Shown: piece after piece, positions 1 through 37,569 of the stretch
Layout: every line of letters starts with the position of its first letter
How positions within the stretch are numbered: the first letter of the stretch is position 1
Virus record (IMG/VR): IMGVR_UViG_3300037882_001697
Location: 1 to 37,569 of that record
DNA from: a virus
Length of the DNA stretch: 37,569 bases
Direction: 5' to 3' (one strand)
Program-made: the position numbers and the translations under genes
The notes under the pieces: model-generated
Seen by the model: only the letters and a program-made list of their open reading frames with translations
Told to the model about the DNA's origin: nothing
Database searches by the model: none

Positions 1-469
1 CAGAACCGAGCGATGTACCGCCCGTGCCGGTCGTGGCGTTGCCGCCAGCGGTGAATATCGAGCCGCCACCACCACCGCCAGAAGCGCCCGCTACCTGCCC
101 GGCTGCGCCACGCCCACCTGCTGAGCAGCTTAAATGCGAGCCGAATGTTGATACGGCACCGATAGAGCCGTTTGAACCTGCGGTTCCGTCTGAGGTCGCA
201 CCAGCACCACCCGCCCCACCAGCGCCAATGGTTACTGTTTCTGTTGCTGAAAGGTCATCGGCATCAAAGAACGCGCCAGCCCATGCACCAGCGCCGCCAC
301 CGCCGCCGCCCGATGCAGCGGTTCCAGCGGTTACACGCGAACCACCTCCGCCGCTTCCACCGCCACCTAAAAGCTCGATATAGACGACTTTTGCGCCCAG
401 CGGTTTAGTCCATGTACCGGAGCCGGTAAATTCTTCGTCCCTTGATGTGCCAATTGCTGCTATAACCAT
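1..469 (-). CDS. Glycine-rich tail/fibre protein, cut by window edge
   Basis: The ATG is at 469, one base after the stop of the gene before it, with a GGTGG Shine-Dalgarno just upstream. The frame is open to base 1. The N-terminus carries an FTGSGTWTKP block followed by VVYIELLGGGGSGGGG. This is the usual entry to the glycine-rich domains found in tail-fibre tips and other distal tail proteins. The rest is Gly/Ala/Ser/Thr-rich, with runs of six glycines. About 156 residues are visible. If the window is a circle, the frame continues at 37569 and stops after three codons (TGA at 37561-37559), giving about 159 residues. The fibre or adhesin role is inferred from composition and from its place at the end of the tail genes. 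Confidence 0.75.
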   Translation of the reverse strand, partial: MVIAAIGTSRDEEFTGSGTWTKPLGAKVVYIELLGGGGSGGGGSRVTAGTAASGGGGGGAGAWAGAFFDADDLSATETVTIGAGGAGGAGATSDGTAGSNGSIGAVSTFGSHLSCSAGGRGAAGQVAGASGGGGGGSIFTAGGNATTGTGGTSLGS

Positions 470-470
470 A

Positions 471-812
471 TTACCACCCCGCCTTGTCTGCGTCTACGAG
501 CCATACTGAAACACTGGAACTGGCACCTGCACTCGCTACCGTTGCCCGTACCTGCTGGCCGCGCGCGATGTAAGGGATTGCAAATGTTCCAAGCCCAGTG
601 AACGATGCGGGAGCGCCGGACGTATCGTTTACCGGAATTGCCGTGGCATCATCAGGTGCCAGGACATGCAGCGTGATAACCGCGCCGTCCATCGTCCCAG
701 CGATCTGCAACTCAGCACGACCTGAACCTTGCCACGTAACGAAATCGCCCGCGCCGTCTGCGGTTGCCAAATTCAGCAGCCTGATTGCTTTTAGTGGATT
801 ATCATTACCCAT
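471..812 (-). CDS. Small virion-associated protein, unknown function
   Basis: This gene encodes 113 residues starting MGNDNPLKAIRLLNLATADG. The ATG at 812 has an AAAGGGA Shine-Dalgarno about six bases upstream. The sequence is rich in short beta-type, Ala/Thr/Val segments and has no membrane segment, cysteines or signal peptide. It lies between two fibre genes in the late operon, so a small structural, decoration or fibre-associated role is the likeliest reading. I do not recognise a named family. Confidence 0.6.
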   Translation of the reverse strand: MGNDNPLKAIRLLNLATADGAGDFVTWQGSGRAELQIAGTMDGAVITLHVLAPDDATAIPVNDTSGAPASFTGLGTFAIPYIARGQQVRATVASAGASSSVSVWLVDADKAGW

Positions 813-814
813 AT

Positions 815-1690
815 TTATCCCTTTATTTTAACGATTGTTATATCACAGAACCACCAGACCGTGCTGGCGGCGGCTCCCGTAACGGTCAGCACCAGCGCGT
901 CGTTCGTATTGTCAGCGGTAAACGCTGCCGCCCAGCCTGCGGTGTCCTCAATGGGTGTTCCTGTCTGAACCGAGCCAACCAGTGCCGTGGTGCCTGCGTT
1001 ATTGTCGATACAGCCGAAAAACTCATAAGCCGCGCTCTCGTTATCGGCATCGGTGCGCCGCGCCACCAGATACGCTTTGAATAGATAGGTGCAGTCTGTC
1101 GGGATGGTCAGGCGTTTAGATGCGCCATCCGTAAATATCTCTTTTGGGGTTGCATCGGACGTGAATCCCTTGAAGCAGAGGTCGCTTTTCTGAATATCGC
1201 CAGCGGTGGTGATTTTGCCGATTGCCGTAGCGTGCTCACCGTGAAGTGATGCAACGGCCTCCTTGCCATATACCCAGCCATAAGTGGCATTGGTTTCGAC
1301 TGAATTATTGGAACCGCCTATGGCAACGCCATAAGACCCAATAACAGTATTTCCGCCCTGCCCTTGTATGGTGATGCCACCTAATGAAATACTAAGTCGG
1401 CTATCTTCAAACGTATTAATCTCGATGTTGTCCGTGCTGGATACCAACACATCGCCGCTGGTGTATATTTCCACCCAATACGCACCACTTCCCCAGATGT
1501 CAGCATAGCCTTGAGCATCGAGAATCACAGGATTAGCGTTTGGCGTGCTTAAATCATAGGTTGCGTAGGTATCTTTCGGCGTGCTATCGTCCCCCGCCTC
1601 CCAGAAATACACCTTGCCACCAGCCAGCGGGTCGCCGTTGCTGTCAAAGGCGCGAAAGCGCGGATAAGGCATTAATACGTTGTCAGCCAT
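815..1690 (-). CDS. Tail fibre/spike-like protein
   Basis: The product has 291 residues and at least three regions. Residues 1-80 contain the common phage fibre head: YPRFRAFDSNGDPLAGGKVYF, then a DLSTPNANPVILDAQGYADIW stretch and GAYWVEIY. This module attaches many fibres to the virion. Residues about 105-155 (NTVIGSYGVAIGGSNN, ATAIG) resemble the short Gly/Ser turns of YadA-type trimeric beta-roll heads. Residues about 165-291 form a distal beta domain ending in TVWWFCDITIVKIKG, a type seen at the tips of phage fibres. The protein is probably trimeric and probably binds the host surface. It sits between two other distal-tail genes. Confidence 0.75.
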   Translation of the reverse strand: MADNVLMPYPRFRAFDSNGDPLAGGKVYFWEAGDDSTPKDTYATYDLSTPNANPVILDAQGYADIWGSGAYWVEIYTSGDVLVSSTDNIEINTFEDSRLSISLGGITIQGQGGNTVIGSYGVAIGGSNNSVETNATYGWVYGKEAVASLHGEHATAIGKITTAGDIQKSDLCFKGFTSDATPKEIFTDGASKRLTIPTDCTYLFKAYLVARRTDADNESAAYEFFGCIDNNAGTTALVGSVQTGTPIEDTAGWAAAFTADNTNDALVLTVTGAAASTVWWFCDITIVKIKG

Positions 1691-1691
1691 G

Positions 1692-3209
1692 TTATTTCCT
1701 GATTGTTAGTTTTAGGGGTTTTTTCGGCGTGAAGGGGGTGAGCAGGGGTTTTTGAAGCGGTTTATTCAGCCCTTGCAGAATTTGCTTGTTGGTGGATTTC
1801 GCGGGGGCTTGTCCACCCACCGAGCGGCGCACATCATTGGCTTTGCCTTTTTGTATCGCCTCGGCTCCCTTGCGGGCGAGCGCTGAAAATCCAGCGGTTG
1901 CAGCGGCGGCGGGGAGCGCACCACTCGCCCCTACGATAATCGGATTGAGCCTGCTTCCCATGAGCCGCAATGCCTCGGTGACAATGCCGGTTTGCGATGC
2001 CCTTTTAATCAGCGCCTTTTGCTCTGGAGTATAACCGCGCATACGCTTTTCATTGTTGTACAGAGTCCGGAATCCGGTTTTAATGCCGGTTGCCGGTACG
2101 TCCATCATTTCGGCGCGTGTAATGATTTTTTCGAGGTCACGAAGCCGAGCCTGCTGTGACCATAGGGAGCGGGCTTCTTTGAGGGAGTCAAAACCAGCCT
2201 TGCCGCCGCCGACAGACGAAGCGGGGGCGTTTTCTATCATCTCGCGCAAATCCGTCTGCATATCAATAACGCGGCCAGCCTGCTTTTTGTTACCGCTGGA
2301 AAACAGGCCGTCGATCACATCGCCTAAATGCTCATCAAGCTCCTGAACCTCTGCAAGCGTCAACGGGCTATCGCGCAGATTTTCCATTTTCTGAGCTATT
2401 TTTGTAACCTCATTGTCACCGGCCACAATCTTTCCCGCCGAGGTTTGCGGGGTATAGGTTTTTATCTTATCAAGATACTGATTTGTAAATTGTGGCGTCA
2501 GGTTTCCGCCGTTCGTTTCGGCAGCTTTATAGGCAGCACTGGACGCTGCGGCCTTCTCTGCGGCCATCGGTATGGCGGGCTTTTTCCTTAGCGCGTCCCC
2601 AAGGCGATTAGCACCAAGACCGCCAGCGATAGCACCTGCGGCTTGTGCAGGAATCTCCCAATCCGTCCCTTCAGCCATCTTTCGCGCGCCCTCAGATACC
2701 ACTGCGGCACCTGCTGCTGTACGAGTAGGGAGTTTTGCCGCCATTCCTCCGCTGAGCATTGACGTGACGTTTGCGGCAGATTGTCCGGCGGGGGTTGTAG
2801 GTTCATATAATTTAGTTCCTATCGCGGTTTCGAGAATGTCAGTGGACGTGGGTATGGGGTTAGGCGTGTAGTGTGGCAGCTCTTCACCCGTTGCAGCCTC
2901 GTAAACCTTCCCGCCTGCCCAGCGGCCAGCGGTAGCGCCCAGATTTAGCAGGTTTGCACCCATGCCGAGTGGTGTAGCGGCCATTAAACCCTCTGGTGCG
3001 CCGCGCAGTATCGCGGATTTGCCTATATCAGCCATAGTTTCGTCTGGTGGCTCTATTTCGGGAGGCAGGATATTCTTAACGCCAGTATCGGCTTTCGGCG
3101 CTGCGTGCATGGATTTCACGCGCTCTAGCGCCTGTTCTTTGGTCGCGCCCTCCGGGGCGGTCACGCGGTATTTTTTGCCGTCTGGTGAGGTAATCAGGTA
3201 TTGCGGCAT
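1692..3209 (-). CDS. Putative internal virion / DNA-ejection protein
   Basis: The product is 505 residues. Residues 1-32 (YLITSPDGKKYRVTAPEGAT) are a small repeat-type motif often found at the N-terminus of phage injection and internal virion proteins. Residues about 60-110 contain a hydrophobic Gly/Ala segment, as does a region near 425-450 (IIVGASGALPAAAATAG); both could enter membranes. The middle is helical and charged. Its ATG overlaps the stop of the gene before it by one base (TAATG), so the two are probably translationally coupled. Its position next to the other ejection-type genes, between the P22 gp10-like gene and the fibres, supports an ejection role. There is no lytic-transglycosylase motif. 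Confidence 0.55.
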   Translation of the reverse strand: MPQYLITSPDGKKYRVTAPEGATKEQALERVKSMHAAPKADTGVKNILPPEIEPPDETMADIGKSAILRGAPEGLMAATPLGMGANLLNLGATAGRWAGGKVYEAATGEELPHYTPNPIPTSTDILETAIGTKLYEPTTPAGQSAANVTSMLSGGMAAKLPTRTAAGAAVVSEGARKMAEGTDWEIPAQAAGAIAGGLGANRLGDALRKKPAIPMAAEKAAASSAAYKAAETNGGNLTPQFTNQYLDKIKTYTPQTSAGKIVAGDNEVTKIAQKMENLRDSPLTLAEVQELDEHLGDVIDGLFSSGNKKQAGRVIDMQTDLREMIENAPASSVGGGKAGFDSLKEARSLWSQQARLRDLEKIITRAEMMDVPATGIKTGFRTLYNNEKRMRGYTPEQKALIKRASQTGIVTEALRLMGSRLNPIIVGASGALPAAAATAGFSALARKGAEAIQKGKANDVRRSVGGQAPAKSTNKQILQGLNKPLQKPLLTPFTPKKPLKLTIRK

Positions 3210-4246
3210 TACTGCACTTCCTCCACACCCCAGCCATCGCCTGCGGGAGCGCCAGGAACAGTATCGGGAGGCGTAACGCCTGCCTTGGCCTTGGCGCGAG
3301 TGATACCGTTATTGATTATAGTGCGGTACTCATCAGCGGCCTTCATGAACTCATCCTCACTCTGGGCACGGTTCATTCGTAAGATTGCCTGCGTTGCCTT
3401 CTGGCCTTCAACTTCAGTAATCGCGCCGCCACCCTTGAGAGATTTGAACGCCTCAAGGAAAGCGCCGCCTTGTAGCTGATCTATGAGCGTTTTGAAGTTC
3501 GCCGCATCCGAGCCGCCAACGGGGTCTATAGCGCCAAACAGGGATGAAAACCCCTTTGCGCCAACCGCGCTTTGGAATCCAGCGTGGGGAGGCTTAATTA
3601 CTTTATCGCCATCTTTTACGCCTACCATCTGGTCGATAATTTGTAGAGAATTTTCAGCCGTGGCGAGTGCATCCGGCAGGCTCATTGCAGCATTTGCACC
3701 GGCCTCACCGGTGACTTTCGCACCAGCAGCCTGCTGTATCGCTTGAGGGGTTTTTTCAGGTGGCAAGGTTTTATCAATTACCGGCGTTGCTTGGCCAGTA
3801 AACGGATTAATCTGCACAATATTACCACCCGCATCCATAATTTTGGAGCTTTTGGCAAACTCATCAAAATTCTTTTTCTTTTCTGGGTCGGGGTCGCTCC
3901 CAAGCAATTCACTGAACTTATAATTCTGAATAGCCGATGTAGGTAACTGAGCTTTTGCATCATCGAATGCCGTCCGTGTCTGCTGTATCCACTCAGCATC
4001 GAACGCCACAGGAATCGTATCTTCACGGCCAAGACCTTCCGCGATAGCCTGCTGGCGAATACCCGCCCAATTCTCAGGAGTCGCCATGCCGAGATATTGC
4101 ACTGCGCGCTCAATTTTCGCGGTCTTTAATTTTTCATCATTGACCTGCATTTCCTGCTGGCTGGATGCAATCTGCTGCCCGCCGAGCTTTTCAGAAAGTC
4201 CTTGCGCGCGTGCCTGCGAATAGATGCCGGAATCAAGCTGAAACAT
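3209..4246 (-). CDS. Putative ejection/internal virion protein
   Basis: The product is 345 residues, largely helical and soluble. Residues about 225-320 carry FSSLFGAIDPVGG, then FLEAFKSLKGGGAITEVEGQ and ATQAILRMNRAQSEDEF. I recognise this block as recurring in phage proteins encoded with DNA-transfer proteins. It overlaps both neighbours by one base at each end, so it is made as part of a tightly coupled set. A role in the ejected protein complex is inferred from that linkage and not from any catalytic motif. Confidence 0.55.
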   Translation of the reverse strand: MFQLDSGIYSQARAQGLSEKLGGQQIASSQQEMQVNDEKLKTAKIERAVQYLGMATPENWAGIRQQAIAEGLGREDTIPVAFDAEWIQQTRTAFDDAKAQLPTSAIQNYKFSELLGSDPDPEKKKNFDEFAKSSKIMDAGGNIVQINPFTGQATPVIDKTLPPEKTPQAIQQAAGAKVTGEAGANAAMSLPDALATAENSLQIIDQMVGVKDGDKVIKPPHAGFQSAVGAKGFSSLFGAIDPVGGSDAANFKTLIDQLQGGAFLEAFKSLKGGGAITEVEGQKATQAILRMNRAQSEDEFMKAADEYRTIINNGITRAKAKAGVTPPDTVPGAPAGDGWGVEEVQ

Positions 4247-5484
4247 TAGTAATATCCTCCTGCTGGGTTCACATTACCCTTTTTCTGCCAAGGTAGCGTT
4301 GTGCTTCCGCCGTATGTGCTCTGGCCTATCGTGTTCGTGAGGCCGCCGAGCATGGAGCTGAAATTCAGCCCGTTATTCAGCGATGCCGCGCCGGTCACAT
4401 TGGCGCTCTGGCCAAGGATATTGCCTTGCGCGTTCGCATTATTCTGATTCGCATTAACCGCCGTATTGGTGGAATTGGTGCCGGTATTTATCAGTCCACC
4501 GAGGCGACTATAAAGCGTGTCGCCATCGGATTTGAATTTGTTAAATCCTATGCTGTAATCATTGTTATAACGGTCATACGCGCGGCCATATTCATCAGTG
4601 GCGAGATTCTGGCCGAAATCTGTCGCCTCTTTCAATGCTCTGCCAGAGAAGAAATTACCCCTTGCGGCCTGTGCGTTATTTATCGCCTTATTTCCCTCGG
4701 CTAGCCTGAACTCATAGCCGGGGTCTGCGATCATGTCGGTGAGTGCGAACGGCTTGGGGTCTTTGTAGGTTTTTGTAAGCTGCCCATAGGAAGGGTCTGC
4801 TTTCTGGCGGGCGATTTCCGCATCAATGGCGGCTTCAATATCCTGCCCCTGCCCTGCATTGGCGGCGGCAATGGCCTGCTGATACATATCCTGCGCGCCA
4901 GCCTCTTTAACGCGGCTATCTAGTAATCCGCCCGTGGCGATTTCATTCGCGCCTAAAAACCCGTAAGCCCTACCCCATTGCGTCGCGTAATCCTGATTCC
5001 ATGCTGCCGGAACACCACTTGTCGCAGGCGCTCCCGTGGCCGCACCTGCTGGCTGTCCTGCGGGTGCGGGTGGAGGCGGGGCTATAATGCCGCTCAGTTT
5101 TGTGCCTTCACTTGCCATATACGCCTCGCCAGGTGCAGTCAGTGACTGCGGCGTAGCGCCGGACAGTATCTGTTCACCCGTTATCGCCGCCGGTGCCTGC
5201 GCGGGCGCGGTCATGCCGGGTGGCAGTGTTTTAACGATATTGAACGTCTGCGACGGCATTTTATACTCAGGCACTTGCGCCTGTACTGCCTGCGCGATTT
5301 TAGGAATATCCCACCTGTCCCAATCAGCACCTTGATCGTTATATCCAAGTGATTTTATCACCTGAGAAATCTTGCGCTGTACATCGGGCGAATTTTCTGT
5401 ATCGCCATACACCGCCAGTATAGACTTCATCAGGCCGGTGTTCTGTGGCCTGCCGTTCTTATCGTAGTAGTTTATGTCAACCAC
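4246..5484 (-). CDS. Putative DNA-transfer (ejection) protein
   Basis: The product is 412 residues. Residues about 130-160 are Pro/Ala-rich (IIAPPPPAPAGQPAG) and probably a linker. Residues about 250-345 contain DPGYEFRLAEGNKAINNAQA followed by ARGNFFSGRALKEATDFGQN and DEYGRAYDRYNNDY. That pattern (Gly-tyr-phe-arg, ARG, SG, LK..DFGQ, EYxxAxxRYxxD) is characteristic of phage proteins ejected with DNA. The C-terminus is Asn/Gly-rich. The gene lies immediately downstream of a smaller protein with the same family character (5488-6039). Confidence 0.6.
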   Translation of the reverse strand: MVDINYYDKNGRPQNTGLMKSILAVYGDTENSPDVQRKISQVIKSLGYNDQGADWDRWDIPKIAQAVQAQVPEYKMPSQTFNIVKTLPPGMTAPAQAPAAITGEQILSGATPQSLTAPGEAYMASEGTKLSGIIAPPPPAPAGQPAGAATGAPATSGVPAAWNQDYATQWGRAYGFLGANEIATGGLLDSRVKEAGAQDMYQQAIAAANAGQGQDIEAAIDAEIARQKADPSYGQLTKTYKDPKPFALTDMIADPGYEFRLAEGNKAINNAQAARGNFFSGRALKEATDFGQNLATDEYGRAYDRYNNDYSIGFNKFKSDGDTLYSRLGGLINTGTNSTNTAVNANQNNANAQGNILGQSANVTGAASLNNGLNFSSMLGGLTNTIGQSTYGGSTTLPWQKKGNVNPAGGYY

Positions 5485-5487
5485 TGG

Positions 5488-6039
5488 CTACATCCTATAT
5501 TTATTGATGATTTCAGATAATTTCTGCCGTGCAGTGCCGCCCGTTTTTTCCTGTATGAAGCGGTCATTCGCGGACAACCCGGCGAACTCACCGATTCCAG
5601 CGAAATCTTCAGGCGTGAACTGGTTTATATTCGTATCGCTCCAGCCTTCGCGGAATGCGCCGGGACGTGCGGCCTGCTGTGCGGCGTAATCACGGCCTAG
5701 AGCCTCGCGTCCGTCTACTGTGCCAGCCATGCCGACACCGCCAGTGGACGCGGTTTTCAGGTTGCCGAATAGCGTGGGATTATCGCGTATCAGCCGCTCG
5801 CGTATCGCATCACGGTCAAACGTATCCAGCCCCATCAACGCACTGAGCTTCGTGTTCGCAGCCTGTCCTGTCTGGCGGTATGGCGCTAAATCAGCCCGCG
5901 TGGTATCGTACATTTCTTTCTGTACTTTTGCGGCCTCATCTGCGGCCTGCGTGTGTGCCTTTTCCGCCTTGTCGCTGGATTTCTTGCTTATGAGGCTGCC
6001 GCCTATCGAGGTGACCGCACCGATTGCCGTTCCTACCAT
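5488..6039 (-). CDS. Putative DNA-transfer protein, small
   Basis: The product is 183 residues. The N-terminus (MVGTAIGAVTSIGGSLISKK) is a Gly/Ala/Ile hydrophobic segment that could insert in a membrane. It is followed by a helical Lys/Gln/Ala stretch ending in YDTTRADLAPYRQTGQAAN. The combination of a hydrophobic glycine-rich start and TRADLAPYRQxGxxA is typical of the P22 gp7-like or DNA-transfer proteins next to gp10 genes. It is probably packaged and ejected. The ATG at 6039 follows the stop of the GNAT gene by one base. Confidence 0.6.
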   Translation of the reverse strand: MVGTAIGAVTSIGGSLISKKSSDKAEKAHTQAADEAAKVQKEMYDTTRADLAPYRQTGQAANTKLSALMGLDTFDRDAIRERLIRDNPTLFGNLKTASTGGVGMAGTVDGREALGRDYAAQQAARPGAFREGWSDTNINQFTPEDFAGIGEFAGLSANDRFIQEKTGGTARQKLSEIINKYRM

Positions 6040-6040
6040 G

Positions 6041-6496
6041 TCAATTTCCTATGTATTTGGTGTAAACTTTTTCAGCGAGTTCCCAGCCCAAGCGCTCGAA
6101 TATGGCGCTCTTGTCGAGCTTCACTTTCGAGGCCGTGTACATTTTTTGCACACCGCGCTGGCGTAAGCTTTCCTCGACGAACTTAAACAGGATTATCCCG
6201 TTCATTCCCTCCCGGTAATCGGGATGCAGGAAATACACGTCGGTGTACGAAGTAAGCGTGTCTTTGTAGTGCAGGTGCATCCGCACGATTGACCAATGGT
6301 AGCCAACTATTTTTTCACCATCGCGGGCGGTGACAACGTGGAATTGCCCGGTGTCTGCAAGGTCGTTGTATGCGTCCAGCCATACATCAAGCTTTATCTT
6401 GTCCTTGTCGTTGGCGACCTCTTCCCAGTGCAGCGGCCACAGCCATTCCATCTGGCGCTTTACGTCGTGCCAATTTTCAACCTGAAATTTTATCAT
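6041..6496 (-). CDS. GNAT-fold protein in the ejection gene cluster
   Basis: The open frame begins at 6697, but I place the start at the ATG at 6496. That ATG overlaps the upstream stop as ATGA, and the preceding 67 codons are out-of-frame antisense-looking Arg/His/Gln sequence that overlaps the upstream gene. The resulting 151-residue protein runs from MIKFQVENWHDVKRQ and has the GNAT layout. It has a beta pair (FHVVTARDGEKIVGYHWS), a central YTDVYFLHPDYREGMNGIIL segment at the acetyl-CoA loop position and a final YTASKVKL..AIFERLGW strand-helix. The loop departs from the classical Q/RxxGxG/A. T7 gp13 is a precedent for a virion protein with this fold, so the fold may be structural and not enzymatic. 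Confidence 0.65.
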   Translation of the reverse strand: MIKFQVENWHDVKRQMEWLWPLHWEEVANDKDKIKLDVWLDAYNDLADTGQFHVVTARDGEKIVGYHWSIVRMHLHYKDTLTSYTDVYFLHPDYREGMNGIILFKFVEESLRQRGVQKMYTASKVKLDKSAIFERLGWELAEKVYTKYIGN

Positions 6497-6759
6497 ACGA
6501 TAGAGGTAATTATCCCGTCCTTGACGGTCACGGTCTTTGCATCCGCCGTGGTAAATGTTCCGGTAGCGCCTGCGCTGCCATCGCTGGATATGTAGCCAGC
6601 AGCCGTGGTTGCCTGTAGTTTGGTTGTGGTGAATATACTGCTGGTGTAGGTATATGCGGCGAGTTGGGTCACTATCTTTTGGAAGAACAGCGTCCATGCG
6701 CCGGAATTAAGCAGCCCGCCAGCGCCGGTTATTTTTTCCTGTATCGGAGTTTTAAGCAT
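6493..6759 (-). CDS. Small virion-operon protein, unknown
   Basis: The product is 88 residues (MLKTPIQEKITGAGGLLNSG...). It shares an ATGA overlap with the GNAT gene after it and overlaps the end of the gp10-like gene before it by eight bases. There are no cysteines or transmembrane segments, and the C-terminal half is Thr/Ala-rich beta-type sequence (GTFTTADAKTVTVKDGIITS). The genomic position, directly after a P22 gp10-like gene, suggests a minor tail or fibre-adaptor component. I cannot name a family. Confidence 0.55.
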   Translation of the reverse strand: MLKTPIQEKITGAGGLLNSGAWTLFFQKIVTQLAAYTYTSSIFTTTKLQATTAAGYISSDGSAGATGTFTTADAKTVTVKDGIITSIV

Positions 6760-8254
6760 TTATGTACGCCCCACAGATAGCCACGCGCACCGGGTCAGCG
6801 ATACTCACTTTGAACGTCCATGAATCAGATTTACCCAGCTTGCGCCAGATCGCGCGTGCCTTATATTTCCCCACCGCGCCAATGCTTGCTTTATAGGCAG
6901 GCGACCATGTTTTTCCGAGGTCATTGCTGATTTCCAGCCAGCAGTAAGCATCTTCTCCAACGTGACGGGTGGCGACATCCTCAATGCTATATAGTTCTTC
7001 CCGCAGTCCCTGCCCATACTCGAAATCTATTTGCAGCGATTTAACGCGGATTTCTTCACCCTCATCGTAGATATGCGTAAAAATGCGCTGACGCGGAATG
7101 GTGACCACTTCACGGTCTGAATCGCTGTTATCTTCAAGATAATAATCCTGAGTCATTTCATAGAGGCTTACGCGGTCATCCTCTATGACGAGATGTGTAT
7201 CATGGGCATACATATGGAATTTTGCCCGCCACTGCACCCACTCACCGGAATCGTCGGCGAATGATACGCGCTCATGCCATAACCCTGTGGCGGTATCATA
7301 TACCCATGCGGAATCCATGCCGCCGTCGGTGAGTACATAGAATAAATGCCCACCGTCCTGATACGCCCAGCCGCGGCAACTGGCTAAATCCGTTGCCTGA
7401 CTAAGCGCATATTCAACGGCGAAGGTGGAAACGCGCTTAGCAGCATACCCCACCGCTTTATAAATAATGCCCTTGCCGTATTTATCCTGACCCAGCCAGA
7501 ATATTGTATTATCCAGATCGACCACAGACAGCGGCGCAAGACATCCGGTCTGCATCTTCGCGCCTTCAATGCGGGAAAATGGGAATGTAGCATCGCCGGT
7601 ATTATACCAGACCTCCGTCGTGCGGCTGCCAAGCAGCCATAACTGTCCGTAAGCACTGTATGGCCTCACAATCGGGTCAGGACTAGATTCTGCGGTTGCA
7701 AAATCCAGCGCCGCCCATGAGAGGCCATCGTTCAGGCCGGAAATATAAAACTCGCCTGTCCCCGTCCTGTTGGCTATGAAATAGCCATCCTGAAAGGTCA
7801 CGGTTGATACAAATGGCAGGTCAGCGTCCGTCACCAGCGCCAGTGTGTTGGTAGCATAGGTGAATATGTAAATAAACACGCCGTCACAGATAGCCATCTG
7901 CGTATGGCTTTCCGCTACCGTACAAGGTGTGGAATCTTCAGGTATGACCGTGCTATTAATCAGTGTTTTTGAAAATACACCCGCACCGCTTTTGAATATC
8001 TCAAAGAACAATTCACCAGCTAACATAAACGCCCGGCCATTGGCGCTTGCAAACATCATGCGGTTGAATTTGCCAAAATAACTGTATTCACCAACAGCAA
8101 GCACCCTATCCATCCCCGGCGTACCATATAGCGCGACAGGCTCCTTACCCTGTTTTGTTTCGTCAATGACGGGGTATAAATTCACCGTGCGCTGCGCGTC
8201 AAACGGTATGGAACGTTCCTGATATGAGCCGCCGAAAAAGCCGGGTAATTTCAT
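6752..8254 (-). CDS. P22 gp10-like packaged-DNA stabilisation / tail hub protein
   Basis: The product is 500 residues, close to the 472 of P22 gp10. The N-terminus MKLPGFFGGSYQERSIPFDA followed by QRTVNLYPVIDE and ALYGTPGMDRV is the family signature. The rest is repeated beta-propeller-like WLLGSRTTEVWYNTG, IFWLGQDKYGKG and WVYDTATGLWHERVSF blades. In P22 the protein forms a hexameric ring below gp4 that plugs the portal and carries the needle and spikes. It overlaps the gp4-like gene by one base (TAATG). Confidence 0.88.
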   Translation of the reverse strand: MKLPGFFGGSYQERSIPFDAQRTVNLYPVIDETKQGKEPVALYGTPGMDRVLAVGEYSYFGKFNRMMFASANGRAFMLAGELFFEIFKSGAGVFSKTLINSTVIPEDSTPCTVAESHTQMAICDGVFIYIFTYATNTLALVTDADLPFVSTVTFQDGYFIANRTGTGEFYISGLNDGLSWAALDFATAESSPDPIVRPYSAYGQLWLLGSRTTEVWYNTGDATFPFSRIEGAKMQTGCLAPLSVVDLDNTIFWLGQDKYGKGIIYKAVGYAAKRVSTFAVEYALSQATDLASCRGWAYQDGGHLFYVLTDGGMDSAWVYDTATGLWHERVSFADDSGEWVQWRAKFHMYAHDTHLVIEDDRVSLYEMTQDYYLEDNSDSDREVVTIPRQRIFTHIYDEGEEIRVKSLQIDFEYGQGLREELYSIEDVATRHVGEDAYCWLEISNDLGKTWSPAYKASIGAVGKYKARAIWRKLGKSDSWTFKVSIADPVRVAICGAYINA

Positions 8255-8946
8255 TACCAGTACCCCGAATAAATATCTCCTGTGCGGATAGGGTCAGGCG
8301 AGTATTTCATAGGCCGTGCGCGCGCTGCATTAAGGCGTATCATGGCCAGCGATTCCGTTGCGCCTTTTAGCAGCATATTGCTGGGTTCCTCATCGTACTC
8401 AGGGGCAAGCCTGAGCGCCAGATTGAATGCAAGGGCGTCATCCGTGCCGGGAGGCATGTCAACCGTTGCGGCGAGCGATGCGAACGCGGTGATTACCTTT
8501 TCGCTCTGTAGCTTCAGTGTGGCCGCCGTGCCAAGTTCGGGGTAAAACCTGATTTTCCCTATGGGATAGCCGTTGTCGAATGTGATATAGTCAGGAATAT
8601 TCGACGCGATGGACTTAAACGATATATCCTGCTGATACTGCTGATCGGTCAGCACGGTAAGCGGGTAATCCACGCTCCCGATATTAATGGCCGCCGCGCT
8701 GATTTTCAGCGGCAGCACTGTATTAATCGTCTGCCCTGAACCTATCGTATAAACGGAGGCCGCCGAAAGGCTGAAGCTCTCCCACGTAAGCCCGTGTATG
8801 CTGAGCGTGGTGTTACTCCACGATGCCATCATACCATTGAGCGCGACAAGGCCGTCAGCAGCCTCATCAGCACCCAATGATTCTGATTTGCGGACAACAC
8901 CAAGCAGGCGACAGGCGCGGGTGATGATGTCTAGTGCAGTGGTCAT
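8254..8946 (-). CDS. P22 gp4-like tail accessory / head completion protein
   Basis: The product is 230 residues. Residues 1-55 (TALDIITRACRLLGVV, GADEAADGLVALNGMMASW) are the classic start of gp4-like tail accessory factors. The C-terminus has the usual DDALAFNLALRLAPEYDEEPS segment. In P22, gp4 binds the portal after packaging and provides the platform for gp10. The protein is somewhat longer than P22 gp4, because its middle beta region is longer. No lysozyme-type catalytic motif is evident. Confidence 0.85.
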   Translation of the reverse strand: MTTALDIITRACRLLGVVRKSESLGADEAADGLVALNGMMASWSNTTLSIHGLTWESFSLSAASVYTIGSGQTINTVLPLKISAAAINIGSVDYPLTVLTDQQYQQDISFKSIASNIPDYITFDNGYPIGKIRFYPELGTAATLKLQSEKVITAFASLAATVDMPPGTDDALAFNLALRLAPEYDEEPSNMLLKGATESLAMIRLNAARARPMKYSPDPIRTGDIYSGYW

Positions 8947-8948
8947 GT

Positions 8949-9479
8949 TTAGTTACCAATACGGGTAAACGTCATGAATGAGGTAACGTAAATTGTAGTG
9001 TTATCAGCATGTGAGGCATTCTGTGCGGCCTGAAGCTGCAAGGTGCCTTTCTTGCCGGGAGCAACCACCAGCGTTCCCTCGATCACCGCGTTGATGATTG
9101 CCGTGGTAGAGGCAACCAGCGAAGCGGCATCGGTGGCGGTGGTTACACGCGAAACAGCCACAGCGGATGCAGTGAACAGCCGCGCAACGGCAGCAATGGA
9201 TGTCAGCATGGAGGCAGAGAAGTCGCCACCGAACTTAAAGCCCGCTTTCAAGCCGCTATTGGCGGTAGAAAGCATGTCGAGATGCACATAAAATCGGTAT
9301 GTGCCAGCGGTTAGTTCCTCCGTAATCATCCCGGCGACATTCGTTAGAGTGGTGCCGGTGCCGCCAGAATCAACATCAAACTCAGTAGTAACCTTGGACA
9401 CGTCCTGAAGGTTGTTGTTGATGGTATCGCGCACGGTCTTATCAAGTGCGCCCTCGCTTAAAACGCTATTCTTTGTCAT
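8949..9479 (-). CDS. Beta-rich virion protein (possible head decoration)
   Basis: The product is 176 residues. From about residue 48 it carries AGMITEELTAGTYRFYVHLD, a Gly-Phe-Lys-Phe-Gly strand, and a C-terminal KGTLQLQAAQNASHADN stretch. This succession matches a beta-sandwich domain that is common in phage structural genes near the coat gene. The ATG at 9479 overlaps the preceding stop. Decoration, cement or fibre function is possible; position near the coat gene makes decoration the likeliest. Confidence 0.6.
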   Translation of the reverse strand: MTKNSVLSEGALDKTVRDTINNNLQDVSKVTTEFDVDSGGTGTTLTNVAGMITEELTAGTYRFYVHLDMLSTANSGLKAGFKFGGDFSASMLTSIAAVARLFTASAVAVSRVTTATDAASLVASTTAIINAVIEGTLVVAPGKKGTLQLQAAQNASHADNTTIYVTSFMTFTRIGN

Positions 9480-9655
9480 ATTGCGTCACTTTCTGGCGCG
9501 GCGTGTTTCTTCGCTGCCTGTAACTGTGGTTTCGGAGCTGGCGTGTGCTTCTGCTCAGGCACCCACCCGGCAAGCTCCAGCTCGGCAATCTGGCCGGTAC
9601 TGGTAGAGCGCACCTTCTTAACGGAATCGCCCTTGGTAAATGTTATTTTCGACAT
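9476..9655 (-). CDS. 59-residue basic protein in the head operon
   Basis: This short gene starts at the ATG at 9655, has an AAAGGA Shine-Dalgarno and stops at 9476, overlapping the start of the next gene (ATGA). It begins MSKITFTKGDSVKKVRSTST and ends in a Pro/Lys/Ala-rich tail (QKHTPAPKPQLQAAKKHAAP). The first half looks like a small beta-barrel stretch (GQIAELELAGWVPE). It lies just downstream of the coat gene and its terminator, as head-joining and minor head proteins often do. No function is assigned. Confidence 0.6.
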   Translation of the reverse strand: MSKITFTKGDSVKKVRSTSTGQIAELELAGWVPEQKHTPAPKPQLQAAKKHAAPESDAI

Positions 9656-9677
9656 AAAATTCCTTTCGGTTTTCCTT

Positions 9678-9706
9678 AAAAACGGTGGTGGCCGAAACCA
9701 CCACCG
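9678..9706 (-). terminator. Intrinsic terminator after coat gene
   Basis: On the minus strand a perfect nine-base-pair stem (CGGTGGTGG/CCACCACCG, loop of six) is followed directly by TTTTT. It lies 31 bases downstream of the coat stop and before the next late gene. It is likely a partial terminator that lowers expression of downstream genes relative to coat protein. Confidence 0.75.
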
Positions 9707-9736
9707 CCCTAACAGGAGGTTAGCTCAGTAAATTTA

Positions 9737-10987
9737 TTAGCCCGTGTAACGAACCGCCCACTCAGGACGAACCGCCGCCAGACCTGCGAGCAAGTCAAAG
9801 CGCAGGATGCTTTCACGCGTGCGAATATCGAAGCCGCGCACGATTGACACGGTGATACCGTTAAGCGTTTCCTGTGCAGACATTTCCTCATTTTTAGGAA
9901 GGTAAAGAGGAACGGTAGCCAGGCGGAAAGCGTCTTTGTGGAAGCCGAGGTTCTGGGCATACGCCGTGGAAGCCAGCCCGAAGAACACCAGAGCGCCGGT
10001 TTCATCGACAGGAGCGGCTGATACGTTCTGGCGTGGGTCAGTGGTGGTGTAGTAAATCGCAGGCGAGATTGCCAGCGTCACCGAGTTACCGGACGTTTCC
10101 GTTACGTCTGCGGTCACCACGAACTGCTTGAGGTTAGTAAGCGTCTGCTTGGTCAGCGGGTGAACGTCATACACGCCTGAGATGGTGAACACCGTCCCGC
10201 GCGTGATGGTAGCGCCAGATGTTACACCATCAACGCCCAGCGTGGTCATGCCGTTTGCAATGGTAACAACCGATGCTTCTACCGCAATGCCGGTTACGTC
10301 CGCGCCGTTGGTGAAGGTAGGCAGCAAATTGCCTTCCAGATAGTTAAACCCTTCGCCAGTACCGATGTAACCCATCTCGTACTGTTTAGCGATGAGGTCG
10401 CTTTTCTGAAATAGCCCCTTGCGTGCATCCACCGTTTCCGTGTTGGTTGCCGGGTTGATAGCAAAGAAATTCTTGCTATCGGTTGGCGCGAGGTTTTCAA
10501 CTAGTTTCTGCCGTGCCTGCAAGAAGCCGCGAATCGCTCCCGGCTGCGTGCCTGCCGTACCCACCAGATTGCTGGTAAGCGCGCACGCCTTTTCAAGCGC
10601 CCACTTGTCAATATCAGCCGCAAGCGCATTCATTGCAGGCTCTACATATTCGTCATTCCAATACTTGATTGGTTTGTCGTATGCAGATTCCAGCGAGGAC
10701 ATCTTGATGCCGATAGTGCCGGTTTTATCCAGCACCAGAGGCACTTTCTCGTCCTTGATGTCCTGAATGGTTGACGTGATGTCAAGCGACGTACCCACCT
10801 TGAAACGGGGAGGCACTTTGACAAAAATCGTATCACCGGGGGATGACTGCTTGTATTTGTCATTCCACGTTGAACTATCCTCTTTGGAAATCGATTTACA
10901 GAAAAGCGATTTTTCCTCAAGGTGCGCCGCTGCCAGCTTGGCAGTAATACCCGGCGCATTCTTTGCCGTTAGAATTGTGTTAGCCAT
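9737..10987 (-). CDS. P22 gp5-like major coat protein
   Basis: The product is 416 residues, against 430 for P22 gp5. The N-terminus MANTILTAKNAPGITAKLAA, the early FVKVPPRFKVG strand and the YVEPAMNALAADIDKWALEK spine helix match the P22 coat family. Residues about 225-310 (TLGVDGVTSGATITRGTVFT to SPAIYY) are a beta-rich block at the place where P22 gp5 carries its insertion domain. The C-terminus ends RFDLLAGLAAVRPEWAVRYTG, typical of the family. It follows the scaffold gene by 24 bases and is followed by a terminator, fitting the highest expression level of the operon. Confidence 0.88.
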   Translation of the reverse strand: MANTILTAKNAPGITAKLAAAHLEEKSLFCKSISKEDSSTWNDKYKQSSPGDTIFVKVPPRFKVGTSLDITSTIQDIKDEKVPLVLDKTGTIGIKMSSLESAYDKPIKYWNDEYVEPAMNALAADIDKWALEKACALTSNLVGTAGTQPGAIRGFLQARQKLVENLAPTDSKNFFAINPATNTETVDARKGLFQKSDLIAKQYEMGYIGTGEGFNYLEGNLLPTFTNGADVTGIAVEASVVTIANGMTTLGVDGVTSGATITRGTVFTISGVYDVHPLTKQTLTNLKQFVVTADVTETSGNSVTLAISPAIYYTTTDPRQNVSAAPVDETGALVFFGLASTAYAQNLGFHKDAFRLATVPLYLPKNEEMSAQETLNGITVSIVRGFDIRTRESILRFDLLAGLAAVRPEWAVRYTG

Positions 10988-11011
10988 GTCGTTTTATCCT
11001 TATGAATTGGG

Positions 11012-11854
11012 TTATGCCCGCGCCTCCGCCAAAACCTCTTTGGCAGTCATGCGTTCGACTGATTTACCCGGTGCCGGTGAGCCGCGTGTTTGCGTCATCG
11101 GAGCCGGTGCCTTTGTTACGTTGGTGGTTGAACCTTTCACGAGATTGAGCGCCTTGCTTTCGTGTTGCGTGATGAGCGCGTATGCACGATGGAATGGTAG
11201 GCCGTTCAGTTCGTTTAAAAGCCCATCCTTGAGAATGGAATACAGTGCGCTGCCAGCGTGGTCTGACTCCAAAAGAGCCGACCTGGCGGCGGGAGAAAGC
11301 GGAATTACTTTCTTGCCATCTGGTGTTGCCTGTGTCTGATGTTTTAGCATCGTTTCTTCCCAATCAGGGAACGCCTCGCGCGCCGCATCTCCGCTTTCAT
11401 CAGCGATTTCTTTGCGTGTGCTTTCGTAGGCTTCCTGACTGGTTTTAGCGTTTTCTTTCGCTTCAACTACCTTATGGTCATTGAGCGTGCCTTTAGATTT
11501 CCACTCGGCGACGGCCTCAACATAGGCTTCGTCGTCGGTGAACTTTGCTCGGTCAGGCTTATCACCTGTTTTAGCGGTTTCAGCCGCTTCTGCTTTCTGC
11601 TTCCAAAACTCAGCATCGCGCAATGCCTGATGTTTCTGGGCAGTCAGCTTGCCAATCTTGCGCTCGCGGCGCAGCACGGCATTTTCCGCCTCTTTCGGCC
11701 ATTCTTTTTTGGCTGCATCCTCACCGGATGCGCCTTCAATGGCTTCAGGGGTTTCTTCTGTGGTGGTAGTTGCATCAGCCTCAACTGGCTGTGCAGGAGC
11801 GGCATCAGGCGCAGGGTCGCCGGATGCCATAATTGCGTCTATATTGGTAGACAT
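11012..11854 (-). CDS. Capsid scaffolding protein
   Basis: The product is 280 residues, between portal and coat genes as expected for a scaffold. Residues 1-60 are acidic, Ala/Thr/Glu-rich and disordered-looking. Residues about 60-190 are charged helical repeats with coiled-coil character (RRERKIGKLTAQKHQALRDA). The C-terminus (SVERMTAKEVLAEARA) is a short basic amphipathic helix, the part that binds coat protein in P22 scaffold. It lacks any protease motif. Assignment rests on order and composition. Confidence 0.75.
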   Translation of the reverse strand: MSTNIDAIMASGDPAPDAAPAQPVEADATTTTEETPEAIEGASGEDAAKKEWPKEAENAVLRRERKIGKLTAQKHQALRDAEFWKQKAEAAETAKTGDKPDRAKFTDDEAYVEAVAEWKSKGTLNDHKVVEAKENAKTSQEAYESTRKEIADESGDAAREAFPDWEETMLKHQTQATPDGKKVIPLSPAARSALLESDHAGSALYSILKDGLLNELNGLPFHRAYALITQHESKALNLVKGSTTNVTKAPAPMTQTRGSPAPGKSVERMTAKEVLAEARA

Positions 11855-11914
11855 ATAACCTCGTGTAGTTGAATTATTTAACCGTGACGCTACGAATTAG
11901 CTGCCACGTTAAAT

Positions 11915-13945
11915 TTATTGCATAGGCTGATTCTGCCCTGCTGTACTTATTGCCGATATTTCTGCATCACGCTGTGAGCTAATCACATCGTGTGCAAGAT
12001 AGGCTTCATCAAGATCGGTTTTTCTCTCGTCGTTTGCTACGCGGCGTTCTTCCAGTATCGCATCGTGCGCGTCTTTTATGGAATTATCCGGTGCCGGTGC
12101 GTCTGGCTGCATGGCCATGTATTTTTCAAGCTCAAGGCGCTCGCGGTCAAGTTCCAGCTTGCCAATCTTAACCTGATCGTCCACCTGCTTGCTCTTTAGT
12201 GCCGCTTGCATTTCAGCCATCTGCGCCTGCATCTGCTGGATGACTTGCTGCATCTGCTGTTTTTCTGGGTCTGGCGCGGCAGGCTGTTCCATGCGCTTTT
12301 TCTGTTCATCATCGCTGAGAAGCGCCGGGTTGACTGATTTATGCAGCCGTGCTGCCATTGCTTCAGCACCGGGAACATCAAGGTTCTTCGCCCACAGATC
12401 GCCGATGATTGCCAGCATTTCAGGATTGCCCTTGATAACCTCGCCGAACAGCGTTGCCGCTTCCTGCCGTTTCGTGGTGAACGATGCGCCGGTACTGACT
12501 CGCACGTCATATTTGCCCTTGCGTAGGTCAAAGTGGCGCTTCTGTTCTGGCTGAAGCATCCCATTGACGCCTACCATTTTCGGCTCGTCTTCTTCGCCGA
12601 TGATGCGGATTATCTGCGAAGTGTCGTAAATCTCAGGAATAGCGCATACCAGAATGCGCCCTACTTGCATGATTGACCTATTGCGGTTGTCTGCAAAATG
12701 GAACGTGGCAACATCGCCTTCCTGCTTGCGTGCCTGAATCGCCACACCGGATGTTTCATTGCTGCGCTTGCCAAGCGAGGCATCATACAAGCCCATCGTG
12801 GATTTAATATCTTCCTTTGCCCCCTGCATCGCGTTGATGATGCCGGTAGGGATAGGAGGCGGCGCTAAACGCTGCGGAACGGGTAGCGCTTCGCCCGTGG
12901 TCACATCACGCGCATGATACCTGAGCACCATGTTCTTGCCGCCGGGGTTTGTCCATTCGTCCGCGAAATCCTCAGTCTGCCCGAAAGCCGCCATTACCGG
13001 GGCAATCGGAGCCATTGCGAGAATTTCAGACTCTTTCGACGCCCAGTGGTTATATTTGCGCTGCGCGTCCTTAGACTGGCGAATCAAGCTCAGTAAGCGG
13101 CGTTTGCCGTCAACCCATACTTCCTCGCCGTACACAGGCACCAGCGGGATGTATTGGCCGGGAAATGTAGCTTCATCAAGCAAATCCTCACCAGAGAATT
13201 TATAGCGCTTGATGGTTGTTTTCTTCAGCTTGCGCTTGCGGCCTTCCTTGCCCTCTACGGGGTCAATCATTGAGCCATCTTCCGCCATCATCTTTTCGAT
13301 GGTGGTGTATTCTTTTTTGTAGAACTCGCAGATGGTGATAGCCTCGCCCTTTGAAGGCTCTTTTATCTCCGAATCAAACGATATAAAGCGCTTGCCCGGC
13401 CAGTTGCGCTCAAACTCATCCTTGCGAATCAGCGTTAGTTTATAGCCCCACTCTGCATCTGAGCCGTCGCACTCCACGCTTGCCGGGTCGATGTAGACCG
13501 ACAGCGGGTTTTGTACGCGCTTTAAGTATAATTTCTGCTTGAAAGAATCGTCCGATTCATAATCGTGCTCAACCTCAATAAAGCCAATGGAGCATTTCAC
13601 CGCATATTCGCCAGCGGTGTCATAGATTTCGTCGCCGCCAGATTCATACTCAATGTTGCGAATCAGCCCCTTGAATATTTTGGCCGTTTCGATGTCAGAG
13701 CCGCCGCTGATAGGCAGCACGTTGATGCTCGGCGTGTTCTGCCGCATGTCGTTCGTGACCTGATGGATGAACTGCGGTAGCTGGTTTATTACGAGGCACG
13801 GGCGGCCATCGCGGTTTGTCTTGTCCGTGCTGCTCCAGTGGTCTTCACCCACGGAAAAGCGCAAATCATCCTCGGCCTCGCGGTAAATATCGCCCCAATA
13901 GTTTTTGGCGATCTCGGCGAGTTCGAGAGCGTGTTTTGCGTCCAT
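11915..13945 (-). CDS. P22 gp1-like portal protein
   Basis: The product is 676 residues, against 725 in P22. Residues 1-60 (YREAEDDLRFSVGEDHWSST and GRPCLVINQLPQFIHQVTND) followed by MRQNTPSINVLPISGG are the P22 portal signature. Downstream are ERNWPGKRFISFDSEI and the TMGLYDASLGKRSNETSGVAI block. The C-terminal 120 residues are a Gln/Glu-rich coiled coil (QQMQQVIQQMQAQMAEMQAA) that would form the barrel. It forms the dodecameric DNA channel and docks the terminase, which is encoded immediately before it. Confidence 0.9.
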   Translation of the reverse strand: MDAKHALELAEIAKNYWGDIYREAEDDLRFSVGEDHWSSTDKTNRDGRPCLVINQLPQFIHQVTNDMRQNTPSINVLPISGGSDIETAKIFKGLIRNIEYESGGDEIYDTAGEYAVKCSIGFIEVEHDYESDDSFKQKLYLKRVQNPLSVYIDPASVECDGSDAEWGYKLTLIRKDEFERNWPGKRFISFDSEIKEPSKGEAITICEFYKKEYTTIEKMMAEDGSMIDPVEGKEGRKRKLKKTTIKRYKFSGEDLLDEATFPGQYIPLVPVYGEEVWVDGKRRLLSLIRQSKDAQRKYNHWASKESEILAMAPIAPVMAAFGQTEDFADEWTNPGGKNMVLRYHARDVTTGEALPVPQRLAPPPIPTGIINAMQGAKEDIKSTMGLYDASLGKRSNETSGVAIQARKQEGDVATFHFADNRNRSIMQVGRILVCAIPEIYDTSQIIRIIGEEDEPKMVGVNGMLQPEQKRHFDLRKGKYDVRVSTGASFTTKRQEAATLFGEVIKGNPEMLAIIGDLWAKNLDVPGAEAMAARLHKSVNPALLSDDEQKKRMEQPAAPDPEKQQMQQVIQQMQAQMAEMQAALKSKQVDDQVKIGKLELDRERLELEKYMAMQPDAPAPDNSIKDAHDAILEERRVANDERKTDLDEAYLAHDVISSQRDAEISAISTAGQNQPMQ

Positions 13946-13961
13946 GATTTTCCTATGTGAT

Positions 13962-15272
13962 TTACGAACTCATCCACGAACCACCCGAAGCCTGCCGCTT
14001 GTACGGGTCTGGTTTTTTCGCAATGAGCGACGGTTTCTTAAAATGCTGTGCCATGCACATGAATGCGTCCGCGCCGTGGCTCCAAATATCGTGCATCGGC
14101 TCCTTGCTGATGCGCCCGGTTTCTTCATTCGTGGCATAGCGTGAATGACGCAGGCATTGCAGGCCATCCGATGTGTTTTCTTTATCGAATAGGCACTGAT
14201 CGAATATCGTGCGCGCTGCGTCAATCGCCAGTGATTTCTTAGCGATGCGCGGGACTACGTAAACCAGTTTTCCGAGCGCCGGATTGTCAGTAATAGCCTT
14301 GCGTAACTGCGCCTTGATAGTGCTCTGCGCGGCAAGCTGTTCGTGGTCTGCATCGTGTGGCAAGTAATGATCGCCGTACATGTAGCCGCGTTTTGCCAGC
14401 ACCTCAACGTAGTGCGACATTTTCTGCCGGTTGCACTGATAGTAATCTATCATGCGGTATTCCATGCCGACGATTTGTGCGAACCAGATTGCTGTATTAT
14501 CGGATTCACCTAAATCCCAGAACGTAAATACCGGAATTCCAGGTTGAACAGCAACGCGGGTAATGCGGTGTTCTTCGTTAGCTTTCTGTAATTCGTTGGC
14601 GAATATCGCACCTTCAACGGCCTGTTTACACTGGCCTTCCCAGATGTGCAGGTAATTCTTGTAATCCCTGCGTTTGCAATCTTCCATTTCCTGCCTGAGA
14701 ACATCAGGAAACCAAGGGTTGTCTTGCCAGCCGATTTTTAGCACCTGTGAATCTGGCGGTGGGTCGGTAACAAAATGCTGGTAGGTGTAATCTTCTTCAA
14801 GGTCAGGATTGAATGACATCCATATTTCTGAGCCAGCAACGCGAATGGTAGGCGTGAGCTTTTCCCATGAGGCTTTGCTCACCGTGACCGCTTCTTCTAC
14901 CCACACGCGGTCAGCGCCTTCAAATGATTTTAGGTTGTTCATGTTGTGGCGAAGGCCAGCGAACACAAATTCACTACCGTTTCTTCCAGTGATTTTCGTT
15001 TTTTGTATATCGTAAAAATCACTAAGCTGCATCGCTTCGATCTGGTTGCAGAGCAGGCGATACACCGATTCTTCAACCGATTTCTGTATTTCGCGTGTGC
15101 AGAGCGTGAGTAATTTACGCTCGTAGGAGTCAAGCAGCAATTGCCGCGCAATTCCCCATGATTTCATGCCGCCGCGTCCGCCGTAAAGGACTTTATAGCG
15201 CGAGGGTTGCCGTAATATTGCTAGTTTCTCAGGAAATTCGTGGACAATCTCAACCGGCTGGGGCTGTGACAT
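13962..15272 (-). CDS. terL: Terminase large subunit (ATPase-nuclease)
   Basis: The product is 436 residues and packages DNA into the prohead. The Walker A motif GGRGGMKS is at residues 31-38. The Walker B motif VWVEE is at 123-127 and the coupling motif WMSFNPD at 151-157. The nuclease domain starts near residue 248 with FWDLGESDNTA, its first metal-binding aspartate being D253, and ends with a late acidic motif near HDIWSHGADAF. This order fits the PBSX/Terminase_3 type. The gene overlaps the small-subunit gene by 23 bases. Confidence 0.93.
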   Translation of the reverse strand: MSQPQPVEIVHEFPEKLAILRQPSRYKVLYGGRGGMKSWGIARQLLLDSYERKLLTLCTREIQKSVEESVYRLLCNQIEAMQLSDFYDIQKTKITGRNGSEFVFAGLRHNMNNLKSFEGADRVWVEEAVTVSKASWEKLTPTIRVAGSEIWMSFNPDLEEDYTYQHFVTDPPPDSQVLKIGWQDNPWFPDVLRQEMEDCKRRDYKNYLHIWEGQCKQAVEGAIFANELQKANEEHRITRVAVQPGIPVFTFWDLGESDNTAIWFAQIVGMEYRMIDYYQCNRQKMSHYVEVLAKRGYMYGDHYLPHDADHEQLAAQSTIKAQLRKAITDNPALGKLVYVVPRIAKKSLAIDAARTIFDQCLFDKENTSDGLQCLRHSRYATNEETGRISKEPMHDIWSHGADAFMCMAQHFKKPSLIAKKPDPYKRQASGGSWMSS

Positions 15273-15552
15273 ACTTCACCACATGCGAAACAGCGATAGG
15301 CGCACCGTTTTTGCCGCTTATTTCTGTACTTGCCAAGCGCGGGTGCATGTAGGGCGCTGCGTCTTTGGCGATGCCTGCCGCTGCCGTGAGGTTGCCTTGA
15401 TAATACAGGGCGCGCATTGCCTCGATCATCACCTCAAGCGGCGTTATGCCGGATTTCACTGCTGCGTCAGCAATCATTCGTGTTTTTGTGTTCGCTACGC
15501 CCTTTTTTCTGCCGCCTCGGCGTTCGCCAGGTGCTGAACCTTTACCTGCCAT
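15250..15552 (-). CDS. Terminase small subunit-like protein
   Basis: The product is 100 residues. The N-terminus is basic (ERRGGRKKGVANTKTRM), followed by helices and a DAAPYMHPRLASTEISGKNG segment. This layout is shared by the small phage proteins annotated as small terminase subunits. Such proteins recognise phage DNA and hand it to the large subunit. The overlap with terL supports the call. The Shine-Dalgarno is weak, and an imperfect ATTGC/GCAAT inverted repeat lies just upstream of the start. Confidence 0.7.
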   Translation of the reverse strand: MAGKGSAPGERRGGRKKGVANTKTRMIADAAVKSGITPLEVMIEAMRALYYQGNLTAAAGIAKDAAPYMHPRLASTEISGKNGAPIAVSHVVKYVTAPAG

Positions 15553-15639
15553 TGAAATTTATTGCTAGATTGCAATCCTTCTAAATAGGCCGGTCATGCT
15601 GCGGAAATCGCTGCACATTAAGTGGCCATATCGTGAAAT

Positions 15640-15665
15640 AAAAAAACCGCCCCAAAATGGAGCGG
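15640..15665 (-). terminator. Strong intrinsic terminator before late operon
   Basis: On the minus strand a seven-base-pair G+C-rich stem (CCGCTCC/GGGGCGG, one G-U pair, five-base loop) is followed by seven T. It separates the gene at 15708-16169 from the terminase genes. Late transcription must either start downstream of it or read through it. Confidence 0.85.
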
Positions 15666-15707
15666 CCTGAAAATCGGCGCACCAATGGCGCTGACAGAAT
15701 CATTATT

Positions 15708-16169
15708 TCATTTTTCATTTTGATTGTCAAATTCATTTTGCGCGCGTTCCAGTTCTTCGAATGCAACTTGCAAATTTGCTTTGATGCGTGCTGCCCATAA
15801 GTAATCGTTTTCGCTGAATCTCTGGAATAAAATGCGTTCGATGATTGCGAACTGCCAGCGCTGTAGTGTTTTGGCGATATGCCTGCATTCATCCATTGCG
15901 CGGGATGACATACCGCTGCCCTCTCCCTGCTGGCTTGTACGGACGCCCAGGAACGCGACGGAGCGGTCACGGGTGTAGTGGTAGCGGTTAGCTGCGAAGT
16001 GGTGGTTCTGGAGTAAAATCTGGCGGTTTAAAAGCCTATCTATAGGCCGATGTGGGGTAGACGAGCTATATTTTCCGTTTCGGTGGATGATGTCGCCGTG
16101 CTGTAGCCGGAATTGTGAGATGCGAGAATCAGCCGGATTTAGCCATTGCGCCGTGTCTGTGCCGTCCAT
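15708..16169 (-). CDS. Unknown protein; possible late-gene regulator
   Basis: The frame is open from 16220, but the ATG at 16169 has an AGGGGG Shine-Dalgarno and lies 16 bases after the predicted start of transcription, giving 153 residues. It begins MDGTDTAQWLNPADSRISQF. It has a basic, His/Arg-rich middle (HFAANRYHYTRDRSVAF) and a helical C-terminal half (IAKTLQRWQFAIIERILFQR, FEELERAQNEFDNQ). It lies alone between its own promoter and a strong terminator, directly ahead of the terminase operon. That placement resembles a late antiterminator or activator. The role is inferred from position only, and no family is recognised. Confidence 0.6.
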   Translation of the reverse strand: MDGTDTAQWLNPADSRISQFRLQHGDIIHRNGKYSSSTPHRPIDRLLNRQILLQNHHFAANRYHYTRDRSVAFLGVRTSQQGEGSGMSSRAMDECRHIAKTLQRWQFAIIERILFQRFSENDYLWAARIKANLQVAFEELERAQNEFDNQNEK

Positions 16170-16191
16170 ATTTCCCCCTGTGTTACTGATA

Positions 16192-16220
16192 TTTATACGA
16201 TTTTTATTTTTCTGGTGCAA
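16192..16220 (-). promoter_or_regulatory. Promoter of the 15708-16169 gene
   Basis: On the minus strand TTGCAC is followed after 17 bases by TATAAA. Transcription would start near 16185, leaving a leader of about 16 bases that contains the AGGGGG ribosome-binding site. Confidence 0.7.
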
Positions 16221-16228
16221 GTGTTTAT

Positions 16229-16257
16229 TTGTTATGTTATGTGGGTTATGGTTTAAT
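16229..16257 (+). promoter_or_regulatory. Divergent promoter for the 16285-16476 gene
   Basis: TTGTTA at 16229-16234 and TTTAAT at 16252-16257 are 17 bases apart on the plus strand. They lie 27 bases ahead of an AGGAG site and an ATG. The two divergent promoters are back to back, so one regulator could act on both. Confidence 0.5.
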
Positions 16258-16284
16258 TTGTTATTAATTTACAGGAGATTGTTT

Positions 16285-16476
16285 ATGAGAAAGAAACCAT
16301 ATCGCGGCCATTATCCATTGCATACTATGCGTGTTGGAGATAGATTTGTTGTTAAAAAAGATGAGCTTAACAAGATACGTTGCGCCATAAGCGAATATTG
16401 TGTTCGCAACAGTGGAGGCTTTACCGTCAGAAAAGACAAGATAAATTACAAGCACTACTGCAAACGAATAAAATAG
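16285..16476 (+). CDS. 63-residue basic phage protein
   Basis: The ATG at 16285 has an AGGAG Shine-Dalgarno seven bases upstream; longer frames starting at 16087 run through the promoter region and are unlikely. The product reads MRVGDRFVVKKDELNKIRCA from residue 15, then a short FTVRKDK strand. I recognise this as a small domain widespread in phages and plasmids (VGDSFxVP...IRxAxSYYxxR). Its function is not known to me. It is strongly basic, so it may bind nucleic acid. It is the only gene between the divergent promoters and the repeat-rich region. Confidence 0.75.
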   Translation: MRKKPYRGHYPLHTMRVGDRFVVKKDELNKIRCAISEYCVRNSGGFTVRKDKINYKHYCKRIK

Positions 16477-16860
16477 CGCTTGACCTTCCCATTCAACCGG
16501 ATTATACACTAAGTTATTGAAAAGTAGAGCGTATTTCCCACTTTCCCGGACTGCCAAAGTATTAATGGGAAGGTTTTTGGGAGCTACTTTAGTAAGGGAA
16601 GTCACTAGGTTAATATGGTTAATTTCTGTGACTTCCCACCTTCCCAGACGACTCCCTAAAGGGGCTATGTGCGTACACCCGCACACGTCGCGTATACGCG
16701 CGCGCGTAGAACGGCCTATTCCTATATACCCTCTATAGAGTTATATGTGAAAGTGGGAAATAGGCTGTTTATCGGCATTAAGTTTTTGATAAATATATAA
16801 TTTTTTTTCCCAAAAATTTTCCCAAGTGCTTTTTTGACTCCTGGGAAGCTGGGAAATCAT
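16477..16860 (+). repeat. Iteron-like repeat region, candidate replication origin
   Basis: This is the main part of a 509-base gene-free stretch (16477-16985). The hexamer TTCCCA or its complement TGGGAA occurs at 16486, 16535, 16566, 16633, 16641, 16754, 16807, 16819, 16842 and 16850, with near copies at 16543, 16578 and 16595. A perfect ten-base inverted repeat (GGGAAGTCAC 16596-16605, GTGACTTCCC 16628-16637) surrounds an A+T-rich core. CGCGTATACGCG (16689-16700) and CTCTATAGAG (16731-16740) are perfect palindromes. A+T-rich DNA at 16780-16812 could be an unwinding element. The primase-helicase gene lies about 1 kb downstream. The origin function is inferred. Confidence 0.6.
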
Positions 16861-16906
16861 ACATTTTTTCAGTGTGGAATGTTAATATATGCGCCTGTCC
16901 CGAAAC

Positions 16907-16949
16907 GATACGATAATAATTCTTGACTGTTATCGAATCAGCGTATAAG
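16907..16949 (+). promoter_or_regulatory. Early promoter with flanking operator
   Basis: TTGACT (16923-16928) and TATAAG (16944-16949) are 15 bases apart, short for a sigma-70 promoter. GATACGATAA (16907-16916) and TTATCGAATC (16930-16939) form a ten-base inverted repeat with one mismatch that brackets the -35 box, as a repressor or activator site would. It precedes the first gene of the rightward early operon. Confidence 0.5.
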
Positions 16950-16985
16950 GTACGTGTATTGAAACCCACACAGGAGAAATTGAGA

Positions 16986-17177
16986 ATGATTATTCAGACG
17001 ACAGCAGGCCAGTTTTTTACCGTAACCGAAATTGGATTACCGCAGGCATGGGAAGGAATAGAACTGAAAGCCAATGGACTCCCTAAGACTGGCAAGCCGG
17101 TGATGGTAAGGAAGGCGGGCTGCATTCATGCCCCGTCTGCCATATACGATGCCGCAGCCATCGCGGAGGGCAAATAA
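16986..17177 (+). CDS. 63-residue protein, first early gene
   Basis: I chose the ATG at 16986 (MIIQTTAGQFFTVTEIGLPQ), which has AGGAG nine bases upstream; an in-frame ATG at 16923 would overlap the promoter. The protein has a short beta-like N-terminus and ends HAPSAIYDAAAIAEGK. There are no membrane segments and only one cysteine. The stop overlaps the next ATG (TAATG). I do not recognise the family. Its place at the head of the operon suggests an early takeover or regulatory role. Confidence 0.65.
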   Translation: MIIQTTAGQFFTVTEIGLPQAWEGIELKANGLPKTGKPVMVRKAGCIHAPSAIYDAAAIAEGK

Positions 17178-17404
17178 TGGATAACATGCTAATCCCTCCC
17201 TCAGCGAGGACGGTGTACCAGAAACGCGATGTCAAGCAGACGGTCATACGGTATCTGACGCCAGAACGTGCCGTGGTGATGGTGCTGCCGTATTTCGCGG
17301 ACTGGAAACGAAGTGCTGAACTGGCGAAACGGCGTGGTGCAACTGAAGTGCTGCGCGTGGTGCATCAGATGAACGGCGTGTATGTCAGGGATTTAAAACC
17401 ATGA
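17177..17404 (+). CDS. 75-residue early protein, unknown
   Basis: The product starts MDNMLIPPSARTVYQKRDVK and is basic, with an alternating strand-helix pattern (QTVIRYLTPERAVVMVLPYF, RRGATEVLRVVHQMNGVYV). It overlaps both neighbours by one and four bases, so it is part of a translationally coupled string. No motif is recognised. Confidence 0.65.
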   Translation: MDNMLIPPSARTVYQKRDVKQTVIRYLTPERAVVMVLPYFADWKRSAELAKRRGATEVLRVVHQMNGVYVRDLKP

Positions 17405-17547
17405 TCGTCGGCGCGCTGTATAGAAATCTGGTTTTTAGGCGTGTCGGCAGGCGCTGGCAGGTGAGGCTGCGCGGCAATAACGCGAACCCTTGGGAATGCG
17501 CCGAGCCGTATTTATTAAAACTGATAGCTGTGAGGGTAGGTTTATGA
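17401..17547 (+). CDS. 48-residue early protein, unknown
   Basis: The short gene starts at the ATG at 17401 (ATGA overlap with the gene before, AGGGA Shine-Dalgarno upstream) and ends with TGA at 17545-17547, which overlaps the next start. The product runs MIVGALYRNLVFRRVGRRWQ and later NPWECAEPYLLKLIAV. It looks like a small SH3-type barrel of the kind found in many phage early proteins. Overlaps at both ends are the main support. Confidence 0.6.
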   Translation: MIVGALYRNLVFRRVGRRWQVRLRGNNANPWECAEPYLLKLIAVRVGL

Positions 17548-17732
17548 GCCGATGGGTTTGGGATAAGAATGAGCGTGCGTATGTAAAGCGCCGGGACGAT
17601 ACATGGGGTCACGTCATCATGGCCGCGGTGGTGATAGGTGGCCTGTATTGGGCGATGCAGCCTGAAGACCGCGTGATTAATTTAATGGAGGTTCCTGCGC
17701 CACCACCGCCTGATTTTATTCGCTTGAATTAA
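17544..17732 (+). CDS. 62-residue single-pass membrane protein
   Basis: The start is the ATG at 17544 (ATGA overlap), not the earlier in-frame ATG at 17490 that lies inside the preceding gene. Residues 1-21 are charged and hydrophilic (MSRWVWDKNERAYVKRRDDT). Residues about 22-39 are a hydrophobic helix (HVIMAAVVIGGLYWAM), and the tail is Pro-rich (EVPAPPPPDF). It is probably a small inner-membrane protein with unknown role. Confidence 0.65.
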   Translation: MSRWVWDKNERAYVKRRDDTWGHVIMAAVVIGGLYWAMQPEDRVINLMEVPAPPPPDFIRLN

Positions 17733-17772
17733 TCCGCTAATAGGCTAATGATATAAAAAAAGCAGGGGGCGT

Positions 17773-19971
17773 GTGTCAGATTTTGTAAGTGCGTTCGTGC
17801 AGGCGCTGGAAAAGAACGGTATTGCGCCGGGCGTGCCGATTGTCGCCGATGGCCGGTTGCGCCGCTATGCCATACCAGGCGATAAGAAGGGCAAGAAAAA
17901 CGGCTGGTATCGCCTCACGATTGAGGGAAATATAGCTTACGGCGTGTTCGGCGCATGGCAGGGCGCGGGGCTGGCAATCAATGAGAAATGGTTTAGTAAA
18001 TCCCGAAATGAGTACACAGCCGCTGACCGTGAGCGGCTGAAACAGGTACGCGAACAGGCCGAGCGCGAGGAACGTGAGGCGCAGGAAAAAGCAGGCTTAA
18101 AAGCCCGCGCATTGTGGAAACGGTCAGCGCCAGTCATAGAACACCCATACGCCACACGGAAAAAAATAAAACTGATCGGCCTGCGCGAGGCATACGGCAA
18201 GCTAGTTATCCCGGCGTATCATGACGGAAAAATCGTGTCGGTGCAGTTCATCGCCGATGATGGGCAGAAACGGTTTTTAACCGGCGGCAGGAAAATCGGC
18301 TGTTATGCGTCCATAGCGACGAAAGAAGATTCTCGTGAAGAAATCTACATCTGCGAGGGTTATGCCACGGGAGCGTCAATCTATGAGGCTATACGCTGCC
18401 CCGTGGTGGTGGCGTTCGATGCCGGAAACCTGAAACCGGTGGCCGAGGCGATACGGGCGAAATATCCCGATAGTAAGATTATAATCGCTGGGGATAATGA
18501 CCAGTGGACGGCTGCTAATCCCGGCGTGAAGTATGCGACAGCAGCCGCCGACCTGATTGGCGCAACAGTGGTCTGGCCGAGGTTTCCGGCGAACGCGCAG
18601 GGGAAACCCACAGATTATAACGATTTGCACCAGCGGGCAGGGCTGGAAACAGTACGGGCGCACCTGAAGCCGCTACAAGTTGCGCGGACGGTAGAGGAAA
18701 ACTGGAAGAATTTTTTGATACCAGGCGGCAAGGATGAGCGCGAGGGGTTCCCGTATGCCTATGCGCCGAAAAGCAAGCTGAACACGTTTTTCATGATAAA
18801 ATATCACGAAGCGTTCGCCGGTATGCTGATATTCAATGAATTTTCTAACGAGTATTTTCTGGCCGCCTGCCCGCCCTGGCAGCGCAATAACCGGGACGAG
18901 TTCACGCCGCGCGCACTGGAGAATAGGGATTTCTTCCAGCTTGCCGCGCACCTTGAAAACCTCGGAATCGACGTGGGCGTGGAGGTGGTAGCGCAGGCAT
19001 GTTTAGCTGCCGCTGCGGATAACTGGATAAACCCGCCGCGCGATTATTTTGAGCGCCTGAAATGGGATGGTGTACCCCGGCTTGATAGCTGGCTGAATTA
19101 TTACTTGGGTGCTGAAGACCAACCAGGCGAATATCTGGCGCTTGTCGGCAGCAAGTGGCTTATTGGCGCAGTCGCCAGAGTGTACCGCCCCGGCACGAAA
19201 TTTGACACGGTGTTGATTTTGGAGGGCGAACAGAATCTGGGAAAATCCACCGTGCTGCGCGAGTTGGCTACGTTCCACGGCGTAGAGTATTTTTTGGATT
19301 ATGTGGGCGATTTGAATAATAAAGACACGCTGATGGTAATGCAGGGGAAACTGATCGTCGAGATGTCAGAGCTTGCCAGTTTCAAAAAATCCCACAATGA
19401 AGAAATCAAGGGGTTTATTTCCCGGCAGGTCGATCAATACCGGGAGCCGTATGGACGTTCCACGGTAAAACGCCCGCGATATTTCGTGCTTGGGGCTACC
19501 ACGAACGAGATCGAGGAAGGATATTTCACCGATGATACAGGAAACCGCCGGTATTGGCCGGTCAGGTGCCGGAAAATAGACATAGACGGCCTGATTGCCG
19601 CACGTGAGCAGTTGTGGGCGGAGGCGGTGAAGCGATACCACGCAGGCGAGCGGATATGGCTGGAGGCTGAAGAATGGAAGCTGGCCAAGGTTGAGCAGCA
19701 TTCCAGGCGCATAGAGGATGCGTGGCAGGAGCGTATCAGCGATATTTTAACCGGCGAGTGGGAAACCAGCACCGAGAAGATGTGCAAGGCGCTGGAATTA
19801 AAGCCGCGCGATATAAATAATGTGGTGAAACGAAGGATTAAAAATTCGTTAAAAGAGCTTGGCTGGTATGAAACGAAACGTGCTGGCGCTGGCCGTATCT
19901 GGCGCAGGCCGGGAGAAAAACCGGAAAATCTGGCAACAGCGTTATTTGAGCTTGACACTCTTATTGAATAA
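17773..19971 (+). CDS. Toprim primase fused to VapE-type AAA+ helicase
   Basis: The product is 732 residues from a GTG start with AGGGGG upstream. Residues about 130-300 hold a Toprim domain: ICEGYATG (193-200, Glu195) and IIAGDNDQ (237-244, Asp241 and Asp243) are its metal-binding motifs. Residues about 420-700 are a virulence-associated-E-like P-loop ATPase. They contain Walker A GEQNLGKST (485-493), Walker B LIVEMSEL (527-534), sensor GATTNE (574-579) and an arginine-finger GNRRYW (590-595). The C-terminus resembles a winged helix. Proteins with this layout prime and unwind phage DNA, and it probably initiates replication at the repeat region upstream. I see no N-terminal zinc finger. Confidence 0.88.
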   Translation: MSDFVSAFVQALEKNGIAPGVPIVADGRLRRYAIPGDKKGKKNGWYRLTIEGNIAYGVFGAWQGAGLAINEKWFSKSRNEYTAADRERLKQVREQAEREEREAQEKAGLKARALWKRSAPVIEHPYATRKKIKLIGLREAYGKLVIPAYHDGKIVSVQFIADDGQKRFLTGGRKIGCYASIATKEDSREEIYICEGYATGASIYEAIRCPVVVAFDAGNLKPVAEAIRAKYPDSKIIIAGDNDQWTAANPGVKYATAAADLIGATVVWPRFPANAQGKPTDYNDLHQRAGLETVRAHLKPLQVARTVEENWKNFLIPGGKDEREGFPYAYAPKSKLNTFFMIKYHEAFAGMLIFNEFSNEYFLAACPPWQRNNRDEFTPRALENRDFFQLAAHLENLGIDVGVEVVAQACLAAAADNWINPPRDYFERLKWDGVPRLDSWLNYYLGAEDQPGEYLALVGSKWLIGAVARVYRPGTKFDTVLILEGEQNLGKSTVLRELATFHGVEYFLDYVGDLNNKDTLMVMQGKLIVEMSELASFKKSHNEEIKGFISRQVDQYREPYGRSTVKRPRYFVLGATTNEIEEGYFTDDTGNRRYWPVRCRKIDIDGLIAAREQLWAEAVKRYHAGERIWLEAEEWKLAKVEQHSRRIEDAWQERISDILTGEWETSTEKMCKALELKPRDINNVVKRRIKNSLKELGWYETKRAGAGRIWRRPGEKPENLATALFELDTLIE

Positions 19972-19999
19972 GCGTATTAATAATTACATGGAGAAGAAA

Positions 20000-20221
20000 A
20001 TGAAGTATATAGACCGTATCAAGGAGGCAATAAAAAGCGAGCCGACGCAGGAAGCGGTGGCGCATAAGATGAGCGTTTCCGCGTCCTACCTGAGTGACGT
20101 GCTGAACGGCAAGCGCCCGGTATCGTTGGCAATGGCCATGAAGCTTGAAGAACATTACGGAGTCAACGGCGTTGAGTTGATGAAAGAACAGGTCGAAGCG
20201 GAGTTCGAGCGTCATGGATAG
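20000..20221 (+). CDS. Small helix-turn-helix regulator
   Basis: I chose the ATG at 20000, which has GGAG six bases upstream, over the ATG at 19988. The product is 74 residues. TQEAVAHKMSVSASYLSDVL followed by NGKRPVSLAMAMKLEEHYGV is a clear XRE/Cro-type helix-turn-helix of the kind found in HigA and phage repressors. It has no oligomerisation or cleavage domain, so a Cro-like role on an early promoter is likely. No toxin gene lies beside it. Confidence 0.75.
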   Translation: MKYIDRIKEAIKSEPTQEAVAHKMSVSASYLSDVLNGKRPVSLAMAMKLEEHYGVNGVELMKEQVEAEFERHG

Positions 20222-20288
20222 CGCCGAGTGGGGTTTTTTAATTGGCATGATCGTAAGTTTATTAATTTTAATGTGGACGTTGTTGTAA
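20214..20288 (+). CDS. Possible 24-residue membrane peptide
   Basis: A short frame reads MDSAEWGFLIGMIVSLLILM and then WTLL. It overlaps the preceding stop by eight bases, which matches the packing of this operon. It would be one transmembrane helix with almost nothing outside the membrane. The Shine-Dalgarno is poor (a GGAG about ten bases upstream), so translation is uncertain. Confidence 0.35.
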   Translation: MDSAEWGFLIGMIVSLLILMWTLL

Positions 20289-20300
20289 CAGGGGATTTAG

Positions 20301-21260
20301 ATGATTAGACGAGTTCAGGTAGAGAGTGTTGTGCCGTTGTCCACGCAAGCCGAGGCGTGGAATGAAGTGCGGGCAGCATACGGCGATTATATGTACCACG
20401 AATCAGTCGAGCGCGGGTATGATGCGGACGCGGCAGGCCGTGCGCTGAATATATATCGCCGTGAATCTGATGTATATGAGCGCCGCTTTAATGAAAAGTG
20501 GAATGCTGAGGACACGCGGTTTAACGCACCGGCACCAGCAGGCCATAACGGTGCGCCGGTGACAGAAGATGAGTTATTTCAGCAGCGTATGGCTGAAGAA
20601 CATGCGGCATTGCTCGCCGAGGCTGATAAGCTGGCGACTGCGCGCGCGAAATCGTGCGACACTGAAGAATATGCACAGCGCCTGGCAAATTATATCAAGA
20701 AGATCAACGGCACGGTGGCATCACTGGAGAAAATACGCGAGAAGGAAAAAGCTCCATCGCTTAAAACCGGCAGAATCATCGACGGGTATTTTAACGCCAT
20801 AAAAACGGCGCTGAATGAGGCGAAGGAGCGTGCGACTATACCGCTTACGGCATACCAGAAGAAAAAGCGCGATGACGAACTGCGCGCCGCTCAGGTGGCC
20901 GCTGATAAGATGCGCGCCGAGGCAGAAGCGCAGAGGGTAGCTGCCGATGCCATGCAGGAAAACATGCGCCCGCATGAGGCCGCTGCGACGTATAAGGCTG
21001 CGGACGCTATCGAGAAGCACGCGGCGCACATTGAGAATAAGGCGGTTTCCGGTGCGGTACGCACGGGCGGCGCAACGGCGGTACTCAGTAGCCGGTGGGT
21101 GTGCGATGGCTACGACATACACACGCTGGACATCGAAACGCTGCGGCACTGTTTTACGCCTGAAGCCGTGAATAAGGCTATTTCAGCGTTCATTAATTCA
21201 GGTGGCCGCACGCTAAAGGGTGCGAAAATAATTGAACAAACGAAAGGGTCTGTACGGTGA
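20301..21260 (+). CDS. Coiled-coil phage protein, unknown
   Basis: The product is 319 residues and has an AGGGG Shine-Dalgarno. The N-terminal 80 residues are Tyr/Arg-rich helices. Residues about 90-240 are a long Ala/Glu/Lys/Arg coiled coil (DELRAAQVAADKMRAEAEAQ and similar). Residues about 255-319 form a small C-terminal domain with LDIETLRHCFTPEAVNKAIS, INSGGRTLKGAKI. This last domain recurs in phage early proteins that I know only as hypothetical. Replication or recombination accessory function is possible from its place after the primase-helicase. Confidence 0.65.
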   Translation: MIRRVQVESVVPLSTQAEAWNEVRAAYGDYMYHESVERGYDADAAGRALNIYRRESDVYERRFNEKWNAEDTRFNAPAPAGHNGAPVTEDELFQQRMAEEHAALLAEADKLATARAKSCDTEEYAQRLANYIKKINGTVASLEKIREKEKAPSLKTGRIIDGYFNAIKTALNEAKERATIPLTAYQKKKRDDELRAAQVAADKMRAEAEAQRVAADAMQENMRPHEAAATYKAADAIEKHAAHIENKAVSGAVRTGGATAVLSSRWVCDGYDIHTLDIETLRHCFTPEAVNKAISAFINSGGRTLKGAKIIEQTKGSVR

Positions 21261-21301
21261 GTTTTTGTGAAATCTGTTGTCAGGCGAGTTGTGGAGGTCA
21301 T

Positions 21302-21463
21302 GTGAAAGAATCAGACATTAATTCCGTGAAAAGCATCGAAGCCGTGTTGCTCGATGCGCGGGCGAAGCTGGACGAGATCGAAACCGGAAACAAAACGGCG
21401 CTGATGTGGGCGAAAGACTGCATCTCCGAGGCGGTTTCGCAGTTGGGACAGGCGCGGTTATGA
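21302..21463 (+). CDS. 53-residue helical protein, unknown
   Basis: Two starts are possible in one frame. The GTG at 21302 has GGAGG four bases upstream and gives MKESDINSVKSIEAVLLDAR. The GTG at 21257 overlaps the preceding stop (GTGA) and would add MSFCEICCQASCGGH, a cysteine-rich stretch that might bind metal. I prefer 21302 for its ribosome-binding site. The body is one or two amphipathic helices. No family is recognised. Confidence 0.55.
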   Translation: MKESDINSVKSIEAVLLDARAKLDEIETGNKTALMWAKDCISEAVSQLGQARL

Positions 21464-21921
21464 GAAACCCTGATATGACGCCGTTTAAGCAGTGGCTTGG
21501 TGTATTGGAACGCACGCCGTCGATCATCCCGAAATCATACGGTGAGGCTGCACAGCCGGTAGAGCGATTGCTTGAACACTGCAACGAATTTATAAATACA
21601 TGCGCTTACCGTGCGGACGGCCTGCGCGATTCATGGAAAACGCTTCCTGAATTTTTGGCGGATAATGGCGGCGACTGTGAAGATTTTGCGATAGCTAAAT
21701 ATTTTTACCTGAGCGCCGAGGGCGTTGCGGACGAACGCATGGATATTATCGTGCTGCCGCGCAGAATAGATCGGGTTATCCACTCCGTGCTGCGTGTCGA
21801 TGGTTGGTATCTGGATATTTACGACAACGCCCTGCACACATGGGAAGAATTTAAATCCAGGTATGCCGTGAATAGTGGCATGGGTTACGGCATAAACAGA
21901 AATGGATGGGTTAGAATTTAA
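21460..21921 (+). CDS. Bacterial transglutaminase-like cysteine peptidase (BTLCP)
   Basis: The start is the ATG at 21460, overlapping the previous stop as ATGA; the longer frame from 21406 runs through the upstream gene. The 153-residue product has a complete papain-like triad in the order of the BTLCP (DUF920) family: Cys73 in NGGDCEDFAIAKY, His108 in VIHSVLRVDGWYL and Asp122 in DIYDNALH. Bacterial relatives such as LapG are periplasmic and cut adhesins, but this protein has no signal peptide and so should act in the cytoplasm. Substrate unknown. Confidence 0.8.
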   Translation: MRNPDMTPFKQWLGVLERTPSIIPKSYGEAAQPVERLLEHCNEFINTCAYRADGLRDSWKTLPEFLADNGGDCEDFAIAKYFYLSAEGVADERMDIIVLPRRIDRVIHSVLRVDGWYLDIYDNALHTWEEFKSRYAVNSGMGYGINRNGWVRI

Positions 21922-21936
21922 AAGGAGGTAATTACT

Positions 21937-21984
21937 GTGGCGAAAACGAAAGGAAAGCCCTGCAAACCAGGCAAAGGCGGCTGA
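21937..21984 (+). CDS. Possible 15-residue Lys/Gly micropeptide
   Basis: A GTG at 21937 is preceded by AAAGGAGG with eight bases of spacing, the strongest Shine-Dalgarno in the early region. It opens a frame reading MAKTKGKPCKPGKGG and then TGA. No longer frame uses this ribosome-binding site. The peptide is very basic with one cysteine. It could be a translated micropeptide or a leader peptide for the hairpins that follow. Confidence 0.4.
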   Translation: MAKTKGKPCKPGKGG

Positions 21985-21991
21985 TAGTCAA

Positions 21992-22027
21992 CACGGTACG
22001 CCGTCCACCGTGGGAATAAAGGACGGC
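21992..22027 (+). promoter_or_regulatory. Two mutually exclusive hairpins after the micropeptide
   Basis: GCCGTCC (22000-22006) can pair with GGACGGC (22021-22027). CACGG (21992-21996) can pair with CCGTG (22008-22012), and each pairing hinders the other. No T run follows. They lie between the micropeptide stop and the next gene, so a leader-peptide type control is conceivable. Confidence 0.3.
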
Positions 22028-22061
22028 ACATTAACAGCGCGATGCGCGGAAGGAGTGGGGT

Positions 22062-22508
22062 ATGGGGTACAGCACAGATTTTAAAGGCGAATTGAAATTT
22101 ACCAAACCGATAACAACGGAAGCGCTTGCGTATCTGAACGGCTTTCTTGGTCAAGACAGGCGCGATATAGGACTTGATGGTGACGGCTTGTATAGCAAGG
22201 GCTATGGCCAATACTGGTATCATATCGACTATGAATTGCTGCCGGATTTTTCAGGCATAAAATGGAACGGTACAGAGAAATCCAGTGACATGGAGCATGT
22301 CGCTAATTTCCTGATTGATACCATGCGCGAGAAATATCCTGATTTTGGCCTCACCGGAAAGATGCTCGCGCAAGGCGAAGATATTGATGACCGATGGGAG
22401 CTTGTAATCAAAGATGGCCGCGCTGTGAAGGTAGATGTTAGACCGGTAGGCGAAGCCGTTATCTGCCCTCATTGCGAAGGCAAGGTATATGTGTCTGAGG
22501 CGCAATAA
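22062..22508 (+). CDS. Conserved phage protein with C-terminal CPHC knuckle
   Basis: The product is 148 residues, starting MGYSTDFKGELKFTKPITTE, with GGAAGGAG upstream of the ATG. The N-terminal YSTDFxGxxxFxKP and the following LGQDRRDIGLDGDGLY and YWYHIDYELLPD blocks belong to a family recurrent in phages. The C-terminus carries one CPHC pair (VICPHCEGKVYVSEAQ), half a zinc site. Function is unknown. Confidence 0.65.
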   Translation: MGYSTDFKGELKFTKPITTEALAYLNGFLGQDRRDIGLDGDGLYSKGYGQYWYHIDYELLPDFSGIKWNGTEKSSDMEHVANFLIDTMREKYPDFGLTGKMLAQGEDIDDRWELVIKDGRAVKVDVRPVGEAVICPHCEGKVYVSEAQ

Positions 22509-22509
22509 C

Positions 22510-22872
22510 ATGAAATACCACACAGCAGACGGCCACGAGATTGTGCGCGATGGGGTTTATAAGGATGCGGAAGGAAGGAAATTCATTTGTCTAGGTCTGA
22601 TAAACTGCATATTCCCCATTATCGGATATTACCCCGGCGACGATGCCAGCGAAGATAGGCCGGATTCTATTTCGCCAAGCAGCCTCACCCTCTGGCGCGA
22701 ACCCGCCGAACAGGTGGAGGTGTGGGAGGTGTTATGGGAGTCTGAGCATGGAGGCATATACATCAATGCCTTTAATGGCGAGATGGCCGCCAGAGAGTTT
22801 GCGCCGGGATATGATAAGGGGCGCATCCTCACCATCCGGCTCAAAGAAATTATAACCGTAGGGGGCGTGTGA
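22510..22872 (+). CDS. Unknown phage protein
   Basis: The product is 120 residues from the ATG at 22510, just after the previous stop; an ATG at 22489 would overlap that gene. It reads MKYHTADGHEIVRDGVYKDA and contains VWEVLWESEHGGIYINAFNG, a beta-type pattern. Its stop overlaps the next start (TGATG). There are no catalytic or membrane motifs that I can see. Confidence 0.6.
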   Translation: MKYHTADGHEIVRDGVYKDAEGRKFICLGLINCIFPIIGYYPGDDASEDRPDSISPSSLTLWREPAEQVEVWEVLWESEHGGIYINAFNGEMAAREFAPGYDKGRILTIRLKEIITVGGV

Positions 22873-23027
22873 TGGAGTTTGTAGAACTGGTGCGCCAAAT
22901 GCGTGAAGCGCAAAGGCAATACTTCAAGACACGCCACACCGACGCATTGAACAGATCGAAGGATTTGGAAAGGCGTGTGGATATGTGGATTAAGGAACAA
23001 CAGAATAATCAGGGTAACTTACTATGA
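22872..23027 (+). CDS. 51-residue helical phage protein
   Basis: The product reads MEFVELVRQMREAQRQYFKT then RHTDALNRSKDLERRVDMWI. This short helical LVxxMRxAQxxYFKTR..LxxSKxLERxVD pattern recurs in many phages and I recognise it. It is predicted to be one or two amphipathic helices. It overlaps the genes on both sides (TGATG and ATGA). Function unknown. Confidence 0.7.
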   Translation: MEFVELVRQMREAQRQYFKTRHTDALNRSKDLERRVDMWIKEQQNNQGNLL

Positions 23028-23359
23028 CCAATAACCTCCTCCCCTTCGACCCGAAGCTGGCGAAATCATGGGCTAACCCGGATGGGTTGGATGTTTTTCA
23101 TGAAAACGCCATGAATCCTGGTGACGCGCCAATTACCTTTATTGGGATGCGTAGCATACTTAGGGGGTATGTTGTTTACATGAGGTATGGAAGCTCTGAG
23201 TTACATAAATGCAATTCAACCAACCTCCGCCTCCGCCCGCGCATGGTGAAGAAGATGGTGTATTTATTTCCAGAGGGATTCTGGCGCTTTGACCCTGACG
23301 ATAAAATGCAAAGCATAGCTGATGTAATACCCGTTGAAATCGACGTGCAGGAGGGGTGA
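23024..23359 (+). CDS. Unknown phage protein
   Basis: The product is 111 residues, starting MTNNLLPFDPKLAKSWANPD, with an ATGA overlap upstream. The middle is beta-rich (ITFIGMRSILRGYVVYMRYG) and the C-terminus acidic. No motif is recognised. It ends in TGATG with the next gene. Confidence 0.6.
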   Translation: MTNNLLPFDPKLAKSWANPDGLDVFHENAMNPGDAPITFIGMRSILRGYVVYMRYGSSELHKCNSTNLRLRPRMVKKMVYLFPEGFWRFDPDDKMQSIADVIPVEIDVQEG

Positions 23360-23781
23360 TGAGTCTATACACGCTGGAAACAGAAGAAGAAAAGGCAGTT
23401 CAAGCGATATTCGATAAGCTGCCGAGCGACGAGGTTACTAAAAAATTACGCTCTGCCCTGGAAGATGTAACGCAAACCGTATGCGATTCATTGCTGGACT
23501 ATATGCACGATTCTTATCGCTGCCAATTCGATGAAATCATATTGCGCCAAGCGAGAAAGATAGTGGAAGCGCTCTTGCGTGGCGAAAATCTTGACGCATT
23601 TGGATTAAAAGCTCGCACGTTCTTGAATAAGGACGAGTTGTACGCATATGACGGCGCTAAAGTGCGTGAATCACTTGTGAGAGATTTTGCATCTGAAATT
23701 CAGACCGCTGAAATAATCGAGCTGAGGAAAGAAAATGAATCGCTAAAGCAATCCATAAAAATTTACAGAGACAGGTATTAA
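23359..23781 (+). CDS. Unknown helical phage protein
   Basis: The ATG at 23359 has GGAGGGG upstream and overlaps the preceding stop by one base; the GTG three bases earlier is less likely. The 140-residue product is helical, with a C-terminal coiled-coil of about 30 residues (IIELRKENESLKQSIKIYRD). It may oligomerise. No family is recognised. Confidence 0.6.
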   Translation: MSLYTLETEEEKAVQAIFDKLPSDEVTKKLRSALEDVTQTVCDSLLDYMHDSYRCQFDEIILRQARKIVEALLRGENLDAFGLKARTFLNKDELYAYDGAKVRESLVRDFASEIQTAEIIELRKENESLKQSIKIYRDRY

Positions 23782-23782
23782 C

Positions 23783-24154
23783 ATGACCCCCCTAGACACC
23801 GTGATTGCTGCTTTGGAGACATATGTTGACCATTGGGAAACCTATGACGAATGCGGGTTTTTGACTAAACGCGACGAAAAAGTGGCACGAGAAGCCCTCA
23901 CGCTCGCCAAAAGCATGGGCGGCGGGTGGTTGCCGATAGCGGAAGCGCCCTTTAATGAGCCGGTATTGCTGTTTGGATGTAGTGGGTTGCCCCAAAACAT
24001 GGGTGTTGCTATCTGCTGGGAAGATGACCCAGATAATAAATATTTTGAAGGTGGAAAGCACTGGTGTATTGATGACGGTAAGGAAACCCACGGCCTTCGC
24101 GGCTCTTACCCAACCCACTTCCAACCACTCCCACAGCCACCGGAGGGCGTATGA
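23783..24154 (+). CDS. DUF551-like phage protein
   Basis: The product is 123 residues. The C-terminal half has the DUF551 framework: GGWLPIAEAPFNEPVLLFGC, then a variable middle with HWCIDDG, and the terminal PTHFQPLPQPPEG. The N-terminal 45 residues are a separate helical segment (TVIAALETYVDHWETYDECG). DUF551 proteins are common in phage early regions and their role is not established. Confidence 0.75.
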   Translation: MTPLDTVIAALETYVDHWETYDECGFLTKRDEKVAREALTLAKSMGGGWLPIAEAPFNEPVLLFGCSGLPQNMGVAICWEDDPDNKYFEGGKHWCIDDGKETHGLRGSYPTHFQPLPQPPEGV

Positions 24155-24492
24155 GCGATTTATTGCCGTGCCCCTTTTGCGGAGCAAAGGCGAATGCTTC
24201 CGCTAGATTTGGCGCAGGAAAGGCATGGTGCATATCCTGCGATGTTTCAACGGCAATGTTTCCAACAATAGCTGGTGCTGTAAATAGTTGGAACAGGCGC
24301 ACCGCTGATACCGATGCGTCCATGTACCGCGCCCTCCTATCCCGCCTCGGCCAGCCAGCCGTGGATGCGCTGATGAGCGGTAGCGCGGGGGTTTATCATG
24401 TGTGGGAAGTGACTGTTGATGGCATTACCGAAACAATGCGGGGCAAAGAGCGCCTCGACAAACCGCAAGAGCAGAAGGAGGCGGGGCGGTGA
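24151..24492 (+). CDS. Lar-like restriction-alleviation family protein
   Basis: The product is 113 residues. Residues 4-50 match the Lar family layout: LLPCPFCGAKANA, then KAWCISCDVS, then AVNSWNRRT. Two CxxC pairs form a zinc site. In Rac prophage, Lar alleviates type I restriction, but most relatives are untested. The C-terminal 60 residues are an extra domain. It overlaps both neighbours. Confidence 0.75.
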   Translation: MSDLLPCPFCGAKANASARFGAGKAWCISCDVSTAMFPTIAGAVNSWNRRTADTDASMYRALLSRLGQPAVDALMSGSAGVYHVWEVTVDGITETMRGKERLDKPQEQKEAGR

Positions 24493-24935
24493 GTGTACTT
24501 AGCATTGTTCCCATAGATTTTGCAGAGGCGAATGAATTTGTGCGCTTGCACCATCGCCACCATAAGCCATGCGTGGGGCATAAATTCTCTATCGGCGTAA
24601 CCGATGGTGAGAAAATCAGAGGTGTTGCCATTGTTGGCAGGCCGGTTGCAAGGATGCTGCAAGACGGCTGGACGCTGGAAGTAAACCGCTGTTGCACGGA
24701 TGGCGTTAAAAACGCCTGTTCCATGCTGTATGGCGCAGCGTGGAGAGCGGCGAAGGCATTGGGGTACAGGCGGCTGATTACATACACGCTTCCAGAGGAA
24801 GGTGGCATTTCACTTCGTGCATCAGGCTGGAAGCTGGTGGGCAAGCGCGGGGGCGGCAGTTGGAATGTTCCCAGTCGCCCGCGTGTTGATAAACACCCTA
24901 CACAACAGAAATTACTATGGGAGGCGCATACATGA
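24489..24935 (+). CDS. XF1762-family (GNAT-like) phage protein
   Basis: The product is 148 residues from a GTG that overlaps the previous stop (GTGA). The motif FVRLHHRHHKPCVGHKFSIG, then GVAIVGRPVAR and EVNRCCTDGVKNACSMLYGA, is the XF1762 family pattern, which has an acetyltransferase-like fold. It contains the GNAT-type strand YRRLITYTLPEEGGISLRAS. The substrate is unknown. Such genes are frequent in phage early operons. Confidence 0.8.
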   Translation: MSVLSIVPIDFAEANEFVRLHHRHHKPCVGHKFSIGVTDGEKIRGVAIVGRPVARMLQDGWTLEVNRCCTDGVKNACSMLYGAAWRAAKALGYRRLITYTLPEEGGISLRASGWKLVGKRGGGSWNVPSRPRVDKHPTQQKLLWEAHT

Positions 24936-25198
24936 CCACACGCGACAAAATCATACGGGCGGCTGATATTGAAAAACGATGGGAAGAATGTCCAGGCGTT
25001 AAAGCGGTTGCCAATGCTCGACAGATACAGGCGCAGCGTCTGCTTAGAGGCATTGTTAAACAGGCCGCGCTCGACGCGCCAGAAAGCGAGATTGAGAAAA
25101 GGGATGCAGACGTTTTGGAGCATGGGCAGGGATTCATGAAGGACGGCAAGCATGTTCCGCTTCATAAAATCTACAAAGAGCCAGAAAGCGAGGGGTGA
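24932..25198 (+). CDS. Unknown phage protein
   Basis: The product is 88 residues from the ATG at 24932 (ATGA overlap). It is helical and charged (DKIIRAADIEKRWEECPGVK, ANARQIQAQRLLRGIVKQ). There is a single cysteine and no membrane segment. No family is recognised. Confidence 0.6.
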   Translation: MTTRDKIIRAADIEKRWEECPGVKAVANARQIQAQRLLRGIVKQAALDAPESEIEKRDADVLEHGQGFMKDGKHVPLHKIYKEPESEG

Positions 25199-25389
25199 TG
25201 CTGGTTACTGGTGATATGGTTTTAATAACAGAAGCCAAAACTCCTATGGTTCACCCGTGGTCAGGGCATATTGGAGAACTGATTGAATTTACCACATACG
25301 GTCTTGGTTGGAAGGGCTGGAAGGTGAAATTGCAAAACGGGCAAGAGTGCTTTGCTAATGCGGCATGTTTAAAAAGGATAGGTAAATGA
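25198..25389 (+). CDS. Small SH3-like phage protein
   Basis: The ATG at 25198 has GAGGGG upstream and overlaps the preceding stop (TGATG); the GTG at 25195 is less likely. The 63 residues read MLVTGDMVLITEAKTPMVHP, then GHIGELIEF and KVKLQNGQECFANAACLKRI. This is the typical five-strand KOW/SH3-like pattern of small phage proteins. Role unknown. Confidence 0.6.
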   Translation: MLVTGDMVLITEAKTPMVHPWSGHIGELIEFTTYGLGWKGWKVKLQNGQECFANAACLKRIGK

Positions 25390-25685
25390 CCGACAGACAA
25401 ACGCAGGCCGTGGCGGAGGCGATATATAAAGCTCGGATGGGGAGTGAGCTTACATTCGCGCCAAACAATTATATCGTGAAAGCATATATTCAAGTCGCAG
25501 AGGCCGCAATCACCGCCAGCGATGCCAAGTATATCAAGGGGCTGGTGGAGGCGTTGACTGCACTGGTAAGCGCGAAGGAAATGAAGGAAATAGGGGCGCA
25601 GGAATATCCCGCCACCAAAGCTAGGGCGTGGGAACTGGCGCGAAATGCCCTCGCCGCCTTGCCGGAGGACATACGCAATGGATAA
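25386..25685 (+). CDS. Unknown helical phage protein
   Basis: The product is 99 residues, almost entirely helical (MTDRQTQAVAEAIYKARMGS, VAEAAITASDAKYIKGLVEA, ARAWELARNALAAL). It resembles small phage early proteins with repeated Ala-rich helices. Starts with an ATGA overlap. No function assigned. Confidence 0.6.
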   Translation: MTDRQTQAVAEAIYKARMGSELTFAPNNYIVKAYIQVAEAAITASDAKYIKGLVEALTALVSAKEMKEIGAQEYPATKARAWELARNALAALPEDIRNG

Positions 25686-25833
25686 CCCGCAGTCCGACGC
25701 ATACCTGACAGCGGGCAAGGACGCGCTCAAGGCGATATTGCATCCCGCAGAGGCGTTCGCGTGGTGCGTGGTTAGTGTCGGCAGGATGATGGCGAGTGTG
25801 GAATTTAATCATAAGAAAGGAAAGCAAAGATGA
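25678..25833 (+). CDS. 51-residue unknown protein
   Basis: The ATG at 25678 overlaps the preceding gene by eight bases; an in-frame ATG at 25645 lies deeper inside it. The product reads MDNPQSDAYLTAGKDALKAI, then LHPAEAFAWCVVSVGRMMAS. It has one moderately hydrophobic helix and a basic C-terminus. Its stop overlaps the next start (ATGA), which is the main support. Confidence 0.5.
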   Translation: MDNPQSDAYLTAGKDALKAILHPAEAFAWCVVSVGRMMASVEFNHKKGKQR

Positions 25834-26219
25834 AAATATCAGTGAAACAGACCATAGAGGCAAAATACTTAGATTTAGATGTAGCAGTTAGATACGACGA
25901 GGAAGATATGCCAAACGATGCTCCATTGCGTGACGGTAAGGCATGGAAGGCATTAATCAACCTTGATGAGCGCCGCATTGAAAGCTGGCCGCAGGGCAAA
26001 ACCCTATCCTTCCATGATATGAAGGTATGCGATGAGGGTATCTATATCCTGCTTGATGCCGACAAAAAAGAGATTACGCGCATTGAAGGCTATGTCCCAA
26101 ACAAGCTGCTTCCCGGCGAGTTCGGTGACTACTTGGATATGGATATTGATGAAAACGGGATAATTACCAACTGGCTATCCGGCGCTTCGCTTGAGGATTT
26201 TGAAAAACATGCTGAATGA
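25830..26219 (+). CDS. Conserved phage protein, unknown function
   Basis: The product is 129 residues. Its order of motifs recurs in many phages: AKYLDLDVAVRYDEED, RDGKAWKALINLDERRIESW and PQGKTLSFHDMKVCDEGIYI. Next come LLDADKKEITRIEGYVPNKL and GDYLDMDIDENGIITNW. It is probably a beta-rich single domain. An AAAGGAAAG site lies upstream. No biochemical role is known to me. Confidence 0.7.
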   Translation: MKISVKQTIEAKYLDLDVAVRYDEEDMPNDAPLRDGKAWKALINLDERRIESWPQGKTLSFHDMKVCDEGIYILLDADKKEITRIEGYVPNKLLPGEFGDYLDMDIDENGIITNWLSGASLEDFEKHAE

Positions 26220-26364
26220 TGCACCAGAAACACCAGAATTAGGCGCTATGCCAGAGTATATTTTGGCGTATATCGCCCCTATGCAATGCGGCGAAAAAGA
26301 GCGCCGTGAATTACTGAGAAGGCAACGGCTCGGTATAGCAACAGGCGAGCGGCTTAACAAATAA
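26209..26364 (+). CDS. 51-residue unknown protein
   Basis: The ATG at 26209 overlaps the preceding stop by 11 bases. The product reads MLNDAPETPELGAMPEYILA, then CGEKERRELLRRQRLGIATG. A second ATG in another frame at 26217 gives no gene. A six-base-pair hairpin (GCCACG/CGTGGC, 26378-26394) follows its stop. Small size and no known homology keep the confidence moderate. Confidence 0.5.
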   Translation: MLNDAPETPELGAMPEYILAYIAPMQCGEKERRELLRRQRLGIATGERLNK

Positions 26365-26413
26365 CCAAACCCCCAGCCACGGGGCGCGTGGCAATTAACG
26401 AAGGAGTATTACT

Positions 26414-26764
26414 ATGGGTATTTTAACCACTGAACAGATTGCGAAAGTGACACACGAAGCGAACCGTGCTTACTGTGAATCCATTGGAGATAACAGCCAG
26501 CCAGCATGGGAAAGCGCACCTGACTGGCAAAAGGACAGCGCACGTAAGGGCGTGGAGTTTAATCTTGCAAATCCTGATGCCCCTGCGTCGGCAAGTCATG
26601 ATTCATGGCTTAAAGAAAAGACCGAAACAGGCTGGAAATATGGCGAGGTCAAAGACCCCGAAAAGAAAGAGCATCCGTGCTTTGTTCCGTACGAGCAATT
26701 GCCGAAAGAACAGCAACGCAAAGACGCGCTATTTAAGGCCGTTGTCGCGGCATTGGCAGCATAA
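26414..26764 (+). CDS. RyR-domain protein
   Basis: The product is 116 residues with a GAAGGAG Shine-Dalgarno. Residues 5-95 match the RyR repeat known from ryanodine receptors and found in phages and bacteria. EQIAKVTHEANRAYCESIGD is followed by SQPAWESAPDWQKDSARKGV and by ASHDSWLKEKTETGWKYGEV. The terminal HPCFVPYEQLPKEQQRKDAL segment completes it. Bacterial RyR domains are suspected to sense or bind ligands, but no function is settled. The structured RNA begins seven bases after its stop. Confidence 0.85.
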   Translation: MGILTTEQIAKVTHEANRAYCESIGDNSQPAWESAPDWQKDSARKGVEFNLANPDAPASASHDSWLKEKTETGWKYGEVKDPEKKEHPCFVPYEQLPKEQQRKDALFKAVVAALAA

Positions 26765-26771
26765 CAACATG

Positions 26772-26869
26772 GGGTGTGCGGGCGTACCGGTAAGTACGCT
26801 GATTTATGCGCGAGGCATAAATTAATTGTGGTGACAATCAAGCCGGTGGAAACCCGGCCACACCCGCCA
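26772..26869 (+). ncRNA. tRNA-like cloverleaf RNA with encoded CCA
   Basis: The 98 bases fold exactly like a class II tRNA. The seven-base-pair acceptor stem is GGGTGTG (26772-26778) with CACACCC (26859-26865). Two linker bases precede a D arm closed by GGCG/CGCT whose loop contains GGTAA. A single base then precedes the third arm ATTTATGC/GCATAAAT (26802-26809, 26815-26822). The variable arm is ATTGT-GGTG-ACAAT (26825-26838). The T arm has a five-base-pair stem GCCGG/CCGGC with a seven-base loop, directly abutting the acceptor. The discriminator is G, followed by CCA. Odd points: the third arm is eight base pairs with a five-base loop, so no normal anticodon loop exists; the T loop is TGGAAAC, not TTCRANN; position 8 is C. 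It may be a decayed tRNA or a functional mimic. Confidence 0.5.
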
Positions 26870-26891
26870 ATATTCCCGAACGGTAATTTTT

Positions 26892-27287
26892 ATGACTGAT
26901 AAACCAATGACCACACCGACCATGCCCATTATAGCAAAAACGCGTGAAATGCACGCTGCCGGGTTTAACGATGCACGTATAGCCAGCGCATTGCAATTTT
27001 CTAAAGACACCATACAGGCAAAACGCACCGCCCTTGGGTTGCCATCTAATATCAGGGCGGTAGGGGCATTGACCGCTGCCAGCGAGCGTGCCGCGATTGT
27101 TGTTCATATACCGCCGCCCTTGCGTGTAGACCGTGACAAGGCACTTAAAGACCACTTTGCTGAACGTATATACATCAACGGCGAGTATCGCTTGGACGGG
27201 CGCTTAATTACGCAAACCGCCGCAATCATCGCCATGCAAAAAGAGCGTATTGACCAACGCAGGCCAACGGTGAGGTTTTACGTATGA
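26892..27287 (+). CDS. Helix-turn-helix phage protein
   Basis: The product is 131 residues. Residues about 12-55 (IIAKTREMHAAGFNDARIAS, then ALQFSKDTIQAKRTALGLPS) form a homeodomain-type helix-turn-helix with a typical recognition helix. Residues about 85-131 form a second helical segment (YINGEYRLDGRLITQTAAII). It could be a regulator or a DNA-binding replication accessory protein. It directly follows the tRNA-like RNA. No strong Shine-Dalgarno is visible. Confidence 0.65.
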   Translation: MTDKPMTTPTMPIIAKTREMHAAGFNDARIASALQFSKDTIQAKRTALGLPSNIRAVGALTAASERAAIVVHIPPPLRVDRDKALKDHFAERIYINGEYRLDGRLITQTAAIIAMQKERIDQRRPTVRFYV

Positions 27288-27508
27288 CAGCGCAGATATT
27301 GGCATTTCCGATACGAAACGAAAACGAACGCATAATGGTGGTCGCCAGCGTAGCCATTGGCATGCACTGCACCACGACACAGGCAGCGTATCGGTTTATC
27401 AGGGATTTGTGGCTGGACGGGATGATAAGCAGGGAAATCGCCGCCGCACTATTCTTGCGCCACGATATACCCGTTAAATGGCATGACAAACCGGAGGGGG
27501 CGGCGTGA
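27284..27508 (+). CDS. 74-residue unknown protein
   Basis: The product reads MTAQILAFPIRNENERIMVV, followed by TTQAAYRFIRDLWLDGMISR and EIAAALFLRHDIPVKW. It is helical, and the pair of helices near the C-terminus could be a helix-turn-helix. It has ATGA and GTGA overlaps with its neighbours. No family is recognised. Confidence 0.55.
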   Translation: MTAQILAFPIRNENERIMVVASVAIGMHCTTTQAAYRFIRDLWLDGMISREIAAALFLRHDIPVKWHDKPEGAA

Positions 27509-27555
27509 GCTATAAACGCAAGGAAATCATAGGCGAGTGCGTTGAGGTGACGGGC

Positions 27556-28164
27556 TTAAGTCATCCTCTCAGCCCTCATATGACAAGACTGGCAAAGCCC
27601 TATCAGGTTTTCCCGATTGTTGGCAGCGGCATGGCTATCAAAGTGACGAAATGGTGTAATGTGATGGACTGGAAGCGACTTTCCGACATGTTTTCTGCAA
27701 TGTCCGCAACAACCATCCTGTTCGCCAACAACTTGTTCCCGCGCCTCAAGCCACCCTTTCCCGCGATAGGTGGTTATACCCCCAACGTAACAAGGGGATT
27801 TTTCAGACACAAACACACCGGAATGTTCAAAGCACCTCCGAGAACAGAATTTAGCCAGCCCATTTTGGCGAATGAGCCACGGCTTTTGTGTGAACGACCC
27901 CTTGCAATGCTGGCATGTTCGCTCAACACCATTCTTCCAATTATGGCTTTTGTCACCAGTAAGCCCTTTAGGGAAGGCATTAGCCGGACGCTTCCCTGCG
28001 CGGAATCTATTGCCGATAAGGTGAGGCTTGTCCCCTACGTTGAGAAATTTTCTAGCCAGAAATCGCCCCTTGCACTCAGAAGAGCAAAAGCGGGATTTTT
28101 GGGCGCGGTATGGCTTGACCTTGTAGGTCGCGTTACATTCTTGGCAAATGAGATTTATCAACAT
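27556..28164 (-). CDS. HNH homing endonuclease
   Basis: The product is 202 residues and reads against the methyltransferase remnants. It has two zinc fingers in the N-terminal half (Cys7, Cys10, Cys27, Cys31 and Cys84, Cys87, Cys107, Cys111). The C-terminal HNH domain has a CGHC knuckle (153-155), LPVHHITPFRHFDSH (His167, His168), NNRENLIGLC and a CQSCH closing motif (191-195). Proteins of this kind cut a target gene and copy themselves into it. There is no Shine-Dalgarno; a promoter ends six bases before the ATG, suggesting a leaderless mRNA. The first finger resembles that of the intein-borne nuclease at 29930-30517. Confidence 0.85.
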   Translation of the reverse strand: MLINLICQECNATYKVKPYRAQKSRFCSSECKGRFLARKFLNVGDKPHLIGNRFRAGKRPANAFPKGLTGDKSHNWKNGVERTCQHCKGSFTQKPWLIRQNGLAKFCSRRCFEHSGVFVSEKSPCYVGGITTYRGKGWLEAREQVVGEQDGCCGHCRKHVGKSLPVHHITPFRHFDSHAAANNRENLIGLCQSCHMRAERMT

Positions 28165-28170
28165 ATTTCA

Positions 28171-28198
28171 TATATAACATACTATTGCTCAATGTCAA
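28171..28198 (-). promoter_or_regulatory. Promoter of the HNH gene (leaderless)
   Basis: On the minus strand TTGACA (28198-28193) and TATATA (28176-28171) are 16 bases apart. The ATG is only six bases after the -10 box, so transcription should start at or next to the A of the ATG. The -35 box lies right at the junction with the methyltransferase remnant. Confidence 0.6.
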
Positions 28199-28360
28199 TG
28201 GGCAGCGGCACAACCCTTGTAGCTTGCGCCAGAATGGGCAGGAAGGGAATCGGCATAGAGCTAGAGCCTAAATACTTCGACATCGCCTGTAAACGGGTCG
28301 AGGAAGCCTATAAGCAGGGCAGCCTGTTTATACCAGCGCCAAAACCAGAGCAAACCGAGC

Positions 28361-28744
28361 TTATACTATCAGCCCCTGCGCCTCATCCTCAGACCTGACA
28401 ACACCAGCGATGCCGCCAGAGCGGCGCACCTGAGTAATAAAATTTTCTTGATCGGCATTCGCACGTCCCGTGGCGGTTTTTACTTCCAGGGCAGTGAAAA
28501 CAGCTATTTGCCGCCCCACGTCCGCCTGAGTCACCGTGTAGGGATGCCAGCCGATGAGGTCAGACGAGCCGGGACATAACCCCATGCGTATCTTACGCGG
28601 GTTTATCAGCGTAAGGTCACCGTTCGCGTGGTGCCGTTCTATGCCCTGCCACGCCCACCCGGTGTTCTGCCGAAATAGGCGCGTGCCGAGCTTACTGAGG
28701 TGCTTCATGATGCGGTTTGATATATTCGTTTCAGCGATTGCCAT
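28361..28744 (-). CDS. VRR-NUC nuclease
   Basis: The product is 127 residues of the PD-(D/E)xK superfamily. LCPGSSDLIGWHP supplies the catalytic Asp, and FTALEVKTATGRANADQENF supplies the ExK motif and conserved Gln. The final VRRSGGIAGVVRSEDEA is the VRR signature. Such nucleases act on branched or flap DNA and are often paired with a helicase in phages. Its start lies one base after the helicase stop, consistent with a helicase-nuclease pair. The last 38 bases overlap the convergent methyltransferase remnant. Confidence 0.88.
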   Translation of the reverse strand: MAIAETNISNRIMKHLSKLGTRLFRQNTGWAWQGIERHHANGDLTLINPRKIRMGLCPGSSDLIGWHPYTVTQADVGRQIAVFTALEVKTATGRANADQENFITQVRRSGGIAGVVRSEDEAQGLIV

Positions 28745-28745
28745 T

Positions 28746-31157
28746 TTATTTCCTCGGTGTATTAACCGCCTTCGTTAAAAATGCGTCAAAACTGAGGGGC
28801 TTCGCGTAAACCCCTGACCGTGACACCTGAGCGGCGCGCATAGTAAACTGTTTCGCAGCCCATTGCTCTGCCTTACCTGGCGGCATACCGGATTTATATG
28901 CCTTCTCTATCAATTCTTCCAGCGGCAACTCTAATTGTACGGTGTGGCGCGTGGGGTTTTCAGCCCTCATTTTATCAACGGCTTCCCGCGTCATTTCCTT
29001 TAGGGAGCCGTCCACCTCGTCCAGTATGCGCGATTTCACCTCATAAACGTGATGACACTCAGGACATTCCTTGATGTGTGGCGCGTGGCAGGAAAAGCAC
29101 ATCGGGCAGCGGCGCATAGCTTCCAGCGTTTCTTCTTCGCCACGCTTCTTTTTAATCCTGCCTTTCAGTGACCACTCACGCGGCGAGTCTGGCAGGCCGT
29201 GGCGCATGATGTTTCCAGCGTGATCGAGAAAGATTGCTGGCTCAGATTTCGGCCTCAATCCCCTGCCGAGCTGTTGCAGGTGCAGGCTCAGACTCAGTGT
29301 AGGCCGTCCCTGAATCACGCACTCAATCGGCACATCACGCCCTGCGATGGCCGAGAGGTCAAAGCCCTCACCGAATAGATCGACGTTGAATATAACCGGC
29401 GTCACACCGCTGGCAAAATCCATGATATGCGCCCTGCGCTGTTCTGGCGGGGTGTTTGCGTCAACGTGCGCCGCTGGTATGCCGTTTACGTTAAATTCAT
29501 CCACCAGCGCCTTGCTGTGTTTGATAGAGGCGGCAAAGCCTATGGTGCGTTTTCCGAGCGCCTTTTGTTTCCACTGCCCCACGAAATCGGAAATGATAGC
29601 CCGGCGCATCATGACTTCTTCGACTTCATCCTGCACGAAATCGCCTGACCGCTCGTGAATTTCTGACATATCAGGGTTTGCCGGGCAGAATGCGCGGTAT
29701 TTACTCAGAAAACCGTGTTCAATGAGCCATTCGACATCCACGCCCTGCACCATGTGATCGAAAAAGTCAGATAATCCCTCACCTGATAATCTCCACGGGG
29801 TAGCGGTCAGTCCGACAATGCGGGTGCCGCCTGCCCGCGCCCACTTCACGATTTTAGCCCAGCCCGCCGCACTGGTGTGATGGCAATTGTGTACCAGTAC
29901 ACCGTTTGCGAAGTAGTTATGATTTTTTTCTACTTCGACATTGTAGACAAAACCGTCTGGACACAAGCCTCCAAATTTTCCGTCACCTGTTTGTTTGTGA
30001 ACCTCAACACTTTCCACCCAACATTGTTTAAAAATATTTCCTTGCGCCTGTCCTGTTTCTGTCTTTCCAGTGAACAGTGAGAAAAGCCATCCACTTCTAT
30101 TGCCATTTTTAAATGATGGTTCGCTATATCCAGCTTGTAATGAGTTGGCCGATAGCCGCCACCGGTTGTTAAAATATATTCCATCGGCCAGCCAAGCGCA
30201 GATGCCAATAACTGCTGTGCGACACTTGGCGGCTTTCCGTTTCCACCGCGAACCGTCGGCTTCCATTGCATTGTGCGTAGCGTCGTTGAAACCTTTGCTC
30301 GTACATCCTCGCGCTTCATTGGATTGTTTTTCTTCATGCGCGCGCTGGCATGGGTTTTGTTGGTTTTTGCCATTGTTTCCGACGATAAGCGCCGACAGAA
30401 TGTTTTTGAACATTCCCTTGAGCAGAACACACCCAGACCGGCTTTCAGTCTGTCCCGATGGTATTTTGTTACTATCGGAGTATCCCTTGCACACTCCTTG
30501 CAATTTGCTGCGTTCATTTATTCGCCTTTCTGTGATGCAATACACCATGCTTCCGCTATCAAGGCTTACCGCTGGAATATAGTTTTGTCCATTAAAAAAT
30601 GGGTGGTTTGGCGTACAGGTTATTTTTTTGCCATTTGAAAGTGTAATGGTTACAAGGTTTTTTGGGATATTTTTGTATAGGCGCATTATGCGTCTTTTTT
30701 CAACGCGCTGGCGGTCATGATTGTATGAGCTTACATAATCTCCGATACGGAGAGTTTCTATCGGCGTGCCATCAATAAGTGTACCTGCCGGGAAGCATTC
30801 GTCAACTATCAATAACTTAGGCGGTTTTATTTTTTCCAGCCGGTTGCCGAGCGTTCCCACGGTGGCAATACGCACGCGCATACGGGGGTTATAGTGATTT
30901 CCGGCTGCAATGAATGTATGCGGGATGCCTGATTTCTCGAATGTCTTGCTTGTCTGGGTGAGTAATTCCCGGCGATGCACCATGAATATAACTTCAAAGC
31001 CCTTGCTGTGCGATGTGCCAACCATGTAGGCAGCCATGACCGTTTTACCCGCGCCGGTTGGCGAGCGCATCAATACAGACTGATGCACGCGCAGCGCCTC
31101 ACGCATTTCGTTAATAAGGGTTTTCTGATCGTCACGTAATTTAAATTCACTACTCAC
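28746..31157 (-). CDS. SF2 DEAD/DEAH helicase, interrupted by an intein
   Basis: I place the start at the GTG at 31157, eight bases inside the upstream gene; a TTG at 31184 would add nine residues. Numbered from the TTG, motif I is SPTGAGKT (41-48), motif III LTATPWR (459-465) and motif VI QQLGRGLRP. Motif II (DECH) is split by an intein between Glu129 and the next codon. The spliced sequence is LLIVDECHHTSAAGW, restoring the ATPase motif. The mature helicase has about 500 residues and ends with a four-cysteine zinc finger (CPMC, CPEC). It resembles RadD-like phage helicases and probably works with the VRR-NUC nuclease in recombination or replication. Confidence 0.9.
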   Translation of the reverse strand: MSSEFKLRDDQKTLINEMREALRVHQSVLMRSPTGAGKTVMAAYMVGTSHSKGFEVIFMVHRRELLTQTSKTFEKSGIPHTFIAAGNHYNPRMRVRIATVGTLGNRLEKIKPPKLLIVDECFPAGTLIDGTPIETLRIGDYVSSYNHDRQRVEKRRIMRLYKNIPKNLVTITLSNGKKITCTPNHPFFNGQNYIPAVSLDSGSMVYCITERRINERSKLQGVCKGYSDSNKIPSGQTESRSGCVLLKGMFKNILSALIVGNNGKNQQNPCQRAHEEKQSNEARGCTSKGFNDATHNAMEADGSRWKRKAAKCRTAVIGICAWLADGIYFNNRWRLSANSLQAGYSEPSFKNGNRSGWLFSLFTGKTETGQAQGNIFKQCWVESVEVHKQTGDGKFGGLCPDGFVYNVEVEKNHNYFANGVLVHNCHHTSAAGWAKIVKWARAGGTRIVGLTATPWRLSGEGLSDFFDHMVQGVDVEWLIEHGFLSKYRAFCPANPDMSEIHERSGDFVQDEVEEVMMRRAIISDFVGQWKQKALGKRTIGFAASIKHSKALVDEFNVNGIPAAHVDANTPPEQRRAHIMDFASGVTPVIFNVDLFGEGFDLSAIAGRDVPIECVIQGRPTLSLSLHLQQLGRGLRPKSEPAIFLDHAGNIMRHGLPDSPREWSLKGRIKKKRGEEETLEAMRRCPMCFSCHAPHIKECPECHHVYEVKSRILDEVDGSLKEMTREAVDKMRAENPTRHTVQLELPLEELIEKAYKSGMPPGKAEQWAAKQFTMRAAQVSRSGVYAKPLSFDAFLTKAVNTPRK
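29886..30797 (-). mobile_element. Intein in the helicase DECH box
   Basis: This 304-residue in-frame insert starts with Cys (CFPAGTLIDGTPIETLRIGD, block A), has block B TCTPNHPFF with the TxxH motif, and ends with VYNVEVEKNHNYFANGVLVH then Asn (blocks F and G). The penultimate His and terminal Asn are present and the +1 residue is Cys, so all residues needed for splicing are there. In the splicing frame there is no LAGLIDADG or HNH motif. About 180 residues between B and F are linker-like and lie over a nuclease gene read in another frame. Confidence 0.92.
29930..30517 (-). CDS. Homing endonuclease nested out of frame in the intein
   Basis: The product is 195 residues, entirely inside the intein DNA on the same strand but in a different frame. 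The ATG at 30517 has an AGAAAGG Shine-Dalgarno seven bases upstream, so it can be translated on its own. Residues 6-36 form a CKEC...CSREC zinc finger. Residues 125-175 match the Vsr-like EDxHD nucleases: YKLDIANHHLKMAIEVDGFS with Asp130, Glu141, Asp143 and His147, then a DRRKEIFLNNVGWKVLRFTN strand-helix. Its last eight codons overlap the start of intein block F. It probably cuts intein-free helicase genes and so spreads the intein. Known relatives occur beside split inteins; here the intein is unsplit. Confidence 0.85.
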   Translation of the reverse strand: MNAANCKECARDTPIVTKYHRDRLKAGLGVFCSRECSKTFCRRLSSETMAKTNKTHASARMKKNNPMKREDVRAKVSTTLRTMQWKPTVRGGNGKPPSVAQQLLASALGWPMEYILTTGGGYRPTHYKLDIANHHLKMAIEVDGFSHCSLERQKQDRRKEIFLNNVGWKVLRFTNKQVTENLEACVQTVLSTMSK

Positions 31158-31299
31158 GATGCGCCCCGCAATACCACAGGCCAAGGCGGGTTTTCGCCTG
31201 CGTTTTATCCCCTGCCGCCAGCGATGCCAGTGCGCCGCTGAAATTAACTTCCTTGCCGAAATAGGCGGCCTCTCCGCACGTTTCGCATATATGCAGCAT
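31150..31299 (-). CDS. Small Cys-rich protein
   Basis: The frame is open from 31431, but that part lies inside the repressor gene. I use the ATG at 31299, 28 bases after the repressor stop, giving 49 residues. It reads MLHICETCGEAAYFGKEVNF and ends GLWYCGAHRE. CETC plus the CGAH tail make a plausible four-ligand zinc site. The Shine-Dalgarno is poor. It overlaps the helicase GTG by eight bases, suggesting coupled translation. Confidence 0.5.
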   Translation of the reverse strand: MLHICETCGEAAYFGKEVNFSGALASLAAGDKTQAKTRLGLWYCGAHRE

Positions 31300-31327
31300 T
31301 ACGAGGGTGCCGGATTTCGATATACGT

Positions 31328-31528
31328 TTAAGGCTTGCTGGCACTAAATAAGACCTTCCCGCGTGACATTTTGCGTATAATTTCCCCCACGTCAGCACCA
31401 GGCATACCGCCGTTTTCCCACGATGCAACATTGCTCTGCGTCACCAGCCTATCAAGCTTTTTACTAAGCGAGTTCGCCAGATGCGCCTGTGACCATCCCT
31501 TTGATTTTCGCCATTCTGCCAACATCAT
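31328..31528 (-). CDS. XRE/Cro-type repressor
   Basis: The product is 66 residues, starting MMLAEWRKSKGWSQAHLANS. The helix-turn-helix is WSQAHLANSL, with recognition helix near VTQSNVASWENGG. The ATG at 31528 has AGAGG eight bases upstream. It is first in the leftward operon and divergent from the exonuclease-recT operon. It probably controls both by binding the two related palindromes in the intergenic region. There is no ligand or cleavage domain. Confidence 0.8.
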   Translation of the reverse strand: MMLAEWRKSKGWSQAHLANSLSKKLDRLVTQSNVASWENGGMPGADVGEIIRKMSRGKVLFSASKP

Positions 31529-31558
31529 AAAATTAACCTCTTATGTGAATTTAGCACT

Positions 31559-31588
31559 ATTATAATAACAAAAATATTATTTACGCAA
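31559..31588 (-). promoter_or_regulatory. Repressor promoter with operator-like site
   Basis: On the minus strand TTGCGT (31588-31583) and TATAAT (31564-31559) are 18 bases apart. The sequence ATAACAAAAATATT (31565-31578) lies between them and is almost repeated at 31601-31613, so the repressor may regulate itself. Confidence 0.65.
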
Positions 31589-31600
31589 CGGCTAAATAAA

Positions 31601-31643
31601 ATAACAAAATATTGTTGACATGCAGGCCGTGGCGGGCTAGCCT
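31601..31643 (+). promoter_or_regulatory. Operator and leaderless promoter of exonuclease-recT operon
   Basis: TTGACA (31615-31620) and TAGCCT (31638-31643) are 17 bases apart. The ATG at 31650 comes six bases after the -10 box with no Shine-Dalgarno, so the mRNA is probably leaderless. The palindrome AACAA-AATA-TTGTT (31603-31616) touches the -35 box, where a bound repressor would block transcription. Confidence 0.55.
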
Positions 31644-31649
31644 GACTCC

Positions 31650-32444
31650 ATGATTTTAACAGACCAATCAGAGATAGATTATCACTCGCATTCGGCGCTT
31701 AGCCGCTCGCGCCTTTGGACTCTGGCGAGCCGGACGCCGCAACATGCGAGGCACGCACCAGCGAAGAAATCAAAGGCGATGGACTTAGGCAAAGCGATGC
31801 ACATTGCCGTACTGGAGCCGCACCGGTTGGATGATATGGTAATGAAAGGCGGTGAAGATCGCCGGGGCAATCAGTGGAAAGACCTTGTATATTACTGTAA
31901 CGCATACGGAAAAATCCCGCTGACGGAATCGGATTACGGCAAGGTATTTTATATGCGCGATGCAGCGCAGGCGCTGCCTGTATTAAAGCGCCTGACGGAT
32001 GGGAAGCAGCTTGTGGAACATTCGGGGTACTGGATAGACGAGGAAACGGGCATAGAGTGCCGATGCAGGCCGGATATATATCATCCTGGCTTGCGTATCG
32101 CCGCCGACCTGAAAACGACACTGAACGCCTCACCGGAATCGTTCATGCGTTCGATTGAGGAATATGGCTATCACGTGCAGGAGCCGTTTTATAGCGAAGG
32201 CTGGCACTATGCGGGGGGTGGGGCGGTGGACGGTTTTTTATTCATCGCCATTGAAACCGATTTCCCGCACGTCACGGCGTGTTACGAGCTTTTACCTGAA
32301 GCCGTTGCCGAGGGGGAAGCGGTCATGCACAAGGCGCTCAGGACGTGGAAAACCTGCATGGACACGAATATATGGCCGGGGTATGGTGATGGAATAATGC
32401 AAATTGACATACCGCGCCGGGCATACCGGGAAACTTTAACTTAA
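31650..32444 (+). CDS. RecE-like exonuclease (PD-(D/E)xK)
   Basis: The product is 264 residues of the exonuclease VIII / DUF3799-type family. LGKAMHIAVLEP supplies the early His. CRPDIYHPGLRIAADLKTTL supplies the Asp and a DxK variant of the ExK motif. YGYHVQEPFYSEGW supplies the conserved Gln and Tyr of RecB-type nucleases. It would resect 5' ends so that RecT can load. The recT gene follows 14 bases later. It has no ribosome-binding site and is likely read from a leaderless mRNA. Confidence 0.88.
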   Translation: MILTDQSEIDYHSHSALSRSRLWTLASRTPQHARHAPAKKSKAMDLGKAMHIAVLEPHRLDDMVMKGGEDRRGNQWKDLVYYCNAYGKIPLTESDYGKVFYMRDAAQALPVLKRLTDGKQLVEHSGYWIDEETGIECRCRPDIYHPGLRIAADLKTTLNASPESFMRSIEEYGYHVQEPFYSEGWHYAGGGAVDGFLFIAIETDFPHVTACYELLPEAVAEGEAVMHKALRTWKTCMDTNIWPGYGDGIMQIDIPRRAYRETLT

Positions 32445-32458
32445 ACAGGAGAAAGACT

Positions 32459-33355
32459 ATGAACGACACACCAGAAGGCGGAAGAGTTAGCAAGGGGCAA
32501 TTGATGCTTCAGCGCAAGCAGGAGATTGCGAACTCAATGCAGGAATTTCAGCGAACGCTCCCGGCATCCATACCGGCGGAAAAGTTCGTGCGTACCGTGC
32601 AGACGGCGATTCAGCTAAATCCCGATATTGCCTATGCCACCCGTGATTCAGTGATTAATGCTTGTATGAAGGCCGCTGCCGATGGCCTGATTCTTGACGG
32701 ACGCGAGGCGGTGCTGAATATCTATAACAGCAAGGTGAAAACCGCGAGCGGCGGTGAGGAATGGCAGAAAACCGCTGTATATATCCCGATGGTTACCGGG
32801 ATTTTCAAGCGCATCCGCAATTCTGGCGAGGTGTCACTGGTTAATGCGTTCATCGTGCATAAGAACGACATATTCAAGCGCACCCTTGGGCTGGAGATGA
32901 CTCTGACGCATGAGCCGAACGACGAAAACCCCGGCGAGGCAGTGGGAGTATATGCCGTATGCCGCTACAAGGACGGAACGGTGGATTATGAATATATGTC
33001 AAAACAACAGGTTTTGCGTATCGGCGATAAGACGAAAAACAAAGACCAATACAGCCCAGAAAAGGGGCAGTCATACGAAGAATGGTGGAGAAAAACCGCT
33101 GTGCGCCGCCTGAGCAAGCGCCTGCCGATGGATTCAGATATACGCAACGTGATACAGCGCATTGATGAGTTGCAGGAGCCGATCTCAGACCCTGAAACGG
33201 GTGAGGTGTTTAAAGAAACACCCGCGCCGAAGAAGCGTGCGCCATATAAGAGGCGTGCTGCGGCTACCGAGGCATTGCAGGAAGAACCCGCCTCAGAGGT
33301 CATTGAAAACGATGAGCCGAGCGTTTCCGATGCTGACGTTGAGGATGTAATTTAA
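32459..33355 (+). CDS. recT: RecT single-strand annealing protein
   Basis: The product is 298 residues with AGGAG upstream. The pattern matches RecT: LPASIPAEKFVRTVQTAIQL and NPDIAYATRDSVINACMKAA, then ADGLILDGREAVLNIYNSKV. It continues with AVYIPMVTGIFKRIRNSGEV and YEEWWRKTAVRRLSKRLPMD. The C-terminal 60 residues are a Pro/Lys linker followed by an acidic tail (ENDEPSVSDADVEDVI), as in proteins that recruit partners such as SSB. It anneals complementary strands in recombination, working with the exonuclease before it. Confidence 0.92.
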   Translation: MNDTPEGGRVSKGQLMLQRKQEIANSMQEFQRTLPASIPAEKFVRTVQTAIQLNPDIAYATRDSVINACMKAAADGLILDGREAVLNIYNSKVKTASGGEEWQKTAVYIPMVTGIFKRIRNSGEVSLVNAFIVHKNDIFKRTLGLEMTLTHEPNDENPGEAVGVYAVCRYKDGTVDYEYMSKQQVLRIGDKTKNKDQYSPEKGQSYEEWWRKTAVRRLSKRLPMDSDIRNVIQRIDELQEPISDPETGEVFKETPAPKKRAPYKRRAAATEALQEEPASEVIENDEPSVSDADVEDVI

Positions 33356-33361
33356 CTTTAT

Positions 33362-33395
33362 GGTGTCCTGCCGGTGTGCGGACTGGCAGGACACC
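33362..33395 (+). promoter_or_regulatory. Strong hairpin after recT
   Basis: GGTGTCCTGCC (33362-33372) pairs perfectly with GGCAGGACACC (33385-33395), an 11-base-pair stem with a 12-base loop. No T run follows on either strand, so it is not a standard terminator. It ends just before the GGGGG ribosome-binding site of the next gene and may set mRNA stability or translation there. Confidence 0.6.
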
Positions 33396-33513
33396 GCCAG
33401 GGGGATTTATGAGGTGTGATTTAATGCGAATGTTCTCAGTTATTTTAATAGCTGTTATCGGCGAAATATCGATAATCGCTGGCGGGGTAATCGCCGGGAT
33501 GTGGGCATGGGAT

Positions 33514-33521
33514 TATTTTAA
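33514..33521 (+). repeat. Target-site duplication, left copy
   Basis: TATTTTAA immediately left of the left inverted repeat. The identical eight bases follow the right inverted repeat at 35549-35556. Eight bases is the usual duplication length of the IS1595 family. Confidence 0.9.
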
Positions 33522-33545
33522 GGCGTTATTATACTTGACGTACCC
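33522..33545 (+). repeat. IS left terminal inverted repeat
   Basis: Twenty-four bases starting GGCGTTATTATACTTGACGT; the reverse complement is found without mismatch at the other end. TTGACG inside it could act as a -35 box. Confidence 0.93.
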
Positions 33546-33561
33546 TTGCGGGAGATTATAA

Positions 33562-34392
33562 ATGTCTCTTAAGCAAATGCGCCTCGCCCTAAGTATATCT
33601 GGCGTTCCTCTGGAAGGAAATAAGCTAGTGCGTATAGTGTATATGGATGAATCCGGCACGGGGAAAGAGGACACACATTTAGTTGTTTGCGGTGCCATAG
33701 TTCATGGCGATACCTTATTCGGCCCCGTTGAAGATTATCTTCAGTCTTTGATTGATAAGCATATTCCCGCCGATAAAAAGGAAGGCTTCTACTTTCACGC
33801 ATCAGAAATTTATAGCGGTAGCAGAAAAGGAAAAAGCGCCAGTATTTTTGCTGATAGGCAAGAATGGCCCGCTGAAAGGCGATGGGCCATATTGGATGAT
33901 ATGGTGGCAATACCAAAAGACTTTAATATACCTATTTGTGTTGCGTGGATTGAAAAATCAGAATTTCTAACAAAGATTAAAAATGCGCCTCCCGAAAAAA
34001 AATTAGACGTTGAAGGTTCAAAAGCAGTCCACGCTTGTGGAATTGCTGTTTGCGAACTTATAGTTGAAAAATGGATGAGAGAGAACACAACAGACGAATT
34101 TGCAATGATAACTATGGAAAACAATGATGAGGTAAGACAGTTAGCAAAGAGTACGCATCTATATTTAAAAAATATAGAAGATTTATCGGACTATGGTGAG
34201 ATTAGCGCCAAAATTCTCCCGTTCGTTAAGATACGAGATGGTCTACAGTTTGCAAATAAATCGGAATCAAGATTCCTGCAAATCGCTGATGTTTGTGCAT
34301 GGGCTTGTCGCCGCGCTTTGAATCACGCCGAAAACGCAGACCGCTTTATAACTCCTCTTCTCCCGCAGATTTTTGAGGGGAAGGAGGCTTAG
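33562..34392 (+). CDS. DUF3800 passenger protein in IS
   Basis: The product is 276 residues with GGGAG seven bases ahead of the ATG. DUF3800 features are visible: VRIVYMDESGTGKEDTHLVV near the N-terminus with the conserved Asp-Glu-Ser/Gly, FYFHASEIYSGSRKGKSASI, and SRFLQIADVCAWACRRALNH near the end (conserved Asp). The family is thought to have an RNase H-like, possibly nuclease fold; no function is established. It is the only plus-strand gene of the element and lies just inside the left end. It overlaps the convergent 65-residue gene by 47 bases. Confidence 0.88.
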   Translation: MSLKQMRLALSISGVPLEGNKLVRIVYMDESGTGKEDTHLVVCGAIVHGDTLFGPVEDYLQSLIDKHIPADKKEGFYFHASEIYSGSRKGKSASIFADRQEWPAERRWAILDDMVAIPKDFNIPICVAWIEKSEFLTKIKNAPPEKKLDVEGSKAVHACGIAVCELIVEKWMRENTTDEFAMITMENNDEVRQLAKSTHLYLKNIEDLSDYGEISAKILPFVKIRDGLQFANKSESRFLQIADVCAWACRRALNHAENADRFITPLLPQIFEGKEA

Positions 34393-34543
34393 ATGCGGGC
34401 GGCACAATTCTCTCAAAGGCGCGTTCAAATAGCTTATCTGCCTCGGTGGGGTTTAGTTCGCCAGCGTCGGTTAGTTCGCGCACAGTATTGCGGAACTTCT
34501 TCGACTGCTCCCTCTGGGTCAATTCGTCCTTTTTCTTCGGCAT
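34346..34543 (-). CDS. 65-residue IS accessory protein, unknown
   Basis: The gene follows the transposase stop by five bases and is in the same operon. The product reads MPKKKDELTQREQSKKFRNT and VRELTDAGELNPTEADKLFE, a charged helical protein with a Pro/Ser-rich tail. It may be an accessory factor of transposition or of the passenger. Its 3' end overlaps the end of the DUF3800 gene on the other strand. Confidence 0.65.
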   Translation of the reverse strand: MPKKKDELTQREQSKKFRNTVRELTDAGELNPTEADKLFERAFERIVPPASKPPSPQKSAGEEEL

Positions 34544-34548
34544 CGCGC

Positions 34549-35484
34549 TTAGGCTCCAATACCAGTTGTTTGATAGGTCAGGCGCTTACCAACTACGCCT
34601 TTCAACAGCGCGTCAGCACGGGTAGCATCGTTAAATCCGGTTGCTTCACGGTTGTTATAACGGAAATCGAACTCCGCAACATAGCGATGCAGATGCTTCT
34701 TATCACAATGCTGATACACGCCTTTCATGCCGCGTTTGAAGATAGAAAAGCTACCTTCAATGGTATTGGTGTGAATGTTGCCCCGTCCGTATTCGCCAGT
34801 GCCATGAGCAACGAAATCATGCTTATCAAACGAGCGGTCAAGATTCTTGTATTGCCCGGCTTCATCAGTCATCACATGGGCTTCACGCGAAATGTTAGCT
34901 TCGAGAATAGGGGTGATGTCAGCGGCTTTCAGGCTATCAACAACCATGCTGCGCTTGCGTCCAGTGCTGCGGTCAACGAGAGACAGAACTTTATGCTTGT
35001 GAGCATAGCCGCGGCCTTTCTTGCTGCCTTCTGGCTTTACAGTGCGGTCATTGCCAATAAAGGTTTCATCAACCTCAACAACGCCACCACCTTGACCGAA
35101 AGGCGAAAGGTCGCCAGAGCGCATTGCTTCGCGGATACGGTGGGACATAAACCACGCAGTTTTAAGGGTAACGCCAAGAGTGCGGTGAAGCTGATTGCTG
35201 GAAATACCTTTTTTGCTTCCTGCGATAAGATAGATAGCTTGCAGCCATATGTGCATAGGAACATGGCTTCCCTCAAAGATAGTGCCGATTTTTACAGTAA
35301 ACGGCTTGCGGCACTGATAGCACTTGTAAGCGCCTATGCGGGTCGATTTACCGCCCATCTTGCCGATGCGTTCAACACCGCCGCAATGAGGGCAAACACA
35401 ACCATCAGGCCACACACGGGCTTCGATGAAAGCATAAGCAGATTCTTCGTTATGAAAATGTGGGGCAGAAAGGGTGGAAGTCAT
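34549..35484 (-). CDS. IS1595-family (ISXO2-like) transposase
   Basis: The product is 311 residues. An N-terminal zinc ribbon (CPHCGG ... CYQCRK) is followed by a helix-turn-helix region (GISSNQLHRTLGVTLKTAWF). The DDE-type catalytic core contains GVVEVDETFIGND, HVMTDEAGQYKN and HTNTIEGSFSIFKRG, the last giving the Asn/Glu of this family. It cuts and pastes the element ends. AGGAG lies eight bases ahead of the ATG. A possible promoter uses TTGACG inside the right inverted repeat with CATATT 17 bases later. Confidence 0.95.
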   Translation of the reverse strand: MTSTLSAPHFHNEESAYAFIEARVWPDGCVCPHCGGVERIGKMGGKSTRIGAYKCYQCRKPFTVKIGTIFEGSHVPMHIWLQAIYLIAGSKKGISSNQLHRTLGVTLKTAWFMSHRIREAMRSGDLSPFGQGGGVVEVDETFIGNDRTVKPEGSKKGRGYAHKHKVLSLVDRSTGRKRSMVVDSLKAADITPILEANISREAHVMTDEAGQYKNLDRSFDKHDFVAHGTGEYGRGNIHTNTIEGSFSIFKRGMKGVYQHCDKKHLHRYVAEFDFRYNNREATGFNDATRADALLKGVVGKRLTYQTTGIGA

Positions 35485-35524
35485 GTTTTATTCTCCTAAT
35501 GAAGAGAATATGCCAGTTTTGTCT

Positions 35525-35548
35525 GGGTACGTCAAGTATAATAACGCC
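35525..35548 (-). repeat. IS right terminal inverted repeat
   Basis: Exact reverse complement of the 24 bases at 33522-33545. It contains TTGACG on the minus strand, the likely -35 box of the transposase promoter. Confidence 0.93.
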
Positions 35549-35556
35549 TATTTTAA
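35549..35556 (+). repeat. Target-site duplication, right copy
   Basis: TATTTTAA, identical to 33514-33521. Its reading frame joins the 33409 gene to the sequence leading into the 35569 gene. Confidence 0.9.
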
Positions 35557-35568
35557 CGGAGTACAACA

Positions 35569-35832
35569 ATGAGCCAGATTTACAAATACACACTGAAACA
35601 CGATTCAGATGCGGCGCAGGCTATCGAAATGCCGAGTATGGCTGAAATCGTTGAAGTTCATGCACAGGGTAACACGGTGAATTTCTGGGCTATGGTGAAC
35701 TCATTAAGCCGGGTGGTTACTCGTAATTTCAGGGTGTACGCCACGGGCGTGAATATCAGCGACGATGTTAAATACATCGGCTCCGCGCACCTCGCCTGTG
35801 GATTAGTGTTTCATGTGACGGAGGTTAATTGA
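35569..35832 (+). CDS. DUF7352-like phage protein
   Basis: The product is 87 residues. IYKYTLKHDSDAAQAIEMPS then MAEIVEVHAQGNTVNFWAMV, a variable arm, YATGVNISDDVKYIGSAHLA and a final LVFHVTEVN match a small beta-rich family common in phages. CGGAG lies seven bases upstream of the ATG. Before the IS insertion the preceding small gene ended in an ATGA overlap with this start. Function unknown. Confidence 0.7.
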   Translation: MSQIYKYTLKHDSDAAQAIEMPSMAEIVEVHAQGNTVNFWAMVNSLSRVVTRNFRVYATGVNISDDVKYIGSAHLACGLVFHVTEVN

Positions 35833-35833
35833 G

Positions 35834-36127
35834 GTGAAACTCGTTTACGTATATTGCGCCACGAAATTCATTGATCGAGGGGACGCCAGAAGGAAGGCTA
35901 AAATATTCCTCAGAAAACGCATGAAGCAATACAAGGGGAAAAACGCAACGTTTGAAGAAGCGTGGGTTGAGGGCATTACTTACATGAGGATAAAATTCAC
36001 CACCAAGGAGAAATATTATAATGCCGCTATGGAGCGGGATATACCACTGGCCGGTATTCCTCTGCCCGGTGATACTGCCACACGGCGCAGGATGCGTCAA
36101 TGTCCTGTGGCTGGGCGCAGGCGGTGA
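35834..36127 (+). CDS. Basic unknown protein, last gene of the recT operon
   Basis: The product is 97 residues from a GTG at 35834, one base after the previous stop. It reads MKLVYVYCATKFIDRGDARR and is strongly basic, ending TRRRMRQCPVAGRRR. It is mostly helical in the first half. No family is recognised. It ends about 110 bases before the shared terminator. Confidence 0.55.
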   Translation: MKLVYVYCATKFIDRGDARRKAKIFLRKRMKQYKGKNATFEEAWVEGITYMRIKFTTKEKYYNAAMERDIPLAGIPLPGDTATRRRMRQCPVAGRRR

Positions 36128-36157
36128 GTAGGAGGTAAATAAGGTATTTTTTTATTT

Positions 36158-36273
36158 TTGACATTTAATGCGCGAAGCCATACAGTTGTTTATCCCAATT
36201 TTGCGGTTGGGATTGTGAAAGCGTTTGGTAGGCTATAGAAGCCCCGCACTGGTTGCACAGTTGTGGGGCTTCT
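36158..36273 (+). ncRNA. Possible small RNA: promoter, hairpin and terminator
   Basis: TTGACA (36158-36163) and TACAGT (36181-36186) are 17 bases apart and no gene follows. A transcript from about 36193 would run roughly 80 bases to the terminator and contain the hairpin ATCCCAA/TTGGGAT (36192-36198, 36207-36213). No open reading frame with a ribosome-binding site is present. It could instead be antisense control of the lysis operon, or a chance promoter match. Confidence 0.35.
36237..36273 (+). terminator. Bidirectional hairpin terminator between opposing operons
   Basis: AGAAGCCCC (36237-36245) pairs with GGGGCTTCT (36265-36273), extended by three inner pairs. It lies between the ends of the rightward recT operon and the leftward lysis operon. 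The T tract is weak in both directions (TGCTTTCT to the right). Confidence 0.65.
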
Positions 36274-36282
36274 GCTTTCTGG

Positions 36283-36480
36283 CTATGCGCCAAGTATCTC
36301 AGCTTCTTTGCCATCAATCAGGCTTTCAAGCGCCATCAGGTCTGCATCCGTCAGGGTGTTGGTGTCTAGCTTGTGTTTCAATTCGCGCCACTTGGCGATG
36401 ATTTCCGGCGCTGCTTTGATAGCAGCCAGAATCACAGGCACAAAGTTAATGATTAGATCGACTCGCTTATCACTGGACAT
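36283..36480 (-). CDS. 65-residue protein at end of lysis operon
   Basis: The product reads MSSDKRVDLIINFVPVILAA, then IKAAPEIIAKWRELKHKLDT. The first 25 residues are weakly hydrophobic and amphipathic, the rest is a charged helix. It overlaps the lipoprotein gene by 11 bases. It could be a lysis accessory protein. No family is recognised. Confidence 0.6.
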   Translation of the reverse strand: MSSDKRVDLIINFVPVILAAIKAAPEIIAKWRELKHKLDTNTLTDADLMALESLIDGKEAEILGA

Positions 36481-36817
36481 TACGCGCCTCCGTTATTTTG
36501 GCCTGTAGTTTATCTATGGCGACTTCAAGCCCTGCTATGGCAAGGTTTATGTAGGCTTCGCCTTCCGTGCCCGTAAGGACGGTTTTAAGCTGTTCGTGGA
36601 CTTTGTCTGCCTCGCGCACGGCTTCCTGTATGTCAGGCTTGTATGCGCCGCATGGTAAGCCTTCGCATTCTTTGATGGTCGCTAATGCGAGTGTCAGGAT
36701 GGTGTCATAGGACACGCCAATAGCGTATCGCTTTTCTTGCACGGTGTCCGGCGTAGCAGTGCCACACCCGGCAAGCAGTATGCTACTTATTAGCGTCAGC
36801 GCGAAGTTTTTCAGCAT
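36470..36817 (-). CDS. Lipoprotein of the lysis cassette
   Basis: The product is 115 residues. Residues 1-17 are a signal peptide and LLAGC places the lipidated cysteine at Cys18. The mature part is helical (TILTLALATIKECEGLPCGA, AYINLAIAGLEVAIDKLQAK) with two more cysteines. Its position after the lysozyme and membrane-protein genes suggests an outer-membrane spanin-like subunit. It is larger and less Pro-rich than classical Rz1, so the spanin role is tentative. It overlaps the preceding gene. Confidence 0.7.
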   Translation of the reverse strand: MLKNFALTLISSILLAGCGTATPDTVQEKRYAIGVSYDTILTLALATIKECEGLPCGAYKPDIQEAVREADKVHEQLKTVLTGTEGEAYINLAIAGLEVAIDKLQAKITEARNVQ

Positions 36818-37058
36818 ATTTCCCCTCTATCTGTTTGGTTGTAGCCATACGCCCACGCATGGCCTTATATGCCAGCCACATAGTGGCCAGCGCCGGTATC
36901 ATAGTAATGCCAGCTTCCAGCATGGCCTTGATAAATGCGATGTCAAACACCACGCCAGTGAATACCGTCACCAGCGTAAGCGCAGATAGAATAAAGCTGG
37001 TTAGCGCGGCTTTGAAGGTACTGGATTGCAGCGCCTTAATAGTGTCGTTTTCGTCCAT
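36783..37058 (-). CDS. Holin-like membrane protein
   Basis: The product is 91 residues with two probable transmembrane helices: SFILSALTLVTVFTGVVFDI (about 20-42) and GITMIPALATMWLAYKAM (about 50-67). A short charged N-terminus and a Lys/Arg-rich C-terminus flank them. It sits directly after the lysozyme gene. Since the lysozyme has no signal peptide, a holin must release it, and this is the obvious candidate. AAAGG lies upstream of the ATG. Confidence 0.7.
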   Translation of the reverse strand: MDENDTIKALQSSTFKAALTSFILSALTLVTVFTGVVFDIAFIKAMLEAGITMIPALATMWLAYKAMRGRMATTKQIEGKYAEKLRADANK

Positions 37059-37073
37059 AATTAGCCTTTCATG

Positions 37074-37121
37074 TGTTGCATAATTTGCAACAGTTCAACT
37101 ACCGAGGATTTCGCGGTAGTT
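37074..37121 (-). promoter_or_regulatory. Two hairpins between lysozyme and holin-like genes
   Basis: TGTTGCA/TGCAACA (37074-37080, 37086-37092) and AACTACCG/CGGTAGTT (37097-37104, 37114-37121) form two perfect stems. No T run follows either. The second begins at the lysozyme stop. They may limit readthrough or protect the mRNA and so tune holin level. Confidence 0.45.
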
Positions 37122-37552
37122 CATTTCGTTTGGTATAATGCCGATTCTTTCAGGCGGCGGGTAATAATCCCCTTGCTCTCCTTGCCGCCTGCGTATTTCC
37201 AGCGCTGGAATTGTTCCGGCGCTTTGTGGTGCTGCCCGGTGTTTATCATCTGTAACAAAGTGGATTTCCTGAACGCTTCCGCGCCAAGGTTGAATACAAA
37301 GCTCACCAGCGCGTCAAATTGATTCTGGGTTAGGGGCACATCCACCAGCCGATTAACCGCGCTTTCAGCGTCCGCAAGGTCAGCAATCAGGAGTTTTTCA
37401 CCCTGCTCTTTGGTGATGGGTGGCGTGTGGCGGGTTATGCCCTTTGTGCTGCCGTAGCCAATCGTATATATACCAGCGGTATCTAGGTAAACTTTATCGG
37501 AATACCCCTCAAATCCCTTGATAAGGTCGATGCCGGTTTGGGAGATGTTCAC
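37121..37552 (-). CDS. GH24 (T4-type) lysozyme, endolysin
   Basis: The product is 143 residues. The catalytic triad is Glu15, Asp24 and Thr30 in LIKGFEGYSDKVYLDTAGIY and TIGYG, with the same 9- and 6-residue spacing as Glu11-Asp20-Thr26 of T4 lysozyme. The C-terminal QNQFDALVSFVFNLGAEAF and the TRRLKES motif also fit. It cuts the glycan strands of peptidoglycan. There is no signal or anchor segment, so release depends on the holin. It is the first lysis gene. Confidence 0.93.
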   Translation of the reverse strand: MNISQTGIDLIKGFEGYSDKVYLDTAGIYTIGYGSTKGITRHTPPITKEQGEKLLIADLADAESAVNRLVDVPLTQNQFDALVSFVFNLGAEAFRKSTLLQMINTGQHHKAPEQFQRWKYAGGKESKGIITRRLKESALYQTK

Positions 37553-37569
37553 CGGCTATCACGCTCCCG

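Follow-up and report, generated by a model that had tools for sequence, protein, structure and literature searches.

A candidate non-decoding mimic of a class II tRNA encoded in a 37.6-kb virus genome

The virus contig IMGVR_UViG_3300037882_001697 (37,569 bp, analysed over its whole length and called the window here) encodes at 26772-26869 on the + strand a 98-nt RNA that folds like a class II tRNA, ends in an encoded CCA and carries a long hairpin in place of the anticodon arm (Table 1). The pairing of this RNA is far above chance level, and the fold is real. Judged by its bases, the RNA is no working tRNA and is not classed as one. It is moderately likely that the phage encodes it as a mimic of a class II tRNA (serine/leucine shape), one that does not decode and is processed by RNase P.

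Table 1. Elements of the tRNA-like RNA and neighbouring features in the window
Feature	Coordinates	Strand	Remarks
Whole tRNA-like RNA, 98 nt	26772-26869	+	Minimum-energy fold; top match of models R2 and R3
Acceptor stem, 5' strand GGGTGTG	26772-26778	+	7/7 Watson-Crick with 26859-26865
Two-base linker CG, positions 8-9	26779-26780	+	From sequence; U8 absent
D-type arm, 6-7 pairs, loop CGGTAA, GG = positions 18-19	26781-26800	+	
Third arm replacing anticodon arm, 8-9 pairs, loop GCGAG	26801-26823	+	No U33, no 7-base loop
Variable arm hairpin ATTGT-GGTG-ACAAT, 5 bp	26825-26838	+	
T arm GCCGG-TGGAAAC-CCGGC	26842-26858	+	T54, A58 kept; T55, C56 lost
Acceptor stem, 3' strand CACACCC	26859-26865	+	
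Discriminator G73 and encoded CCA	26866-26869	+	
41-codon ORF of the coding alternative, GTG 26774 to TGA	26774-26897	+	Weak coding signal
Upstream gene, RyR-domain protein	26414-26764	+	PF02026, phrog_5154; stop 7 nt before the RNA
Downstream gene, 131 aa	26892-27287	+	Start 22 nt past the RNA; no relative found

The minimum-energy structure given by RNAfold is a five-helix class II cloverleaf ending in G-CCA, at -43.6 kcal/mol, and its 33 pairs (31 Watson-Crick and two G-T) include no mismatch. Dinucleotide shuffles average -31.2 +/- 3.6 kcal/mol, which gives the RNA a z-score of -3.5, and none of 200 shuffles is equally stable. In a 700-nt context, with up to 300 nt of flank on each side, mean pair probability is 0.58 for the acceptor and 0.76-0.99 for the four inner helices. 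The T stem (5 bp, 7-base loop) is stacked directly on the 7-bp acceptor. The opposite strand also folds (z -4.0), as the stems would predict; the CCA, the GG and the linkers are consistent with the + strand only. Each element listed by the first-pass annotation of this DNA lies where it was placed, and only the limits of two arms change. The D arm had been drawn with six pairs and a spacer, and the third arm, GATTTATGC-GCGAG-GCATAAATT, with eight pairs; RNAfold adds a closing G-T to each, giving seven pairs without a spacer and nine pairs, respectively.

A descriptor with loose limits, made of acceptor, D, third, variable and T arms plus NCCA, has this RNA as its sole match on both strands of the window, and it has no match on either strand of 2.3 Mb of other viral DNA. 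The class I form of the descriptor finds six genuine-looking tRNAs and one chance match in 2.3 Mb of viral DNA. In 160 Mb of order-2 Markov sequence there are 19 loose matches, the best with 16 pairs in the inner three arms versus 21 in the RNA.

Covariance models built from 12 tRNA-Leu (R2) and from six tRNA-Ser (R3), neither of which includes the RNA, were searched over the whole window with filters off. Both choose 26772-26869 as top match with both ends exact, in support of the class II tRNA-like RNA with a CCA end that had been proposed at first reading. The scores are 21.7 bits (E 5.5e-4) for R2 and 24.9 bits (E 1.8e-4) for R3, although these figures, like those for chance pairing above, call for some discount: the RNA was singled out by a reader who went through a large amount of sequence, and E-values of 1e-4 lose weight accordingly. 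The runners-up in the window reach about 10.5-10.9 bits (E about 0.7), and R2 does not exceed 11.4 bits in 86 kb of tRNA-free phage DNA. With its default speed filters R2 does not report the RNA. Genuine tRNAs reach 72-96 bits with the model of their own type (Leu or Ser), as against 20-25 bits for the window RNA, which stands at about the same level as T4 rnaC with R3 (25.9 bits). In an 81-kb control for R3, two sites equal the score of the RNA. One is a tRNA-Pro called by ARAGORN; the other is tRNA-like and adjoins that tRNA-Pro, and its counterpart in a sister copy is called tRNA-Ala. These odd units, from Paenibacillus bouchesdurhonensis, lie beside tRNA-Pro near RyR-domain genes (L186 3572-3654 and L187 3436-3519), and ARAGORN calls the L187 unit a tRNA-Ala and makes no call for the L186 unit.

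A third model, R1, was made from the window RNA sequence alone. On bacterial genomes it gives end-to-end matches to tRNA-Leu(TAA) in Shouchella and to tRNA-Leu(GAG) in another genome, with variable-arm and T-stem letters in common (UUG..GUGACAA.C..GCCGGU..AA..CCGGCC), and three further matches of similar strength are non-tRNA. Of 600 pair-keeping randomisations, 2 equal the sequence likeness to tRNA-Leu beyond structure, and 12 equal the best likeness to any tRNA type. A tRNA sequence resemblance beyond the shared structure is thus suggestive, not strong. ARAGORN, which had been put forward as a check on the first-pass annotation, does not call the RNA and finds no tRNA or tmRNA gene in the 37.6-kb record. 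Rfam cmscan returns no known family, and no tRNA match even at E < 10. These results suggest that standard tRNA finders overlook such RNAs and that unfiltered class II covariance models can find them.

The claim that the RNA has no anticodon loop holds, since the third arm pairs over eight or nine positions around GCGAG and U33 is absent. Read as seven bases (CGCGAGG), this loop has CGA at its centre, but it carries a G at position 33 and is closed by pairing. The usual tertiary contacts of a tRNA join positions 8-14, 15-48, 18-55 and 19-56. G18, G19, T54 and A58 are present in the core and elbow of the RNA, and C8, T14, G55 and G56 replace the consensus, which removes these contacts. Owing to the long-hairpin third arm with its five-base loop and to the lost core and elbow bases, the RNA is unable to decode. 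A role as bait for host anticodon nucleases, raised at first reading, is also unlikely, because there is no anticodon loop to cut.

Features of serine identity are present, namely G73, G1-C72, G2-C71 and a long variable arm, and the RNA has these and the CCA in common with bacterial and phage tRNA-Ser. The long arm and G73 fit serine rather than leucine identity (PMC9976931). Phage tRNA-Ser(TGA) and tRNA-Ser(GGA) in IMG/VR (L244, L249) have G73 and an acceptor stem identical to that of the RNA, and a serine-type parent is plausible from these likenesses. Unlike tRNA-Ser, the RNA lacks the 7-base anticodon loop, U33, the T-loop TTC and U8/A14, and its D and third arms are longer. Of the idea that it could be serylated, the long arm and G73 fit, and serylation itself is unsupported, with U8, A14, R15-Y48, Psi55 and C56 all changed. 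The E. coli SerRS reportedly recognises tRNA-Ser by its tertiary structure (PMC9976931). Since this shape appears altered in the RNA, charging by SerRS is doubtful.

P22-type genes for the portal, coat, head closure and terminase lie on one strand of the record; the opposite strand encodes primase/helicase, RecT and exonuclease. The RNA fills a gap of 127 nt (26765-26891) between two + strand genes, in a genome about 90% of which is covered by the assumed gene set. The Shine-Dalgarno match of the downstream gene is weak, which would allow coupling or control by the RNA structure. No relative of its 131-aa product turned up in IMG/VR, phages or GTDB genomes. Farther downstream, a DNA methylase-like gene (27505-28398, +) is reduced to its initial residues and a C-terminal portion of ~60 residues, and its middle is occupied by an antisense HNH endonuclease gene (27556-28164, -). 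An Intein_splicing domain at about aa 148-433 marks an intein in the DEAD/ResIII helicase gene (28746-31184, -).

On the + strand no promoter-like site and no T-run terminator was found at the RNA itself, suggesting that it would be cotranscribed with the flanking genes in a + strand operon. Host RNase P may then cut at G26772, where the acceptor and T stem would present the enzyme with a helix of 12 bp followed by a 3' GCCA. Acceptor-T-stem model hairpins are cleaved by RNase P, which pairs with the RCCA motif (PMC11143913). Both substrate features, the helix and the 3' RCCA, are in the sequence, and the G19-C56 elbow contact is absent. With the T-loop and core consensus lost, the elbow, which RNase P also measures, may fail to form. 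Trimming at the 3' end would leave a stable CCA-ended RNA of about 98 nt. The proposal is least certain about function, which would lie in what the acceptor/T/CCA half offers. In its simplest use the RNA would mark a site of excision, by which the RyR-domain message is parted from the downstream one and the ends of both are protected; a possible product is a free tRNA mimic acting as a decoy for acceptor- or CCA-binding factors. A similar route is on record in works cited in PMC11143913, in which RNase P processes the P1/P7 C4 antisense RNA precursor and a polycistronic mRNA is cut by RNase E and then RNase P. The likeness is one of proposed route, and no sequence relation to the RNA is claimed.

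Phage-encoded RNAs with acceptor and T-arm features and without known function include T4 RNA C (species 1 RNA) and T5 RNA1, RNA2 and RNA3. The window RNA has the trait of T4 RNA C and T5 RNA1, a non-decoding tRNA-like fold in a phage genome. The T4 and T5 molecules are stable RNAs, as the window RNA is predicted to be from its sequence. They lie in the tRNA clusters of large phages, while the window RNA stands alone in a 37.6-kb record that has no tRNAs. T4 rnaC and T5 RNA1 and RNA2 retain T loops of the TTCGAA or TTCAAC type, in contrast to the window RNA, which has lost the T-loop consensus and differs from them also in its compact five-helix shape. The human mascRNA and menRNA are CCA-ended tRNA mimics that RNase P excises; a longer stem with a compact loop stands in the place of their anticodon arm, and mascRNA is not aminoacylated (PMC11693755). 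By analogy, mascRNA would be the closest functional analogue of the window RNA. The two human RNAs differ in being eukaryotic and smaller and in receiving the CCA after RNase Z, and no homology is involved; they also keep the elbow contacts between the D-loop guanosines and the T loop, of which the window RNA has lost the T-loop side.

No homologue of the RNA was found among protein neighbours, with three IMG/VR patterns, or with R1 over about 1,000 genomes and records, nor by BLAST of the RNA stretch against phages and E. coli genomes or plasmid BLAST of the neighbourhood. For the RyR-domain gene, 80 viral relatives were kept, and the RNA is absent from 19 downstream stretches and 36 whole records. 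The three-loop DNA pattern has 0 matches in IMG/VR, and the T-arm plus CCA pattern has 12 there, none a clear relative. Among 28 stretches with the acceptor plus CCA pattern, each tRNA-shaped match is either a genuine tRNA or an unrelated foldback. R1, searched over about 960 sampled genomes, gives weak matches only, one of them a tRNA-Leu; this search used stricter filters with no positive control, and absence from it is weak evidence. The tRNA-mimic verdict is thus drawn from a single sequence without known relatives.

A short cloverleaf of 72 nt at L175 4387-4458 (+), after the terminase gene of a different viral contig, has the same 17-nt T arm and a TCCA end, and scores 28.8 bits with R1 and 21.9 with R2. 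It is likely a coincidence, since the T arm was the ground of its preselection, a probable ORF of 96 aa encloses it and no relative of it is known. A 167-kb viral contig with a tRNA array (L242) contains a tRNA-like unit with GGGTGTG and GCCGG that ARAGORN does not call (7892-7968, +), and a tRNA with a two-base 'anticodon' (8644-8715, +).

Other folded sites in the window appear in a coarse sliding fold z-score scan of sampled positions. The longest hairpin in a scan of the window (33362-33399, +; 14 pairs, loop of 6) lies in the gap after recT and directly abuts GCCA, as an acceptor stem would. R3 ranks it second (10.9 bits, E 0.66), and the strongest fold z-score among the sampled positions comes from its region. 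T5 RNAI has a comparable end, GAGCC-GCCA. At 36236-36274 (+), in a strongly folded stretch near 36181, a GC-rich hairpin of 13 pairs is followed by TGCTTTCTGG and may be a terminator.

The RNA could instead be some other type of structured RNA from an intergenic or leader region, such as a regulator of the downstream gene, with a fortuitous class II likeness and a chance CCA. This is unlikely, despite the silence of Rfam and ARAGORN, the missing tRNA tertiary bases in the loops, the weak downstream Shine-Dalgarno, through which the RNA could affect translation, and two more intergenic + strand stretches (33301, 36181) that fold about as strongly. Its elements follow class II tRNA order, with the linkers and arm spacing of that class, and two independent tRNA models place both ends exactly. 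It is improbable, too, that the stretch simply encodes a 41-aa protein (MCGRTGKYADLCARHKLIVVTIKPVETRPHPPIFPNGNFYD) and that the fold is a functionless coincidence over coding DNA. The frame is open, its stop overlaps the downstream start, and its codon score of 0.10 per codon falls between that of genes (0.29 +/- 0.14) and that of open wrong frames (-0.03 +/- 0.16). However, it lacks a Shine-Dalgarno (-1.8 kcal/mol), which most genes here possess, neither PHROGs, Pfam nor phages yield a relative (best tblastn E about 3), and 33 perfect pairs would be a large coincidence. The zinc-knuckle-like look of the 41-aa frame (CGRTGKYADLCARHK) leads to no family and no homologue.

The tail, acceptor and T arm are just the parts that the RNA keeps, and these might serve as a defence decoy or substitute, a stable bait for host enzymes that target the acceptor/CCA end, by binding or cutting, and not the anticodon. 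Cas12a3 grips the tail, acceptor and T arm (PMC12851939), so acceptor-end baits could matter, and phage tRNAs counter tRNA-cleaving defences (PMC11555353). A bait would need high expression, yet no promoter of its own was found; the idea has very little probability. Least of all would the RNA be a decaying pseudogene of a phage tRNA-Ser or tRNA-Leu with no present function, which is scarcely credible. Odd tRNA-like units do occur in phage tRNA arrays (L242, L186/L187), but this phage has no such array, and decay should break stems, whereas here all 33 pairs are intact and extended and it is the loop and core bases that are replaced.

Within the favoured reading of a non-decoding class II tRNA mimic, a bolder version is possible, though rather unlikely: that the virus remodelled a serine-type tRNA into a mimic that engages acceptor-end enzymes and never enters the ribosome. 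Remodelling would have replaced the decoding arm and the elbow contacts and kept the acceptor, T stem, long arm and CCA, and the enzymes engaged would be RNase P, SerRS and CCA-directed defence nucleases. The tRNA-like stable RNAs annotated in phages such as T4 and T5 have no known function; a lone, compact, non-decoding RNA in a phage without tRNA genes would separate mimicry from codon supply.

Follow-up and report, generated by a model that had tools for sequence, protein, structure and literature searches.

Canonical inteins carry an in-frame homing domain, for example of the LAGLIDADG type. In the fractured genes reportedly described by Dassa et al. in 2009 the intein is split, and its two halves are separated by a homing nuclease that belongs to a new family. 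Out-of-frame HNH nucleases occur in a phage methylase gene (PMC11855218 and PMC12613952); these insertions, of the ShiLan type, leave the host frame open and have no splicing domain. These two systems, the out-of-frame HNH nuclease without an intein and the fractured gene with a split intein, are the closest prior art. No EDxHD/Vsr-like nuclease hidden within an intein was found in the literature searched, which took in PMC3943268, PMC3229294 and PMC7765530; a preprint on the "non-canonical architecture" of actinobacteriophage inteins (10.1101/2025.01.02.630785) might describe something similar.

The window is a stretch of viral DNA of 37,569 nucleotides (IMG/VR record IMGVR_UViG_3300037882_001697), analysed as a whole. 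We propose, with a probability of roughly 0.87, that its helicase gene harbors a mobile intein whose homing endonuclease has a gene of its own, concealed in the +1 frame of the DNA that codes for the intein. The locus shares with fractured genes an intein in a phage replication gene and, reportedly, the same kind of nuclease; unlike them, host and intein form one ORF with the nuclease inside it in another frame, and splicing would be expected in cis rather than in trans. Like the ShiLan insertions, its insert is open in the host frame and conceals a homing-type nuclease in another frame, but it has a full intein, for which splicing is predicted, and an EDxHD/Vsr-like nuclease, and no HNH family was found by Pfam. 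As in canonical inteins the insertion lies between blocks B and F and a homing cycle is presumed, whereas the nuclease is not a domain of the intein; relatives with an in-frame nuclease do exist. With I-Bth0305I (PDB 3r3p) it has the catalytic fold and the presumed homing role in common, although that enzyme is carried by a group I intron, not an intein, and its motif aligns only partly.

The intein, its host gene and the nuclease gene

Both reading frames were found again in the window, and their features are collected in Table 1. The host ORF has 812 codons and is uninterrupted across the entire intein. It matches Pfam ResIII (E=2.1e-18) and Helicase_C (E=1.1e-8), and the DNA helicase family phrog_16 (E=4e-86). 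Because a GTG at 31157 overlaps the end of the upstream ORF, this codon is perhaps the true start, in which case the spliced helicase would have ~499 amino acids.

Table 1. Features of the helicase-intein-nuclease locus in the window
Feature	Coordinates	Strand	Remarks or basis
Host gene, phage SF2 (ResIII/RadD-like) DNA helicase	28746..31184	-	single continuous ORF, intein included
Intein, 304 aa	29886..30797	-	Cys1, block B TPNH, C-terminal HN, +1 Cys
N-terminal splicing domain, intein residues 1-93	30519..30797	-	coding in one frame only
C-terminal splicing region, residues 253-304, blocks F and G	29886..30041	-	pLDDT, pN/pS
Shadow stretch, 157 intein residues (96-252)	30042..30512	-	other-frame reading of the nuclease; open, not conserved
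Truly dual-coded stretch, nuclease C-terminus and intein block F region	29930..30041	-	substitution rates
Nuclease gene, 195 aa plus stop	29930..30517	-	ATG ORF, +1 relative to the host frame
Shine-Dalgarno-like AGAAAGG (30525-30531) and in-frame TAA (30518-30520)	30518..30531	-	upstream of the nuclease ATG

An earlier note on this DNA, made from the sequence alone, had claimed an unsplit, splicing-type intein in the DECH box of the helicase, and all the elements of that claim are present. The intein reads CFPAGT...CTPNHPF...YFANGVLVHN and is followed by Cys; its insertion point divides helicase motif II (Walker B) into DE and CHH. The host frame matches Pfam Intein_splicing (E=2.4e-12). Residues C1, T62, H65, H303 and N304 are invariant in 20/20 aligned inteins, and each of these 20, like the window intein, has Cys as its +1 residue. 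The model has the Hint fold: its best match, a BIL domain, aligns over 128 residues with Z 19.8, and many solved inteins match it at Z 15-19.5. In the AlphaFold model the mean pLDDT per block of ten residues is 88-96 for residues 1-90 and 75-94 from residue 251 onwards, most of the splicing parts being above 90, while the shadow stretch lies under 50 (residues 96-141, 144-156 and 158-252). The Hint domain comprises residues 1-93 and 253-304, and since its catalytic residues and fold are intact, self-excision and ligation of the helicase are predicted.

The 195-residue ORF that had been reported on the same strand in another frame was likewise recovered. It encodes a Cys4 zinc-finger-like N-terminus, an RMKKNNPM module and a Vsr/EDxHD-like catalytic domain (Y127, D130, E141, D143, H147, D156). 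This frame matches Pfam DUF559 (E=2e-12), and also MTES_1575 at E=2.2e-8, which is below that family's curated cut-off. The AlphaFold model (mean pLDDT 91) has a Vsr-like restriction fold, with matches to 3hrl (Z 12.5), I-Bth0305I (Z 10.8; 87 residues superposed at 2.4 Å) and Vsr itself (1cw0, Z 9.8); Foldseek alone returned no match of this fold at E under 0.001. In an alignment of 32 members D143, H147 and D156 are invariant and E141 is present in 90% or more, and the window nuclease keeps every residue that is invariant. The motif letters E, D, H and D we take to be the active site. On alignment to I-Bth0305I only the E and the last D of the motif coincide, so that the "EDxHD" assignment stands at the level of the fold and is less firm residue by residue.

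The nuclease ATG is preceded by its own AGAAAGG, as the earlier note had stated, and the codon directly before it in the nuclease frame is TAA; hence upstream sequence cannot be fused to the window nuclease. Upstream within the intein this frame is closed in 80/80 loci. Pairing with the anti-Shine-Dalgarno sequence was then compared over 82 loci (6 near-copies or remnants having been dropped beforehand), 76 of which have an ATG near the expected start. A dG of -4 or below was obtained for 39/76 nuclease starts, against 21% and 27% of control ATGs (p=4e-9 and 1.5e-6, with related loci treated as independent). At 20/76 starts pairing is almost absent (dG -1 or weaker), and 6/82 loci lack an ATG near the expected start, so translation of the nuclease is not explained everywhere. 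In the window a free 22-kDa EDxHD/Vsr-like nuclease is probably made from its own start.

Relatives and selection on the two frames

Relatives were collected by scans seeded with the nuclease or the intein and clustered at 90% DNA identity, with repeated contigs removed from the cluster count. The same one-ORF, +1 layout is found in 116/148 clusters, and none of the 116 is at +2; the core claim, an unsplit intein with a separate out-of-frame nuclease gene, therefore describes a family as well as the window. Among the 134 nuclease-seeded loci, a count that includes repeated contigs, 96 have this layout, 5 are split, 5 are partly seen and 28 are without an intein. The intein-seeded scan found 199 loci and the layout is present in 80/80 of those kept, a figure biased towards nuclease carriers because matches were confirmed and ordered against the complete window intein with its shadow stretch in place. 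The relatives occur in phages and bacteria. In those inspected the host is a ResIII, SNF2 or DnaX ATPase, interrupted at its Walker-B motif; the distinction of ResIII from SNF2 hosts is rough, the labels having been propagated by BLAST, and a DnaX host was shown by Pfam in 3 of 10 scanned. None of the 7 annotated phage records inspected, out of 40 that carry the nuclease, has it annotated as a gene, and such nucleases are therefore easily missed.

Other layouts were also seen, with an in-frame nuclease (3 clusters; L282-L286 only), a split intein (5, one of them by a single stop) or a decayed nuclease. The fully split loci (L060, L062, L065 and L225) have host and intein in two ORFs and resemble the fractured genes of Dassa et al.; the split relatives retain the nuclease as a separate ORF, which is the layout that the earlier note gave for split inteins, with the nuclease between the halves. 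In L277 the intein is split by one TAG, which also terminates the nuclease ORF, so TAG seems not to be recoded there; the stop may be a sequencing error, and the sole ATG of the C half before block F has no Shine-Dalgarno sequence. Decay is seen in L107 (a 95-codon remnant), in L138 from a Rhodovastum plasmid (nested layout, catalytic motif lost) and in L275 (split, nuclease broken). L138 is the one inspected of 7 records with partial matches in the plasmid scan.

The arrangement commits about 590 bases to two proteins. Identical nuclease DNA was removed before the codon shuffles and before substitutions were counted by nuclease codon. When the nuclease protein was fixed and its own codons were permuted among synonymous positions, 8.5 stops were expected on average in the intein frame of the window; none is observed, and 0/400 shuffles were open. 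The intein frame is open in 85/85 unsplit or partly seen elements (median expectation 9.6 stops), with P(open)<0.05 in 84/85, and the stops that the earlier note had named as grounds against its reading were thus absent from this frame. The third frame is open in 0/85, and was ruled out as coding. In 3 split loci the intein-frame stops are back at the shuffle level (15 observed against 17.9 expected, 19 against 19.0 and 29 against 29.9). The expectation that both frames would be intact in relatives accordingly holds for unsplit elements generally; it fails for L107 and L138, where the nuclease has decayed, and for split relatives, which have stops in the intein frame.

Across 15 pairs of relatives, differences at nuclease codon positions 1, 2 and 3 number 330, 232 and 736. 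Changes that are silent in the nuclease and alter the intein occur at a rate of 0.398, against 0.098 and 0.090 for those that alter the nuclease, which are thus about four times rarer than silent ones. In the intein frame (14 pairs) pN/pS is 0.33 in the N-terminal splicing region, 0.30 in the C-terminal one and 1.64 in the shadow. The C-junctions of L089 and L099 were set a few residues late automatically, and the values for block F and the C-extein in the pair L099/L100 are slightly off as a result. Purifying selection acts on the nuclease, whose lack of it had been named as a further ground for doubt, and on the splicing regions, and does not act on the shadow residues. The overlap of the nuclease C-terminus with block F, noted earlier, amounts to 112 bases of the segment encoding residues 253-304. 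In the last 36 nuclease codons the nuclease-silent, intein-altering changes fall to 0.194 per site, against 0.442 elsewhere, and this overlap is under both constraints.

Weighing other explanations

An insert of the ShiLan type, non-splicing and retained in the helicase as a tolerated loop, would also have an open host frame and an out-of-frame nuclease, and the disorder predicted for the shadow stretch is in keeping with it. The invariance of the splicing residues and of the +1 Cys, and the low pN/pS of the splicing parts, argue against this reading, and an insert retained in the Walker-B motif should ruin the ATPase; we regard it as very unlikely. Somewhat easier to entertain, yet still improbable, is that the intein is a plain mini-intein, the nuclease a decaying relic and the open frames leftovers. 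Decayed relatives do exist (L107, L138 and L275), but the window nuclease has lost none of the invariant residues, and substitutions that change the nuclease are depleted.

The single fixed +1 offset in all 116 clusters is what programmed frameshifting would need, if the nuclease were produced joined to the N-terminus of the helicase and the N-part of the intein. Against such a fusion stand the closed upstream frame, the TAA immediately ahead of the ATG in the window, the stronger Shine-Dalgarno pairing at nuclease starts than at controls and the persistence of the nuclease as its own ORF in split relatives, and we consider it highly improbable. A self-splicing intron with an intron ORF is scarcely credible: group I introns are known to carry EDxHD nucleases (PMC3943268), but here no stop interrupts the host frame, which codes for a conserved Hint domain, and a group I or II intron was rejected since the search of 28700-31500 gave no Rfam match up to E=1.

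Mobility, choice of frame and the path to split inteins

We favor the mobile intein with a hidden nuclease gene, and its cycle could run as follows. The host frame would be read straight through to give a helicase-intein precursor, from which the Hint domain would cut itself out and join the helicase; the ~157 residues between its two parts would form a floppy loop, present solely on account of the nuclease gene in that stretch. Translation started internally, from the Shine-Dalgarno sequence and ATG, would give the free nuclease. Its targets would be the conserved Walker-B codons of alleles that lack the intein, and repair of the cut would bring in intein and nuclease together. The homing step is supported by inteins that have diverged less than the genes around them, and by a phage pair for an analogous element. 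Synonymous divergence in the intein N region is below that of both exteins in 13/14 pairs (L092/L093 being the opposite), although the pairs were chosen by nuclease similarity, which favors low intein divergence. In L038/L045 third-position identity is 0.99 in the intein, against 0.64 and 0.52 in adjoining sequence. Xanthomonas phage FoX3 has, at the same site, an unrelated LAGLIDADG nuclease hidden at +2; in FoX1 the site is empty, and its flanks are 98% identical to those of FoX3. No further FoX3-like element was found in viral_contigs, and the phages scan returned FoX3 (two records) and two distant matches, of which the one inspected, L222, is in frame.

The host frame would be kept open through the wobble positions of the nuclease. 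No amino-acid pair out of 400 forces a host-frame stop at +1, so selection can clear every stop with the nuclease unchanged, whereas 5/400 do so at +2. At least one of these five pairs occurs in 87/88 EDxHD nucleases, and none in the FoX3 LAGLIDADG nuclease. The uniform +1 may instead reflect a single origin.

If selection on the host frame lapsed, stops would return and a fractured gene with a split intein would result. That the window element may be a step on the way to fractured genes, as the earlier note guessed, becomes more plausible because the nuclease is seen in frame, hidden, in a one-stop split and fully split; the direction of such a change is not proven by trees. In the nuclease trees, whose deep branches are weak, split loci form one clade of 3 (support 100) or, in a second tree, of 4 (support 99), with 6 near-copies or remnants dropped before the first and 13 before the second. 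When the tree is rooted on the in-frame group, which is distant (path above 5) and may have arisen by an independent fusion of this nuclease, the split clade is placed among hidden elements (enclosing fork support 83); this is suggestive, and no more, of a split state derived from the hidden one. A wider proposal, which we hold tentatively and at slightly under even odds, is that a hidden-frame nuclease represents a third way of coding open to inteins in general, arrived at by two or more unrelated nuclease families (EDxHD at +1, LAGLIDADG at +2), with the frame set by synonymous avoidance of stops, and is the usual gateway to natural split inteins; if so, stops would accumulate wherever the shadow frame went unprotected, and the gene would fracture.

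The family illustrates how a nuclease translated on its own can be housed in an intein with cis-splicing kept, and offers a path, open to testing, by which bifunctional inteins could give rise to fractured genes and to natural split inteins, with natural controls included, namely split relatives free of the constraint and an empty/occupied pair of the analogous element. Some 150 residues of arbitrary sequence appear to be tolerated by these inteins, and the family may therefore supply new split points and new split inteins.

Two proteins encoded by one stretch of the intein

A single ORF of the phage ResIII-type helicase runs through the intein of the window, as the earlier note had read it. 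The splicing residues (Cys1, TPNH, HN and the +1 Cys) are all present, and the host frame matched Pfam Intein_splicing (E = 2.4e-12). The separate nuclease gene, also recognized there, begins with an ATG that is preceded by AGAAAGG and, immediately, by a TAA in its own frame; its product matched DUF559 (E = 2e-12) and MTES_1575 (E = 2.2e-8). The presence of a hidden nuclease in the unsplit intein of the window is confirmed. A PHROG search at E 0.001 gave no match for the two plus-strand ORFs listed in the table.

Features of the window and of related loci
Feature	Sequence	Position	Strand	Remark
Helicase ORF	window	28746-31184	-	812 codons open from first listed start
Intein, 304 residues	window	29886-30797	-	between DE and CHH of helicase motif II
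Nuclease ORF, 195 codons	window	29930-30517	-	inside intein, frame one base ahead of host
HNH endonuclease ORF	window	27556-28164	-	near helicase, same strand; phrog_8446, E = 2.5e-15
ORF, 276 aa	window	33562-34392	+	downstream of exonuclease VIII-like and RecT-like genes
ORF, 368 aa	window	34393-35499	+	adjoins the preceding ORF
Region with free-standing full-length nuclease	L048	3444-4428		directly 5' of intein-less helicase
SNF2 host ORF	L085	998-4963		in-frame LAGLIDADG_3 domain upstream, besides hidden-frame intein
Host ORF	L004	1257-4892		earlier intein-like insertion near Walker A motif (from translation only)
First ATG of +2 frame	L136 (FoX3)	789
TAG in shadow stretch	L277	3689-3691
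In-frame element	L282-L286	about 2000-4175

The AlphaFold model of the nuclease had a mean pLDDT of 91. With VIA-align, its catalytic half superposed on 3hrl (Z 12.5, 83 residues, 1.2 Å), I-Bth0305I (Z 10.8, 87 residues, 2.4 Å) and Vsr (Z 9.8, 96 residues, 2.3 Å), and the proposed Vsr-like affinity therefore holds as fold kinship with the last two. Foldseek alone returned nothing at E < 0.001 for this model, with I-Bth0305I at the top of its list. In the intein model, the mean pLDDT per block of ten was 88-96 in residues 1-90 and 75-94 from residue 251, and pLDDT was <50 at residues 96-141, 144-156 and 158-252, i.e., in the stretch read from nuclease DNA in the host frame (the shadow). The ordered part resembled inteins and intein-like domains of known structure (Z up to 19.8, 128 residues). 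By both sets of pLDDT values, these bases code for a folded enzyme in the nuclease frame and for a loose loop in the host frame. Canonical inteins carry their homing domain at the position of this loop.

Constraint on the two frames and translation of the nuclease

When the nuclease protein was fixed and its codons were shuffled among synonymous positions, a median of 9.6 stops appeared in the intein frame. The real sequences had none (85/85), and P(open) was <0.05 in 84 of the 85, the exception being L107, a locus with a shrunken nuclease. The third frame was open in 0/85 (median 19 stops). Three distinct split loci, with the nuclease between two ORFs, had 15, 19 and 29 stops vs 17.9, 19.0 and 29.9 expected; stops are thus at shuffle level where the host no longer needs the intein frame.

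Among 15 pairs of relatives, differences at nuclease codon positions 1, 2 and 3 numbered 330, 232 and 736. Nuclease-silent, intein-altering changes reached 0.398 per site, vs 0.098 and 0.090 for nuclease-altering ones, which reveals purifying selection on the nuclease in the two-frame comparison that the earlier note had suggested. In the intein frame, pN/pS (14 pairs) was 0.33 for the N splicing part, 0.30 for block F/G and 1.64 for the shadow. The last 36 nuclease codons overlap block F, in line with the overlap given in the earlier note; over these codons, intein-altering silent changes fell to 0.194, vs 0.442 elsewhere (15 pairs). Selection thus acts on the protein product in the case of the nuclease, on openness in the shadow, and on both in the 3' overlap. 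The nuclease stop lies 11, 14, 26, 47, 53 or 68 bases before the intein end in most one-ORF loci, as if few positions were compatible with blocks F and G.

An ATG was found close to the expected nuclease start in 76 of 82 loci. Anti-SD pairing was -4 kcal/mol or better at 39 of these 76 starts (51%), vs 21% of 1460 out-of-frame ATGs (p = 4e-9) and 27% of 932 internal Met codons (p = 1.5e-6), with related loci treated as independent; at 20 of the 76, pairing was nearly absent (-1 or weaker). Because the open nuclease frame starts 3' of Cys1 in 80/80 loci, a helicase-nuclease fusion through a frameshift in the N-extein is ruled out, and a frameshift inside the intein is improbable as its source.

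Family, insertion site and mobility

Using tblastn, the nuclease matched 40 phage records (37 Vibrio, 2 Corynebacterium and 1 Pseudomonas), annotated over the match as helicase (14), P-loop NTPase (1), 'coil containing protein' (23) or hypothetical protein (2). One long CDS spans the site in all seven records inspected, and the nuclease is annotated as a gene in none of them. Seeding with an eight-nuclease alignment gave 80 loci of 100 found in viral contigs, plus 43 from genome contigs. Three HMMs (intein N part, intein C part, nuclease) sorted 134 loci into 96 whose single continuous host ORF contains the nuclease at +1, 5 that have two ORFs, 5 partly seen and 28 without intein. Among the last, L048 and L094 match across almost the full nuclease, the rest chiefly over its catalytic half. 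An intein-seeded scan placed the nuclease at +1 in 80/80 loci (80 of 199 found; 41 of the 80 new), and favours nuclease carriers because both confirmation and ranking of the loci used the full-length window intein with its shadow. A scan with split-locus nucleases gave 68 loci. Many of the 280 loci duplicate a contig, and clustering at 90% DNA identity reduced them to 148 clusters. The nuclease lies at +1 within one ORF in 116 of these, at +1 with two ORFs in 5 and in frame within one ORF in 3; 1 cluster is partly seen, 23 lack an intein, and none has the nuclease at +2. In L048 the helicase frame breaks at the exact DE↓CHH site (↓, junction), which may represent an intein loss scar, an error or a free-standing homing gene.

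Without duplicates the first set has 88 loci, and in 86 of them DE or EE stands 0-3 residues ahead of Cys1; of the other two, L104 translates as DESHY↓C and the junction of L024 is off the contig. In the first-set loci inspected, the insertion falls in the Walker-B region of P-loop ATPases. The junction reads DE↓C in helicases of the ResIII and SNF2 types, with DEAH↓C or DESH.↓C in part of the SNF2 genes, and DE↓CH in DnaX clamp loaders. Uninterrupted phage helicases read DECHH (Mano) or DEAHH (Persinger and PBb001).

Synonymous divergence was lower in the intein N region than in both exteins in 13/14 pairs (L092/L093 showed the opposite trend), the pairs having been picked by nuclease similarity, which favours low intein divergence. 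In the clearest pair, L038/L045, third-position identity was 0.99 within the intein and, over the 25 flanking codons of each side, 0.64 and 0.52. The host type, roughly labelled, switches 13 times along the nuclease tree, and DnaX vs helicase twice.

The choice of frame and the series of layouts

Xanthomonas phages FoX1 (L137, MT161381.1) and FoX3 (L136, MT161383.1) share 98.6% and 97.8% identity on the two sides of the site and form a natural empty/occupied pair, FoX3 having an intein at DE↓CHH and FoX1 none. The FoX3 intein holds a 266-codon open frame at +2 that encodes a LAGLIDADG_2 nuclease (PF03161, E = 1e-21), and this is a second nuclease family hidden out of frame in an intein. A distant relative lies in frame in the RNA ligase intein of phage KLEP7. 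By enumeration, no amino-acid pair of a nuclease at +1 forces a host stop, because such a stop requires T as the wobble base of the nuclease codon, and a codon ending in T can always be replaced by a synonym. For a nuclease at +2, a host stop is unavoidable with five pairs (MI, MK, MM, MN and MT). At least one of them is present in 87/88 EDxHD nucleases, in 77 of these within the conserved RM..NNPM stretch, so these enzymes could not sit at +2 unchanged; the FoX3 nuclease has none of the five. Descent from one ancestor would by itself account for the uniform +1 as well.

Each component is known by itself: inteins, nucleases of this family, their association with split inteins, and HNH insertions that are out of frame and lack an intein. 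The split inteins were reportedly described by Dassa in 2009. Out-of-frame HNH insertions have already been reported (PMC11855218), but these lack an intein, whereas in the window the nuclease gene lies within an unsplit one. The part that seems new is this combination, which was not found in the literature searched, although one related preprint might bear on the point.

Other layouts were also seen. In L282-L286 (3 clusters), a zinc-finger/NPM/Vsr-like nuclease, only remotely related to the hidden-frame set, lies in frame in the intein of another phage gene, presumably minor head protein-like, with an HPNC↓RC motif. L060, L062, L065 and L225 have two ORFs that are mutually in phase and both overlap the nuclease ends. 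In the DnaX-like gene L277 the intein is split by exactly one TAG; TAG seems a working stop codon there because the nuclease ORF, too, ends in TAG, and the split may be an error or an incipient fracture. L275 is split and its nuclease broken; in the unsplit L107 and L138, the latter a Rhodovastum plasmid gene, the nuclease has decayed. The interpretation in the earlier note is supported and widened. Its proposal of an intermediate toward fractured genes gains weight from the graded layouts (in frame, hidden, one-TAG split, two ORFs), but not as to direction, which the nuclease trees do not fix; the in-frame, hidden, split and decayed states can be arranged as an ordered series.
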